A stretch of DNA of 64,000 bases from Nocardiopsis gilva YIM 90087 (GTDB lineage Bacteria; Actinomycetota; Actinomycetes; Streptosporangiales; Streptosporangiaceae): NCBI RefSeq assembly GCF_002263495.1, contig NZ_CP022753.1, positions 5,696,312-5,760,311 on the forward strand, written 5' to 3'. The translations under genes and the position numbers were made by a program. The notes beneath the pieces are model-generated. The model saw only the letters and a program-made list of their open reading frames with translations. It had not been told where the DNA came from and did not search any database. Positions 1 to 64,000 of this stretch are shown one piece after another. Position 1 is the first letter of the stretch, and each line of letters begins with the position of its first letter.

Positions 1-4946
<4,946 letters not shown>

Positions 4947-5119
4947 TTCATACACCCTCGCCGCAAGCGGGCGGGTAAACCTGGAAGAGATAACCCTGAC
5001 CGACCATGACTCGCATCATGGCCAATCAAAGGAACCCCGAGCACCCCGCAACCACAGGTGGTTCCGTGTGCTCAAAAGGGGCCAAAACAAACTTGGCTGA
5101 AAGAAAAACAAACACGCGC

Positions 5120-5142
5120 TGTTGAGTTCTCAAGAAACAACC
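5120..5142 (-). promoter_or_regulatory. boxA-like rRNA leader motif
   Basis: The reverse strand reads GTTTCTTGAGAACTCAACAG. It matches the conserved TTGAGAACTCAACAG block found in actinobacterial rRNA leaders just upstream of 16S, where it is thought to act in antitermination and processing. It lies about 175 nt before the 16S 5' end, downstream of the promoter. Confidence 0.7.
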
Positions 5143-5224
5143 GCTCATCCCATACAAGCCGACGTTTCCGTCTAACTTTTCTGTAGAGGCGGTGCGTTCT
5201 GCATATTTATTGGGATTTCCCCAT

Positions 5225-5247
5225 TCGGAGCTTATCAGATGCTCCGA
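5225..5247 (-). other. Leader hairpin of the rRNA operon
   Basis: TCGGAGC at 5225-5231 pairs perfectly with GCTCCGA at 5241-5247, leaving a 9-nt loop. The hairpin lies about 20 nt downstream of the -10 element of the rRNA promoter, so it would form at the very 5' end of the pre-rRNA. There is no U-run, so it is more likely a processing or stability element than a terminator. The function is inferred. Confidence 0.5.
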
Positions 5248-5265
5248 CTTGAGGCCAACCCTTCA

Positions 5266-5293
5266 AGCTTACTCCCGAATTCGCCTCAGTCAA
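5266..5293 (-). promoter_or_regulatory. rRNA operon promoter
   Basis: On the reverse strand, TTGACT (5288-5293) and TAAGCT (5266-5271) are separated by 16 bp. These are near-consensus -35 and -10 boxes for the housekeeping sigma factor and resemble Streptomyces rrn promoters. The start point would fall near 5259, giving a leader of about 310 nt before 16S. Additional tandem promoters may exist upstream but I cannot point to one. Confidence 0.7.
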
Positions 5294-5370
5294 GAACTGC
5301 GGTGTTTTCCGGAGTGATTCCACCCTAGCGTGTCGATCCGAGTGCTCGGACCAGTTCGTCAGAGTGGGGA

Positions 5371-5408
5371 GAACCGGCTCGCCCACGGGCTGGGCCCGTG
5401 TTCGGTTC
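5371..5408 (-). terminator. Hairpin downstream of pcrA
   Basis: CACGGGC/GCCCGTG (5384-5390 with 5394-5400, loop TGG) is nested inside outer arms GAACCG/CGGTTC (5371-5376 with 5403-5408). It lies about 80 nt past the pcrA stop and before the rRNA promoter region. It has no U-run, so it is at best a GC-hairpin terminator. Confidence 0.4.
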
Positions 5409-5485
5409 GCTCGGTGCTCCCCAAGACTACAAGCCTCGGGACGGTGCTCTGGACGGTTTCACTGAGTTGTGAGCAACCGACCAGG

Positions 5486-7831
5486 TCACAGCTTCTCGAT
5501 CGGTGCGAACTTCACGAGGAAGTCCTTCTCGCCGATGTCCGCTCCGAAGTCGATGCGGGCCTTGGTCTTGTCCCCGACACCATCGACGAGCTGCACCGTC
5601 CCAAGTCCGAACGAGTCGTGGTTCACCTTGTCCCCAGGACTCAGTGTCGGCACGTTCCCGGCCGCCTTCTTCGTCGACGGCTCACTCCTGCGGCGTGTGA
5701 TCGGTGCGCTGGCGCCGAACGACGATTCGGCACGGCGCCACTCGATGAGTTCCTTCGGGATCTCATCGATGAACCGCGACGGAGGGTTGTACGAGGGTGT
5801 GCCCCAAGCGCTCCGCACCGCCGATCGGCTCAGGAAGAGCCGCTCCTGGGCACGGGTGATCCCCACGTACGCCAGGCGCCGCTCCTCCTCCAGCTCGGCC
5901 TTCTCCCCCAGCGTGCGCATGTGCGGGAAGACTCCGTCCTCCATACCGGTGAGGAACACGACCGGGAACTCCAGCCCCTTGGCCGAGTGCAGCGTCATCA
6001 GCGTGACGACGCCACCGTGCTCGTCCGTGTCCGGGATCTGGTCGGTGTCGGCCACGAGGGAGATCTGCTCCAGGAAGTCGACCAGCGTGGGTTCCGGTAC
6101 GGATGCCCCACCGGACGGTTCCTCTTCCTCGTCCCCGTGCTCCGGGCGCTCCGCAGGCTCTGTGGCCTGTGCCGCTACCTCGTCCGCTTCCTCTAGCCCG
6201 TCGTCCTCCGGGTAGAGCGATCCGGTGAACGACGCTTCGAACTCGCGGGCCACGCCCACGAACTCCTCCAGGTTCTCCACCCGGCTCTCGTCCTGGATGT
6301 CCTTGGAGTTGGTGAGCTCCGACAGATACCCCGTCCGCTGCAGCACCGCCTCGACCATCTCCGCCGGGGAGCTGTCGGGAACCAGGCCCTCCAGTTCCTC
6401 CAGCAGAGCCACGAACTCGCGGATGGCCTTCAGCGACCGCGTGGCCAGCCCGGGTGCTTCCTCTGCCCGGCGCAAGGCCTGCGAGAACGAGATCCGCTCG
6501 CGCGCCGCGAAGAGCTCGATGGTCTCCTCCGCGCGGTCGCCGATCCCCCGCTTGGGAACGTTCAGGATTCGGCGCAAGCTGACCGTGTCCTCCGGGTTGG
6601 CCAGTACCCGCAGGTAGGCGAGGATGTCCCGGATCTCCTTGCGCTCGTAGAAGCGCACAGCGCCGACGATCTTGTACGGCAGGCCGGTCCGGATGAACAC
6701 GTCCTCGAATACACGCGACTGCGCGTTGGTCCGGTAGAACACCGCGACCTGGCCCGGGTTGCACGCACCCTCGTCGGTCAGCCGGTCGATCTCGCCGACG
6801 ACGAACGACGCCTCGTCGTGTTCGTTGTCGGCCACATAGCCCGTGATCGACGGCCCGATGCCCTGCTCCGACCACAGCTTCTTGACCGGGCGCCCCGGGT
6901 TCCGGTCGATGAGTGCGTTGGCCGCGTTCAGAATGTTCTGCGTGGAGCGGTAGTTCTGCTCCAGCAGGATCGTGCGCGCCTCGGGATAGTCGCGCTCGAA
7001 CTCCAGGATGTTGCGGATGGTCGCGCCACGGAACGCGTAGATCGACTGGTCGGCGTCGCCCACCACGCACAGCTCGGACTGCGGCACGACAGCGTCCGCA
7101 CCGCCCTCGCCCACCAGCAGGCGCACCAGCTCGTACTGGGCGTGGTTGGTGTCCTGGTACTCGTCGACGAGCACGTGCCGGAACCGCCGGCGGTAGTGCT
7201 CGGCGACGTCCGGGAACATCTGCAGCAGGTTGACCGTGATCATGATCAGGTCGTCGAAGTCCATGGCGCCGGCCTCGTGCAGCCGCCGCTGGTAGAGCGT
7301 GTAGGCCTCCGCGAGCTTCTTCTCCTGCTCGGTCTGTGCCTGCTCGGTGAAGGTGTCGTAGTCGATCAGCTCGTTCTTGAGGTTCGACACCTGCGCGGAG
7401 AACGACTTCGGCGGGAACCGCTTGGGGTCGAGGTCCATCTCCTTGCAGACCAGCTGCATGAGCCGCTTGGAATCGGCCGCGTCATAGATCGTGAAGCTGC
7501 TCGGGTACCCCAGGCGCCCGCCCTCGCGGCGGAGGATGCGCACGCACGCGGAGTGGAACGTCATAATCCACATGGCGCTGGCGACACGCCCGCCCAAGAG
7601 GTCCTCGATGCGCTCCCTCATCTCGGCCGCGGCCTTGTTGGTGAAGGTGATCGCGAGCACCTCGCCCGGACGCACGCCCCGCTCGGCCAGCAGGTAGGCG
7701 ATGCGATGGGTGAGGACCCGGGTCTTGCCGGACCCGGCACCGGCAACGATCAGGAGCGGGCCGCCGGAGTGTGTCACGGCGTCGCGCTGAGGAACGTTCA
7801 GGCCTTCGAGAAGCTGCTCTTGGGAGGACAC
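5486..7831 (-). CDS. pcrA: ATP-dependent DNA helicase PcrA/UvrD
   Basis: This is a superfamily 1 3'-5' DNA helicase of repair and replication restart, 781 aa, the family's usual length. Motifs appear in order: Walker A GAGSGKT near the N terminus, motif Ia TFTNKAAAEM, motif II DEYQDTN, motif III GDADQSIYAFRGA, motif V TLHSAKGLEFPVVF and motif VI VGITRAQ. An acidic insert follows the 2B region, and the tail resembles the C-terminal module of PcrA (FGLGTV, then a DFG segment). I place the start at GTG 7831 because residues upstream have no helicase character; the frame itself stays open to 8032. No Shine-Dalgarno is visible, but TAGTCT sits 7 nt before the GTG, so a leaderless mRNA is plausible. 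Confidence 0.96.
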   Translation of the reverse strand: MSSQEQLLEGLNVPQRDAVTHSGGPLLIVAGAGSGKTRVLTHRIAYLLAERGVRPGEVLAITFTNKAAAEMRERIEDLLGGRVASAMWIMTFHSACVRILRREGGRLGYPSSFTIYDAADSKRLMQLVCKEMDLDPKRFPPKSFSAQVSNLKNELIDYDTFTEQAQTEQEKKLAEAYTLYQRRLHEAGAMDFDDLIMITVNLLQMFPDVAEHYRRRFRHVLVDEYQDTNHAQYELVRLLVGEGGADAVVPQSELCVVGDADQSIYAFRGATIRNILEFERDYPEARTILLEQNYRSTQNILNAANALIDRNPGRPVKKLWSEQGIGPSITGYVADNEHDEASFVVGEIDRLTDEGACNPGQVAVFYRTNAQSRVFEDVFIRTGLPYKIVGAVRFYERKEIRDILAYLRVLANPEDTVSLRRILNVPKRGIGDRAEETIELFAARERISFSQALRRAEEAPGLATRSLKAIREFVALLEELEGLVPDSSPAEMVEAVLQRTGYLSELTNSKDIQDESRVENLEEFVGVAREFEASFTGSLYPEDDGLEEADEVAAQATEPAERPEHGDEEEEPSGGASVPEPTLVDFLEQISLVADTDQIPDTDEHGGVVTLMTLHSAKGLEFPVVFLTGMEDGVFPHMRTLGEKAELEEERRLAYVGITRAQERLFLSRSAVRSAWGTPSYNPPSRFIDEIPKELIEWRRAESSFGASAPITRRRSEPSTKKAAGNVPTLSPGDKVNHDSFGLGTVQLVDGVGDKTKARIDFGADIGEKDFLVKFAPIEKL

Positions 7832-7838
7832 GTCACCA

Positions 7839-7844
7839 AGACTA
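7839..7844 (-). promoter_or_regulatory. Candidate leaderless -10 element of pcrA
   Basis: TAGTCT on the reverse strand ends exactly 7 nt before the proposed GTG start of pcrA at 7831, which has no ribosome-binding site. This spacing is what leaderless actinobacterial genes show. I find no good -35 box. Inferred. Confidence 0.4.
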
Positions 7845-8035
7845 CGAGCCTTCGCGAGGGGACATCTCCTTCTCTCAGCTGATCCCTCGCATCGCCGGGA
7901 ATCGGCTGAGAACGTCCCTCCTGATGAGGGGATATCCGCACCGTGCGCGGCGCTGAGGGACGGCCGGACCAGGTGCGGCGCGGACGGGTGGCGGACGAGT
8001 GACTGTCCGGCGCGCCTACCCTGGATGGGCACTTG

Positions 8036-8054
8036 AGGTGATCAGTGATCACCT
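8036..8054. promoter_or_regulatory. 19-bp perfect palindrome before the nucleoside hydrolase gene
   Basis: AGGTGATCA and TGATCACCT flank a single G, giving 9+1+9 perfect dyad symmetry. It lies 28 bp upstream of the GTG start at 8083 and just after a TACCCT candidate -10 near 8017. The size and symmetry fit a dimeric repressor operator, for example of the GntR type. The cognate regulator is not evident in the window. Confidence 0.5.
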
Positions 8055-8082
8055 TGGACGAATGAGACAACGTGGGGGAAAC

Positions 8083-9018
8083 GTGCGGGTCTTTGTCGAT
8101 TGCGACCCTGGTATCGACGACGCGCTGGCGCTGGCCTACCTGACCGCGCGGCCCGATGTGGAGATCGTCGGCATCGGCGCGGTGTTCGGTAACAACAGCG
8201 TCGACATCACCACCGACAACGCGCTGCGGCTGATGGAGCTCTACGGCCGTTCCGGTGTCCCGGTGGCGCGCGGTGCGTCGCGGCCGCTGGTCCAGCCGCC
8301 GCATCTCGCCGAGTCGGTGCACGGCGCCAACGGCCTGGGCGACGTCGAGACCCCCGCTCCCGCGAGCGCTCCGGTCGAGGAGTCCGCGGCCGAGCTGCTG
8401 GTCCGGCTGGCGCGCTCGGCCCCCGGCGAGATCGACGTGCTTGCGGTCGGCCCGCTGACCAACCTGGCGGTGGCGCTGTCGCTTGAGCCGGAGCTGCCGA
8501 AGCTGGTCCGCCGCGTCGTGATCATGGGCGGCGCGGTGCAGGCGCCGGGCAACGTGACCCCGTGGGCCGAGGCCAACACCTCCAACGACCCCGAGGCCGC
8601 CGAGGTGGTGTTCGCGGCCGGGTTCGACCTGTCGCTGGTCGCGCTGGACATCACCATGAAGACCGTGGCGACCGGCGCGTGGCTCGACGAGCTGAAGACG
8701 GTCGAGGGCGAGCGCGCCCAGAAGACCTCGGCGTTCCTCGACTTCTACGTGGGCTGGTACAGCAACGTCTTCGGGGTCCGCCAGTGCGCGATGCACGACC
8801 CGCTGGCCGCCGCGATCCTGCTGGACCCGGAGATCGTGACCACGTCCATCGACGTTCCGGTCCGAGTGGAGCTGAAGGGCGAGCACACGCGCGGGCTGAC
8901 CATCGCCGACCTGCGCCCGGACGCCGCCGACCACGCCGATGACCGTCCCAAGATCACGCTGGTCCAGGAGGTCGACGGCGAGGCCTTCCTCAAGCGGATG
9001 ATGGACGCGCTGCGCTGA
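8083..9018 (+). CDS. Inosine-uridine preferring nucleoside hydrolase family protein
   Basis: Members cleave the N-glycosidic bond of ribonucleosides for salvage. The N terminus VFVDCDPGIDDALAL holds the aspartate-rich calcium and ribose site of the family (DxDxGxDD). Further family features are NVTPWAEANTSNDPEAA in the middle and CAMHDPLAAA, whose histidine/aspartate pair completes the active site. The length is 311 aa from GTG 8083, preceded by GGGGGAA at a good distance; the frame is open upstream to 7999 without family sequence. It is transcribed divergently from pcrA and stands alone. Substrate preference cannot be read from sequence. Confidence 0.9.
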   Translation: MRVFVDCDPGIDDALALAYLTARPDVEIVGIGAVFGNNSVDITTDNALRLMELYGRSGVPVARGASRPLVQPPHLAESVHGANGLGDVETPAPASAPVEESAAELLVRLARSAPGEIDVLAVGPLTNLAVALSLEPELPKLVRRVVIMGGAVQAPGNVTPWAEANTSNDPEAAEVVFAAGFDLSLVALDITMKTVATGAWLDELKTVEGERAQKTSAFLDFYVGWYSNVFGVRQCAMHDPLAAAILLDPEIVTTSIDVPVRVELKGEHTRGLTIADLRPDAADHADDRPKITLVQEVDGEAFLKRMMDALR

Positions 9019-9082
9019 CATACCCGTGATCCACCGCGGGGGCCGATGCGCCCGAGGTGGGATGACGAGGCTTTGGCCCTCG

Positions 9083-9112
9083 AACGGCGGTGCCGGTCAT
9101 GGCACCGCCGTT
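9083..9112. terminator. Bidirectional terminator between convergent genes
   Basis: AACGGCGGTGCC (9083-9094) and GGCACCGCCGTT (9101-9112) form a perfect 12-bp stem with a 6-nt loop. It sits between the 3' ends of the nucleoside hydrolase gene and the response regulator gene, and the + side continues TTGTCGTCTT. Confidence 0.75.
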
Positions 9113-9131
9113 GTCGTCTTCGCCCGATGGG

Positions 9132-9821
9132 TCAGACCAGCTTGCGCGCCGTCGCCCAGCGGCTCAGTTCGTGGCGGTTGGACAGCTGGAGCTTGCGCAG
9201 CACCGAGGACACGTGGGTCTCCACCGTCTTCACCGAGATGAAGAGTTCCTTGGCCACTTCCTTGTAGGCGTAGCCGCGCGCGATGAGGCGCAGGACCTCG
9301 CGTTCGCGCTGGGTGAGCCGGTCGAGCTCGGGGTCCATGGGCGGGGCGTCGGTGGCCGCGAAGGCGTCCAGCACGAAGCCGGCCAGGCGCGGGGAGAACA
9401 CGGCGTCGCCGTCGGCGACTCGGACGATGGCGTTGGCGAGCTCCTTGCCGGAGATCGTCTTGGTGACGTACCCGCGTGCACCGCCACGAACGACGCCGAT
9501 CACGTCCTCGGCGGCGTCGGACACCGACAGCGCCAGGAACCGGATCTCCGGATGCGAACCGAGGACCCGGCGCAGCACCTCCACCCCGCCGCCCCCGGGC
9601 AGGTGGACGTCGAGCAGGACGAGGTCGGGCTGCTGCTCGCCGATGACGCGCACGGCGCCGTCGACGTCTCCGGCCTCGCCGACGACTTCGACGGCGTCCC
9701 CGAGTTCCCCGCGGACTCCGCTGCGGAAGAGCCGGTGGTCATCCACGATCACGACGCGCGGGACCGCGGCGCCGCTGGCAAAAGTGCTGTTGTCGTCTCC
9801 CACATGTCGGACTCTACCCAT
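9132..9821 (-). CDS. NarL/LuxR-family response regulator
   Basis: This 229-aa DNA-binding regulator begins with a receiver domain: VVIVDDHRLFRSGV, phospho-acceptor Asp in LLDVHLP, and the conserved Lys in VTKTISG. A C-terminal LuxR-type helix-turn-helix follows (LTQREREVLRLIARGY, then SVKTVETHVSSVLRKLQLSNR). The start at ATG 9821 has GAGGA just upstream; about 20 poorly conserved residues precede the receiver. It lies 75 nt downstream of the PspC-domain kinase gene in the same direction and is almost certainly its partner. Target genes probably include the divergent PspC/LiaF-like gene; that is inferred. Confidence 0.93.
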   Translation of the reverse strand: MGRVRHVGDDNSTFASGAAVPRVVIVDDHRLFRSGVRGELGDAVEVVGEAGDVDGAVRVIGEQQPDLVLLDVHLPGGGGVEVLRRVLGSHPEIRFLALSVSDAAEDVIGVVRGGARGYVTKTISGKELANAIVRVADGDAVFSPRLAGFVLDAFAATDAPPMDPELDRLTQREREVLRLIARGYAYKEVAKELFISVKTVETHVSSVLRKLQLSNRHELSRWATARKLV

Positions 9822-9896
9822 TGCGTCCTCGTGAATGGGCTTTCACCGCCCGGTCGGGCCGACAGCGGCCACGTCGTCCGGGCCCGCGCCGCTCTG

Positions 9897-11234
9897 CTAG
9901 TCGCTCTCGGAGGCGCGCGGGACGCGCAGCTGCACCTCGGTGCCCTCGCCGCGGGCGGTGCGGATGCGGGCGCTGCCGCCGTGCCGCTCCATGCGGCCGA
10001 CGATCGACCCGCGCACGCCCATGCGGTCCTCGGGGATGTCGTCGAGGTCGAACCCCGATCCCCGGTCGCGCACGAAGATCAGCACCTCGTCCGGGTCGAC
10101 CTCGCCGAACACCGAAATGGAGTCGGCCCCGGCGTACTTCGAGGCGTTGACCATGGCTTCACGGGCGGCGCGCAGCGCGGCCTGGATGTTGTCGTCGATC
10201 TCGCAGTCCCCGACGCACACCACCTCGATCGGCACCCCGTGTACCTCCTCGACCTCGGCCGCCACCCGTTCCAGGGCGGGGGTCACCGTGGCCTCGGCGT
10301 CGGCCGGACGCTGGTAGAGCCAGCCGCGCAGGGCGCGTTCCTGGACGCGGGCCAGACGCTGCACCTCGCGCGGGTCGTCGGCGCGGCGCTGGATGAGGGT
10401 CAGGGTGTGCAGCACGGAGTCGTGGATGTGCGCGGCCAGCTCGGCCCGCTCCTGGTTGCGGATGCGCTCGCGGCGCTCACGGTCGCGCTCACGGACGAGG
10501 CCGATGATCCACGGAGCCGCGATGAGCGAGATCCCGGCGAGCATGGTGATCGCGAACGTCAGCCCGGCGCGCGCGTCCTGGAGCTGCTGTTGGAATCCGA
10601 GGAAGCCGATAACGCCGATGATGACGAGCAGCACGCCGAGCCCGCTGCGCACCCAGCTCTTGCGGCTGTGCAGAACGGTGGCCGACATCCACTCGTCGCG
10701 GACCGCCGGGTTGGCCTGCTGCCACAGGATCGCACCGCCGAGCGCGCCGAAGACGAGGAACCACAGGAGTGGGTCGAAGACGCCCCCGAAGATGAGGAAC
10801 AGCACGCCCAGTCCGCTGGCGAGGGCGAGGTAGGCCAGCAGCTGGCTGACGTCGCGCCCCTTCTGACGCACGCGTTCGTGTTCGCCCGCGTCGGAGCCTT
10901 CGCCCGCGTCCGCCTCCTCGGCCGCGGGTTCCAGTGGGACGAAGAAGAACATGACCAGGTAGACGGCGATGCCGATACCGCCGATGCCCAGCGCGACGAA
11001 GGCGAGCCGCGTCACGACCGGGTCGATGCCGAGGTGCCGGGCGAGGCCCGCCGCGACTCCCCCGAGCAGCCGCCCGTCGCGGACCCGGTACAGCCGCGGG
11101 ATCTCGGTCGCCGTCTCCGTCACTGTCGCGGTGTCCTCGTCTTCGTTGGCTTCGTAGGTGTCGTCGTCTGGGACGTCGTGCCCGTCATCGGTGGTGGTCG
11201 GTGATATCGGACGGTGGTCGCGGGTGTGTTCCAC
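9897..11234 (-). CDS. PspC-domain sensor histidine kinase
   Basis: This 445-aa membrane kinase has an acidic N terminus, then a PspC domain at about residues 47-110 (RLLGGVAAGLARHLGIDP), several transmembrane segments, a HisKA_3-type dimerisation helix with the phospho-His in AHIHDSVLHTL, and a C-terminal HATPase with the N-box AREAMVNASKYAG and the DRGSGFDL G-box. It starts at GTG 11234 after GAGGACAC. Families of this type sense envelope stress. The neighbours are its response regulator downstream and, divergently, another PspC protein, giving a LiaFSR-like module. The signal sensed is not readable. Confidence 0.92.
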   Translation of the reverse strand: MEHTRDHRPISPTTTDDGHDVPDDDTYEANEDEDTATVTETATEIPRLYRVRDGRLLGGVAAGLARHLGIDPVVTRLAFVALGIGGIGIAVYLVMFFFVPLEPAAEEADAGEGSDAGEHERVRQKGRDVSQLLAYLALASGLGVLFLIFGGVFDPLLWFLVFGALGGAILWQQANPAVRDEWMSATVLHSRKSWVRSGLGVLLVIIGVIGFLGFQQQLQDARAGLTFAITMLAGISLIAAPWIIGLVRERDRERRERIRNQERAELAAHIHDSVLHTLTLIQRRADDPREVQRLARVQERALRGWLYQRPADAEATVTPALERVAAEVEEVHGVPIEVVCVGDCEIDDNIQAALRAAREAMVNASKYAGADSISVFGEVDPDEVLIFVRDRGSGFDLDDIPEDRMGVRGSIVGRMERHGGSARIRTARGEGTEVQLRVPRASESD

Positions 11235-11399
11235 GTGTCCTCGATTCCAGGATGCCCCCTTGTCTCCCCTCCGGCATCAGGGGCTCGCCCCCACCCGTCC
11301 CGGAGAGGTTCAGGGTGTGGTCAGGGTCCTCCCGGATGGGAATCTGTGCACGTAACCGGCGACGATGGACGGTGTGAGGGAGACGCGTGGTGACCGACC

Positions 11400-12833
11400 A
11401 TGAGTGACGAACGAGAGCCGACGAACGGCGCCGGGGACCCGGCGTCGGCGACCGGCGACTCCGCGTTCGCACCCGAGGAGCGAGAGCTGCGCCGCCACAG
11501 CGAGACCGGTGTTGTCACGGGGGTGTGCGCCGGGCTGGGCGAGTACACGCGGGTCGACCCGGTGGTGTGGCGGGTCGCGTTCTCGCTGACCGCGCTGAGC
11601 AGCCTCGTCGGCGTCCTGCTGTACATCATGGCGTGGATGGTGATGCGGGACCAGCAGGGCGGTCCCGCCATGGCCGAGCAGCTGCTGAACCGGCGGATCT
11701 CCGCTCGGGCGGTCCCGGCCCTGCTCGGCGCGGGGTTGGCGGTAGCAACCGCGCTCAGTCTCATCGGCGGGTTCGGCTGGGGCACCCTCGTCCTGGCCAC
11801 GCCGCTCATCTTGGGCGTGCTGGTGGCCCACAACCGCGGGGTCGATCTGCGCCACGCCTATCGCGAGCTGCCGTCCCTGCTGCGGTCGGGCGGGCCGCCG
11901 CCGACCGCTCCGGCCCCGGCCCCCACACCCGCCTACTACAACCCCGCTCAGCCGTGGGCGCAGGCACCCAGCGGACCGATCGACCTGGCGGTGATCGCCG
12001 GGCCGACGCCCGAGGCGGGCGAGCACTCCGGGGAGCACCCGCACGAGCCGGGCGAGAGCGACGACGGCGACGAAGGCGGACCTTCGACTTGGGCGTCGGA
12101 CGCGAGAGAGGGGCGCCGAGAGGCGCGCCAACGCCGCCGGGAGGCGCGCGAGCGTCGTCGGGCGGCGCGCAGGAACCGAGGCGTGCGCCTGTGCACCCTC
12201 GTCTTCTGGGCCCTCCTCGTGGCCACCGGACTTGCGCTCATGCGCACCGGTGGATCCCCCTTGTCGGCCCTGGTGGGGCCCGAGACCGGCCCGGTCTATC
12301 TGGGAAGCGTCGTCGTGATCATCGGATTGGCCCTGATCCTGGGCGCCTGGGTCGGGGACCCGCGCGGGCTGATGGCCCTGGGTCTCGTGGGGACGCTGCT
12401 CCTGGTGGCCGTGTCGACCGTGGATGTGACGGCGATGCGGTTCGGGACCGCCGAGTGGCGGCCGCGGACCGTAGCCGAGGCGGAGGAGCCCTACGGCCTC
12501 ACTCTCGGCGGAGCGTCGCTCGACCTGACCCGGCTCGATCTGGAGCCCGGTCAGCGGGTGGAGGTCTCCGCGACCGTGGCGGCCGGGGCACTGGACGTGG
12601 AGGTTCCGGACACCGCCCGGGTGGACGTCCACGCCGCCTCGAAGCTCGGCAGGATCTCCGTGGACAACACGCAGCGCGCCGGCACGCGACTGGACGTGCG
12701 GACGACGCTGGAGCCGAAGGCCGCGGAGGCGCGGGCGACCGACGGGAAGGAGGCGTCCGGCGAACCGCCCACGGTGGTCCTGAACCTGGCGTCCTACGTT
12801 GCCGACATGGAGGTGGGGCGTGCGACGCCGTAA
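11400..12833 (+). CDS. PspC-domain membrane protein with LiaF/toastrack-like C-terminal region
   Basis: The 477-aa protein has an acidic N terminus, a PspC domain (residues about 30-90: TGVVTGVCAGLGEYTRVDP), multiple hydrophobic helices, a proline-rich cytoplasmic stretch, an unusual run of Arg/Glu/Ala-rich sequence (about 235-262), more transmembrane helices, and a beta-rich tail with repeating VDVxxASKxGxI-type patterns like LiaF or DUF4097 toastrack domains. It is divergent from the PspC kinase gene across 165 bp and overlaps the next gene by 14 nt. A role as membrane partner or inhibitor of the kinase is inferred by analogy with LiaF. Confidence 0.8.
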   Translation: MSDEREPTNGAGDPASATGDSAFAPEERELRRHSETGVVTGVCAGLGEYTRVDPVVWRVAFSLTALSSLVGVLLYIMAWMVMRDQQGGPAMAEQLLNRRISARAVPALLGAGLAVATALSLIGGFGWGTLVLATPLILGVLVAHNRGVDLRHAYRELPSLLRSGGPPPTAPAPAPTPAYYNPAQPWAQAPSGPIDLAVIAGPTPEAGEHSGEHPHEPGESDDGDEGGPSTWASDAREGRREARQRRREARERRRAARRNRGVRLCTLVFWALLVATGLALMRTGGSPLSALVGPETGPVYLGSVVVIIGLALILGAWVGDPRGLMALGLVGTLLLVAVSTVDVTAMRFGTAEWRPRTVAEAEEPYGLTLGGASLDLTRLDLEPGQRVEVSATVAAGALDVEVPDTARVDVHAASKLGRISVDNTQRAGTRLDVRTTLEPKAAEARATDGKEASGEPPTVVLNLASYVADMEVGRATP

Positions 12834-13038
12834 GACCGACTGGGGTTCGCTGATCGCCGGCCTGCTGTTCGTGGGCCTCGGGATCGCCTTCGTGGTGGGC
12901 CAGCGCACGGACTGGGGGTTCGACCCGATCTGGGTGCTGCCGATTCTCACCATCGGCCTCGGGGTCGCCGGGCTGGCCCGCGCGCTGTCGCGGTCCGCCG
13001 CGTCGGGCGAGGCGCGCGACGACAGAGCCGACACGTAG
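12820..13038 (+). CDS. Small two-helix membrane protein
   Basis: This 72-aa protein begins RRRKTDWGSLIAGLLFVG and has two hydrophobic helices separated by a short polar turn (GQRTDWGFDP), ending in a charged tail. I choose GTG 12820 because GGAGGTGGGG lies just upstream and the gene then overlaps the preceding PspC gene by 14 nt, implying translational coupling. Small membrane proteins in this position follow PspC genes in other actinobacteria. I do not know a function. Confidence 0.75.
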   Translation: MRRRKTDWGSLIAGLLFVGLGIAFVVGQRTDWGFDPIWVLPILTIGLGVAGLARALSRSAASGEARDDRADT

Positions 13039-13080
13039 CCGAGGCGACAAACCAACGACAAACCAACAGCGACAAACCAC

Positions 13081-13117
13081 CACGGCCCCGGACGGGCATC
13101 GCCCGTCCGGGGCCGTG
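13081..13117. terminator. Strong bidirectional terminator hairpin
   Basis: A perfect 17-bp stem (13081-13097 with 13101-13117) has a 3-nt loop ATC. It lies between the 3' ends of the small membrane protein gene and guaA, which converge. No U-run follows, as is usual in high-GC hosts. Confidence 0.75.
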
Positions 13118-13139
13118 CGACGGTCAGGCGACCGCCCGG

Positions 13140-14726
13140 CTACTCCCACTCGATGGTGCCCGGCGGCTTGCTGGTGACGTCGAGGGTGACGCGGTTGATC
13201 TCCCGCACCTCGTTGGTGATGCGGTTGGAGATCGTGGCGAGCACGTCGTAGGGGAGCCGCGACCAGTCGGCGGTCATGGCGTCCTCACTGCTCACCGGGC
13301 GCAGCACCACGGGGTGGCCGTACGTGCGGCCGTCGCCCTGCACCCCCACCGAGCGCACGTCGGCGAGCAGCACGACGGGGCACTGCCAGATGTCGCGGTC
13401 CAACCCGGCGCGGGTCAGCTCCTGGCGGGCGATGGCGTCGGCCTCGCGCAGCACGTCCAGCCGCTCGCGGGTGACCTCGCCGATGATCCGGATGCCCAGG
13501 CCGGGGCCGGGGAACGGCTGCCGCCACACCATCTCGGTCGGCAGGCCCAGCTCCTCGCCGACGCGCCGGACCTCGTCCTTGAACAGCTCGCGCAGCGGCT
13601 CGACCAGGGTGAACTGGAGATCGTCGGGCAGGCCGCCGACGTTGTGGTGCGACTTGATGTTGGCGGTGCCGGTGCCGCCGCCGGACTCGACGACGTCGGG
13701 GTAGAGCGTCCCCTGGACGAGGAACTCCACCTCTTCCCCGGCGGCTCCGCCTTCAGCGACGACCTCGCGGGCCGCCTGCTCGAAGACGCGGATGAACTCG
13801 CGGCCGATGATCTTGCGCTTCTCCTCCGGGTCGCCCACCCCGGCCAGCGCCGCCAGGAAGCGCTCCTGGGCGTCGACGACCTTGAGCGAGGCGCCGGTGG
13901 CGGCAACGAAGTCCTTCTCGACCTGTTCGGCCTCGCCCTTGCGCAGCAGGCCGTGGTCGACGAAGACGCAGGTGAGCTGGTTGCCGACGGCGCGCTGGAC
14001 GAGGGCGCCCGCGACGGCGGAGTCGACGCCGCCGCTCAGCCCGCAGATGACGCGCTTGGTGCCGACCTCGGCGCGGATCCGCTCGACCTGCTCGTCGACG
14101 ATGTTCACCATCGTCCAGGTGGGGCGGCATCCGGCGGCTTCGTAGAGGAAGTGCCGCAGGACGGCCTGGCCGTGCTCGCTGTGCATGACCTCGGGGTGGA
14201 ACTGCACGCCGTACAGCCCGCGCTCGGGGTTCTCGAAGGCGGCGACCGGCGCGCCCGGCGTGGTGCCGGTGGCGCGGAAGCCCTCCGGGGCCTTGCTCAC
14301 GGAGTCGCCGTGCGACATCCACACCTGCTGGACGGCGGGCAGGCCGTCGAACAGCACGGTGTCGGTGCCGACCTCGATCGAGGTGCGGCCGAACTCACTG
14401 AGCCCCGTCTCCTCGACGGTGCCGCCCAGCGCCTGGGTCATCGCCTGGAAGCCGTAGCAGATGCCGAAGGTCGGCACGCCGGTCTCGAACAGCTCGACCG
14501 GGGCCTGCGGGGCATCCTCGGCGTAGACGGACGAGGGGCCGCCGGAGAGGATGATGGCCTTGGGGTTCTTGGCGAGCATCTCCTCGACCGGCATGGTCGA
14601 GGGCACGATCTCGCTGTAGACGTGGCATTCGCGGACCCGTCGGGCGATCAGCTGTGCGTACTGCGCGCCGAAATCCACGACGAGAACGGTGTCGAACGTG
14701 CTATCGGAAGCACCGGCAAGGGACAC
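13140..14726 (-). CDS. guaA: GMP synthase (glutamine-hydrolysing)
   Basis: The enzyme converts XMP, ATP and glutamine to GMP in the cytoplasm. The 528-aa chain has an N-terminal class I glutamine amidotransferase domain ([15 protein letters not shown]; catalytic Cys in FGICYGFQ; His/Glu in [11 protein letters not shown]), then the ATP pyrophosphatase domain with the P-loop SGGVDSAVA, and the dimerisation domain ending KPPGTIEWE, the standard C terminus. I start at GTG 14726, which follows GGAAGG at 8 nt. The frame is open to 14819 without family sequence. It is monocistronic and faces a strong terminator. Together with guaB in this window it completes IMP to GMP. Confidence 0.97.
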
Positions 14727-14915
14727 GTAACGGCCTTCCCGCAGGTAGATATGGATTGCCTCCCAGTCTAAGGCGCCGCGCGGACCAGGTGGCGAGTCAG
14801 CGGGCGGGGTGTGCGTCACTGCGGATACGGAACGCCCGGAAAACCGGTGGTCGGGCGTGGCCTGCGTGTCCCTCCAAGGTCGGGCCGTGAGCGGAGCGTT
14901 GAGGCGCGCCCTCGC

Positions 14916-16043
14916 CTAGAACTCCGCGACGAGCACGGCGCGGTCGTCGGCGTGGCCGATACCTGAGGACCACTCCATGATCGCGGAGCACACATCGGTG
15001 GGACCGGGGTCGCTGAGGCCGGTGAGGAGGTCGGCGAGTTCACCGAGCCCGATGTCGAGCGACTCGCCGCGTCGCTCGACCACGCCGTCGGTGTAGAGAA
15101 TGAGCATGTCGCCGGGGCCCACCACCGTCTGGTCGCGATTGCGCCCGGTGCCCATGGAGCAGCCCAGCGGCGGATCGACGACCGCGTCGAGCGGCGCGCA
15201 GCGCCCGTCGGGGCGCAGCAGGAGAGGCGGGACGTGCCCGGCGTTGGCGTAGGTGAGGAGCTGTTCCTCCGGTTCGTAGACGAGGTAGCAGACCGTGGCC
15301 ATGCTGGCGGGAAGGTAGGTGTCGACGTAGTGGTCCACGCGGGACACGACGTGGTCGGCGCGGGCTCCCTCCTCCAGGGCGGCGGCGCGCAGCACGCTGC
15401 GGAGCTCCGCCATGATCATGGCCTCGGACAGCCGGTGTCCGGCGACGTCGCCGATGGCCAGGGCGACGCGCTCGGTGTGGGGCACGCCGAAGACGTCGTA
15501 CCAGTCGCCGCCGACCTCGGCCCCGTAGACGGTGGGCCGGTAGTCCACCGCGACCTTCAGCGGCGTGCCGTCGATGTGGTCGGGAAGAAAGCTGCGCTGC
15601 ACTTCGGCGACGACCTCGTGCTCGCGCTGCAGGCGGGCGCGGAGATACCGCTCGCGCTCGTTGAAGGCGGCGGCCCGGCGCGGGACGTTCCCGCGGTGGG
15701 CCGAGGGAACGAGGCGGACCTGCACGACGGGCTCGTCGGCGGCGTCGGCCACCCAGGCGGCCCGCGCGCCGAAGCAGTGGCAGTGCCGGGATCCGCCGTC
15801 GGCGTCGCGCAGGGCGAGGGCACCGACGAGCGGGGCGCCGCACCGCGCCCATCGCCACAGCGTCTCGGCGGTGTCGCCCGCGTCGTCGGTGGTCAGGTCG
15901 TGGAGGTTGGATCCGGTACCGACCCCGGGGAAGGTGCGGAGCATGGCGGCGTTGGCCCCCAGGATCGTTCCGGAGATGCCCACGAGCAGCATCGGTTCGC
16001 TCACGGTGCGGGTGATCGCACCGAACAGCTCACCCGCGCTCAC
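14916..16043 (-). CDS. PAS-like/SpoIIE-type PP2C serine phosphatase
   Basis: This 375-aa protein has an N-terminal PAS-like sensor (about residues 1-95), a linker helix (FNERERYLRARLQREHEVV), and a SpoIIE/RsbU phosphatase domain. Metal-binding motifs are GGDWYDV, AIGDVAGHRLSEAMIM, MLILYTDGVVERRGE and HADDRAVLVAEF. Such proteins dephosphorylate anti-sigma-factor antagonists in partner-switching cascades. The GTG start at 16043 overlaps the upstream gene by 14 nt, so the two are translationally coupled. No anti-sigma or STAS gene is nearby, so its substrate is elsewhere. Confidence 0.88.
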   Translation of the reverse strand: MSAGELFGAITRTVSEPMLLVGISGTILGANAAMLRTFPGVGTGSNLHDLTTDDAGDTAETLWRWARCGAPLVGALALRDADGGSRHCHCFGARAAWVADAADEPVVQVRLVPSAHRGNVPRRAAAFNERERYLRARLQREHEVVAEVQRSFLPDHIDGTPLKVAVDYRPTVYGAEVGGDWYDVFGVPHTERVALAIGDVAGHRLSEAMIMAELRSVLRAAALEEGARADHVVSRVDHYVDTYLPASMATVCYLVYEPEEQLLTYANAGHVPPLLLRPDGRCAPLDAVVDPPLGCSMGTGRNRDQTVVGPGDMLILYTDGVVERRGESLDIGLGELADLLTGLSDPGPTDVCSAIMEWSSGIGHADDRAVLVAEF

Positions 16044-16611
16044 GGTCGTCTTCGGTGCCGCCGCCGATGCACGGTGGCAGGACGTGCGGGAACTCCGCGG
16101 ATTCGCCGTAGTACTCGTTTCCGGACGCCTGATCGGCGCCGGGCCCCGGGCGCAGGTGGATGACCACCATGCAGCGCGGGTGGCGGCGTGCGATGGTCTC
16201 GGCCAGGTCGACCTTGGCATAGCCGAGATAGCGCGCCGTGAGGTTGCCGAACACACTGGACGTCATCGTGCACAGCGCCTCGTTGCCCTCGACCGGCGAG
16301 CCGAAGGGGCAGGCCCTGTTGGCGAGGACGATGCGGTCCTCGTCCACGGAGACGATGGAGAAGTCCCCCTGGATTCGCCGGTAGAGGTCGACCAGTACCT
16401 CCGCGATCTGGTGGCGGTCGAGGTTCTCCAGCTCCAGTTCTCTGGTGTAGAGGTCGCCGAGCGTATCCCCCATGCGCTGTCCTGCCAGAGCGATGTAGCC
16501 GGACGCTTCCTCGAGTCCGACGACGGCTTCCAGTGCGGCCGCGAGCTCGGTGAGGAGGCGGCGCATGAAGTCGTCTCGTTCCAGCGGGACGGCGGCATCT
16601 ATTACTCGCAT
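16030..16611 (-). CDS. Methanogen-output-domain-type sensory protein
   Basis: The 193-aa protein has a helical N-terminal half and a C-terminal domain with three spaced cysteines (NRACPFG, ALCTMTSSVFG, HPRCMVVIHL), a pattern I recognise from the methanogen output domain 1 family. Those domains occur in putative sensor proteins next to PP2C phosphatases; a metal or cofactor site is possible but unproven. The ATG at 16611 has GGAGG 5 nt upstream. It overlaps the phosphatase gene by 14 nt, so it probably controls that phosphatase. Confidence 0.7.
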   Translation of the reverse strand: MRVIDAAVPLERDDFMRRLLTELAAALEAVVGLEEASGYIALAGQRMGDTLGDLYTRELELENLDRHQIAEVLVDLYRRIQGDFSIVSVDEDRIVLANRACPFGSPVEGNEALCTMTSSVFGNLTARYLGYAKVDLAETIARRHPRCMVVIHLRPGPGADQASGNEYYGESAEFPHVLPPCIGGGTEDDRERG

Positions 16612-16926
16612 AGTGCCTCCATGTGACCCGTACGGTCCGCGTCCGCCGAGTGCGTGGGGAGCGAGGGGTGGCGGCACGGTTTCCGTACACGGAACGTTAC
16701 GCCGGGACGGGAAGCGTACGCAGGGCTTTTCCGCTTTTTTGTCGAGGAGGGAACGGAACGCGGAGATTCCGACGTGTTAGCGGTCGGCGGGCCATCGGGG
16801 CACGCCCGCCACCGAGGGCACCCGATCCGCGGGACCGTCCCGCCCCGCGCCGCAGTCGCGGCGGCGGGGGCCAGCGACAGCGGGCGGGGCGGTTTCGCGT
16901 GGGGCCGACGCGCGCCGGTCCGGGGG
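16612..16926. other. Intergenic region without a credible gene
   Basis: This stretch separates the 3' end of the dehydrogenase gene from the 5' end of the methanogen-output gene, both leftward. It should hold the promoter of the latter, but I see no convincing -35/-10 pair, repeat or RNA gene. It is very GC-rich in its left half. Confidence 0.6.
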
Positions 16927-18498
16927 TCAGCGGATGTGGAAGCGCTTCATCAACCGGGCGCCGCGGGTCAGCAGTGCGGCGAACGTCGCGCCGTCCATGC
17001 CCGGGGGGCCGCCGAATCCGACGAAGTGCTGGCTGGCGATGGTCTGCGCCTCGGTGTAGCGCAGCAGCCCCTCGGCGCCGTGGCGGCGGCCCAGTCCCGA
17101 CTTCTTCATGCCGCCCATGGGGCCGCCGTAGCTGGCCCACGCGGCGCCGTAGCCCTCGTTGATGTTGACGGTGCCCGAGTGGATGCATTCGGCGATCCGG
17201 CGTCCGCGCGCGGTGTCGCGGGTCCACACGCTGGCGTTGAGTCCGTAGTCGGTCGCGTTGGCGAGGTCGATGGCCTCGCTCTCCTCGGTGAAGCGGTAGA
17301 GGGAGACGAGCGGGCCGAAGGTCTCCTCCGAACACGCCGTCATGGTCGGTTCGACGCCGGTCATGACGGTGGGCTCGTAGAACAGCGGCCCGATGTCGGG
17401 GCGCGGCCGTCCCCCGGCCAGGATCGTCGCCCCGCTCTCGCGCGCCTGGTCGACGTGCTCGATGACGCGGTCGAGCTGGCGCGGGTAGGTGAGCGATCCC
17501 ATGTCGGCGGAGAAGTCGTAGCGGGCGTTGAGCTCCATGCCCCGCACCGCCTCGGCGAAGCGCTCGGTGAACTCGTCGAAGATCGCGTCGTGGACGTAGA
17601 CGCGCTCCATGGAGATGCACAGCTGCCCGGCGTTGCTGAAGCAGGCGCGCAGCGCACCCTCGATGGTCCAGTCCAGGTCGGCGTCCTCGCAGATGATCGC
17701 GGGGTTCTTGCCGCCGAGCTCGGCGGAGCAGCCGACCAGGCGGCTCGCGGCGCGCTGGGCGATCTTCGCCCCGGCGGCCGAGGAGCCGGTGAATGCGACG
17801 TAGTCGGCGTTGTCGATGAGGGGGTCGCCGATCTCGGCGGGTTCGCCGAGGACAGGGATCCACAGGTCTTCGGGCAGACCCGCCTCGACGAGCAGGTCGA
17901 TCGCCCACAGGGCGCTGAGGGCGGTCTGGGTATCGGGCTTGGCGACGACGGCGTTGCCCGCCAGCAGCGCCGGTACGGCGTCGCCGACCGGGAGCGCCAG
18001 CGGGTAGTTCCACGGGGAGATGACGCTGACGGCACCCTTGGCCTGCTGGTTCACATACGCCCGGGTGGCGCCGGGCATCGCTCCGGGAACGCGCCTGCGG
18101 CGCAGCATCCGGGGCGCCTGGCGCGCGTAGTACAGGGTGCCCGCCGCGGCGTCGTAGACCTCTTCGAAGGCGTGCCGCCGGGCCTTTCCGGTTTCGGCCT
18201 GGAGGATGTCCAGGATCTCGTGCTGGCGGTCCAGCACCAGGTCGTGGAAGCGGAGAAAGGGCGCGACCCGGTCGCGCGGGGACACCGCCGCCCAGGCCCG
18301 CTGGGCCGTGCGGGCGCGCTGGAACGCGTCAGCCACGTCGGCGGCCGTCGACTGCGGGACCTCGGCCAGGGGCTTTCCGGTGAACGGTGCGGTGATCGTG
18401 CTGCTGTGCCCGGACGTACTCGCGACGCGGCGCGTCAGGCGCTCGACCATCGCGGAGTCCACGGCCGGGGTCTCGGTGGAACCTGTGGCGATACCCAT
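16927..18498 (-). CDS. Succinate-semialdehyde dehydrogenase (NADP+)-like aldehyde dehydrogenase
   Basis: This NAD(P)-dependent aldehyde dehydrogenase is 523 aa. The catalytic Glu is in AELGGKNPAII and the catalytic Cys in NAGQLCISMERVYV. The cofactor region (SPWNYPLALPVGDAVPAL, AKPDTQTALSA) and the C-terminal MGGMKKSGLGRRHG fit the GabD2 branch, which oxidises succinate semialdehyde to succinate. Exact substrate is inferred. The gene stands alone. The start at ATG 18498 has no Shine-Dalgarno but TACGCT ends 6 nt upstream, so translation is probably leaderless. Confidence 0.88.
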   Translation of the reverse strand: MGIATGSTETPAVDSAMVERLTRRVASTSGHSSTITAPFTGKPLAEVPQSTAADVADAFQRARTAQRAWAAVSPRDRVAPFLRFHDLVLDRQHEILDILQAETGKARRHAFEEVYDAAAGTLYYARQAPRMLRRRRVPGAMPGATRAYVNQQAKGAVSVISPWNYPLALPVGDAVPALLAGNAVVAKPDTQTALSALWAIDLLVEAGLPEDLWIPVLGEPAEIGDPLIDNADYVAFTGSSAAGAKIAQRAASRLVGCSAELGGKNPAIICEDADLDWTIEGALRACFSNAGQLCISMERVYVHDAIFDEFTERFAEAVRGMELNARYDFSADMGSLTYPRQLDRVIEHVDQARESGATILAGGRPRPDIGPLFYEPTVMTGVEPTMTACSEETFGPLVSLYRFTEESEAIDLANATDYGLNASVWTRDTARGRRIAECIHSGTVNINEGYGAAWASYGGPMGGMKKSGLGRRHGAEGLLRYTEAQTIASQHFVGFGGPPGMDGATFAALLTRGARLMKRFHIR

Positions 18499-18504
18499 AT
18501 CGGG

Positions 18505-18533
18505 AGCGTAGTCCGCTGCCCGCGGCTTGACTA
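18505..18533 (-). promoter_or_regulatory. Leaderless promoter of the semialdehyde dehydrogenase gene
   Basis: TAGTCA (18528-18533) and TACGCT (18505-18510) on the reverse strand are 17 bp apart, and the -10 ends 6 nt before the ATG at 18498. Transcription would start at or beside the A of the start codon, which explains the missing ribosome-binding site. Experimental start mapping is absent. Confidence 0.5.
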
Positions 18534-18754
18534 CCTATCGGTAACCGTGGATGTGGCGTGGCGCGGGGAATGTGTCGGAGTGGGAGGGGCGGGAGCGCCG
18601 GCATCGGGGGTGTATCGCACGTCACATCCCCGCCTCGCTGGACAATCCGGCGTTTGCGAGGTTCTACTTCATCAGGCGTTGAATTAAGCGAATGTTGAAT
18701 CAAGACCGCATGACGTCGGTCAGCCGAACCAGCACACTCCACGCGGAGGTCGCA

Positions 18755-20034
18755 ATGACGCGCACCGAAACCACCACCGTCGCCATCTCCGGCGGCGGTC
18801 CCGCCGGGATCATGCTCGGCCTACTGCTCGCCCGCGCCGGTATCGACGTCACCGTCCTGGAGAAGCACGGCGACTTCCTCCGGGACTTCCGCGGCGACAC
18901 GGTCCACCCGTCGACGCTGCAGCTCCTCGATGAACTGGGGCTGGCCGGGGCGGTCGAGCAGCTCCCGCACCGCAAGGTCCGCTCGGTCGAGTTCGGCAGC
19001 ACCGAGGGGCCCCTCTTCGCGACCGGCCTCGACCACCTCCCCGGCCGGTACCAGTACGTCGCGATGGTCCCGCAGTGGGACTTCCTCACCCTGCTCGTCG
19101 ACCACGCCAAGCGCTACCCCGGCTTCCGACTGCTCATGAACGCCGAGGCCACCGAAACGATCGAGGAGAACGGCGCCGTACGCGGCATCCGCTACACCGA
19201 CCGGGAGGGCGAGCACGAGCTGCGCGCCGTGCTGACCGTCTCGGCCGACGGCCGCCGCTCCCAGCTGCGCGAGGCCGCCGGGATGGTCCCCAAGGAACTC
19301 CACACGCCCATGGACGTGCTGTGGATGCGTGTCGAGCGCCGCGCGGAGGACGAGACCGGACTCTATGGGCGGGTCGGCAACGGCTCCATGCTCGTGGCGT
19401 TCGACCGCGGCTCCTACTGGCAGGTCGCCTACCTCATCCCCAAGGGCGGGCTGGAGGAGATGCGGTCCCAGCCCATCGCCGTGCTCCAGGACCGGATGCT
19501 CGCGCTCCTGCCCGCACTCGGTGAGACGGCGGTCCGATCGCTCGACGACTGGGACAAGGTCGCGTTCCTGCGGGTCGGGCTCAACCGGTTGGAACGCTGG
19601 TACCGGCCGGGCTACCTGTGCATCGGCGACGCCGCCCACGCGATGACGCCGGTCGGCGGCGTGGGGATCAACCTGGCGGTCCAAGACGCGGTGGCCACCG
19701 CGAACCTGCTGGCCGACGCGCTGTACCGGGCACAGCGCGACCCGGACCGGTTCGGCAAGACGCTCAACCCCGAGCTCCTGGCCCGGGTGCAGCGGCGCCG
19801 GTGGATGCCCACGGTGGGCACCCAGCGGCTCCAGCAGGTGGTGCAGGACAGAGTGATCACCCCGGTTCTGGCCGCATCACCGGACGCGCCCCTGGACCTC
19901 CCGCTCCCGCTGCGGGTGATCGCCGGTACCCCGCTGGCCGCGCTCGCCCCGCGCTTCGGGCTACGGGCGGTGATGCTGGGCCTGCGCCCGGAGCACGTCC
20001 ACACGCCGGAGCGGCCGGTGGGCGCCGCGGCCGC

Positions 20035-20038
<4 letters not shown>
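18755..20038 (+). CDS. FAD-dependent aromatic-type monooxygenase
   Basis: This group A flavin monooxygenase-like protein is 427 aa. The dinucleotide-binding motif AISGGGPAGIMLGLLLARAG is at the N terminus, the DG motif is SADGRRSQLREAAGM, and the second FAD motif is GYLCIGDAAHAMTPVGG. Such enzymes hydroxylate aromatic or polyketide substrates with NAD(P)H and O2; the substrate cannot be predicted. I start at ATG 18755, which follows GGAGG by 5 nt, 21 codons inside the open frame. Two direct GTTGAAT repeats (18678 and 18694) lie upstream. Its stop codon shares CTAG with the convergent galE stop. Confidence 0.88.
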
Positions 20039-21048
<1,010 letters not shown>

Positions 21049-21151
21049 CAGCGTTCCTGCTTCCTGGGAGACGACCGCACGGTTCCCCGGCCACATGCGG
21101 CACTCCACTCAGGATATGCAGGCCACGGACGCGCCGAACCGACGGCTCCCA

Positions 21152-21227
21152 CCCCTCCGTTGATCTCGGCGGACTGCACCGAAAAACCGCTCGAATTCGG
21201 TGCGCTGTGCCGAGATCAACGGAGGGG
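21152..21227. repeat. Palindromic element GTTGATCTCGG, copy 1
   Basis: The left arm CCCCTCCGTTGATCTCGGC and the right arm GCCGAGATCAACGGAGGGG are perfectly complementary, followed inward by a partly matched stretch and ACCGAA/TTCGGT, with a loop near 21185-21195. Its termini match copies 2 and 3 in this window. It sits a few bases past the stop of the Pnkp gene and upstream of galE, so it may also terminate transcription. The function is unknown. Confidence 0.75.
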
Positions 21228-21233
21228 GCGGCG

Positions 21234-23929
21234 TCACAGCCGCGGGTCCACCGGTTCGGACTCCAGGGCCAGGACACCGAACACGGCCTGGTGCACGCGC
21301 CACAGCGGCTCGCCGCGGGCGTGCCGGGCCAGGGCCTCCAGGCCGAGCTTGTGCTCGCGCATGGCCAGGCCGCTCTTGCGCCCCAGGCGGCGGTCGCGCA
21401 GCACCTCCATGCGGTCGGGCTCGGTGTAGTCCGGGCCGTAGATGATCCGGAGGTACTCCGGGCCGCGCACCTTCAGGCCCGGCTGGGCCAGGCCCTGGCG
21501 TCCGCGCGCGAGCGCCCCGGTGAGGGGCTTGACGACCATGCCCTCGCCACCGGCGTCGACCAGGTCGCGCCACCACGCAGACGCGGCGGCGGTGGCGTCG
21601 GGGTCGGTGACGTCCACGACCAGGTAGCGCGTGGTGCGCACGAGGTCGCAGGCCTCGGCGAGCCGCTCGGCCACCGCCATGTGCCACAGGTGGTCGGCGT
21701 CGGTGAACGTGCGGCCCTCGGCGGCCAGCACCATGAACGGGGCGTAGCGCAGCCCGGCCGCTCCGTCGGTGGGCCAGCTGTACCGGCGGTAGACCCGGCT
21801 GAACGCCTCGATCCCCTCCGTGCGCCGGGCGACCCGGTCGGCGAGGCCGCCGACGTCCAGCCCCGCCCGGCCGCCGCTGCGAGCGCGGCCTCGGCGGCCG
21901 GGAGCGCCGCGCGTGCCGCCGCGCCCACCGACGCGTACTGGTCGCGGATGAGCCCCTCCGCCTTGGCCGACCACGGCAGCATCTCGCCGTCCAGCGCGAT
22001 CCAGTCGGTGTCGAGCCGCTCCCACAGCCCGGCCGCCTCAATCCCGGAGCGCAGGTCGGCCAGCACCTCCGACTCCACCTTCGGGTCGGAGAAGAACGGG
22101 CGCCCGGTGCGGGTGTAGACCGCGCCGAGGGAGTCGGGCACGAAGCGGCGCTCGGCGGCGGCCGCGTCGCGGCAGACGACCGCGACCGCCCGCGACCCCA
22201 TGTGCTTCTCCTGGCAGATGACGGTCCCGACACCGTTGCTCCGGTAGTGCGCGAAGGCCTCGGCCGGGTGCTCCAGCAGCTCAGGGTCGGCCGACGTCGG
22301 CGCGGGGGCCATGGTCGGCGGCAGGAAGAGCAGCCAGTGCGGGTCGACCGCGAAGCGGCTCATCACCTCCAGCGCGGCCAGGGCGTTCTCCCGGGCGATC
22401 CTGATCCGTCCGTGCCCGGTCTCGACGCCGCCACCCGAGACGTCGTTGCCGTCGAGCACGTCGCCGACGTCGAGCACACCGGAGGCGCGCGCGTCGGCCT
22501 CGGCCGCGGGCGCGGCGGCGTCGCCGTCGAGGAACGGTTTGGCCGACGCGTACCAGGTGCGGTGCGCCGGGACGTCGACGAGCTGGCGCTCCGGGTAGCG
22601 CAGCGCGGTCAGCCTGCCCCCGAAGACGCACCCGGAGTCCAGGCAGATGGTGTTGTTCACCCACTGCGGCTCCGGCGTGGGCACGTGGCCGTAGACCACC
22701 GCGGCCTTGCCCCGGTAGTCGCGCGCCCACGGGAGGCGGACCGGCATCCCGAACTCGTCGGTCTCACCGGTGGTCTCGCCGTACAGCGCGAAGGAGCGGA
22801 CGCGCCCCGAGGCGCGGCCGTGGTACTCCTCCTTCAGCCCGGCGTGCGCGACCACGAGGTTGCCGCCGTCGAGCACGTAGTGGCTGATCAGTCCGTCGCA
22901 GAAGTGCACCACCCGGGCGCGGAACTCCGCCTCCTCGGCGTCGAGCTGCTCCAGCGACTCCGCCAGCCCGTGCGAGACGGTGACCTTGCGCCCCTTGAGC
23001 GCTCGCACCAGCTTGTTCTCGTGGTTGCCCGAGACGCACAGGGCGTCGCCGTCGGCGACCATGCCCATGGCCAGCCGCAGCACGCCGGGGGTGTCGGGGC
23101 CGCGGTCGACGAGGTCGCCGACGAACACGGCGGTGCGCCCGGCGGGGTGCCGCGCACCAGTGGCGCGGCCCGAGGCGTCGCGGGCGATCGTGTAGCCGAG
23201 CTCCTCCAGCAGCTCCTCCAGCTCGGCGCGGCAGCCGTGCACGTCGCCGATGATGTCGAACGGGCCGGTCAGCTCGCGCTTGTCGGTCCAGGACTTCTCG
23301 TAGGAGATGACGGCGGAGTCGATCTCCTCGACGCCCCGCAGGATGTGGACCTTGCGGATGCCTTCCTTGTCCAGCCGCTTGAGGTTGCGCCGCAGGTCGC
23401 GCCGCTGCCGGGAGATCACGTGGTCGCCGAAGTCGCGGTCGGCGCGGGTCCGGTTGCGCTCCCGGGCGACCCGTTCGGGGACGTCGAGCACGATGGCCGT
23501 GCACAGCACGTCGTTGTCCTTGGCGACCCGGACGAGTTCCTGACGGGCCTTCTGCTGCACGTTCGTGGCGTCCACGACGGTGAGCAGGCCGCGCCGCAGC
23601 CGCTTGTTGACGATGTAGTGGAGCAGGTCGAAGGCGTCGGCCGTGGCGGACTGGTCGTTCTCGTCGTCGCTGACCACGGCCCGGCAGAAGTCGGAGGTGA
23701 CCACCTGGGTGGGGGTGAAGTGCCGGGCGGCGAAGGTGGACTTGCCCGAACCGGAGACCCCGACGAGCAGCACGAGCCCCATCTCGGGCACGTTCAGCAC
23801 CCGCGGTTGGCCCGGCCCGGTCGGCTCGGGCTCCGGCGCGCCGGTGTCCCCGGAGTGCTCCGTGCTCCCGCCAGTCGCGGCGTGCTCGGTGCGCTCGACG
23901 CGTTCGAACTCCGGGTTGTTCTCGCTCAT
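21234..23929 (-). pseudogene. pnkp: Polynucleotide kinase-phosphatase-ligase Pnkp (frameshifted in the ligase domain)
   Basis: Bacterial Pnkp heals and seals cleaved RNA with Hen1. In order: a 5'-kinase P-loop GVSGSGKST (about residues 57-65), a metallophosphoesterase domain (IIGDVHGC, GDLVDRGPD, SGNHENK) and a ligase-like adenylyltransferase domain (lysine motif EKHMGSRA, LDGEMLPW). Near 21866-21868 the frame shifts by one base: upstream sequence is read in one frame, while GEGMVVKP, GLKVRGPEYLRI and the C terminus continue in another down to 21234. Adding one C to the CCC run restores about 898 aa, close to known Pnkp. The start at ATG 23929 overlaps the hen1 stop as ATGA. The shift may be a real mutation or a sequencing error. 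Confidence 0.85.
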
Positions 23930-25410
23930 CGGGTGAAGACTCCCATCTGCGTCGGCGCCCCCACCTGGGGGTCGTCCTGCCCCACGGGCAGGTACCGCAC
24001 CCGGTAACCGTGGGTGCGGGCGACGTTGTCCGCCCACGCGCGGAATTCGGCGCGGGTCCATTCGAATCTGTGGTCGGCGTGCCGGAAGCCGCCGTCGGCC
24101 AGTCCCTCGTAGTGGGCGTTGTACTCGGCGTTGGGCGTGGTCACGACGATGGCGCGCGGGGCGGCGCCGCCGAAGACGACCTGCTCCAGCGCGGGCAGCC
24201 GGGCCGGGTCGATGTGCTCGATGACCTCCATGAGGACGATCGCGTCGTGGCCGGAGAACCGCCGGTCGCGGTAGAGGGCCGAGCCGACGAGGAGCTCCAA
24301 CCGCCGGCGCCGCGACTCGGGCATGCGCTCGACGCGCAACCTGCGGTGCGCGTAGCCGATGCTGTCGGCACTCACGTCCACCCCGGTGACCAGGGTGAAC
24401 GCGGGGTCGTCGAGCAGCCGCCCGACGAGCTTGCCGGTGCCGCAGCCGAGGTCGAGCACGCGCTGGGCCCCCTCGGACTTGAGGACCGAGAGCACCGCCC
24501 CGGCCCGCTGGTCGGCGAGCGAGGGTTCCCGGGGGCCGTCGTCGTCCGGGTCCCGCCGCCCGGAGGAAGCCGCCGCGGTCTGCGGGGCCGCGGCGTCGGT
24601 GTCGGGCGCCTCCTCCTGGGCGGGGTCGCTCTCCTGGGTGGGGTGGTCAGCCTCGTCCGGTTCGGTCAGGTCGTCGACCTCGGCCAGGCGCGCGATCGCC
24701 TGGCGGAACAGGCGCTGCTTGCGGGAGAGGTAGCGGCGGGTGATCCAGGCGCGTTCCGGGTGTCCGGAAAGCCACCCCTCGCCCGCCCGCAACAGCTTGT
24801 CGACCTCGTCGGCGGTGACCCAGTAGTGCTTGGTCCCGTCCAGGACGGGCAGCAGCACATACAGGTGGCTCAGCGCGTCGGCCAGCCGCATCTCGCCGGT
24901 CAGGGTCAGGCGCACGTAGCGGGAGTCGCCCCACCCGGGCAGGCCGGGGTCGAGGGGCACGGGGACGGCCTCCACCTGCCAGCCCAGCGGCTCGAACAGC
25001 GCCCGCGCCCGCTCGGCCCCGCCCCGGCAGGGCACCGCCGGGAGGGCGAGGGTGAGCGGGATCGGCGTCGCGGCGAGATCAGCGCGGGCCGCGCAGCGCC
25101 CTTTGAGGGCGGACCGGAAAACATCGCCGAGCGCCACGGCGAACAGCGACGACGCGGCATACGGCCGGTCGTTGACGTACTGGGCGAGCGCGAAGTCCGG
25201 GCTGGCCACCGACGAACGGGAGCGCAGCAGCTGCTGCGGATCGACCTCCAGCAGCAGCGCCGCCGTACAGCGCTCCTGCTCCGCCTCCGGATAGAAGACG
25301 TGCGCCGTCCCGAAGGACTGGCTGAACCGCTGCACCCGGTCGGGGTGCTTGTGGAGCAGGTAGCCCAGGTCGGTGGCGGGGCGGTGGGTGGTCGTGATCG
25401 TCAGTAGCAC
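23926..25410 (-). CDS. hen1: RNA 3'-terminal 2'-O-methyltransferase Hen1
   Basis: Hen1 adds a 2'-O-methyl group at the 3' end of broken RNA before Pnkp seals it. The 494-aa protein has an N-terminal region of about 245 aa (HKHPDRVQRFSQSFGTAHVFYPE) that in relatives activates the Pnkp ligase, an acidic linker (about 250-300), and a methyltransferase domain with the SAM site RVLDLGCGTGKLVG and the metal-binding Hen1 signature EVIEHID plus HADHRFEWTRAEF. I choose GTG 25410; upstream codons are not family sequence. The stop overlaps the Pnkp start, so both are made together. Confidence 0.95.
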   Translation of the reverse strand: MLLTITTTHRPATDLGYLLHKHPDRVQRFSQSFGTAHVFYPEAEQERCTAALLLEVDPQQLLRSRSSVASPDFALAQYVNDRPYAASSLFAVALGDVFRSALKGRCAARADLAATPIPLTLALPAVPCRGGAERARALFEPLGWQVEAVPVPLDPGLPGWGDSRYVRLTLTGEMRLADALSHLYVLLPVLDGTKHYWVTADEVDKLLRAGEGWLSGHPERAWITRRYLSRKQRLFRQAIARLAEVDDLTEPDEADHPTQESDPAQEEAPDTDAAAPQTAAASSGRRDPDDDGPREPSLADQRAGAVLSVLKSEGAQRVLDLGCGTGKLVGRLLDDPAFTLVTGVDVSADSIGYAHRRLRVERMPESRRRRLELLVGSALYRDRRFSGHDAIVLMEVIEHIDPARLPALEQVVFGGAAPRAIVVTTPNAEYNAHYEGLADGGFRHADHRFEWTRAEFRAWADNVARTHGYRVRYLPVGQDDPQVGAPTQMGVFTR

Positions 25411-25501
25411 GCCCCCAGTTTGGGGGATGCCGATACCCGATTTCGAGGGATTTTCCCGCTGGGCAGCGTCTGGCCGCCGCCCAGCGGGGGTGGTCCGGCG
25501 C

Positions 25502-27235
25502 TTAGGTCCGCGCCCGCGGCGGCTTGGGCGTGGCCTCGGGGACGATGTCGGGCGCGCCGTGCTGGACGGCGTCGGCCTCGTGGTCGTTCTCCTGCTCCTG
25601 GGCCGCGCGTTCCGCCTCGATGCGCTTGCGGTAGTACTCGACCTCCCGCTTGATCTGCTCCTCGTTCCAGCCCAGCGGCTCGGCGATGAGCTCGGCGGCA
25701 TCCTCCGCCGCGGCGATGCCGCGGTCCCATGTCTCGAACGAGATGCGGGTGCGCCGCGACAGCACGTCGTCGAGGTGGCGGGCGCCCTCGGACGCGGCCG
25801 CGTACACGATCTCGGCGCGCAGGTAGTCGTCGGACCCGGCCACCGGCTCCTTGAGGTCGGGGCGCTGGCGCATCAGCTCCAGCAGGTCGTCGATCATCGA
25901 CCCGTACCTGCGCAGCAGGTGGACGACCCGGGAGACGTGCAGGCCGGCGTCGCGGGCGATGGTGTGGCGCTGGTTCCACAGCGCCGCGAACCCGTCGGCC
26001 CCCACGAGCGGCACCCGGTCGGTGACCGACTCGGGGATCTTGCCGTCGAGGCCGTGGGCGACCGCGTCCACCGCGTCCTTGGCCATGACGCGGTAGGTGG
26101 TGTACTTGCCCCCGGCGATCAGCACCAGGCCCGGCACCGGGTGGGCGACGGTGTGCTCCCGGGAGAGCTTGGAGGTCTCGTCGGACTCGCCGGACAGCAG
26201 CGGGCGCAGACCGGCGTAGACGCCTTCGACGTCGTCCCGGCTCAGCGGGACCCGCAGCACGGCGTTGACGTGGTCGAGGACGTAGTCGATGTCGGCGCGG
26301 CTGGCCGCCGGGTGCGCCTTGTCCAGGTTCCACGGGGTGTCGGTGGTGCCGATGATCCAGTGGCGCCCCCAGGGGATGACGAACAGCACGCTTTTCTCGG
26401 TGCGCAGGATCATCCCCGTCGACGCCTGGATCCGGTCCCTCGGGACGACGAGGTGGATGCCCTTGGAGGCGCTGACGTGGATCTGCCCGCGGCCGCCCAC
26501 CATCTCCTGGATGTCGTCGGTCCACACCCCGGCGGCGTTGACCACCTGCTGGGCGCGGACGTCGATCTCGTGGCCGGTCTCCAGGTCCTGGACCCGGGCC
26601 CCGGTGACGTGCTCGCCCTCGCGCAGGAAGCCCACGGCCTGGGCGCGCGAGGCGATCCGCGCGCCGTAGGTGGCGGCGGTGCGCAGCACGGTGAGGACAT
26701 AGCGGGCGTCGTCGACCTGGGCGTCCCAGTACTGGAGGGCACCGGCGAGCGCGTCGCGGCGCAGCGCCGGGAAGACCCGCAGCGCGCCCGAGCGGGTGAG
26801 GTGCCGGTGCGGGGGCAGGCCGCGGGTGTTGCGGCCGGTCATCGCCAGGATGTCGTAGAGGGTGACGCCGGCCCCGATGTAGCCGCGCTCCCAGTGCTTC
26901 TGGAACGGGAACAGGAACGGCACCGGCCGGACCAGGTGCGGGGCGAGGCGGCCGAGCAGCAGCCCGCGCTCGGTCAGTGCCTCGCGGACCAGCTCGAAGT
27001 CGAGCTGTTCGAGGTAGCGCAGGCCGCCGTGGATCAGTTTGCTGGACCGGCTGGACGTACCGGAGGCGAAGTCGCGCGCCTCGATCAGGCCGACCGAAAG
27101 GCCGCGGGACACCGCGTCCAGCGCGACGCCCGCGCCCACGATGCCGCCGCCGACGACCAGGACGTCGAGCTCGTTTTCGGCCATGTGCGCGAGCGCCTCG
27201 GCCCGCTCGTCCGGTCCCATGCGCGCTGCCGTCAT
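25502..27235 (-). CDS. glpD: Aerobic glycerol-3-phosphate dehydrogenase
   Basis: This FAD enzyme oxidises glycerol 3-phosphate to dihydroxyacetone phosphate at the membrane. The 577-aa chain has the FAD motif VVGGGIVGAGVALDAVSRG, the family signature FASGTSSRSSKLIHGGLRYLE, PWGRHWIIGTTDTPW in the substrate region and a C-terminal GlpD helical domain. The tail after about residue 545 is Glu/Ala-rich and not conserved. ATG 27235 follows GGGAGG at 7 nt. No glpF or glpK lies alongside. Confidence 0.95.
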   Translation of the reverse strand: MTAARMGPDERAEALAHMAENELDVLVVGGGIVGAGVALDAVSRGLSVGLIEARDFASGTSSRSSKLIHGGLRYLEQLDFELVREALTERGLLLGRLAPHLVRPVPFLFPFQKHWERGYIGAGVTLYDILAMTGRNTRGLPPHRHLTRSGALRVFPALRRDALAGALQYWDAQVDDARYVLTVLRTAATYGARIASRAQAVGFLREGEHVTGARVQDLETGHEIDVRAQQVVNAAGVWTDDIQEMVGGRGQIHVSASKGIHLVVPRDRIQASTGMILRTEKSVLFVIPWGRHWIIGTTDTPWNLDKAHPAASRADIDYVLDHVNAVLRVPLSRDDVEGVYAGLRPLLSGESDETSKLSREHTVAHPVPGLVLIAGGKYTTYRVMAKDAVDAVAHGLDGKIPESVTDRVPLVGADGFAALWNQRHTIARDAGLHVSRVVHLLRRYGSMIDDLLELMRQRPDLKEPVAGSDDYLRAEIVYAAASEGARHLDDVLSRRTRISFETWDRGIAAAEDAAELIAEPLGWNEEQIKREVEYYRKRIEAERAAQEQENDHEADAVQHGAPDIVPEATPKPPRART

Positions 27236-27357
27236 GTCACGCCCTCCCGACACGTGCCCACCTGGCACTACTCGGAACATCTGCGGACATCCAGGCTAAC
27301 CCGCCACTCTCCGGGAAGAGCGTCGACGCGGTCGGCGCGTCGGGAGTCACCGATGCC

Positions 27358-27425
27358 TTCGTTGATCTCGGGGATATTGGGGTTTCAGCGGCGATTTTTA
27401 CCCCGATATCTCCGAGATCAACGGA
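27358..27425. repeat. Palindromic element GTTGATCTCGG, copy 2
   Basis: TTCGTTGATCTCGGGGATAT at 27358-27377 pairs with the arm ending 27425 (ATATCTCCGAGATCAACGGA) with few mismatches; GGGGT/ACCCC extends the stem and the loop is about 16 nt. The termini and 68-bp length match copy 3. It lies between the start of glpD and the end of the transglycosylase gene. Confidence 0.75.
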
Positions 27426-27473
27426 AGACCATCGGGGGTGTGGGGGCACTCGCGTCGTTTGCGAGCGCCCGGG

Positions 27474-28346
27474 TCAGGTGGCGCGGGCGGCGTCGGCCGC
27501 GTAGCGGTTGGCGATGTCGAGGATGTCGCGGGCGTAGGACTCGGACTGGTTGTAGGCGAGCACCGCCCGCCACCAGTCCTCCTGGTCGGTCAGGTCGCGT
27601 CCCTCCGCGCACAGGTAGCGGGCGGCGGTCAGGGCGGTGTCGTCGATGTCGTGCGGGTTTGCGCGGCCGTCGCCGTCGGCGTCGGCGCCCCACTGCTCCC
27701 AGGTGGTGGGGATGAACTGCATCGGCCCGACCGCGCGGTCCCACCTGCTGTCGCCGTCGAGCTCGCCCCCGTCGGTGTCGACGATGGCCGCGGTGTTGTT
27801 GGAGCCGTCGAGCGGGATGCCGATGATGTCGACGGTGGTGCGCCCGTCGGACCCGACTTCCCCGCCCGCGTACGTGCCGTGCCTGGACTCCACCTCACCG
27901 ATGGCGGCCAGGGTGGGCCAGGAGATCCGGCACCCCGGCTGCTCCTCCATCAGCCGCAGCTGCGCTTTGGCGTAGGCCAGCAGGGCGCGGCGCGGCACAC
28001 CGGAGGCCTCGGAGTTGGTGTCGAGCCACTCGGGGAGGGGATCCGCCGACGCGGTCTCTTGGGCGGCGGGCGACGGGCGTTCGTCGGCGTGGAGCTCGGC
28101 CTGCTCGGCCGCTTCCGCGCCGTCGGCGGGGACGGTGTCGATGACGCCACCGGCCTCCTGCGGACCGGGTGGGGGCTGTGGGGGCACCGCTGAAGGGTTG
28201 AGGCCGCCGACGACGGCCACGATCCCGGCGGTCAGTCCCGCCGCGGAGAGGACGGCCGCGGCGGCGACCGCGGCTGGTTTCCGATGAGGGAGGGGTTGGG
28301 CCGCGGACGCTTCCGCGTCCTGCCCGACCGGGGGGGAAACTGTCAC
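27474..28346 (-). CDS. Membrane-anchored lytic murein transglycosylase (MltB/SLT_2 type)
   Basis: This peptidoglycan-cleaving enzyme is 290 aa. A cytoplasmic N terminus is followed by one transmembrane helix (about residues 25-47, AAVAAAAVLSAAGLTAGIVA), a low-complexity Pro/Glu linker, then the catalytic domain from about residue 135 with the acid Glu in AAIGEVESRHGTY and the GPMQFIPTTWEQWG motif, YNQSESYA at the end of the fold. GTG 28346 is preceded by GAGGTAG. It stands alone. The 28347-28480 upstream stretch may hold a regulated leader but I cannot identify one. Confidence 0.9.
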   Translation of the reverse strand: MTVSPPVGQDAEASAAQPLPHRKPAAVAAAAVLSAAGLTAGIVAVVGGLNPSAVPPQPPPGPQEAGGVIDTVPADGAEAAEQAELHADERPSPAAQETASADPLPEWLDTNSEASGVPRRALLAYAKAQLRLMEEQPGCRISWPTLAAIGEVESRHGTYAGGEVGSDGRTTVDIIGIPLDGSNNTAAIVDTDGGELDGDSRWDRAVGPMQFIPTTWEQWGADADGDGRANPHDIDDTALTAARYLCAEGRDLTDQEDWWRAVLAYNQSESYARDILDIANRYAADAARAT

Positions 28347-28479
28347 GGACTACCTCACTCGCTCACCGAGCGCACGACGGGACGAATCGGTCGCCCTCGA
28401 CACACGCTCACGTACGCAACGGCCTACGCCGAGAGAACAACCTACGCGACTTCGCGGATCACAGGCAGGGGCCGAACGA

Positions 28480-28517
28480 AAAAAGGAAGGACGCCGCTCG
28501 ATTTCACACGAGCGGCG
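28480..28517 (-). terminator. Rho-independent terminator of guaB3
   Basis: On the reverse strand CGCCGCTCG (28509-28517) pairs with CGAGCGGCG (28492-28500), loop 8 nt, and is followed by a T-rich run (TCCTTCCTTTTTTCG). It lies about 115 nt past the guaB3 stop, in the right orientation. Confidence 0.75.
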
Positions 28518-28632
28518 CCCCGGTTGATGGTAGTGCGCGACCTGCCCTCCCAGCGGGACGGCGTATCCCCATCCCCCGCGGCCGAGCGCTACCGCGCCCG
28601 GAGGGAACGGGCCATGCCCACACGGACGTCGG

Positions 28633-29748
28633 TCAGCGGTGCGGGTTGACCACGACCTCCACGCGCTGGAACTCCTTGAGGTCGGTGTACCCTGCGGTGG
28701 CCATGGTCCGGCGGAGGGCGCCCATCATGTTCATGGAGCCGTCGCTGGTGGACGCGGGGCCGTGCAGGATCGACTTGAGGTCGCCGATGGTGCCGACATT
28801 CACCCGTTCGCCGCGCGGCAGCTCGCTGTGGTGGGCCTCGCTGCCCCAGTGGTAGCCGTGGCCGGGCGCCTCGGCGGCGCGCGCCAGCGGCGAGCCGACC
28901 ATGACGGCGTCGGAGCCGCAGGCCAGCGCCTTGGCGATGTCGCCGCTGCTGGTCATCCCGCCGTCGGCGATGACGTGCACGTACCGGCCGCCGGACTCAT
29001 CGAGGTAGTCGCGGCGGGCCGCGGCCACGTCGCCGATGGCGCTCGCCATCGGCACGGCCACGCCCAGCACGGAGCGGGTGGTGTGCCCGGAGCCGCCGCC
29101 GAAGCCGACCAGCACACCGGCCGCGCCGGTGCGCATGAGGTGCAGCGCCGCCGTGTAGGTGGCGCAGCCGCCGACGACGACCGGGACATCCAGGTCGTAG
29201 ATGAACTGCTTGAGGTTGAGCGGCTCGGCGCGCCCGGAGACGTGCTCGGCCGAGACCGTGGTGCCGCGGATGACGAAGATGTCGACACCGGCGTCGATGA
29301 CGGCCTTGTGGTACTGCGCGGTGCGCTGCGGCGAGAGCCGGGCGGCGGTGACGACACCGGAGGCGCGGATCTCCTCGATGCGGCGGCCGATCAACTCCTC
29401 CTTGATGGGGGCGGAGTAGATGTCCTGCAGCCGCCGGGTCGCGGCCTCGTCATCGAGTTCGTGGATCTCGGCCAGTAGCGGCTCGGGGTCCTCGTAGCGC
29501 GTCCACAGCCCTTCCAGGTCCAGGACGCCCAGACCGCCCTGCTCGCCGACGGAGACGATCGTCTTCGGCGAGGCGACGCTGTCCATCGGGCTGACGACCA
29601 GCGGCGTTTCAAACCGGTAGGCGTCGATCTGCCACGCGATGGACACTTCCTCGGGGTCACGGGTCCGTCGGGCGGGAACGATCCCGATCTCGTCGAGCTC
29701 GTAGGCGCGGCGCCCGTTCTTGCCCAGCCCGATCTCAACCTGAGCCAA
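28633..29748 (-). CDS. guaB3: GuaB3-family IMP dehydrogenase-related protein
   Basis: This 371-aa TIM-barrel protein of the IMPDH/GMPR superfamily lacks the CBS insert. Conserved segments are VSPMDSVASPKTIV at the N terminus, IVRGTT-like VIRGTTVSAEHVSG, GGCATYTAALHLMRTGA and [20 protein letters not shown]. The loop that carries the catalytic Cys in IMPDH (GSICTTR) reads GSGHTTR here, with His in place of Cys. Actinobacterial GuaB3 proteins are poorly characterised, so I do not assign a reaction. The start is a rare TTG at 29748 after a GAGGGG. It is 185 nt downstream of guaB in the same direction. Confidence 0.9.
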   Translation of the reverse strand: MAQVEIGLGKNGRRAYELDEIGIVPARRTRDPEEVSIAWQIDAYRFETPLVVSPMDSVASPKTIVSVGEQGGLGVLDLEGLWTRYEDPEPLLAEIHELDDEAATRRLQDIYSAPIKEELIGRRIEEIRASGVVTAARLSPQRTAQYHKAVIDAGVDIFVIRGTTVSAEHVSGRAEPLNLKQFIYDLDVPVVVGGCATYTAALHLMRTGAAGVLVGFGGGSGHTTRSVLGVAVPMASAIGDVAAARRDYLDESGGRYVHVIADGGMTSSGDIAKALACGSDAVMVGSPLARAAEAPGHGYHWGSEAHHSELPRGERVNVGTIGDLKSILHGPASTSDGSMNMMGALRRTMATAGYTDLKEFQRVEVVVNPHR

Positions 29749-29933
29749 CGCTTAGATCCCCTCTTGCGTGCTTCACCGGCACGATCACCGGCGGATACTG
29801 CCGCCGCGAGTTTACCTCCGGGCCGGGTGGCGGCGGCCCGCCGCCTCCCGGGAGACTCGCCCGCTGGTCGCGGCCAACGCCCTGGTCGTCCGGGATCCCG
29901 ACGTCTTCGATTCCGCGGCCCCTGGACCCGCTT

Positions 29934-31469
<1,536 letters not shown>

Positions 31470-31689
31470 CTAGGGCGCTGACCGGCGCGCATCTTGCGTC
31501 TGGCGTGACGACCCACGTCACACCGGGCACCCCGTGCGCGGAATCACACCGCTCCCGGGCACACCTCGCCTGCCGCGCAGTTGCCGTCAGTGGATGCGGC
31601 GGCCGTAGGCGCAGTGGTCGCGGGTGCGGATCCGGGACGGGCAGCGACGGCCGCGGGGACCGGGACGGATCGGGGCGTGGTGGGTACGG

Positions 31690-32277
31690 CTAGATGAGGC
31701 GGTTCGCCACGGCCACCTTCCGAAGCCGAGCAAGAGCTCGGTGCTGGGCAACCCGAACCGCTCCGGCCGACATTCCCAGAACATGTCCCGTCTCATCAGC
31801 AGATAGACCCGCAATCACGCGCATGACCAGCAGCCGACGCTGCTGCTCGGGGAGTTCACTGAGCAGTGCACGGGCCCGCTCCGCCTCGATGGTGCGCACT
31901 GCGGCCTCCTCCGGGCCCGGCCCGTCGTCGGGACAGTCCGGTACCGCGTCGGTGGGAACGTCGCGGGTGGAGCCGCGTAGTGCGTCGGCCACCTTGTGCG
32001 CGGCGATCCCGAACACGAACGACGCGAAGGGCCGACCCATGTCCTCGTAGCGGGGGAGCGCGGCCAGGAGTGCGATGCACACCTCTTGCGCGACGTCATC
32101 GGAATAGTGTACGTAACCCGAGACGCGGGCCAGGCGCGCTCGGCAATACCGGACCACCATGGGGCGCACCTCGCGGATGAGGGAGTCGACCGCCCCATGA
32201 TCACCTTGGACCGCCAGCGTGGTCAGCTGGCTCAGTTCTGTGTCGTGCCGCCGGGCACCTGATCGTTCCGCGAGCAT
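31690..32277 (-). CDS. ECF-type RNA polymerase sigma factor (SigD/ShbA-like)
   Basis: The 195-aa sigma factor has region 2 ([42 protein letters not shown]) and region 4 helix-turn-helix ([26 protein letters not shown], then [16 protein letters not shown]). Its place between groEL1 and guaB is that of sigD in mycobacteria and ShbA in Streptomyces; no anti-sigma gene follows. I start at ATG 32277, preceded by GCGGGGGGC; a GTG at 32343 is an in-frame alternative giving 217 aa. What it regulates here is not visible, but ShbA directs the principal sigma gene in Streptomyces. Confidence 0.88.
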
Positions 32278-32392
32278 GCCCCCCGCACCGCGTGGATCCG
32301 TCACGTATCGAATGATGCCCCCGCGAGCGGACCCGCCAGTCACGAACCACGGCTACAGAATGATCACATTTAAGGGAAATGCCGGGTAATGA

Positions 32393-32454
32393 CACGCGTG
32401 CCCCGAGTGGGACCCGGGGCACGCGTGGTACGGCAGACGCCCGCGCACGCGGGC
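32393..32454. terminator. Double hairpin downstream of groEL1
   Basis: A perfect 13-bp stem CACGCGTGCCCCG/CGGGGCACGCGTG (32393-32405 with 32415-32427, 9-nt loop) is preceded, in the direction of groEL1 transcription, by a second stem GCCCGC/GCGGGC (32439-32454, loop GCAC). Both lie 35-100 nt past the groEL1 stop, so they most likely end that transcript. Confidence 0.7.
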
Positions 32455-32490
32455 CGCTTCACCACCCCACAGGGCGGAGACCAGCCGAGA

Positions 32491-34110
<1,620 letters not shown>

Positions 34111-34155
34111 GGTGAGCTTTCCTCAATCCGTGCAAGTACGTCGGAGATAAGAGAA

Positions 34156-34188
34156 CCGCCCCGCCCGGCTGCGAGCCGGCCGGGGCGG
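34156..34188 (-). other. Intercistronic hairpin between groES and groEL1
   Basis: Two 15-nt arms (34156-34170 and 34174-34188), complementary at 14 of 15 positions, flank the loop GCG. The structure lies in the 113-nt gap between the two chaperonin genes. It could be a processing or partial-termination site that makes groES mRNA more abundant than groEL1 mRNA; that role is inferred. Confidence 0.6.
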
Positions 34189-34223
34189 GATGTCACATGG
34201 GTGACGTCAGTGAGTGCCGAGAC

Positions 34224-34532
34224 CTACTTCTCGACGACCGCGAGCAGGTCGCGGGCGGAGAGAACGAGGTACTCCTCGTTGTCGTACTTGACCTCGGTGC
34301 CGCCGTACTTGCTGTACAGGACGACGTCGCCCACGTTGACGTCCAGGGCGACACGGTTGCCCTTGTCGTCGAGGCGGCCCGGGCCCACCGCGAGGACCTC
34401 GCCCTCCTGCGGCTTCTCCTTGGCGGTGTCCGGGATGACCAGGCCGGACGCCGTGGTCTGCTCGGCCTCCAGCGTCTTGACGACGACGCGGTCCTCAAGC
34501 GGCTTCAGCACGGTCTTGGTGGCGGTCGACAC
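34224..34532 (-). CDS. groES: Co-chaperonin GroES
   Basis: GroES caps the GroEL cavity. The 102-aa chain reads [31 protein letters not shown] in pieces typical of the family ([47 protein letters not shown]). I choose GTG 34532 because GGGGGAGG lies 8 nt upstream; an in-frame ATG at 34553 would place that site inside the gene. It is the first gene of the CIRCE-regulated operon. Confidence 0.96.
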
Positions 34533-34636
34533 GGTTGTGACCTCCCCCTTCATTCGATGGTTCGAGACGTCATGCTTGGCAAAAGGGGCGACCACGGCGG
34601 CCTGCCGTCGCGGGTGCCAGACCGGCCTCGTCGCGG

Positions 34637-34663
34637 TTAGCACTCTACCCTTGAGAGTGCCAG
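34637..34663. promoter_or_regulatory. CIRCE operator (HrcA site)
   Basis: TTAGCACTC, a 9-bp spacer and GAGTGCCAG match the CIRCE consensus TTAGCACTC-N9-GAGTGCTAA with two changes in the second arm. It starts 105 nt upstream of groES, just downstream of the promoter -10, the usual position for HrcA repression of heat-shock chaperonins. No hrcA gene is in the window. Confidence 0.92.
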
Positions 34664-34669
34664 TATGGA

Positions 34670-34698
34670 ACATTAGTCGTGCCCGTGAGGCTCGTCAA
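34670..34698 (-). promoter_or_regulatory. groES-groEL1 promoter
   Basis: TTGACG (34693-34698) and TAATGT (34670-34675) on the reverse strand are separated by 17 bp, a near-ideal housekeeping promoter. Transcription would start at about 34663, inside the CIRCE palindrome. It lies in the 190-bp gap between divergent groES and the methyltransferase gene. Confidence 0.8.
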
Positions 34699-34722
34699 AC
34701 AACAGGTCACAGGGGGAAGAGC

Positions 34723-35976
34723 GTGCAGGGCAACGAGCAGGTCACGGCTCAGATCTCGGCATTCGAAGCGCTGCTCACGCCCGCTGGACAGCGGCTGTTG
34801 GAGGCGCTGGACCCGGCCGAGGTCGAGGCCGATCCGCTCGGGGTCGCCACCCGGCTGCGCCGCACGCCGGTGGAGGGCACCGACGCCCTCGGGGTCGACC
34901 TGTCCGAACTGGTCGGCGCGGCGCTCACGCAGGCGCGCCTACGCGGGCGCGCGCGGGAGAAGTTCGGCGAGTCGGCCGAGCGCATGTACTTCACCCCCAA
35001 CGGGCTGGAGCAGTCCACCCGTCGCCCGGTCGCCGCGTACCGCGCCCGCCGCTTCGCCGCCGGCGTGTCGCGGGAGGCGCTCGTGGGCGACCTGGGCTGC
35101 GGGATCGGCGCCGACCTGCTGAGCCTGGCCGAGGCGGGGCTGCGGGTCGAGGGCGTCGACGCCGATCCGTTCACGGTCGCCGTCGCCGAAGCCAACATCG
35201 CGGCCCGGGGGCTGGGCGAGCGCGCCCGGGTGCGGGAGGGCGACGTCACCGAGACCGAACCCGGCGCCTACGACGCGGTGTTCTGCGACCCGGCGCGGCG
35301 CGGCAAGCGGGGCCGCATCTTCGACCCCGACGCCTACTCGCCGCCGTGGAGCGCGGTCATGGCGCTCGCCCAGGCCGCGTCGGCCGCGTGCGTGAAGGCG
35401 GCCCCGGGCATCCCGCACGACCTGGTGCCCGAGGGGTGCGCGGCCGAGTGGATCTCGGTGGGCGGCGAGGTGAAGGAGGCCGCGCTGTGGTTCGGGGCGC
35501 TGAGCGACGGCGGCCGCCGAGCCACGCTTCTGCGTGCGGGGGCGGAACCGGCCACGCTGACCGCCGACCCCGGCCTGGGCACTCCACCGGTGGCGGAGCC
35601 GGGCCGCTACCTGTACGAGCCGGACGGCGCGGTGATCCGCGCCCATCTGGTCGCCGAGGCGGCGGAGGAGGTCGAGGGCGCCCTGCTCGACCCGCACATC
35701 GCCTACATCACGTCCGATCGGCTGGTCGCCACGCCGTTCTCCCGTGCCTACGAAGTGACCGATGTACTGCCCTTTTCCCTAAAGCGGCTGCGCTCCGCAC
35801 TTCGAGAACGCCAGGTCGGAACCGTAACGATCAAGAAACGGGGATCGGCCGTCGACGTCGAGAAACTACGGCGCGACCTCCGGGCGTCGGGACCGGAGTC
35901 GGCTGTGGTTGTGCTCACCAGGATCGGCGAACGCCCCGTGGCTCTCCTGTGTTGCGAGGTCACGGCCTTCCCGTAA
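34723..35976 (+). CDS. Class I SAM-dependent methyltransferase with THUMP-like domain
   Basis: This 417-aa protein has an N-terminal helical part (about 1-100), a Rossmann methyltransferase core (GDLGCGIGADLLSLAEAG, EGVDADPF, YDAVFCDPARR with an NPPY-like site) and a C-terminal THUMP-like domain (ATPFSRAYEV, LPFSLKRLRSALRERQVGTVTIKKRG). The combination is common in actinobacteria beside groES and suggests RNA methylation; the target is unknown. GTG 34723 follows GGGGGAAGAG. The open frame extends far upstream antisense to groEL, but that part is not coding. Confidence 0.9.
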   Translation: MQGNEQVTAQISAFEALLTPAGQRLLEALDPAEVEADPLGVATRLRRTPVEGTDALGVDLSELVGAALTQARLRGRAREKFGESAERMYFTPNGLEQSTRRPVAAYRARRFAAGVSREALVGDLGCGIGADLLSLAEAGLRVEGVDADPFTVAVAEANIAARGLGERARVREGDVTETEPGAYDAVFCDPARRGKRGRIFDPDAYSPPWSAVMALAQAASAACVKAAPGIPHDLVPEGCAAEWISVGGEVKEAALWFGALSDGGRRATLLRAGAEPATLTADPGLGTPPVAEPGRYLYEPDGAVIRAHLVAEAAEEVEGALLDPHIAYITSDRLVATPFSRAYEVTDVLPFSLKRLRSALRERQVGTVTIKKRGSAVDVEKLRRDLRASGPESAVVVLTRIGERPVALLCCEVTAFP

Positions 35977-36365
35977 AGAGAGTTTCCGACAACTCCAGAA
36001 AAGGGCGGGCGTGACTGATAGGACAGACAGTACTAATGTGACGAACACCGGTGTTGCATCCGGAACCGATGTCTTTCTTCCTCGATCACAGTGAACGCTG
36101 CCCCATGTCGTTAGACTGACCCCCACTGAATCCATTCCCCCTACTCCCGGATTCTCTGTCAGCCGTATGGGCGGAGAGTGAACCCCTAACGAACGATGGT
36201 TCACCGCGCCTCGTAGGCTTACGGCGAGTAGGCGTCGGACATCCGAATGTGAACGCAATACGTCGGCAGGTCCCGCCCCTTCCTCCGTGCCGGCGATTCT
36301 CTCCACAACACCCCCGTCCTCCCGTCGGAGCAGGACCGGGGCGCCAGAGCCAAAGGAGCACCTCG
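35977..36365. other. Intergenic region upstream of the coiled-coil gene
   Basis: This 389-bp stretch is richer in A and T than its neighbours, as expected for a promoter and leader. I see no RNA gene, terminator with a U-run or convincing -35/-10 pair. The only clear signal is AAAGGAG just before the GTG at 36366. Confidence 0.6.
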
Positions 36366-38585
36366 GTGGAACAGTCCAACCACAACTTCCTCAACGGAGG
36401 AGGTCAGACCGGGATCTCCGACCGAATGCGGGACCTCCTCTCACGGGCCGCGCAGGACCAGGTCTCGGAACAGAAGACGCAGGGCGCGATCTCCGAGGAG
36501 ATGCGCCAGCGCCTTGAGGGCATGGAGTGGCTGCTACGCGAGTTCCGTGAGCGGGAGTTCGCCACGCTGGCGGAGGGCCTCGCGGCGGTACAGAGCCGCG
36601 TCGACGAGCTCAGCACGCGTCCGCCGGAGTGGGCCGAGACCCTCGCCGAGCACATCGCGCTGGTCGGCGAGCGGGTCAAGCCGCTGGCGGAAATGGCCAC
36701 GCTGCGCACCGACGTCCGCCAGATCGGCGGCAACGTCGACACGGCGCTGACCCGGCTGCAGAGCGTCGCCGAGACGGGATCCCGCACCGCGGCCCAGGTC
36801 GACGCGGTGAGCGAGCGCTTGGAGGAACTGGCCTCCACCATCGAGGCGCGCTTCAGCCGCGCCGACGAGGCGATCGAGTCGCTGGCCGCCCGCGCGGAGG
36901 CCCTGGAGACCGCGATCGCGGACGTCGGCGAGCGCGTGGACGGTCGGCACGAGGCCGCCATGGGCGCGGCGGCCGAGCAGCACGAGGCCCTGACCACCGC
37001 CGTCACCGAGGGGCGCGCCGCCCTGGAGCAGGCGGTCACCGAGGGCCGGGAGGCGCTGGCCGCGGCCGTCACCGAGCGGCACGAGGCGCTGCAGGAGACA
37101 CTGCGCGAGCAGCACGAGGCGGTCACCACCAAGCTCGACGACGGCGTCCAGACCCTGACCGGCACGGCCCAGGAGCACCACAGCACCGTCACCACGCAGC
37201 TGGAGACCACCGCCGAGGAGCTGGGCGGCAAGCTCGACGGCGCGACCGAGACCCTGAGCGGCAAGCTGGACAGCGCGTCCGAGGAGCTGCGGACCAAGGT
37301 CGACGCCAGCACCGAGGACCTGCGCGGCACCGCCGAGACGCACCACACCGCCCTCACCGCCAAGCTCGACGACGACGTCCAGACCCTGACCGGCACGGCT
37401 CAGGAGCAGCACGAGGCGCTGACCACCGCTCTGCGCGAGAGCGTGGCCAACCTCAGCACGCAGGCCGACGAGAACCACGCCGAGGCCACCGCCGCGGTCG
37501 CCGACACCAACAGCGCGGTCGTGAAGCTGGCCGAGGCGACCGACGAGAAGCTCGGTTCCGTCAGCGCCCACCTGCGCGAGCGCCTCGGTGAGCTGAACGA
37601 GCAGCTCGAACTGCAGCGCGCCGAACTGCGCGAGCGCGACGACCAGCAGCGCGAGAGCATCCTCGCCCGGCTCGCGGAGACCACCGAGACCCTGCGTACC
37701 AAGGCCGAGGAGGACGTGGCGGCGGCCACCTCCGCCCTGGCCGAGATGCGCACCTCCCTGGACCGCAGCGTCCGCGAACTCAACGAGAAGGTCGACGAGC
37801 GGCACACCGCCCTGACCGAGCTGGGCGAGCAGCACCGGGCGGCGGTGACCGAGCACCTGGAGCAGCACCGCACCTCGGTGGACGAACGCCTGGAGGAGTA
37901 CCGCACGTCCGTCGACGAGCGCCTGGACCAGCAGCACCGGGAGCTGAGCGGCAAGGTCGACCAGCACCTCAGCTCCATCACCGGCAAGTACGAACACGGC
38001 CTCGGCCGACTCTCCGACCGCTTCGACACCTTCGAAGGCCACTTCGAGGGCAGCTTCGAAGGCATCGACGGCAAGATCGACGGTGTCGACGGTCGCCTCG
38101 ACGGCCTCAACGGCCGCCTCGACGGAATCGAAGGCCGGGTCACCGGCGTCGAAGGCCAGTTCGAGGGCGTCAACGGCCACATCAGCGGGGTCGACGGCCG
38201 CCTGGAGGCCGTGGACGACCGCCTCGAAGCCCTCAACCAGCGCCTCGGCCAGCTGCCCGCCTCGATGGAGGTCAGCGAACTCCACCGCCGCCTCACCGAA
38301 CTGGTCGACCGTCCGGTCATCGACCACTCCGACCGCTTCGACGCCGTCGACCGCAGCCTGCTCGAGTCCCTGGAGCCGATCCTCCGCGAACTCCAGAACC
38401 GCCCCGACCGGCACGAGTTCGAAGAGACCATCAACGAGGCCGTGGAAACGTCCCACGACGACGTCACCAAGCGCCTGGCGTCCCTCGAAGAGACCATGCT
38501 CGCCCTCGCCGAGGCGCTGCTGCGCCCCGGCCGCGACGGCAAGAAGAAGCGCCGCCGCGACGAGGATGACGAAGACGACGAGTAA
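36366..38585 (+). CDS. Large coiled-coil protein with acidic C terminus, function unknown
   Basis: The 739-aa protein is almost wholly helical and charged, with no signal peptide or membrane segment. Heptad-like repeats run from about residue 20 to 560; two nearly identical units around KLDDGVQTLTGTAQE and KLDDDVQTLTGTAQE are encoded 228 nt apart. From about 555 to 630 a seven-residue pattern of the IDGRLDG type repeats about ten times, where Gly-Asp spaced motifs replace coiled coil. The tail is a basic KKKRRR block followed by an acidic end. It resembles chromosome or cytoskeletal scaffold proteins in architecture only. GTG 36366 has AAAGGAG 7 nt upstream. Confidence 0.8.
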   Translation: MEQSNHNFLNGGGQTGISDRMRDLLSRAAQDQVSEQKTQGAISEEMRQRLEGMEWLLREFREREFATLAEGLAAVQSRVDELSTRPPEWAETLAEHIALVGERVKPLAEMATLRTDVRQIGGNVDTALTRLQSVAETGSRTAAQVDAVSERLEELASTIEARFSRADEAIESLAARAEALETAIADVGERVDGRHEAAMGAAAEQHEALTTAVTEGRAALEQAVTEGREALAAAVTERHEALQETLREQHEAVTTKLDDGVQTLTGTAQEHHSTVTTQLETTAEELGGKLDGATETLSGKLDSASEELRTKVDASTEDLRGTAETHHTALTAKLDDDVQTLTGTAQEQHEALTTALRESVANLSTQADENHAEATAAVADTNSAVVKLAEATDEKLGSVSAHLRERLGELNEQLELQRAELRERDDQQRESILARLAETTETLRTKAEEDVAAATSALAEMRTSLDRSVRELNEKVDERHTALTELGEQHRAAVTEHLEQHRTSVDERLEEYRTSVDERLDQQHRELSGKVDQHLSSITGKYEHGLGRLSDRFDTFEGHFEGSFEGIDGKIDGVDGRLDGLNGRLDGIEGRVTGVEGQFEGVNGHISGVDGRLEAVDDRLEALNQRLGQLPASMEVSELHRRLTELVDRPVIDHSDRFDAVDRSLLESLEPILRELQNRPDRHEFEETINEAVETSHDDVTKRLASLEETMLALAEALLRPGRDGKKKRRRDEDDEDDE

Positions 38586-38612
38586 CGAGGGCGTCGTCAC
38601 CCGCGCGACACG

Positions 38613-38643
38613 AAGGGCCGGTCCGCACGGACCGGCCCTTTTT
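38613..38643 (+). terminator. Rho-independent terminator
   Basis: AAGGGCCGGTCCG (38613-38625) and CGGACCGGCCCTT (38628-38640) form a perfect 13-bp stem followed by TTT. It lies 28 nt past the coiled-coil gene stop. Confidence 0.88.
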
Positions 38644-39091
38644 CCTCAGCCTGTGGAAAGTCTCGCCGCTCTGGAGATGCCTGACCTACGCTCGACCACA
38701 GACAGCGCCCGGCCGGGGAGCGCATGGGGAGCTGTCGGCAGGTTCGCGGTAACCCGGCTCGGGCGGCTCCCGGCCATATGCAGAAGGCACACGCCCGCTA
38801 GTGTCGCCACCGTTCGAGACAGTCAGATGGCCGCCAAGCCACAGGAGATCCCGCGAAATCGAGATTCTCGGCGTCTTCCAGCTACCACCCTGGAGCCACA
38901 CTGCGACATCACAAGAACATAACGCGCCACATTTCAGCAGGTCATTTGCTGTAAGCCGCGCACGCGGGGGTGGACCGCGCGCCCGCTACTGGCAGCAGCG
39001 CGCCATCAGGTAAGCCCCGCACATGCGGGGATTCCTGACTTGACGTGCCCGAGCCTTATCCGCTGGAGGGAAAGGTGGGATCCACTCGCCG
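38644..39091. other. Intergenic region holding the CRISPR remnant
   Basis: Between the terminator of the coiled-coil gene and the stop of tsaD there is no credible gene. The two CRISPR-like repeats at 38951-39038 are the only structure I recognise. The segment 38860-38950 is AT-richer than the surrounding sequence. Confidence 0.6.
38951..39038 (+). CRISPR. Vestigial type I-E CRISPR: two degenerate repeats, one 32-nt spacer
   Basis: Repeat 1 (38951-38977) begins GTAAGCCGCGCACGCGGGGG and ends TGGACCG; repeat 2 (39010-39038) begins GTAAGCCCCGCACATGCGGG and ends in GATTCCTGA. Both share GTAAGCC and the CCCCGC-loop-GCGGGG stem of 29-nt type I-E repeats common in actinobacteria; repeat 1 has lost two C residues and repeat 2 diverges at its 3' end, as terminal repeats do. 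The segment between them (38978-39009) is exactly 32 nt, the canonical I-E spacer length. A relatively AT-rich stretch on the left could be a decayed leader. No third repeat is present 61 nt to either side, and there are no cas genes in the window. Confidence 0.65.
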
Positions 39092-40132
39092 TTAGACCGC
39101 GAGAGGGCGGTTGATCGGCAGGGAGGTGTCGGTGGCCAGGTCCAGGGTGGACGGCGGCAGGCCCGCGGCGACGACTTCGGCGCCCAGGGCGGCGATCATG
39201 GCGCCGTTGTCCGTGCACAGTCGGGGGCGGGGGACGCGGAGTTCCACCCCGGCCTCGGCGCAGCGCTGTTCCGCCAGGGCGCGGATGCGGGAGTTGGCGG
39301 CCACGCCGCCGCTGATGACCAGGCTGCCCACGCCGTGTTCGACGCAGGCGTCCACCGCCTTGCGGGTGAGGACGTCGGCCACGGATTCCTGGAAGGCTGC
39401 GGCGATGTCGGGGACCGACAGGTCGCTCCCGTTGCGCTCACCGTCCTCCACCCATCGGGCGACCGCGGTCTTCAGGCCGGAGAAGGAGAAGTCGTAGGTG
39501 CCGTCGCCCCACTTGCCGCGCGGGAAGCGGATCGACCTCGGGTCGCCCTCGCGGGCCGCGCGGTCGATGTGGGGGCCGCCCGGGTAGGGCAGGCCGAGCA
39601 GGCGGGCGACCTTGTCGTAGGCCTCGCCCGCGGCGTCGTCGACGGTGTCGCCGAGCGACTGGACGTCGGTGGCCACGTCGCGCACCAGCAGCAGGGAGGT
39701 GTGGCCGCCCGAGACGAGCAGTGCGATGGCGGGCTTGGGCAGCGGGCCGTGTTCCAGTTGGTCCACGGCCACGTGGCCGACCAGGTGGTTGACGCCGTAG
39801 AGCGGCTTACCGAGCGCGAGCGCGTAGGCCTTGGCGGCGGAGACCCCGACGAGCAGCGCCCCGGCCAGGCCCGGCCCCGCCGTGACGGCGATCGCGTCGA
39901 CGTCGGAGAGTTTCGCCCCGGCGCTGTCGAGCGCGCGGTGCACGGTCGGCACCATCGCCTCCAGGTGGGCGCGGCTGGCCACCTCGGGAACGACGCCGCC
40001 GAAGCGGACGTGCTGCTCGACGCTGGACGCCACCTCGTCGCCGAGCAGCTCGCAGCCGCGGACGAGGCCGACGCCGGTCTCGTCGCACGAGGTCTCGATC
40101 CCCATGATCAGGGGCAGGTCACGGTTGCTCAT
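39092..40132 (-). CDS. tsaD: tRNA N6-threonylcarbamoyltransferase TsaD
   Basis: TsaD transfers threonylcarbamoyl to A37 of ANN-decoding tRNAs, with TsaB and TsaE. The 346-aa protein opens with [16 protein letters not shown], has the metal-binding histidines in GVNHLVGH, the ASKH-fold loops [13 protein letters not shown] and YPGGPHID, and [14 protein letters not shown] near the end. ATG 40132 overlaps the rimI stop in ATGA. It is the last gene of the operon tsaE-tsaB-rimI-tsaD. Confidence 0.97.
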
Positions 40133-40728
40133 CGCGTCTTCTCTTCATTCTCCGTCACGGTCGCGTCCGCTCCCGTGGCGGTGCTCAGGTCAGGGCTCGT
40201 GGCGGCACGCGTGTCCGCGCGCGTGCCGTTGGCCGATGCCGACAGTCCGCCCGCGGCACGCTCGGCGACCGTGGCCGAGCGGCGCATCACGATCGCGTCG
40301 GCGTCCTGGTAGTAGCGGCGCCGGATCCCGATCTCGGTGAACCCGAAGTGGCGGTACAGCTCCTGGGCGCGCGGGTTGTCGGAGCGCACCTCCAGGAAGA
40401 GGTCGGTGACCCCGCGCTTGCCGGCCTCGTTGATGAGTTCCGTCAGCAGCGTGGAGCCGATGCCTCGCCTCCAGTGGGACTCGGCGACGGCGATGGTCTG
40501 CACATCGCCCTGCGGCGGCACGGCGCGCAGGCCCGCGTAGCCGACGATCGCCCCGCCTTCGCCCTCCTGCGCGACGACGTAGTGCCGGGAGGCTTCCGCC
40601 ATCTCACCGCGGAGCATCGCCTCGGTCCAGGCGTCCTTGGGGAACAGCCCGCGTTCCAGCGCGATCACCGGGGCGACGTCGGCACCGGTCATCGGGCGCA
40701 GCCCGATGCCGGAGGTCATGCCTGCCAT
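40129..40728 (-). CDS. rimI: Ribosomal-protein/N-alpha acetyltransferase RimI
   Basis: This GNAT acetyltransferase is 199 aa. The acetyl-CoA loop is [16 protein letters not shown], preceded by the substrate-side motif [17 protein letters not shown] and followed by [19 protein letters not shown] and the usual [10 protein letters not shown] end of the fold. About 45 extra residues at the C terminus are low-complexity. I start at ATG 40728 because AAGAAGG lies 7 nt upstream; ATG 40719 overlapping the tsaB stop is an alternative. Co-transcription with tsa genes is the standard arrangement. Confidence 0.93.
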
Positions 40729-41390
40729 TGCCGCACCTTCTTTGGCGCTCCCGGCACGACGGCGTCCGGGCGGCGCAGGTAGAGCGGCCGGGGCTCGGGC
40801 AGTTCCTCGCCCGCGGCGAGGCGGCGCAGCGCGACCTCGCCCAGGGCCGCGGCGGACGGGTACAGCGGCTCGGCCGCCGCCTCGTCCTGCCCGAAGACCT
40901 CGGCGTACATCTGCGCGCCGTGGCCGATCACCGGCAGCCCTCCGGTGTCGATGTTGGCGGGGCGGTCGACGGCGATCTCCCCGGTCCGGGTGGTGGCGTC
41001 GGCGTAGTGCGCCCAGAACACCTCCTTGCGGCGCGCGTCGCTGGCCGCGATGAAGGGGGTGGTCCGACCGGAGGCGAACGCGACGGCGTCCAGCGTGGCG
41101 ACCCCGTGGCACGGGATGCCCAGCGCGTCGGCTAGGGCCTGCCCGGTGGAGAGCCCGACCCGCAGGCCGGTGTAGGGGCCGGGGCCGATGCCGACCGCGA
41201 CGTGGGTCAGCTCGCCGAGGGCCACGCCCGCCTGTTCCACGATGTCGCGCACGCTCGGCGTGAGGAGTTCACCGTGGCGGCGCGCGTCGACCGAGGACGT
41301 GCTCGCACGCACCCGGACGTCGGCGCCGGAGGATTCGCAGACCGCGACGGTGACCGCCGGGGTCGCGGTGTCGAAAGCCAGTAGCAGCAC
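40716..41390 (-). CDS. tsaB: tRNA t6A biosynthesis protein TsaB
   Basis: TsaB is the non-catalytic partner that scaffolds TsaD and TsaE. The 224-aa chain starts VLLLAFDTATPAVTVAV, has RRHGELLTPSVRDIVEQAG and the glycine-rich GIGPGPYTGLRVGLSTGQAL, the hallmarks of the family. GTG 41390 lies 11 nt past the tsaE stop with only a weak ribosome site, which suggests coupling. It overlaps rimI by 13 nt at its 3' end. Confidence 0.95.
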   Translation of the reverse strand: MLLLAFDTATPAVTVAVCESSGADVRVRASTSSVDARRHGELLTPSVRDIVEQAGVALGELTHVAVGIGPGPYTGLRVGLSTGQALADALGIPCHGVATLDAVAFASGRTTPFIAASDARRKEVFWAHYADATTRTGEIAVDRPANIDTGGLPVIGHGAQMYAEVFGQDEAAAEPLYPSAAALGEVALRRLAAGEELPEPRPLYLRRPDAVVPGAPKKVRQWQA

Positions 41391-41401
41391 GATCGTCCAG
41401 C

Positions 41402-41896
41402 CTAGTCCGCGCTCAGTACCACATCGGCCCACCGCGGGCCGATACCGGTCAGCCGGACGGTGCGGGCGTCGTTGGGGAGCCGGTCGATCGAGATCTCCAG
41501 CCGGTCGTCGGACAGCTCCTCGGCGACCCCCTCCCCCCACTCGACGATGGTGACCGAGTCGGCGAGGCTCGCGTCCAGGTCGAGGTCGTCGACCTCGGCG
41601 GCGCTGCCCAGGCGGTAGGCGTCGGCGTGCACCAGCGCCGGTCCGCCATCCAGTGAGGGGTGCACGCGCGCGATCACGAAGGTGGGCGAGGTGATCGGGC
41701 CGCGCACGTTCAGCCCCTCGGCGATGCCCTGGGTCAGGGTCGTCTTCCCCGCGCCGAGCGGACCGGACATGATCAGCAGGTCGCCGGGGCGCAGCAGCCC
41801 GGAGATGCGTTTGCCCAGAGTGCGCATGGATGCGTCGGTCTCGGCCGTGACGAGGGCGGTCGCGCCCAGCGTGGTGGTCTCGGTGGTATCGGTCAT
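41402..41896 (-). CDS. tsaE: tRNA t6A biosynthesis ATPase TsaE
   Basis: This small P-loop ATPase cycles the TsaBD complex. The 164-aa protein has Walker A SGPLGAGKTTLTQG, the family block SPTFVIARVH, LVHADAYRL and VTIVEWGEG. I start at ATG 41896 rather than an upstream in-frame codon at 41959, because the family begins shortly before TETDASMRTLGKR. First gene of the tsa operon. Confidence 0.95.
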   Translation of the reverse strand: MTDTTETTTLGATALVTAETDASMRTLGKRISGLLRPGDLLIMSGPLGAGKTTLTQGIAEGLNVRGPITSPTFVIARVHPSLDGGPALVHADAYRLGSAAEVDDLDLDASLADSVTIVEWGEGVAEELSDDRLEISIDRLPNDARTVRLTGIGPRWADVVLSAD

Positions 41897-42095
41897 GAGC
41901 TCACAGCGGTGTCGAAGAAGGTGTGGCCCGATGTCGGTGCCCCTCACCAGGGTAGGCACATCTCCACGTTCGCGTGTCCCCTCGACCGGAACCGCTCTCC
42001 GCGCCGGTCTCGGGTGGCGGGGATCCAGGAGGCGCTAGATCGCTGATGGGAGTCGGCTGGAGCGGCCCTGCCCGGGCAGGTTTCCTGCCTCCCCG

Positions 42096-42163
42096 TTCGT
42101 TGATCTCGGCGATGTGCACCTCATACCCACCGGTATGAGGTGCACATCGCCGAGATCAACGAA
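42096..42163. repeat. Palindromic element GTTGATCTCGG, copy 3 (perfect)
   Basis: Two 32-nt arms, 42096-42127 and 42132-42163, are exactly complementary around the 4-nt loop CACC. The outer part TTCGTTGATCTCGGCGAT matches copies 1 and 2. It lies between the start of tsaE and the stop of alr, both leftward, about 120 nt downstream of the alr stop. It would form a very stable hairpin in either strand; it may terminate alr transcription, but the shared ends with other copies point to a dispersed repeat. Confidence 0.9.
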
Positions 42164-42282
42164 GCGAGCGATGGTGCGGCGCCGGGAACGCACCGCCGGA
42201 GGCCCGCGGGCGCGCCGTCCCGCCCATGCGTCCGCTGCTCGCCTGCCGCCACCGGCCAGGCCGAAGATCTCCCATCAACCAT

Positions 42283-43404
42283 CTAGCCGCCGACGTAGAC
42301 GCGCGGCACGCGCGGGCTGATGCGCGTGACGATCTCGTAGGGGATCGTGTTCAGGGCCGCCGCCCAGTCCTCGGCGGTGGGTTCGCCGTTGTCACCGGGG
42401 CCGAAGAGGATGGCGTCGTCACCGGCCTCGGCGGCGTCGTCGCCGATGTCGAGGACGAACTGGTCCATGCAGACGGTCCCCGCGATCGTGCGGCGGCGCC
42501 CGGCGGCCAGCACCGGGCCGAGGTTGGTCGCGGCGCGCGGGATGCCGTCGCCGTAGCCGAGCGGGATCAGGGCGAGGGTACTCGGACGCGTGGTGGTGTA
42601 GCGGTGTCCATACGAGATGCCGCTGCCCTCCGGCACCCTCTTGACCAGGGCGATCTTCGTGTGGAGAGTCATGGCCGGGCGCAGCTCGGGGAAGGTGAGC
42701 TCGGGGATGGGGTTGATCCCGTAGCTGGCGATGCCGGTGCGCACCAGGTCGAAGTGGGTCTCGGGGAGGGTGAGCGTCGCCGGGGAGTTGGCCAGGTGTC
42801 GGACCTCGGGGCGCAGACCGCCCTTCTCCGCCACTTCCAGGGCCTCGTGGAACACGTTGATCTGGGAGGCGATGGAGGGGTGCCCGGGCTCGTCCGCGCA
42901 GGCGAAGTGCGACCACACGCCGGTGACCTGGATCAGCCCGGCCGCCTCGGCGCGTGCGGCGGCGGCCACGACGTCGGGCCACTCGGCGGCGGTCACGCCC
43001 CCGCGGGTGAGCCCAGTGTCGGCTTTGAGGTGGACGCGGGCCCGGCGCCCGGCCTCCTGCGCCGCCGTCGCGATCTCGTCGAGCAGCCACAGCGAACTCA
43101 CGCCCAGGTCGACGTCGGCGGCGATCCCCGCCGACAGCGGGGCGCCGGGCGGAATGATCCACGAGACCGTGGGCGCCTGGATCCCCGCACCCCGAAGTTC
43201 GAGGGCCTCCTCGATGAACGCCGTGCCCAGCCAGGTCGCGCCACCGGCCAGCATGGCGCGGGCGGCCGGGATCATTCCGTGTCCGTAGCCATCGGCCTTC
43301 ACCACGCCCATGACCTGCGCACCTTGCGCCCGGCCACGCAGAACCGCGACGTTCTCACTGATCACGCCCAGATCCACGCGGGCTTCGGCGAAAGAAGGAG
43401 GCAT
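42283..43404 (-). CDS. alr: Alanine racemase
   Basis: This PLP enzyme supplies D-alanine for peptidoglycan. The 373-aa chain has the PLP lysine in GVVKADGYGHGMIPAAR, the family block GIASYGINP and the C-terminal catalytic-tyrosine region (SGISYGHRYTT) and GDNGEPTAEDWA. The ATG at 43404 is preceded by GGAGG only 1 nt away, too close for a good site, but no better in-frame start fits the family N terminus AEARVDLGVI. Its neighbourhood upstream of tsaE is conserved in actinobacteria. Confidence 0.95.
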   Translation of the reverse strand: MPPSFAEARVDLGVISENVAVLRGRAQGAQVMGVVKADGYGHGMIPAARAMLAGGATWLGTAFIEEALELRGAGIQAPTVSWIIPPGAPLSAGIAADVDLGVSSLWLLDEIATAAQEAGRRARVHLKADTGLTRGGVTAAEWPDVVAAAARAEAAGLIQVTGVWSHFACADEPGHPSIASQINVFHEALEVAEKGGLRPEVRHLANSPATLTLPETHFDLVRTGIASYGINPIPELTFPELRPAMTLHTKIALVKRVPEGSGISYGHRYTTTRPSTLALIPLGYGDGIPRAATNLGPVLAAGRRRTIAGTVCMDQFVLDIGDDAAEAGDDAILFGPGDNGEPTAEDWAAALNTIPYEIVTRISPRVPRVYVGG

Positions 43405-43570
43405 GCCTCCAAGTCTGGCACGTGTGCGGACCGACCTGCGCGGACACGCTTCGGCGGAGGCGTGGCATAGGCAACGGGGATCGGCACCCGCGCGGGTGGG
43501 TCGCAGCGGGCATCGCGTCGGGGAGGCGCGCAGGCGCATTCCCGACCGATCGCCGATCCCCCTGGTCCTG

Positions 43571-45754
43571 CTAGCGCCGGAGCAGCCGGTCGGTGCTCCT
43601 CGGCAGCGCCATGCCCGCCAACGCGGTCAGCGCGTAGGCGGCCTGTCCTGGGGCGCAGGCGCCGAGGAGCAGGCCGAAGTTGCGGCCCGGAGTGCGCAGG
43701 AACTCGCGCACGGTCGGGTAGACACGGGGCACGCTCCAGCCGCTGACCAGCAGGCTGAGCAGCGCTACTATCGCCGCCCCTACCCACACCGTCTCAACCG
43801 GCGACAGCGTGCCCAGCCACCTCTCGGCACCGGCCACGACCTCCAGCGCGTAGGCGGAGGCGGCGGAGCCCGCCGAGCCGCCGTCGCCCGAACCCACTCC
43901 CACGTGCGGGTGGACGGCGATCAGGGCACTGGCGGCGACCGCGACGGCCACGGAGGCGGGTGCGGGTGCCAGTGCTCTGCGCAGTTCGCGCGCCGACGCC
44001 GTCAGCTCCTCCTGGCGGGGGAAGCGGCGCCAGGGCCGCTCCCCGGCACGCGCCGCGCCCATCGCAAAGGCGCGGCGGTGCCGCAGGAAGTCCCAGCTCG
44101 CGGAGAGCGTGGCCGGTCCCCGACTCGCCGCCGTGATCATCACCGCGAGCTCGTGCAGAATCGTGGAGAGTGTCGTCGCGAGCGTCACCGGGAGAAGGGC
44201 CCAGGCGTAGGCCGCGCGCTGGAACATGGGGGCGATGTCGCCGGGGACGCGCACCCGGAGGCGCACCGACCTGCCGCGCGCCCATCGGCGCAGCCCCGCG
44301 AGCGGCGGCTCGCCGGGCAGGGCCGGGGTGGTGTCGGCCGTCGAGATGGCCAGCCGGTAGTCCATGAGCACCGCTGCGCCCAGCAGGAGCAGCAGAACCC
44401 AGCGGGTCGCGGCGCCCCCTCCGGTGATGGCGGCGAGGAAGGCGGTGACGGGTGTCGGATCGACCCCGGCCAGTGCCGCGTTGAAGTTCATGTGTTCCAG
44501 CGCGGCGACCCACAGGGCGATCGGCGGCAGGAGCCAGAGCCGCGCCCCGTAGTGGCGGCGGCCCACGATCGCCAGACCCAGCGCCGCTCCGACGAGCCCG
44601 GTGGTGACGGCGTGGCCGGAGAACTGCACGCCGAGCCCGGGGAGTTCGATCCACCCCGGGAACAGGGTGAGGACCTCGTAGACGGGAGGGGGCGCGGGGA
44701 CGGTGCCGCCCGTGACGCCCCGCAGCGCCTGCTCGGCCAGGTGGAAGCCGGCCCCGGAAGCGGCGGCGAGCAGCAGGTAGTCGACGGCGGCGAAGCGCTT
44801 GAAGCGGCGTCCGGCGACCGCCCGGCAGAGCAGCAGCGGAAGGAGCTTGATCGGTTCTTCGACGAGGACGGCGATGTAGGTGGGGCCGAACCACTCCTCG
44901 ACGCCGCCCAGCGCGCCGGACAGCAGATTCTCGGCGAGCGCGGCCGGCCAGATCATCAGCGCGCCGAGCGCCAGCACCCGCATCAGCGTCGCGAAACCGA
45001 CGGTGCGGGAGCGGGCGAACCAGGCGAACTGAGCCATCAGCCACAGCGTTCCGACCAGCACGGGAAGCGCCACCGACACACCCGGCACGATCAGTCCGGC
45101 GACCAGCAGAACCGCCACCATCGCCCAGCCCCACGCGCCGCGCAGGGCGCGCATCCATGTGACGGCCTGATCGGCGCTCTCGCGCAGCTTGCGACCACGC
45201 ACCGCGACCCGTTCGGTGAGGTCCGGACCTGGCGCGCGGGTCCCGGACGGGTGTCCCTGGTCGATGCACCCGTAGAGCTGGGCAGCGCGCAGCAGCTCGG
45301 GGTGGCGGTCTTTGCGGGCCTCCTCGGCGAAGCCGGTGCGGGCACCGGCGAGGTCGCGTCCGACGAAGGGGCGCAGGAAGTCGTCGGAACCCGCGGCCAC
45401 GGTGAGCTCGGAGGCGGTGACCAGGACCGCGGCGGAAAGGTCCTCCACGGCGACCAGCAGGTCGGTGGGTTCATCCCCCCAGGCGCGGATGACAGCGACG
45501 ATGCTGGCCGTATCGGCGGGCACATCGGTCACCGGCTCGAAGGCGAACTCGTTGCGGGTGCGGCAGATGAGGAGACGGTCGACGCCCACGGCCCGCCCCG
45601 CGGCGACGATGGTGTCGATCAGGGAGGTGTCGCGGGGGGCGGTGAAGGGGACGACGGTCTTGCGGTCCGACCGGAGCCACTCCTCATCGAACTCGATGGG
45701 GTCGGCGCACAGGCGCAGGACGAGGTCGCGGGTGAGCATGGCCTGTTCGTCCAT
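43571..45754 (-). CDS. PrsW-family membrane protease-like protein with N-terminal extension
   Basis: The 727-aa protein has about 205 soluble N-terminal residues without a recognised domain, then seven or eight hydrophobic helices with the PrsW signature: VLVEEPIKLLPLL (EExxK), GAGFHLAEQAL and VQFSGHAVTTGLVG, plus ALEHMNFNAAL. In Bacillus PrsW cuts an anti-sigma factor; M82 family members are intramembrane metalloproteases. A further membrane region follows the protease core (about 505-725). The start at ATG 45754 follows AGGGAG. The substrate is unknown; no anti-sigma gene is adjacent. It may belong to the leftward accessory operon. Confidence 0.8.
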   Translation of the reverse strand: MDEQAMLTRDLVLRLCADPIEFDEEWLRSDRKTVVPFTAPRDTSLIDTIVAAGRAVGVDRLLICRTRNEFAFEPVTDVPADTASIVAVIRAWGDEPTDLLVAVEDLSAAVLVTASELTVAAGSDDFLRPFVGRDLAGARTGFAEEARKDRHPELLRAAQLYGCIDQGHPSGTRAPGPDLTERVAVRGRKLRESADQAVTWMRALRGAWGWAMVAVLLVAGLIVPGVSVALPVLVGTLWLMAQFAWFARSRTVGFATLMRVLALGALMIWPAALAENLLSGALGGVEEWFGPTYIAVLVEEPIKLLPLLLCRAVAGRRFKRFAAVDYLLLAAASGAGFHLAEQALRGVTGGTVPAPPPVYEVLTLFPGWIELPGLGVQFSGHAVTTGLVGAALGLAIVGRRHYGARLWLLPPIALWVAALEHMNFNAALAGVDPTPVTAFLAAITGGGAATRWVLLLLLGAAVLMDYRLAISTADTTPALPGEPPLAGLRRWARGRSVRLRVRVPGDIAPMFQRAAYAWALLPVTLATTLSTILHELAVMITAASRGPATLSASWDFLRHRRAFAMGAARAGERPWRRFPRQEELTASARELRRALAPAPASVAVAVAASALIAVHPHVGVGSGDGGSAGSAASAYALEVVAGAERWLGTLSPVETVWVGAAIVALLSLLVSGWSVPRVYPTVREFLRTPGRNFGLLLGACAPGQAAYALTALAGMALPRSTDRLLRR

Positions 45755-45912
45755 TGGCTCCCTTTATCCAGGGCAGAATCCGACACGTTCTCGATAATTC
45801 CCCCGCGTTATCGCACCGAGGCGAGTACCCTTCCCCGGCGATCGCCTACGCTATCGCGCCGGTGGCAGCCCAGGGCAAGGCCTTGACGATGGTTCGCCCG
45901 TTGGTCATCCCG

Positions 45913-47259
45913 TCACCGCGCATCATCCAGGGCGGCGTCCGTGTCCGTGCCGAGGGCGGACCCGCTATCCGTGCGCGGCCGGGGCTCTTTGGGGCCCGCA
46001 CCCAGAGCATCGGCCATGAGCTGGGCGAACCAGCCGACGCCGGGCAGCACCAGCAGCCAGCCGAGCAGCGCCCACCCGAGGTGGATGTGCTCCAGCGCCC
46101 GCGCGAGCGCGGCGATTCCGGTGGCGCGGGTGCCGTCCGTGCTCTCGTAGGTCAGCCGCCGCAGGGCACCCGGATGCGCCTCGGCCGGGCGCAAGAGCAG
46201 CGCCACCGGTCGGCGCGCCGCCACCCACCCGCCGAGCCCCGAGCACATGTCGCAGCCGCCCGCCACGTACAGCGTCGCCTCCGGGCAGCCCGCCCAGGGA
46301 CGAGCGCGGGGCGCCCAGGGCCGGACCGCAGCCCGGTAGCGCGCCCAGGACGCGCCGAAGACGCTCTGGAGCTGGTCGCCCTCGTGCCAGGAGGCGATCC
46401 CGGCCCCGTAGGCGAACCCGACCAGCGCACCGATGAGCAGCCGCGGCTCGGCGGTGAGCACCGCGCAGCCGATGTAGGCCACAACGACGGAGAGCTGCAT
46501 GGGGTTGCGCACGTAGGCGTAGGGGCCAGTGGTGACCAGTCGCTTGGGCGGGTCGTAGGGCAGCGGCGTGCCCCCGCCCGCGCGGGCGAATTCGAGGGCC
46601 GCCGCCAGCCCGGGCAGGAGCACGACCGTCAGGACCTGGACCCCGGCCGCGGTGGCAGGTACCGACCAGGCGGGCTCGGCGCCGAGCAGGTAGAGCGGGA
46701 GTCCGACCATGATGGCTCCGGCCAGCCCCGCCTGCGCCCAGACGCGGACGCCGAGGAGGCGGTCGTGGCGCGTCCAGTGCCCCAGCAGGACGGCGGGGAG
46801 GAGGCAGAGGACCACGCCGACGGCCTCACCGGTCAGCCACCCCGGGTCCAGGCGGACGACCGGCGCGGTCAGCGGCATCAGGATCAGGTCCAGCCAGACG
46901 ATCGCCCCGACGACGAGCGGCAGCGGCAGGTCGCGGGCGAGCAGCACGGGCAGCACACCCCACAGGACCGCCCACCCGATCCACAGGTCGACCGGGATGC
47001 CCAGCGCGACCGCGCCCTGCGCGTGGAAGGACCACCAGCCCATGCGGAAGGCGAGCAGGTTGAGCCCGAAGATGGTGATCCCGCTCCAGGCTGTGGCGAC
47101 GATTGCGGCGGCGATGTCGCGCGTCGACGGGCGGTGCACGGCGATCAGCGCCGCGACCACCAGCGCCGGTGCGAACAGGGCGACCGTCCGGATGACCGCC
47201 GGGTCCCCGGCCACCGGCGGCAGGCCCCAGATGAGCTGGTCGGCTGCGGCGAGGGTCAC
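45913..47259 (-). CDS. Multidomain membrane protein: polytopic region + ICMT-like methyltransferase + DCC thiol-oxidoreductase domain
   Basis: About 448 aa. Residues 1-205 hold six to seven transmembrane helices of carotenoid-cyclase-like spacing (inference). A segment at about 230-320 is an isoprenylcysteine-methyltransferase/PEMT-like domain: LVTTGPYAYVRNPMQLSV and SWHEGDQLQSVFGASWARYR. The remaining region from about 330 is DCC (DUF393) type with the redox pair CDMC in VAGGCDMCSGLGGW and the helical end GWALLGWLLVLPGVGW. The GTG at 47259 overlaps the upstream stop in GTGA; a GTG one codon earlier is possible. This domain fusion is unusual; the role is unknown. Confidence 0.8.
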   Translation of the reverse strand: MTLAAADQLIWGLPPVAGDPAVIRTVALFAPALVVAALIAVHRPSTRDIAAAIVATAWSGITIFGLNLLAFRMGWWSFHAQGAVALGIPVDLWIGWAVLWGVLPVLLARDLPLPLVVGAIVWLDLILMPLTAPVVRLDPGWLTGEAVGVVLCLLPAVLLGHWTRHDRLLGVRVWAQAGLAGAIMVGLPLYLLGAEPAWSVPATAAGVQVLTVVLLPGLAAALEFARAGGGTPLPYDPPKRLVTTGPYAYVRNPMQLSVVVAYIGCAVLTAEPRLLIGALVGFAYGAGIASWHEGDQLQSVFGASWARYRAAVRPWAPRARPWAGCPEATLYVAGGCDMCSGLGGWVAARRPVALLLRPAEAHPGALRRLTYESTDGTRATGIAALARALEHIHLGWALLGWLLVLPGVGWFAQLMADALGAGPKEPRPRTDSGSALGTDTDAALDDAR

Positions 47260-48350
47260 CACTCCCGCCCTCCCTCGGCGGGCGTTCCGGCGGCGACGGC
47301 GCCCGCGGCGAAGGTGTCGGCGAGGTACGCGGCGGCCTCCCCCATCGCGTACTCCTGGACCGGGCCGAAGTACCAGGAGGGGTCATAGGTCCGCTCGTAG
47401 GACAGCGTCCAGCTCAGCCGGGTCTTCCCACCCTCCGCTGTCCACGTGGCCTCCGCCTGGCGCAGGTCGAGCCAGCGGGCCACCGTGGTGTCGTCGGTGA
47501 CCAGGAAGACGACACGACCGCCGTCCGCGCCGATCTCACTCTGGACGACCTCCAGCGTCATGCCGCGCGGTGTGCTCGGCGCGCTCAAGCCGAGGAAGGG
47601 GCGCCCCCGGAACTCGACGACCCGTCGGGCGCCCACCTGCAAACCACCGCCGCGCGCCTCGACCGGGGCCGGGAACGGCAGTGCGGTCAGGAGGGTCGAT
47701 TCGACGTCGCCGTACTCGGGGGCGGCGCCGAGCGCGGCGGCCACCTGCCCGGGTGTGGCGTCCACGAGCCGTTCGGCCGAGCCCGCGCTGTCCCGGGGCA
47801 GATAGGTGAGCCCTCCGACGCCTTCCAGGGCCAGCACCGCGACCAGGGGCAGCGCCACCAGGGCGCGCGGTCCGGCCGGGCCGTCGTCCCGGGTGAGGCG
47901 GTTGAGGGCGAAGATCATGATCCCCGCCACGAGGTAGAACAGCGGCGCGGCGATGACTAGGCAGATCACGCCCTCGCCGAGCATCGGTCCGGCGAGCAGC
48001 AGGCCGATGGTCAGCGCTCCCATGGTCACACCGCCGGGGCTGCGCGGGCGGGCGACGAGGACGATCGTGACCGCGATCAGCGCCGGAAGTCCGACGTAGA
48101 ACAGTGCCGTCTGCTCCAGCCGCCCCGCGATGAGCACCCGGTAGGCGAGCATCGCGCCATAGAGGGCGAGCAGCACGGCCGCCAGGGTCCAGCGGGCACT
48201 GCGGTGCGCTCGCGGCTCCGGTTCGTCCTGGTACCGGACGTAGTAGGGGACGCCGGAGGAGTCGGCGGAGCCGGACTCCACCCGCCCCGGACCGTCGTCT
48301 TCCGCACGGCGCTGCTCGGGGTCTCCTGTGGGCGATCCGTCCTCGTGCAC
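47256..48350 (-). CDS. Polytopic membrane protein with SRPBCC-like C-terminal domain
   Basis: The 364-aa protein has an acidic N terminus (about 1-50), five to six transmembrane helices (about 52-215), and a C-terminal extracytoplasmic or cytoplasmic domain of about 150 aa with beta-rich pattern and the LSWTLSYERTYDPSWYFGP block resembling SRPBCC/START-fold proteins. The fold call is tentative. GTG 48350 follows GAGAGGAC. It is the first gene of a leftward group, divergent from tetR across a 109-bp gap that contains a perfect palindrome, and its stop overlaps the next start. Confidence 0.7.
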   Translation of the reverse strand: MHEDGSPTGDPEQRRAEDDGPGRVESGSADSSGVPYYVRYQDEPEPRAHRSARWTLAAVLLALYGAMLAYRVLIAGRLEQTALFYVGLPALIAVTIVLVARPRSPGGVTMGALTIGLLLAGPMLGEGVICLVIAAPLFYLVAGIMIFALNRLTRDDGPAGPRALVALPLVAVLALEGVGGLTYLPRDSAGSAERLVDATPGQVAAALGAAPEYGDVESTLLTALPFPAPVEARGGGLQVGARRVVEFRGRPFLGLSAPSTPRGMTLEVVQSEIGADGGRVVFLVTDDTTVARWLDLRQAEATWTAEGGKTRLSWTLSYERTYDPSWYFGPVQEYAMGEAAAYLADTFAAGAVAAGTPAEGGREW

Positions 48351-48397
48351 GACGTCCTCTCCCTTCGCAATGGCTCGGCCATCGATTGATCGCTTGA

Positions 48398-48415
48398 TTT
48401 AATCAGATGATTAAA
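48398..48415. promoter_or_regulatory. Candidate TetR operator between divergent genes
   Basis: TTTAATCA and TGATTAAA flank GA, a perfect 8+2+8 dyad in an AT-rich stretch of an otherwise GC-rich window. It lies in the gap between the leftward membrane operon start (48350) and tetR (48460), 45-47 bp from each. That is where a TetR repressor would control both its own gene and the operon. Confidence 0.6.
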
Positions 48416-48459
48416 GCGTACGATGAAGGGACCCCAGTGCGAAAGAGGAGAGGGAAGCC

Positions 48460-49137
48460 GTGGCCAAGGGAGCTGCACAGGCTCGCAAGTCCAGCGAGGA
48501 GACACGGGACCGGCTGATCACCGCAGCTGGGCAGGTGCTGCGCGAGGAGGGGTACACCGGGGCGTCGGCCCGCGTCATCGCCAAAGCCGCCGACGCCAAC
48601 TCGGCGCTGATCTTCTACCACTTCGGCGGCGTCGACCAGCTGCTGCTCGCCCTGCTGGACCGGTCCGCCGAGGAGCGCATGGCGCTGCACCAGGCCACCG
48701 CGTCGCGCGCCACCACGCTGGAGCAACTGATCGAGGCGGCGGTGGAGATCTACCACACCGACCTGGAGCGCGGTTACCTCGCCGAGTTCGCCGAACTGGT
48801 CGCCGCCGCGGTGACCCGGCCGGAACTGCGCGCGGAGATCAACGCGCGCGCCGAGCCCTGGATCGCGTTCGTCGAGGAGCACTACGAGCGCGTCGTCGGG
48901 GGATCGCCCCTCGCCCGCCTCCTGCCCGCCCGCGAGGTCGCCTACGGCGCGATCACCTACTACATGGGCGCCAACTTTTTCTCCGTGCTCGACGAGGACC
49001 GCAGCCGCACGGAGGCGGTCTTCGACCTCGCCGCGCGCATGGCGCCGCGCGCCAAGCTCCTCACCCTCCGCCTGCCCCGTCGCAAGGGCCGTGCGGACGC
49101 GGAGCCTGAGGCGACCGAGGAGATCGACGACGAGTAA
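48460..49137 (+). CDS. TetR/AcrR-family transcriptional regulator
   Basis: This 225-aa regulator has the N-terminal helix-turn-helix TRDRLITAAGQVLREEGYTG, then SARVIAKAADANSALIFYHFGG, the usual TetR contact helix. The C-terminal ligand domain is unremarkable, ending in an acidic tail (EATEEIDDE). GTG 48460 has GAGGAGAGGGAA upstream. The divergent membrane operon and the palindrome at 48398-48415 suggest it controls that operon. The ligand is unknown. Confidence 0.93.
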   Translation: MAKGAAQARKSSEETRDRLITAAGQVLREEGYTGASARVIAKAADANSALIFYHFGGVDQLLLALLDRSAEERMALHQATASRATTLEQLIEAAVEIYHTDLERGYLAEFAELVAAAVTRPELRAEINARAEPWIAFVEEHYERVVGGSPLARLLPAREVAYGAITYYMGANFFSVLDEDRSRTEAVFDLAARMAPRAKLLTLRLPRRKGRADAEPEATEEIDDE

Positions 49138-49234
49138 TGGGCCGGTCGGCCATGGCCGTGGCGTGTGGCCGACGCCGGTAGCGTCGGTGCGGCAGGCGAT
49201 GAGTCGGGTGAACGAAGAGCGAGGGGGCGGCAGG

Positions 49235-49735
49235 GTGTCGGCGGACGTGGAGATCGCGGAAGGGATCGTGTTCCCCGATACCGGGGACGGCAACCTGTGG
49301 GTCGGCGGCGCGGTGATCATCGACGACGCGGGCCGCGCGTTCGCCCAGCGCCGCTCGCCGGACCGGAAGATCTTCCCGCACTGCTGGGACGTCGTCGGCG
49401 GGCACGTCGAGAGCGGGGAGACCATGGTCCAGGCCCTGCGGCGGGAGATCGCCGAGGAGACCGGCTGGGAGCTCACGGCGGTCCTCGACGAGCTGTACCG
49501 GCTGATCTGGACGCCTGACGACGGCATCGAGCGACACGAGGTCGACTACCTCGTCCGCGTCGACGGCGACCTGACCGCGCCGCGTCTGGAGCCCGGCAAG
49601 CACACCGAGTTCATGTGGGTGGACGACGACCACGTCCACCTGCTGCACGACCACCGCGACCCCGGCGACTACTTCATCACCGACATCGTGTCCCGAGGGC
49701 TCGATAGCGCCCGAATGCTGCGCGATCGGGGCTGA
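49235..49735 (+). CDS. Nudix hydrolase
   Basis: This 166-aa hydrolase has the Nudix box as GGHVESGETMVQALRREI plus AEETGWEL, the standard GX5EX7REUXEEXGU spacing. The N-terminal AVIIDDAGRAFAQRRSPDRKIF and HCWDVVGGH resemble mutator-type or ADP-sugar enzymes; the substrate is not deducible. I choose GTG 49235 because GAGGGGGCGG lies just upstream; an ATG at 49199 is an in-frame alternative. It follows tetR by about 100 nt and may be co-transcribed with it. Confidence 0.9.
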   Translation: MSADVEIAEGIVFPDTGDGNLWVGGAVIIDDAGRAFAQRRSPDRKIFPHCWDVVGGHVESGETMVQALRREIAEETGWELTAVLDELYRLIWTPDDGIERHEVDYLVRVDGDLTAPRLEPGKHTEFMWVDDDHVHLLHDHRDPGDYFITDIVSRGLDSARMLRDRG

Positions 49736-49760
49736 CAGACACCGTCCGCCCCGACGCCCG

Positions 49761-51287
49761 TCAGGGCCTCCGGACGGCCTGGATCGCTCGCGGCAGGGCC
49801 TCCAGCAGGTCCGAGGCCGACACCGGAGCACCGTTGTTGGCCACGCGCGCCGCGAGACCGTGGAGATAGGCCCCGCACAGCGCCGCCTCGCGCGGCGTCA
49901 GGCCTCCGGCGAGGAGCGAGCCGATGAGGCCCGACAGAACGTCGCCGCTGCCCGCCGTGGCCAGCAGTGGCGTGCCGGTCGGGTTGACGACGGCGGGGCG
50001 TCCGGGTTCGGCGACGATCGTGGTGGATCCCTTGAGGAGGACCGTGCAGCCGTACTCCTCGGCCGCGCGGGTGGCGTACTCCAGGCGTCGGGCCTCCACG
50101 TCGGCGCGGTCGGTTCCCGGCAGCAGGCGGGTGAGTTCCCCGGTGTGCGGGGTCAGCAGCGTGGGGGCCTGCCGCTCTCGGACGACCTCGGGATTTCTCC
50201 CCACCAGGGTGAGGGCATCGGCGTCGACTAACACCGGCAGTTCCTTGGACAGCACCCACGCCAGCTCCATCATGGCGGCCGGGTACAGGCCCCGGCCCGG
50301 ACCTATCACCCAGGCGGCCACACGGTTGGGGAGCCCGTTCACCGGGTCGAGCGGGTCGAGTACCGAGGCGACCGTTTCCGGCCAGCTGCGCAGCACCTCG
50401 TCGACCGCGTCGCGCTGTCCGGCGTAGCGGACCATGCCGATACCGCCGCGCAGTGCGCCGCCCACCGTCAGCACCGCGGCGCCCCGGTAGCGTGCCGAGC
50501 CCGCCGCTATGGCGAGCACGCCGCGGCGGTACTTGTCGGAGTCGCCGCCCGGGGCCGGTAACAGGCGCGCGATGTCCTCGGTCTGCGGGCACTCCACGCG
50601 CGCGGCGGGCAGCTCGGATTCGAGTCCGATGTCGACGAACTCCACGACCCCGGCCCGTTCCGCCCCGGGGTCGATGAACAGTCCCGCCTTGTGCGTGCCG
50701 AAGGTGACGGTGACGTCGGCGCGCACGGCCGTACCGTCCACGGTGCCGGTGTCGGCGTCGATCCCGCTGGGGAGATCGACCGCCACGACCGGTGCCGCGG
50801 CCGCGCTCGCCAGGGCGGCGATCGCGGCGTGCGGTTCGCGCAGCCCGCCGCGCCCCCCGATGCCGACGAGGCCGTCGATGATCAGGTCGGCCGCGGCGAT
50901 CTCGGCGGCCGCCTCGGAGATCGGCGCGCCGACCGCGCCGGCGGAGCCTTCGGGGGCGCCGCCCTCCTGGCCGCGTACCGCGATGGTCCGGCCGCCCGCC
51001 GCCCGCAGCGCGGCCAGCCCCGCCTCATGGACCCGTGACCCTGTGAGGACGGCGCGCACCGCCGCTCCCCTGCGGGCCAGGATGGTCCCCGCGTACAGGG
51101 CGTCGCCGCCGTTGTCGCCGCTGCCGACCAGCAGCACGACCCGGGAGCCGTAGACCCGCGGCAGCATCCGCGCGCAGATCGCCGACAGTCCTCGCGCCGC
51201 CCGCTGCATCAGCGTCCCGTCGGGGAGCCGCGCCATGAGCTCGCCCTCGGCTTTGCGCACCGCCTCGACCGTGTGTGCGTACCGCAC
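49761..51287 (-). CDS. nnr: Bifunctional NAD(P)H-hydrate epimerase / ADP-dependent dehydratase
   Basis: The enzyme repairs damaged NAD(P)HX. The 508-aa chain has an N-terminal YjeF_N epimerase domain (LLVGSGDNGGDALYAGTILARRG, VDLPSGIDADTGTV) and a C-terminal CARKD dehydratase domain (KYRRGVLAIAAGSARYRGAAVL, LLTPHTGELTRLL, ATAGSGDVLSGLIGSLLAGG). The start at GTG 51287 follows GGGAGG at 5 nt. The alr-side location is conserved in actinobacteria. It converges on the Nudix gene with only 25 bp between stops. Confidence 0.95.
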   Translation of the reverse strand: MRYAHTVEAVRKAEGELMARLPDGTLMQRAARGLSAICARMLPRVYGSRVVLLVGSGDNGGDALYAGTILARRGAAVRAVLTGSRVHEAGLAALRAAGGRTIAVRGQEGGAPEGSAGAVGAPISEAAAEIAAADLIIDGLVGIGGRGGLREPHAAIAALASAAAAPVVAVDLPSGIDADTGTVDGTAVRADVTVTFGTHKAGLFIDPGAERAGVVEFVDIGLESELPAARVECPQTEDIARLLPAPGGDSDKYRRGVLAIAAGSARYRGAAVLTVGGALRGGIGMVRYAGQRDAVDEVLRSWPETVASVLDPLDPVNGLPNRVAAWVIGPGRGLYPAAMMELAWVLSKELPVLVDADALTLVGRNPEVVRERQAPTLLTPHTGELTRLLPGTDRADVEARRLEYATRAAEEYGCTVLLKGSTTIVAEPGRPAVVNPTGTPLLATAGSGDVLSGLIGSLLAGGLTPREAALCGAYLHGLAARVANNGAPVSASDLLEALPRAIQAVRRP

Positions 51288-51548
51288 AGCGCCTCCCGTC
51301 CGTCGCTCCGCAACCCCGGACACCTTACGAGGTCCTCACGACCAGAGCATGCCCCACCGGGAGCGGCCTCATCGCGCCCGCGACGGGGAGCCGGTACCGG
51401 ATACAGGACCGCCCGATGCCCCCGGTCGCGTACCGTCGATGAAACCCCCCGTTATGCGCACCGGTGTGAAGCGGCGCGCGCGGACCACTGATTTACTGGC
51501 CCGAAAAACGATATTCCAGGCACGGACAGCAGCACAGGACGTTTCCGC

Positions 51549-52064
51549 ATGACCTTTACCGACAACCGCATCGCGACCGATGACGGACTGTCCGAACGCG
51601 TCGCGCACCTGCAGAACGCCATGCACAAGCTCGGCGCGGACGTCATCAGGCTGCAGACCCAGCTCACCGATCTCGCGACCGCGGCTCCCCCGCAGGCGGA
51701 GGAGGAGTCCGATGAGCCGGCCCCGTTCATCTTCAACATGTCCCGGGACGCCTACAAGCGCGAACTCGCGGCGCTGGTGAGGTGGGTCGACGAATTCCTG
51801 GTCCCCGTCTACGTCGGCGACGGCGCCACCTGGTGCCCGGCCTGGTGGGAACACCATGAGGCGGTCGGCCGCCTGCACGCGCTGCGGCTCGCCTACGGCG
51901 AGCTGGCCGACACCTCGATCTCGGGGCCGGTCGGCCCGGCCGTGTGGCACCGCGACCACCTCGATCCGGTCCTGGACCGGCTGCGGTCGGAGACGGGGCC
52001 GTTCGCCGCCTGCCTGACCGCCGCCGGTCACGTGGAGCGGCGCCGCGCCGCTACAAGCGGATGA
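51549..52064 (+). CDS. DUF4913-like protein
   Basis: The 171-aa protein has a coiled N terminus (SERVAHLQNAMHKLGADVIRL), an acidic linker and a C-terminal part with the aromatic pattern FLVPVYVGDGATWCPAWW, HHEAVGRLHALRLAYGEL and HRDHLDPVLDRL, plus GPFAAC. This pattern I know from DUF4913, which is usually carried by actinobacterial plasmids and integrative elements. Its function is unknown. The ATG at 51549 has AGGAC upstream. The 3' end overlaps the convergent gene by 14 nt. Confidence 0.75.
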   Translation: MTFTDNRIATDDGLSERVAHLQNAMHKLGADVIRLQTQLTDLATAAPPQAEEESDEPAPFIFNMSRDAYKRELAALVRWVDEFLVPVYVGDGATWCPAWWEHHEAVGRLHALRLAYGELADTSISGPVGPAVWHRDHLDPVLDRLRSETGPFAACLTAAGHVERRRAATSG

Positions 52065-53217
52065 GGTGCGGCACGAAGGACGACGTGTCGTCGGTGATCA
52101 GGCTGGACGTCTCGCGGATGCCCAGCCCCGCTGAGGTGTCCCCGACCACCCACGTGCCCAGCACCGGGTGCCACCCCTCGATCTCGGGGAGCGGCTGGAA
52201 CTGCTGGAAGACATACCCTTCCGTGCCGTAGTCGCCCGCGGTCCGCTCCAGTTCCCCGTCCGGCGTCACGATCCGCATGCTCGCCCCTTCGCGTCCGAGC
52301 AGCGGTTTGGCGATGTAGGTGTCCAGCGGCCCGGGGTCGCCCAGGTAGGCCGGGAGCAGGTTCGGGTGGCCCGGGTACAGCTCCCAGAGGATCGCCAGCA
52401 ACGCCTTGTTCGACAGCACCATCTTCCACACCGGCTCCACCCAGGGCGCGCCGTGCAGCCGCTGCAGGATGAGGGGGCCGAACCGGTCGTGGATCAGCCA
52501 CTCCCACGGATAGAGCTTGAACGCGGCCGTGATGGCGCGTTCCTCCAGGTCGACGAATTCGCTGGCCGAGTAGTCCCAGCCGATGTCCTCCAGGGCGATC
52601 TCCTGGGTGGGCAGCCCCGCCTGCTGGGCGGTCTCCTGAAGGTAGGCGGTGGTCAGCGCCTCCTCGCCGGTCTCGTCCTCGTTCGTCCAGGCGAAGTGGA
52701 CCAGGCCGTCGGGAAGTCGGGGGCGCAGCGCGGCCCACTGGTCGATGAGCTGCTCGTGCAGGGAGTTCCACTGGTCGGCCCCGGGGTGGGTGTCCTGGAG
52801 CCAGTGCCACTGCACGATCGCCGCCTCCACCAGGCAGGTGGGGGTGTCGGCGTTGTACTCCAGCAGTGTGGGCGGGTTGACGCCGTCGTAGCGGAGGTCG
52901 AACCGGCCGTACAGGTAGGGGTCGGTGCGTCGCCAGGAGTCGCGGATCGCGGGCACCGCCCACTCGGGGATACCGAAGTCGGCGAACCGGTTCTCCGCGA
53001 CGACGTGCTCCACCGCTTCCAGGCACATCTGGTGGAGGGACTCCACCACGGTTTCGAGGTGCAGCACCTCGTCCATCTCGAACTCGTAGTGCACCGACTC
53101 GTCCCAGTAGGTGCGCGACAGGTGCTCGGGATGGACCGCGCGGTGGAAGCCGAGCCCCTGCGACTCGACGATCTCCGGCCAGTTCGGGCGGACAGGGTTG
53201 CCGCTCTTCCTGATCAT
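52051..53217 (-). CDS. Glutathionylspermidine synthase family protein (YgiC-like)
   Basis: This 388-aa protein has the ATP-grasp-like fold of the glutathionylspermidine synthase pre-ATP-grasp domain. Recognisable blocks are GRFDLRYDGVNPPTLLEYNADTPT, WKMVLSNKALLAILWELYPGHP, AKPLLGREGASMRIV and the end GDTSAGLGIRE. Actinobacteria lack glutathione, so the true amide-bond substrate is unknown. I start at ATG 53217, 7 nt past the stop of the lipoprotein gene. The pair lipoprotein plus this enzyme mirrors E. coli ygiB-ygiC. Confidence 0.88.
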   Translation of the reverse strand: MIRKSGNPVRPNWPEIVESQGLGFHRAVHPEHLSRTYWDESVHYEFEMDEVLHLETVVESLHQMCLEAVEHVVAENRFADFGIPEWAVPAIRDSWRRTDPYLYGRFDLRYDGVNPPTLLEYNADTPTCLVEAAIVQWHWLQDTHPGADQWNSLHEQLIDQWAALRPRLPDGLVHFAWTNEDETGEEALTTAYLQETAQQAGLPTQEIALEDIGWDYSASEFVDLEERAITAAFKLYPWEWLIHDRFGPLILQRLHGAPWVEPVWKMVLSNKALLAILWELYPGHPNLLPAYLGDPGPLDTYIAKPLLGREGASMRIVTPDGELERTAGDYGTEGYVFQQFQPLPEIEGWHPVLGTWVVGDTSAGLGIRETSSLITDDTSSFVPHLIRL

Positions 53218-53224
53218 CTTCGGA

Positions 53225-53614
53225 TCAGCCTCCCCGGCCGCTGCCACCGCTGCCACCGCGGCCGCCCGCGCCGCCGCGCTGGATGACGGTGCCGCGCTTG
53301 GTCACGATCCGCGCGTCCGAGGGCCGTTTGACGCTGCCGCCGCTGACCCGCCCGTTCCGGACGGTCCCGCCGTAGTAGTAGTGGTAGCTGCCGCCGCTGC
53401 TGTAGGTGTCGTCGTCATCGCAGTACCGCTCGTCGACGACCCGCTTCTCCTTGCCCTGCACGCAGTGAGCGGTGACCTCCTTGGGGCTCGAGCACCCGGC
53501 GACCGCCAGCGACAGGACGCCGATGGTGCCGATCAGTACCGTGGACGAGCTCTTCCTCCCCGGCTGCGCGCCCTCCCCGTTCTCGCGGGGGGCGGCGGTG
53601 TTCCCTGGCGACAT
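53225..53614 (-). CDS. Small lipoprotein, YgiB-like in context
   Basis: The 129-aa protein has a hydrophobic segment (about residues 26-40) and the lipobox LAVAGC, so the cysteine at about residue 41 is expected to be lipidated. After it the sequence is Cys- and Tyr-rich (HCVQGKEKRVVDERYC, YHYYYGG) and ends in a Gly-rich tail. The ATG at 53614 follows GAGGAG. It is directly followed by a YgiC-like gene, the same order as ygiB-ygiC. I infer YgiB-like status from context; sequence similarity is not demonstrated. Confidence 0.75.
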   Translation of the reverse strand: MSPGNTAAPRENGEGAQPGRKSSSTVLIGTIGVLSLAVAGCSSPKEVTAHCVQGKEKRVVDERYCDDDDTYSSGGSYHYYYGGTVRNGRVSGGSVKRPSDARIVTKRGTVIQRGGAGGRGGSGGSGRGG

Positions 53615-53768
53615 AGCGCTGCTGCTTCTCCTCGGCTCGTCAGTGGTGGGGGGGATGGGTGGGGAGCTTCGCGTCGCCCCCGCGCCCCATGCCTGATTGT
53701 GACCGTTCCGCGGGCGCCGAGGTTCCCGACCGGAACGTGAAAGTTCACGCAAACCTGGCCGAATCCGG

Positions 53769-54713
53769 TCAGGTCTTGCGGAGCCGTACGCGGCGGATGC
53801 GGTGATCCTCGCCCTTGTAGAGGACGAGGGTGGCCCGCGCACGTGTGGGGCGGATGTTCTCCACGAGGTTGACCTCGTTGATGGTGCGCCAGGTGTCCAG
53901 CGCGAACTTCGTGGCCTCATCCTCGGGCACCGTGGTCGCCATGGAGTGGAAGTAGGAGCGCGGGTCGGAGAACGCGGTGCGGCGCAGCTCCAGGAACCGT
54001 TCCATGTACCAGGAGCGGATGTGGTCGACCTTGGCGTCGACGTAGATGGAGAAGTCGAAGAAGTCGGCGACGGCGAGCCGCCCCGGCAGCGGCGGCTGGA
54101 GCACGTTGATGCCCTCGAGGATGAGGATGTCGGGCCGGTACACCGTCTGCCGCTCGTCGCGCACGATGTCGTAGTGCAGGTGCGAGTAGACGGGGATCTC
54201 CATCTGCTCCGCGCCCGACTTCATCTCGGAGACGAACCGCACCAGCCGGCGCCGGTCGTAGCTCTCCGGGAACCCCTTGCGGTTCATGATGCCCCGGCTC
54301 TTGAGCACCGCGTTGGGATGGAGGAAGTTGTCGGTGCTCACCAGCTCGACATTGGGGTGGTCCGGCCACTGCGCCAGCAGGGTGCGCAGCAGGCGGGCCG
54401 TGGTGGACTTCCCCACGGCCACGCTGCCGGCCACGCCGATGACGAACGGGGCCGGGCGGTCGTCCTCGCCCAGGAACGCGCGCACCGCCCCGTGCCGCTG
54501 CCGCGTCGCCTTCACATACAGGTTGAGCAGCCGCGACATGGGCAGGTAGATGTCCCGCACGTCCTCCAGCGACGTGGGGTCACTGGTCCCGCGCAGGACT
54601 TCGAGCTCCGCCTCGGTCAGGGAGAGGGGGGTCGAGTCGCGCAGCGCCGCCCACGCCTGCCGGTCGAGCTCAACGTAGGGCGTTGAGAAGCCGTTCTTCG
54701 TCGCTTGAGACAC
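53769..54713 (-). CDS. coaA: Type I pantothenate kinase
   Basis: The enzyme phosphorylates pantothenate, the first step to coenzyme A. The 314-aa chain has the P-loop [46 protein letters not shown] and [12 protein letters not shown], and the C-terminal region [16 protein letters not shown] 54713 follows AAGGTGG. The gene lies upstream of and divergent from glmS, the conserved actinobacterial order. Confidence 0.96.
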
Positions 54714-54919
54714 GTCTGCCCACCTTAGATCAGCCCCTACCCCGGTCGACGCACCGCCCCTGCGCCGCGGCCGAATTGAGTTCTGGACTATCTCCCCCGA
54801 TATGTGCGTCCGGATCGGCTTCTGGGCGGATTTTTTCGACACGAGACCAAGGACACGTCGCGGGGGCACTCGCCGCCCCCGCGCGCGCCTGACGTGCGCC
54901 GTCGGGTCGCGACACACCA

Positions 54920-54935
54920 ACTGGTCTATACCGCC
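54920..54935. promoter_or_regulatory. DasR-like dre site upstream of glmS
   Basis: ACTGGTCTATACCGCC matches 13 of 16 positions of the DasR response element ACTGGTCTAGACCACT known from streptomycetes. It lies 75 bp before the glmS start and divergently upstream of coaA. DasR binds glucosamine-6-phosphate, the product of GlmS, so the location is sensible. It is a sequence match only. Confidence 0.45.
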
Positions 54936-54996
54936 ACCTGCGAAAATGGCTAATGGTCTGGTGTCGTAAGTTGCTCGGTGACCCCCTCTGATCGCT

Positions 54997-55002
54997 TACG
55001 CT
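54997..55002 (+). promoter_or_regulatory. Candidate leaderless -10 element of glmS
   Basis: TACGCT ends 7 nt before the glmS ATG at 55010, and there is no Shine-Dalgarno. This is the same hexamer and near-identical spacing as before the semialdehyde dehydrogenase gene, suggesting leaderless translation. No good -35 is seen at normal distance. Confidence 0.4.
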
Positions 55003-55009
55003 GGCGCTC

Positions 55010-56863
<1,854 letters not shown>

Positions 56864-56902
56864 TCGCGCTCGGTTCCGGGTGCCCGAGCTCCCGTTGTCC
56901 AC

Positions 56903-56948
56903 GAAAAGCGGGCGGATCTTTGTGAAGATCCGCCCGCTTTTCTCGTTT
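56903..56948. terminator. glmS terminator
   Basis: An 18-bp perfect stem (56903-56920 with 56925-56942, loop TGTG) is followed by TCGTTTTTT. It lies about 40 nt past the glmS stop and is a textbook rho-independent terminator on the + strand. Confidence 0.93.
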
Positions 56949-57070
56949 TTTCGCCAGAGTCATGTACAGGCATTCGGAATCGCGACCATAACCAGGCCGA
57001 ATTTTCCGACGTCACGAAGGATTCGGGCAATTCAGAATCCCCCGGAGCGGGTTTACGGAGACACCCAATT

Positions 57071-57088
57071 GTGACCATAAGCGGTCAC
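57071..57088. promoter_or_regulatory. Candidate operator before the M1 peptidase gene
   Basis: GTGACC and GGTCAC flank ATAAGC, a 6+6+6 dyad, about 190 bp upstream of the peptidase start. The 56950-57250 region is relatively AT-rich and holds no gene; this dyad is the only regulatory-looking feature I see in it. Confidence 0.35.
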
Positions 57089-57280
57089 TGGAAATGTTCA
57101 GGGATCAATTGACACGGGTAGAACCGGCTACCGCGTGGCGGTTCTCGGCGATCGGCCGGAGACACACCACGATGAACTTCTAGACGGCATCGCACCCATT
57201 GCGGCCTGGACGACTATCGACCGGGTCCGGTGCCGTGCCAGTGAATAGAGGCGATATTCCATGACGGAAAGGACCCACGC

Positions 57281-58831
57281 ATGGCACGCAGCCGGTTGAG
57301 ACGAGTCGGCGCCGCGTCGGTGACGGCGGTGCTGCTCGCCGCGGGACCCGCAACGATGGCGGCCGCGGCGCCCGGTGACGGGATCGGTGACCCGTACTTT
57401 CCCACCTACGGCAACACCGGCTACGACATCGAGCACTACGACCTCCGGCTGAATTACCAGCCCGACACCGACCGGCTCTCCGGAACCGCCACCCTGGTCA
57501 CCGAGGCCACCGAAGACCTCGACAAGTTCAGCCTCGACTTCCTGCTGGATGTCAGGTCCATCCGGGTCAACGGGAAGAAGTCCACGTTCGAATCCGACGG
57601 CGACCACAAGGTCATCGTGACCCCCAAGGCGCCCGTGGACGCGGGCGACCAGATGACCGTCGTGGTCAAGTACGCCGACGTCCCATCCTCGGTGAAGTGG
57701 AGCAAGGGCGAGGTCACCGGCTGGCACCGGTCGGACGGCGGGGCCATCGCCCTCGGCGAGCCCGAAGTCGCCTGGTGGTGGTTCCCCAGCAACGACCACC
57801 CGCTGGACAAGGCGACCTTCGACGTCCGGGTCAGCGTCCCCGAGGACTACAAGGCGGTCAGCAACGGCGTCCTCACCGGCCAGTTCACCCGGGCTGGGCG
57901 GACCGTCTACCTGTGGCGCCAGGACCAGCCCGCCGCCACCTACCTGGCCACGCTCGCGGTCGGCAAGTACGAGGTGAACACCGGCACCACGGCATCCGGT
58001 CTGCCCGTGTACAACGCCTACGACCCGGGCCTCGACTCGCTGATGGGAGCGGCCAAGGCCAGCATCGAGCGCAGTGAGGAGATCCTGGAGTTCCAGGAGC
58101 AGGACTTCGGGCCCTACCCGTTCAACGCCCTGGGCGGCATCGTGGCGGGTCCTGACTCGGGGCTCGGCTTCGCGTTGGAGACCCAGACCCGGCCGGTCTA
58201 CAGCCACGCGTTCTTCGCCCGCGGGTCCAACCCGTACGTGGTCGCGCACGAACTCGCCCACCAGTGGTGGGGCAACCACGTCTCGGTCGCCCGCTGGCAG
58301 GACATCTGGCTGAACGAGGGCTTCGCGAGCTACGCCGAGTGGATGCTGTCCGAGCACGAGGGAGAGGGCACCGTCCAGGAGATCGCCGACTACGTCTATG
58401 ACTCCAACCCCGAGGACGACCCGTTCTGGCAGGTGAAGCCGGGCGACCCGGGGGCGGACAACGTCTTCCACTCCGCCGTGTACGACCGGGGCGCGCTCGC
58501 GGTCCACGCGCTGCGTATGGAGGTGGGTGAGGCGGCGTTCGCCGACATCCTCACCACCTGGCAGCAGGAGCACGCCAACGGCAACGCCACCGTCGAGGAG
58601 TTCATCGAGCTGGCGGAGAAGGTCTCCGGGCAGGACCTCACCGAGCTGTTCGACACGTGGCTCTACACCGAGGGCCGTCCCGCCGAGCCCCCGGCGCCGC
58701 AGGCCACGACCCGGACGCTGTCGGCCCCGGCGGGCGACGAGCGGCCGAAGGAACCCAAGTCCTGGAAGAAGATCAAGGCCAACCACGATCTGATGCACCG
58801 GGAGGGACACGCGCACGCCCACGCGCACTAG
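57281..58831 (+). CDS. Secreted M1-family zinc metallopeptidase
   Basis: This 516-aa aminopeptidase-type enzyme has a Sec signal peptide (basic MARSRLRRV, hydrophobic core, cut near AAAAPGD). The zinc site is HELAHQWWGNHVSVARWQDI with the third ligand Glu in LNEGFASYAEW. The GAMEN exopeptidase motif of classical members is replaced by a GFALETQ-like segment, so the substrate position is uncertain. The C-terminal armadillo domain is reduced. The tail ends HREGHAHAHAH, a possible metal-binding extension. ATG 57281 has AAAGGA 7 nt upstream. It sits between glmS and glmM. Confidence 0.93.
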   Translation: MARSRLRRVGAASVTAVLLAAGPATMAAAAPGDGIGDPYFPTYGNTGYDIEHYDLRLNYQPDTDRLSGTATLVTEATEDLDKFSLDFLLDVRSIRVNGKKSTFESDGDHKVIVTPKAPVDAGDQMTVVVKYADVPSSVKWSKGEVTGWHRSDGGAIALGEPEVAWWWFPSNDHPLDKATFDVRVSVPEDYKAVSNGVLTGQFTRAGRTVYLWRQDQPAATYLATLAVGKYEVNTGTTASGLPVYNAYDPGLDSLMGAAKASIERSEEILEFQEQDFGPYPFNALGGIVAGPDSGLGFALETQTRPVYSHAFFARGSNPYVVAHELAHQWWGNHVSVARWQDIWLNEGFASYAEWMLSEHEGEGTVQEIADYVYDSNPEDDPFWQVKPGDPGADNVFHSAVYDRGALAVHALRMEVGEAAFADILTTWQQEHANGNATVEEFIELAEKVSGQDLTELFDTWLYTEGRPAEPPAPQATTRTLSAPAGDERPKEPKSWKKIKANHDLMHREGHAHAHAH

Positions 58832-58982
58832 CGCCGTCGCGGTGCCCCGCGGACGGGGCGGCCGACCGGATCTGCGCGGCCCCACGACACACGCGTGCCG
58901 GTGTGCTCACGATCGAGCACACCGGCACGTCGGTCGAGGAACGGCTCGGCAGACGGGAGGGGCGCCTCCGCGGCCCCCCGCC

Positions 58983-60329
58983 TCAGCCCAGGTCGGACTT
59001 GACGACCCCGGCGAGGCGGCCGGCGATCTCCTCGGCCCTGCCCTCGGTGGTGGCCTCGACCATCACCCGGACCATCGGCTCGGTTCCGCTGGGCCGGATC
59101 AGCACCCGGCCGGACTCGCCCAGCTCGTCCTGGGCGAACTTCACCGCGTCGGCGACCACGGCGGACGTCGCGGCCCGGCTCTTGTCGACACCGCGGACGT
59201 TGACCAGTACCTGCGGCAGCCGGGTCATGACCGTGGCCAGCTCGCCGAGGGAGGCTCCGCGCCGGGCCACCGCGCTGAGCAGGTGCAGGCCGGTCAGCAG
59301 GCCATCACCCGTGGTGGCGTGGTCGAGCAGCACGACGTGCCCCGACTGCTCGCCGCCGAGCGAGTAGGACCCGGCGTTCATGGCCTCCAGGACGTAGCGG
59401 TCGCCCACGGCCGTCTCCACGACCTTGATCCCGGCCTTGCGCATGGCCAGCTTCAGCCCCAGGTTGGACATCACCGTGACGACGAGCGTGTCCTGGGCGA
59501 GGCGTCCGGCCTCCTGCAGCTCCAGCGCGAGGATCCCCAGGATCTGGTCGCCGTCCACGACCGAGCCGTCGGCGGCCACGGCCAGGCAGCGGTCGGCGTC
59601 ACCGTCGTGGGCGATACCGGCGTCGGCGCCGTGCTCGACCACGGCCGCGCGCAGCGCGTCGAGGTGGGTCGACCCGCAGCCGGAGTTGATGTTGAGGCCG
59701 TCGGGCCGGTCGCCGATGGCGATGACCTCGGCCCCGACCCGGCGCAGCGCCTCGGGGGCGACCTCGGAGGCGGCGCCGTGGGCGCAGTCCACGACGACCC
59801 GCAGACCGTCGAGGCGGTGCGGCAGTGAGGCGACCACGTGCGCGATGTAGCGCTCCGCGCTGTCGGCGGCGTCGGTGACCCGGCCCACGTCCGCGCCGGT
59901 CGCCCCCGCAGCCGGCTGGGCGAGCTGGGCCTCGATGCGGTCCTCGACCTCGTCGGCGAGCTTCTGCCCGCCGCGCCCGAAGAATTTGATCCCGTTGTCG
60001 GGGGCCGGGTTGTGGCTGGCGGAGAGCATGACACCGAAGTCGGCGTCCAGTTCGGCGGTGAGGTGCGCGACCGCCGGGGTTGGCAGCACGCCCAGGCGGA
60101 TCACGTCCACCCCGGCACCCGCCAGCCCGGCCACGACCGCGGCCTCCAGAAACTCACCGGAGGCGCGCGGGTCCCGCCCGACGACCGCGAAAGGGCGGGC
60201 ACTCGCGCCCGCATCGCGTCCCTCGGTCAGTACCCGCGCCGCGGCGATGGACAGATCCAGAGCCAGGGTCGCGGTGAGATCGCGCCCGGCGACCCCTCGC
60301 ACGCCGTCAGTACCAAACAGCCGAGCCAC
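58983..60329 (-). CDS. glmM: Phosphoglucosamine mutase
   Basis: The enzyme converts glucosamine 6-phosphate to the 1-phosphate. The 448-aa chain opens [14 protein letters not shown], carries the phosphoserine in [18 protein letters not shown], the metal loop [10 protein letters not shown], the sugar loop GGEQSGHVV and the phosphate-binding end [18 protein letters not shown] 60329 follows GAAGGA. The frame is open to 60632 without family sequence. It lies downstream of rpsI, the usual place in actinobacteria, though a hairpin separates them. Confidence 0.96.
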
Positions 60330-60662
60330 GTATCCTTCGCCCCTTACACATCTCATGGAGGTTCGACGACAGGGCCGTCGGGACGCGCATCGGCGTCCCA
60401 CTCCCGCCCACCGCGTCCGTCGGACAGCGGTGGGCGACCCGGGGCCCGGCCCTGACGGCCCCGAATGGTGAACGTTCTCGGCGCGACGACGCGCGGGAAC
60501 TCCCGTGTGAGTATCCCTGGACGACGCGCCCTTGGGGATACATTCACCGCAACGGAGCCGAGAAACAGCTATGGCCCGCCCTGGCCCCCGGGGACCAGGG
60601 GACAGGCGGGCCGTAGCGTGCGGCACCGACATGCACGGTGCTCGAGAGTCTCGACGGAGTGG
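60330..60662. other. Intergenic region between rpsI and glmM
   Basis: This 333-bp gap holds the hairpin at 60573-60612 and an inverted repeat GTATCCC/GGGATAC (60511-60517 with 60535-60541) that may regulate glmM. I see no credible gene. The promoter of glmM should be here but has no clear consensus boxes. Confidence 0.55.
60573..60612 (-). terminator. Hairpin downstream of rpsI
   Basis: GGCCCGCC (60573-60580) pairs with GGCGGGCC (60605-60612); CTGG/CCAG inside extends the stem with an internal bulge. It lies about 50 nt past the rpsI stop on the leftward transcript and likely ends or attenuates it before glmM. No U-run. Confidence 0.5.
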
Positions 60663-61178
60663 TTACCGCTTGGAGAACTGCGGAGCCTTGCGGGCCTTCT
60701 TGAGACCGGCCTTCTTCCGCTCGACCTCGCGCGCGTCGCGGGTCAGGTAACCGGCCTTCTTCAGCGCCGGGCGGTTGTTCTCCGGGTCCAGCCCGGCCAG
60801 CGCACGGGCGATGCCGTGGCGCAGGGCGCCGGCCTGGCCGCTGGGGCCGCCGCCGTTCAGGCGGGCGAAGACGTCGTAGGAGTCTTCAAAGCCCAGGGCG
60901 ACCAGCGGCTCCTTAATGACCTGCTGGTGGACCTTGTCCGGGAAGTAGTCCGCCAGCGGCTTGCCGTTGACCTTCCACTCGCCGGCACCCGGGGTGATAC
61001 GGACTCGGGCGATGGCCTGCTTGCGGCGGCCGGTCCCGGCACCCGGGCCGGTGGCGGTGGGGACATAAGCCGCACCGGACGCCTCGGGCGTCTCGCTGGT
61101 GTACTCGCTCGGGAACTCGTCGGAGTTCTCGTCGAAGTCCTGGGTGGTGACGTCTTCGATACCGGTGGGCTCGACCAC
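60663..61178 (-). CDS. rpsI: 30S ribosomal protein S9
   Basis: S9 is 171 aa here, about 40 longer than the E. coli protein because of an acidic N-terminal extension (residues 1-45, rich in Glu, Asp, Ser and Thr). The conserved core begins [14 protein letters not shown] and ends with the decoding-site tail [15 protein letters not shown] 61178 follows GAGGAGAACC. It is downstream of rplM in the same direction, 35 nt away. Confidence 0.97.
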
Positions 61179-61213
61179 GGTTCTCCTCGTACTTCCTTCA
61201 GTCTCGCGAACGC

Positions 61214-61663
61214 CTAGGCGGGCTGGTCGATCTTGGTGATTTCGAACGGCACCGGCTTCTGGGCCTGGTGCGGGTGCTCCGGGCCGGCGTACACCTTGAG
61301 CTTCTTGGCCATCTGCCGACCAAGGGAGCCCTTCGGCAGCATGCCCTTGACAGCCTTCTCGATGGCCCGCTCAGGGCGCTTCTCGATCAGCTCGCTGTAG
61401 GCGACGGAACGCAGACCGCCGGGGTAACCGGAGTGCCGGTAGGCCCGCTTCTGCTCCAGCTTCTTACCGGTCAGCGCCACCTTGTCGGCGTTCACGATGA
61501 TCACGAAGTCACCGGTGTCGACGTGGGGCGCGTAGTAGGTCTTGTGCTTGCCTCGGAGCAGCGTGGCGACGTGGCTGGCCAGCCGCCCGAGCACGACATC
61601 GCTGGCGTCGATGACGTGCCACTGACGCTGGACATCGCTGGGCTTAGGGCTGAATGTGCGCAC
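61214..61663 (-). CDS. rplM: 50S ribosomal protein L13
   Basis: L13 is 149 aa, normal length. Conserved parts are [53 protein letters not shown] and [22 protein letters not shown] start at GTG 61663 with AGAAGG upstream. The frame is open to 61846 but the family begins here. First gene of the rplM-rpsI operon. Confidence 0.97.
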
Positions 61664-62624
61664 GATCGTAAGCCTTCTCAGTCGGCGTGGTCCATCCCCG
61701 CGAGCGGAGATGGGGAACTCGTAATTAACTGGACCGGCCGCCTCAACGTGTCTGAGGGCCCGGCCGGCGATGAGTGTGCAGACGATGATGCGTGACCGGC
61801 GCCCATCCAACACAGATGTGGGAACCCACGGCAACTCAACGCACAACGACGGAGTATCTTACCGATCGAGTGCACCGCAAGTCAAAATGACCCATGATCA
61901 TAACTCTGCACTGACATGGGCCGACAAGCACTGACACCACGATCCGTGATTACTCCACCTTCATTATGCCCTCCCTGGGGAGTGCTTTCGCCGGTTCCGG
62001 GCGCCACCGTACCCGCACGCCGCGTCGATCGGCCGCCGCAATGCCCACCGGCTGGGCGATCGGGGCCGCTCAGGCCGGGCGAACCGCGAAGAGTTGGGAG
62101 ATTACCGCCATACTCCCACCACTCGTCCCGAACCGGACGCTAGAGTCGCGTGCGGAGCATCCGAGCATAGCGTGCCGGCAGTCCCGATCAGCGCCGCTGC
62201 CGCGCCGCTCGACCGACGTGGCCCCGGCTCTCGGACGGACCGCGCTCACCGTGCCCGGCTTCCCGTCCGCTCACGACGCCGGAGGGCACCTGATAGCGCG
62301 AGAGTCGCCCTACCACGGCTCTCGGCACCCACGACGGGTTATCCTCGGGCCGCACGCTCGATGCCCTACATCGGATGAGCCGCGAACGGATCCGTCGGCG
62401 CCTCGTCTTGGAACACAGCAGGTCACCCCGAAGTCGGGCGGCATCCGACCGCTGTGGTCCACGACTCCGCACGATCACGGGCCCGGACCCCGGACCGGCC
62501 GCGTCATCAACCCCCATGTGCCGCCCCAGGACAGTCTCCGGAGCCTCCCATCGCACCGCATCCGAACGAGCCAACCGACGGCCGCCCCGGCCCTGACGGC
62601 CGGCATCAGCGGCAGCACGCCGCC
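61664..62624. other. Long intergenic region with the rplM promoter
   Basis: About 960 bp separate rplM (leftward) from the Pro-rich gene (rightward). The rplM leader and promoter occupy 61664-61885. From 61886 to 62624 several open frames exist on both strands, but none has a ribosome site and family features, and their composition is that of spurious GC-rich frames. The promoter of the rightward gene should lie near its start but is not obvious. Confidence 0.55.
61856..61885 (-). promoter_or_regulatory. rplM-rpsI promoter
   Basis: TTGACT (61880-61885) and TAAGAT (61856-61861) on the reverse strand are 18 bp apart. The transcript would start near 61850, leaving a leader of about 185 nt before the rplM GTG. 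The long GC-rich leader may carry ribosomal-protein autoregulation, which I cannot show. Confidence 0.7.
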
Positions 62625-64000
62625 ATGAACAACGGACCTGCTGAGGAGCCCGCGCAGACCCCGCGACCGCCGCAGCCGGGCCAGCCCCCGCGCAGCGGAC
62701 CCGGCGGTGCCATGGGACCGCAGGAGCCCCTTCCGCCCTCCCCCGGATCACCCCAGCACGCCGGACCGCCCGCCTCGCAGCCGCGACACGCGGGTCCCCG
62801 ACCGGGACCGGGCGCTCCCCAGGGAGCACCGGCGCCGGGCGCCCCCGGTCCGCAGCAGCCCCAACCGCACCCCGGACCTCAGCAGCCGCTCCCCCCGGCG
62901 CCCCCGCCCAACGGAGGCCGTCCGGGAGCGCAGCGCCCCGTGAACGGTCAGCCCCCGATGGGCGGCGCCACCGGCGGACAGCAGGCCCCCATGCCCGGCC
63001 CCCAGCAGCCGCCCGCGCCGGGCGTTCGCCCCGGCCCCCACCCGCCGACCGGCGGTCAGCCTCCGATGCAGCCGCCTCCCGGTTCGCCCCAGCAACCGCA
63101 GACCGGAGCACGGCCGCCGCAGCACCAGCCGGGACCGCAACAGCCCCCACAGCCACAACCGCACCGGGGCGCCCCGCAGGGCGCACCCGCGCCCCCGCCC
63201 GGACCTCCCCAGGCACAGCGCCCCGCGCTTCCACCCGCGGCCGAAGGTGCACCGCAGCGGCCCGGCCCGGCCGGGCCACCGCCCGCCCAAGGCGGCCCCA
63301 GCCCGCAACAACCACAGCAGCCGCAGCAGCCGCAGCAGCAACACCCTGGCCCGCAGGCGCCGCACGGCCTACCCTCGGGGCCGCCACAGCCGCCGCCTAC
63401 CGGCGCGCCGACGGGTGGCCAACCCGGCATGGGCCGGCCGACCGGCGGCCAGCAGCCCCCGATGGGTGGCCCCACCATGGGCACCCCCACCGGTGGACAG
63501 CAGCCCATGGGCGGGCCCCAGCAGGTCCCGGGTGGCGGCGGTCCGCAGCGGCACGCCGCCGAACCGCAGCCCCAGCAGCCGCCCGCGAACAGCGGGCCGC
63601 ACCAACCGCTGCAGGGACGTGTCCTGCAACCCGGCGCGCCCGCACCAGACGCGGACGCCGTCTCCGTTCCGGCGGAGGACCCCGTCTTCCCCCAGGACGC
63701 CGGTGCGGCCACGCAGAACATGAACGCCGTCGTCGACGACAACGCGACCCAGGCCATCCCGCCGGTCGACGACGACTTCGGCGGCCTGCCCATGTTCCGG
63801 GACGAGACCCGCAAGGGCGGCGCCACCTACGAGCGCACCGCTGAGATCGACCTGTCCGGCATGGACGTCGACGGCGACACCCCCAGCCGCGAGCGGGGCC
63901 GGCGCCGCGGCGGCACCAACGGCCGAAACAAGCAGGGCATCCTGCTGGGCGCGGGGTTCGTCGCTCTGCTCCTGATCGGCGGCGGGGGCGCGTTCCTCAT
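62625..64000 (+). CDS. Pro/Gln/Gly-rich membrane-anchored protein (runs off right edge)
   Basis: The frame starts at ATG 62625 (MNNGPAEEPAQTPRPPQPG) and stays open to the window end, giving at least 458 aa. Residues 1-330 are low-complexity Pro, Gln, Gly and Ala with repeated TGGQQPPMGG-type units. About 340-430 is acidic (AVVDDNATQAIPPVDDDFGG, RTAEIDLSGMDVDGDTP), followed by a basic stretch (RERGRRRGGTNGRNKQ) and a transmembrane helix beginning GILLGAGFVALLLIGGGG at the edge. The basic-then-hydrophobic order suggests a long cytoplasmic N terminus. No Shine-Dalgarno is evident. I do not recognise a family. Confidence 0.7.
   Translation, partial: MNNGPAEEPAQTPRPPQPGQPPRSGPGGAMGPQEPLPPSPGSPQHAGPPASQPRHAGPRPGPGAPQGAPAPGAPGPQQPQPHPGPQQPLPPAPPPNGGRPGAQRPVNGQPPMGGATGGQQAPMPGPQQPPAPGVRPGPHPPTGGQPPMQPPPGSPQQPQTGARPPQHQPGPQQPPQPQPHRGAPQGAPAPPPGPPQAQRPALPPAAEGAPQRPGPAGPPPAQGGPSPQQPQQPQQPQQQHPGPQAPHGLPSGPPQPPPTGAPTGGQPGMGRPTGGQQPPMGGPTMGTPTGGQQPMGGPQQVPGGGGPQRHAAEPQPQQPPANSGPHQPLQGRVLQPGAPAPDADAVSVPAEDPVFPQDAGAATQNMNAVVDDNATQAIPPVDDDFGGLPMFRDETRKGGATYERTAEIDLSGMDVDGDTPSRERGRRRGGTNGRNKQGILLGAGFVALLLIGGGGAFL

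What the first reader, a model, noticed from the sequence alone, without database searches (positions are those of the whole stretch)
38951..39038. Orphan single-spacer type I-E CRISPR remnant
Two degenerate repeats share GTAAGCC and the CCCCGC/GCGGGG stem of actinobacterial 29-nt type I-E repeats and are separated by exactly 32 nt, the canonical spacer length. Repeat 1 lacks two C residues. No cas genes occur in the window. The unit may be a decayed array, an off-site integration of a repeat-spacer unit by Cas1-Cas2 at a leader-like sequence, or a solitary regulatory repeat.
Basis: partly seen in the sequence, partly recalled or inferred. Interest (0 to 1): 0.7.

Follow-up and report, generated by a model that had tools for sequence, protein, structure and literature searches.

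The report
Orphan one-spacer type I-E CRISPR array
It is a real but tiny, partly worn CRISPR memory with its own leader and one stored spacer, one of several scattered through a genome that keeps the CRISPR cutting machinery far away but no Cas1 gene for adding new memories: ordinary in kind, with a mildly unusual genome setting.

Summary
In detail: two type I-E-like repeats (38951-38977, 27 nt; 39010-39038, 29 nt) flank a 32-nt spacer. It is not chance. The upstream ~43 bp plus repeat 1 recur at 87% identity (E 7e-18) at 1.734 Mb of the same genome, in front of another short array. The same leader/repeat type heads 4- to 12-repeat arrays in another genus of the family (G045) that has Cas8e and Cas1e. 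So this is a leader-repeat-spacer-repeat mini-array, orphan by position. The genome has a complete Cas3-Cascade operon at 4.33 Mb but no Cas1 in two profile searches, so the array probably cannot grow. Repeat 1 has lost two stem bases; repeat 2 keeps its hairpin but has a degenerate 3' end. The array lies downstream of tsaD, not upstream, in a stretch replaced by a Uma2-like ORF in the sister species. The spacer has no self-match and no convincing phage or plasmid match; the 1.734-Mb array's spacer does hit plasmid SCO6880-family genes next to AAN PAMs. Best reading: a frozen, decaying immune array whose single crRNA may still be made in trans. Off-site integration and a regulatory role find no support. 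New member of a known kind; low interest.

The parts
38908..38950 (+). CRISPR leader (..AAGAACATAACGCGCCACATTTCAGCAGGTCATTTGCT), ATAACGC and CAGGTCA motifs before repeat 1
   Evidence: 87% identity together with repeat 1 to the leader-repeat at G000:1734291-1734365; motif shared with leaders in G001 and G045
38951..38977 (+). CRISPR repeat 1, 27 nt, two stem C residues missing, 3' handle GTGGACCG kept
   Evidence: Sequence; predicted stem 4 bp, -8.1 kcal/mol, no better than shuffles
38978..39009 (+). single 32-nt spacer
   Evidence: Sequence; no second copy of its first 24 nt in the genome at up to 3 mismatches; no convincing phage, plasmid or viral match
39010..39038 (+). terminal CRISPR repeat 2, 29 nt, intact CCCCGC-ACAT-GCGGGG hairpin, degenerate 3' end
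   Evidence: Exact match to GTNNNCCCCGCNNNNGCGGGG; hairpin -12.9 kcal/mol, z -3.0
38672..39092 (.). about 420-bp intergenic stretch holding the array; in the sister species a Uma2-like ORF occupies this site
   Evidence: blastn and alignment with G001

Best explanation
A genuine leader-bearing type I-E CRISPR array reduced to one spacer. It is one of several short arrays scattered in this genome, which belong to a leader-repeat family found in relatives of the same bacterial family. Inferred mechanism: transcription from the leader through both repeats; Cas6e of the distant operon cuts at the repeat hairpins, most reliably at repeat 2; the one crRNA loads into Cascade and directs Cas3. With no Cas1 in the genome the array cannot gain spacers by the known route, and repeat 1 is decaying, so it is a frozen or fading immune memory. 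Shown: anatomy, shared leader, presence of Cas3 and Cascade genes, no Cas1 found. Inferred: transcription, processing in trans, current activity.
For: Repeat-spacer-repeat anatomy. Leader plus repeat duplicated at 1.734 Mb in front of a second mini-array. Same leader and repeat family before 4- to 12-repeat arrays in G045, which has Cas8e and Cas1e, and before arrays or a lone repeat in sister species G001. cas3-cas8e-cse2-cas7-cas5-cas6e operon at 4.327-4.335 Mb with open frames. No Cas1 by PF01867 or TIGR03638, while TIGR03638 found Cas1e in G001 and many relatives. The sibling array's spacer hits five plasmids, all in SCO6880-family genes, with AAG, AAC and AAT beside the three examined, fitting the AAN PAM reported for S. 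avermitilis (PMC12231136).
Against: No target identified for this spacer. The genome's Cas proteins are only about 31-43% identical to those of relatives using the same repeat family, so processing in trans is unproven. The repeat-1 stem is weakened. No expression data.
Confidence: 0.8

Rival explanations
1. Fully dead relic: the array is neither transcribed nor processed and simply decays after loss of an ancestral cas1-bearing locus. (This shares the ancestry claim of the best explanation and differs only in present activity.)
For: Deletion in repeat 1, degenerate repeat 2, no Cas1, no recognisable target. A stretch homologous to the leader and first repeats of the sister species' cas-adjacent array survives at 1.752 Mb.
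Against: Leader, 3' handle of repeat 1 and hairpin of repeat 2 are all kept, and an intact-looking Cascade operon exists.
Confidence: 0.35
2. Off-site integration of a repeat-spacer unit by Cas1-Cas2 at a leader-like chromosomal sequence.
For: Unit at a site where the sister species has other DNA; lone repeats occur elsewhere in the genome.
Against: The upstream sequence is a shared leader, not a chance leader-like site: ~43 bp homologous at an unrelated locus and related in other species. Two repeats with a terminal-repeat signature are present.
Confidence: 0.04
3. Solitary regulatory mini-CRISPR (CreR-like) that guides Cascade to a host promoter, for example that of the cas operon.
For: Single spacer, degenerate repeats, Cascade genes in trans.
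Against: No other match to the first 24 nt of the spacer in the genome at up to 3 mismatches, and no seed match upstream of cas3 better than shuffled spacers. Short seed-only matches elsewhere were not tested. The site is not conserved in the sister species.
Confidence: 0.06
4. Chance resemblance, or a terminator or stem-loop without CRISPR ancestry.
For: GC-rich inverted repeats are frequent in this genome (69 loose pattern hits against 42 for the reversed control).
Against: Leader homology E 6.8e-18; 0 hits in 100 shuffles; matching arrays in relatives.
Confidence: 0.01

Closest known systems
Type I-E CRISPR arrays of actinomycetes (Streptomyces avermitilis CRISPR I/II, PMC4762764)
   Same: Type I-E repeats, spacers of about 32 nt, leader next to the first repeat
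   Different: Here one spacer only, 1.4 Mb from the cas genes, repeat 1 shortened, no Cas1 in the genome
Scattered GTAAGCC arrays of family member G045
   Same: Same leader motifs (ATAACG.., CAGGTCAT) and same GTAAGCCCCGC repeat
   Different: Those have 4-12 repeats and lie in a genome with Cas8e and Cas1e
Adaptation-less type I-E variants of Streptomycetaceae (tnsB/tnsC variant, Faure et al. 2019, as described in PMC12231136)
   Same: cas3-cas8e-cse2-cas7-cas5-cas6 without cas1
   Different: No transposase gene was recognised among the neighbours tested, and no array was found beside the operon

Membership tests
Type I-E CRISPR array | Direct repeats of about 28-29 nt with a GC-rich stem of about 6-7 bp | tested here: met
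   Repeat 2 is 29 nt with a 6-bp stem; repeat 1 is a 27-nt deletion form with a 4-bp stem
Type I-E CRISPR array | 32-33-nt spacer between repeats | tested here: met
   32 nt, 38978-39009
Type I-E CRISPR array | Leader next to the first repeat, shared with other arrays | tested here: met
Type I-E CRISPR array | Cas3 and Cascade genes of type I-E in the genome | tested here: met
   4.327-4.335 Mb
Type I-E CRISPR array | Cas1 for spacer acquisition in the genome | tested here: not met
   No PF01867 or TIGR03638 match in a one-contig genome; this defines a complete system rather than an array. Cas2 was not searched for separately
Type I-E CRISPR array | Spacer matches a mobile element beside an AAN PAM | tested here: inconclusive
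   Best plasmid match 27/30 nt but preceded by GCC, and a reversed-spacer control gave E-values of similar order
Type I-E CRISPR array | Transcribed and cut by Cas6e | not testable with these tools
   Needs RNA data
CreR-type regulatory mini-CRISPR | Partial spacer match with PAM in a host promoter | tested here: inconclusive
   Negative for the cas3 upstream region and for whole-genome near-matches to the first 24 nt; seed-only matches at other promoters not tested
TnsB/TnsC-associated I-E variant | tnsB and tnsC beside the cas operon | tested here: inconclusive
   No transposase domain among the neighbours tested; two large ORFs there match no Pfam or NCBIfam family

The most novel reading that the evidence does not exclude
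A lineage that has lost Cas1 but keeps a divergent Cas3-Cascade operon with several dispersed one- or two-spacer leader arrays, as a fixed set of guide RNAs used in trans for host control or for standing immunity against plasmids.
Probability: 0.08. Interest if true: 0.55.

Novelty: new member of a known kind. Interest (0 to 1): 0.22.

Why it matters
It documents how CRISPR memory may fade: a one-contig genome with interference genes, no Cas1 and several dispersed mini-arrays, next to a sister species with Cas1e. It also shows that a leader plus one repeat can sit at non-homologous sites. Useful for comparative work; not a new system.

Tried and rejected
Spacer against phages and plasmids: the best hit, a conserved ATPase gene in nine Streptomyces plasmids at 26-27/30, lacks an AAN PAM (GCC in all three examined), and a reversed-spacer control gave hits of similar order, so it was rejected. 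Viral-contig patterns: two exact patterns and the longest degenerate one gave nothing; two PAM-plus-seed patterns gave one hit each that diverged outside the seed. Self-targeting: none. CreR-like match upstream of cas3: none above shuffles. Rfam: nothing near a gathering score. Genome-collection scan with the leader junction: one hit, in a Ruminococcus MAG, taken as chance. A search of about 850 kb of this genome for the site matching the sister species' cas locus found no clear syntenic counterpart. A spacer of the 1.752-Mb array gave only weak scattered plasmid hits.

Full report
Observation. The repeat-2 core is unique in the window and absent from 100 shuffles. The array reads left to right on the + strand. 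It lies downstream of tsaD, which is on the minus strand (39092-40132), in a convergent intergenic region, not upstream of it.

Not chance. A search of the genome with 161 bp around the unit returned a second locus at 1734291-1734365, 87% identical over ~74 bp covering the upstream sequence and repeat 1, E = 6.8e-18. That locus is a leader followed by two repeats and one 33-nt spacer. Further units in the same genome: a leader with a three-repeat array at 1.752 Mb, a leader with a single repeat at 1.727 Mb, and lone or paired repeats at 1.723, 1.236 and 2.493 Mb.

Same kind elsewhere. The sister species G001 has a leader with a single repeat at 3.791 Mb, an array of about five repeats at 4.444 Mb, and cas-adjacent arrays with a related leader. 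In another genus of the family, G045, the leader ATAACGGCCCGCAAAGCCGCAGGTCATCTTCT and the repeat GTAAGCCCCGCGCACGCGGGGATGGACCG head several scattered arrays of 4 to 12 repeats with 61-62-nt periods, one about 10 kb from the Cas1e and Cas8e genes. A pattern for the leader-repeat junction hit 11 of 299 family genomes; the reversed control hit one. So the window unit is a true leader-repeat-spacer-repeat array.

Cas genes. Cas8e lies at 4330007-4331500, in an operon cas3-cas8e-cse2-cas7-cas5-cas6e at about 4327095-4335154 with open frames. No Cas1 was found with PF01867 or TIGR03638, although TIGR03638 found Cas1e above its cut-off in 35 of 120 relatives, G001 among them. Cas2 was not searched for separately. 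Cas8e without a full-length Cas1e is rare among these relatives: by my comparison of the two lists, only G000, G028 and G068, the last two being draft genomes. The proteins of the G000 operon are about 31-43% identical to those of G001 and G045. No array was found beside the operon and no transposase gene was recognised among the neighbours tested, so it is not clearly the TnsBC-associated I-E variant described in PMC12231136.

Site history. In G001 the two flanking genes are conserved, but the space between them holds a Uma2-like ORF and no array (the Uma2 label is my reading of the sequence, not tested). The unit is therefore not conserved at this site.

Function. The leader, the 3' handle of repeat 1 (GTGGACCG) and the hairpin of repeat 2 (-12.9 kcal/mol, z -3.0) are kept; the stem of repeat 1 is reduced to 4 bp. 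One crRNA could still be made, but 5' processing may be impaired. Without Cas1 the array cannot grow by the known route. The sibling array's spacer matches SCO6880-family genes in all five plasmids hit, 27/33 in the three examined, with AAG, AAC and AAT beside them, consistent with past plasmid immunity and with the AAN PAM of S. avermitilis. The window's own spacer has no such match and no self-target.

Verdict. A genuine orphan mini-array, frozen and partly decayed; ordinary in kind, with the mildly unusual setting of interference genes without Cas1.

Noticed in passing
L036:6150-6251 (G000:2493149-2493250): Two I-E-like repeats with identical loops (CCCCGCTACCGCGGGGATGRTCC), 81 nt apart, lie directly upstream of a dihydrolipoamide-dehydrogenase-like ORF, with a GC-rich inverted repeat between them; possible regulatory or processing use.
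   Followed up: no
L032:3405-3425 (G000:1723404-1723424, minus strand): A lone GTAAGCC repeat without a recognisable leader appears to be read in frame at the end of an ORF.
   Followed up: no
L032:7610-7630 and L104:11224: A leader with a single repeat sits downstream of the same gene in G000 and in sister species G001, so at least one leader-repeat unit is conserved in place.
   Followed up: partly
G000:4327095-4335154 (L038:9096-17155): Complete Cas3-Cascade operon in a one-contig genome with no Cas1 found; flanked by TrkH and a DUF5753 regulator, with two large ORFs (775 and 629 aa) upstream of trkH that match no Pfam or NCBIfam family.
   Followed up: partly
window 36249-38585: A 778-aa ORF rich in repeated, coiled-coil-like segments next to the array; its sequence is conserved in G001 and several relatives.
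   Followed up: no
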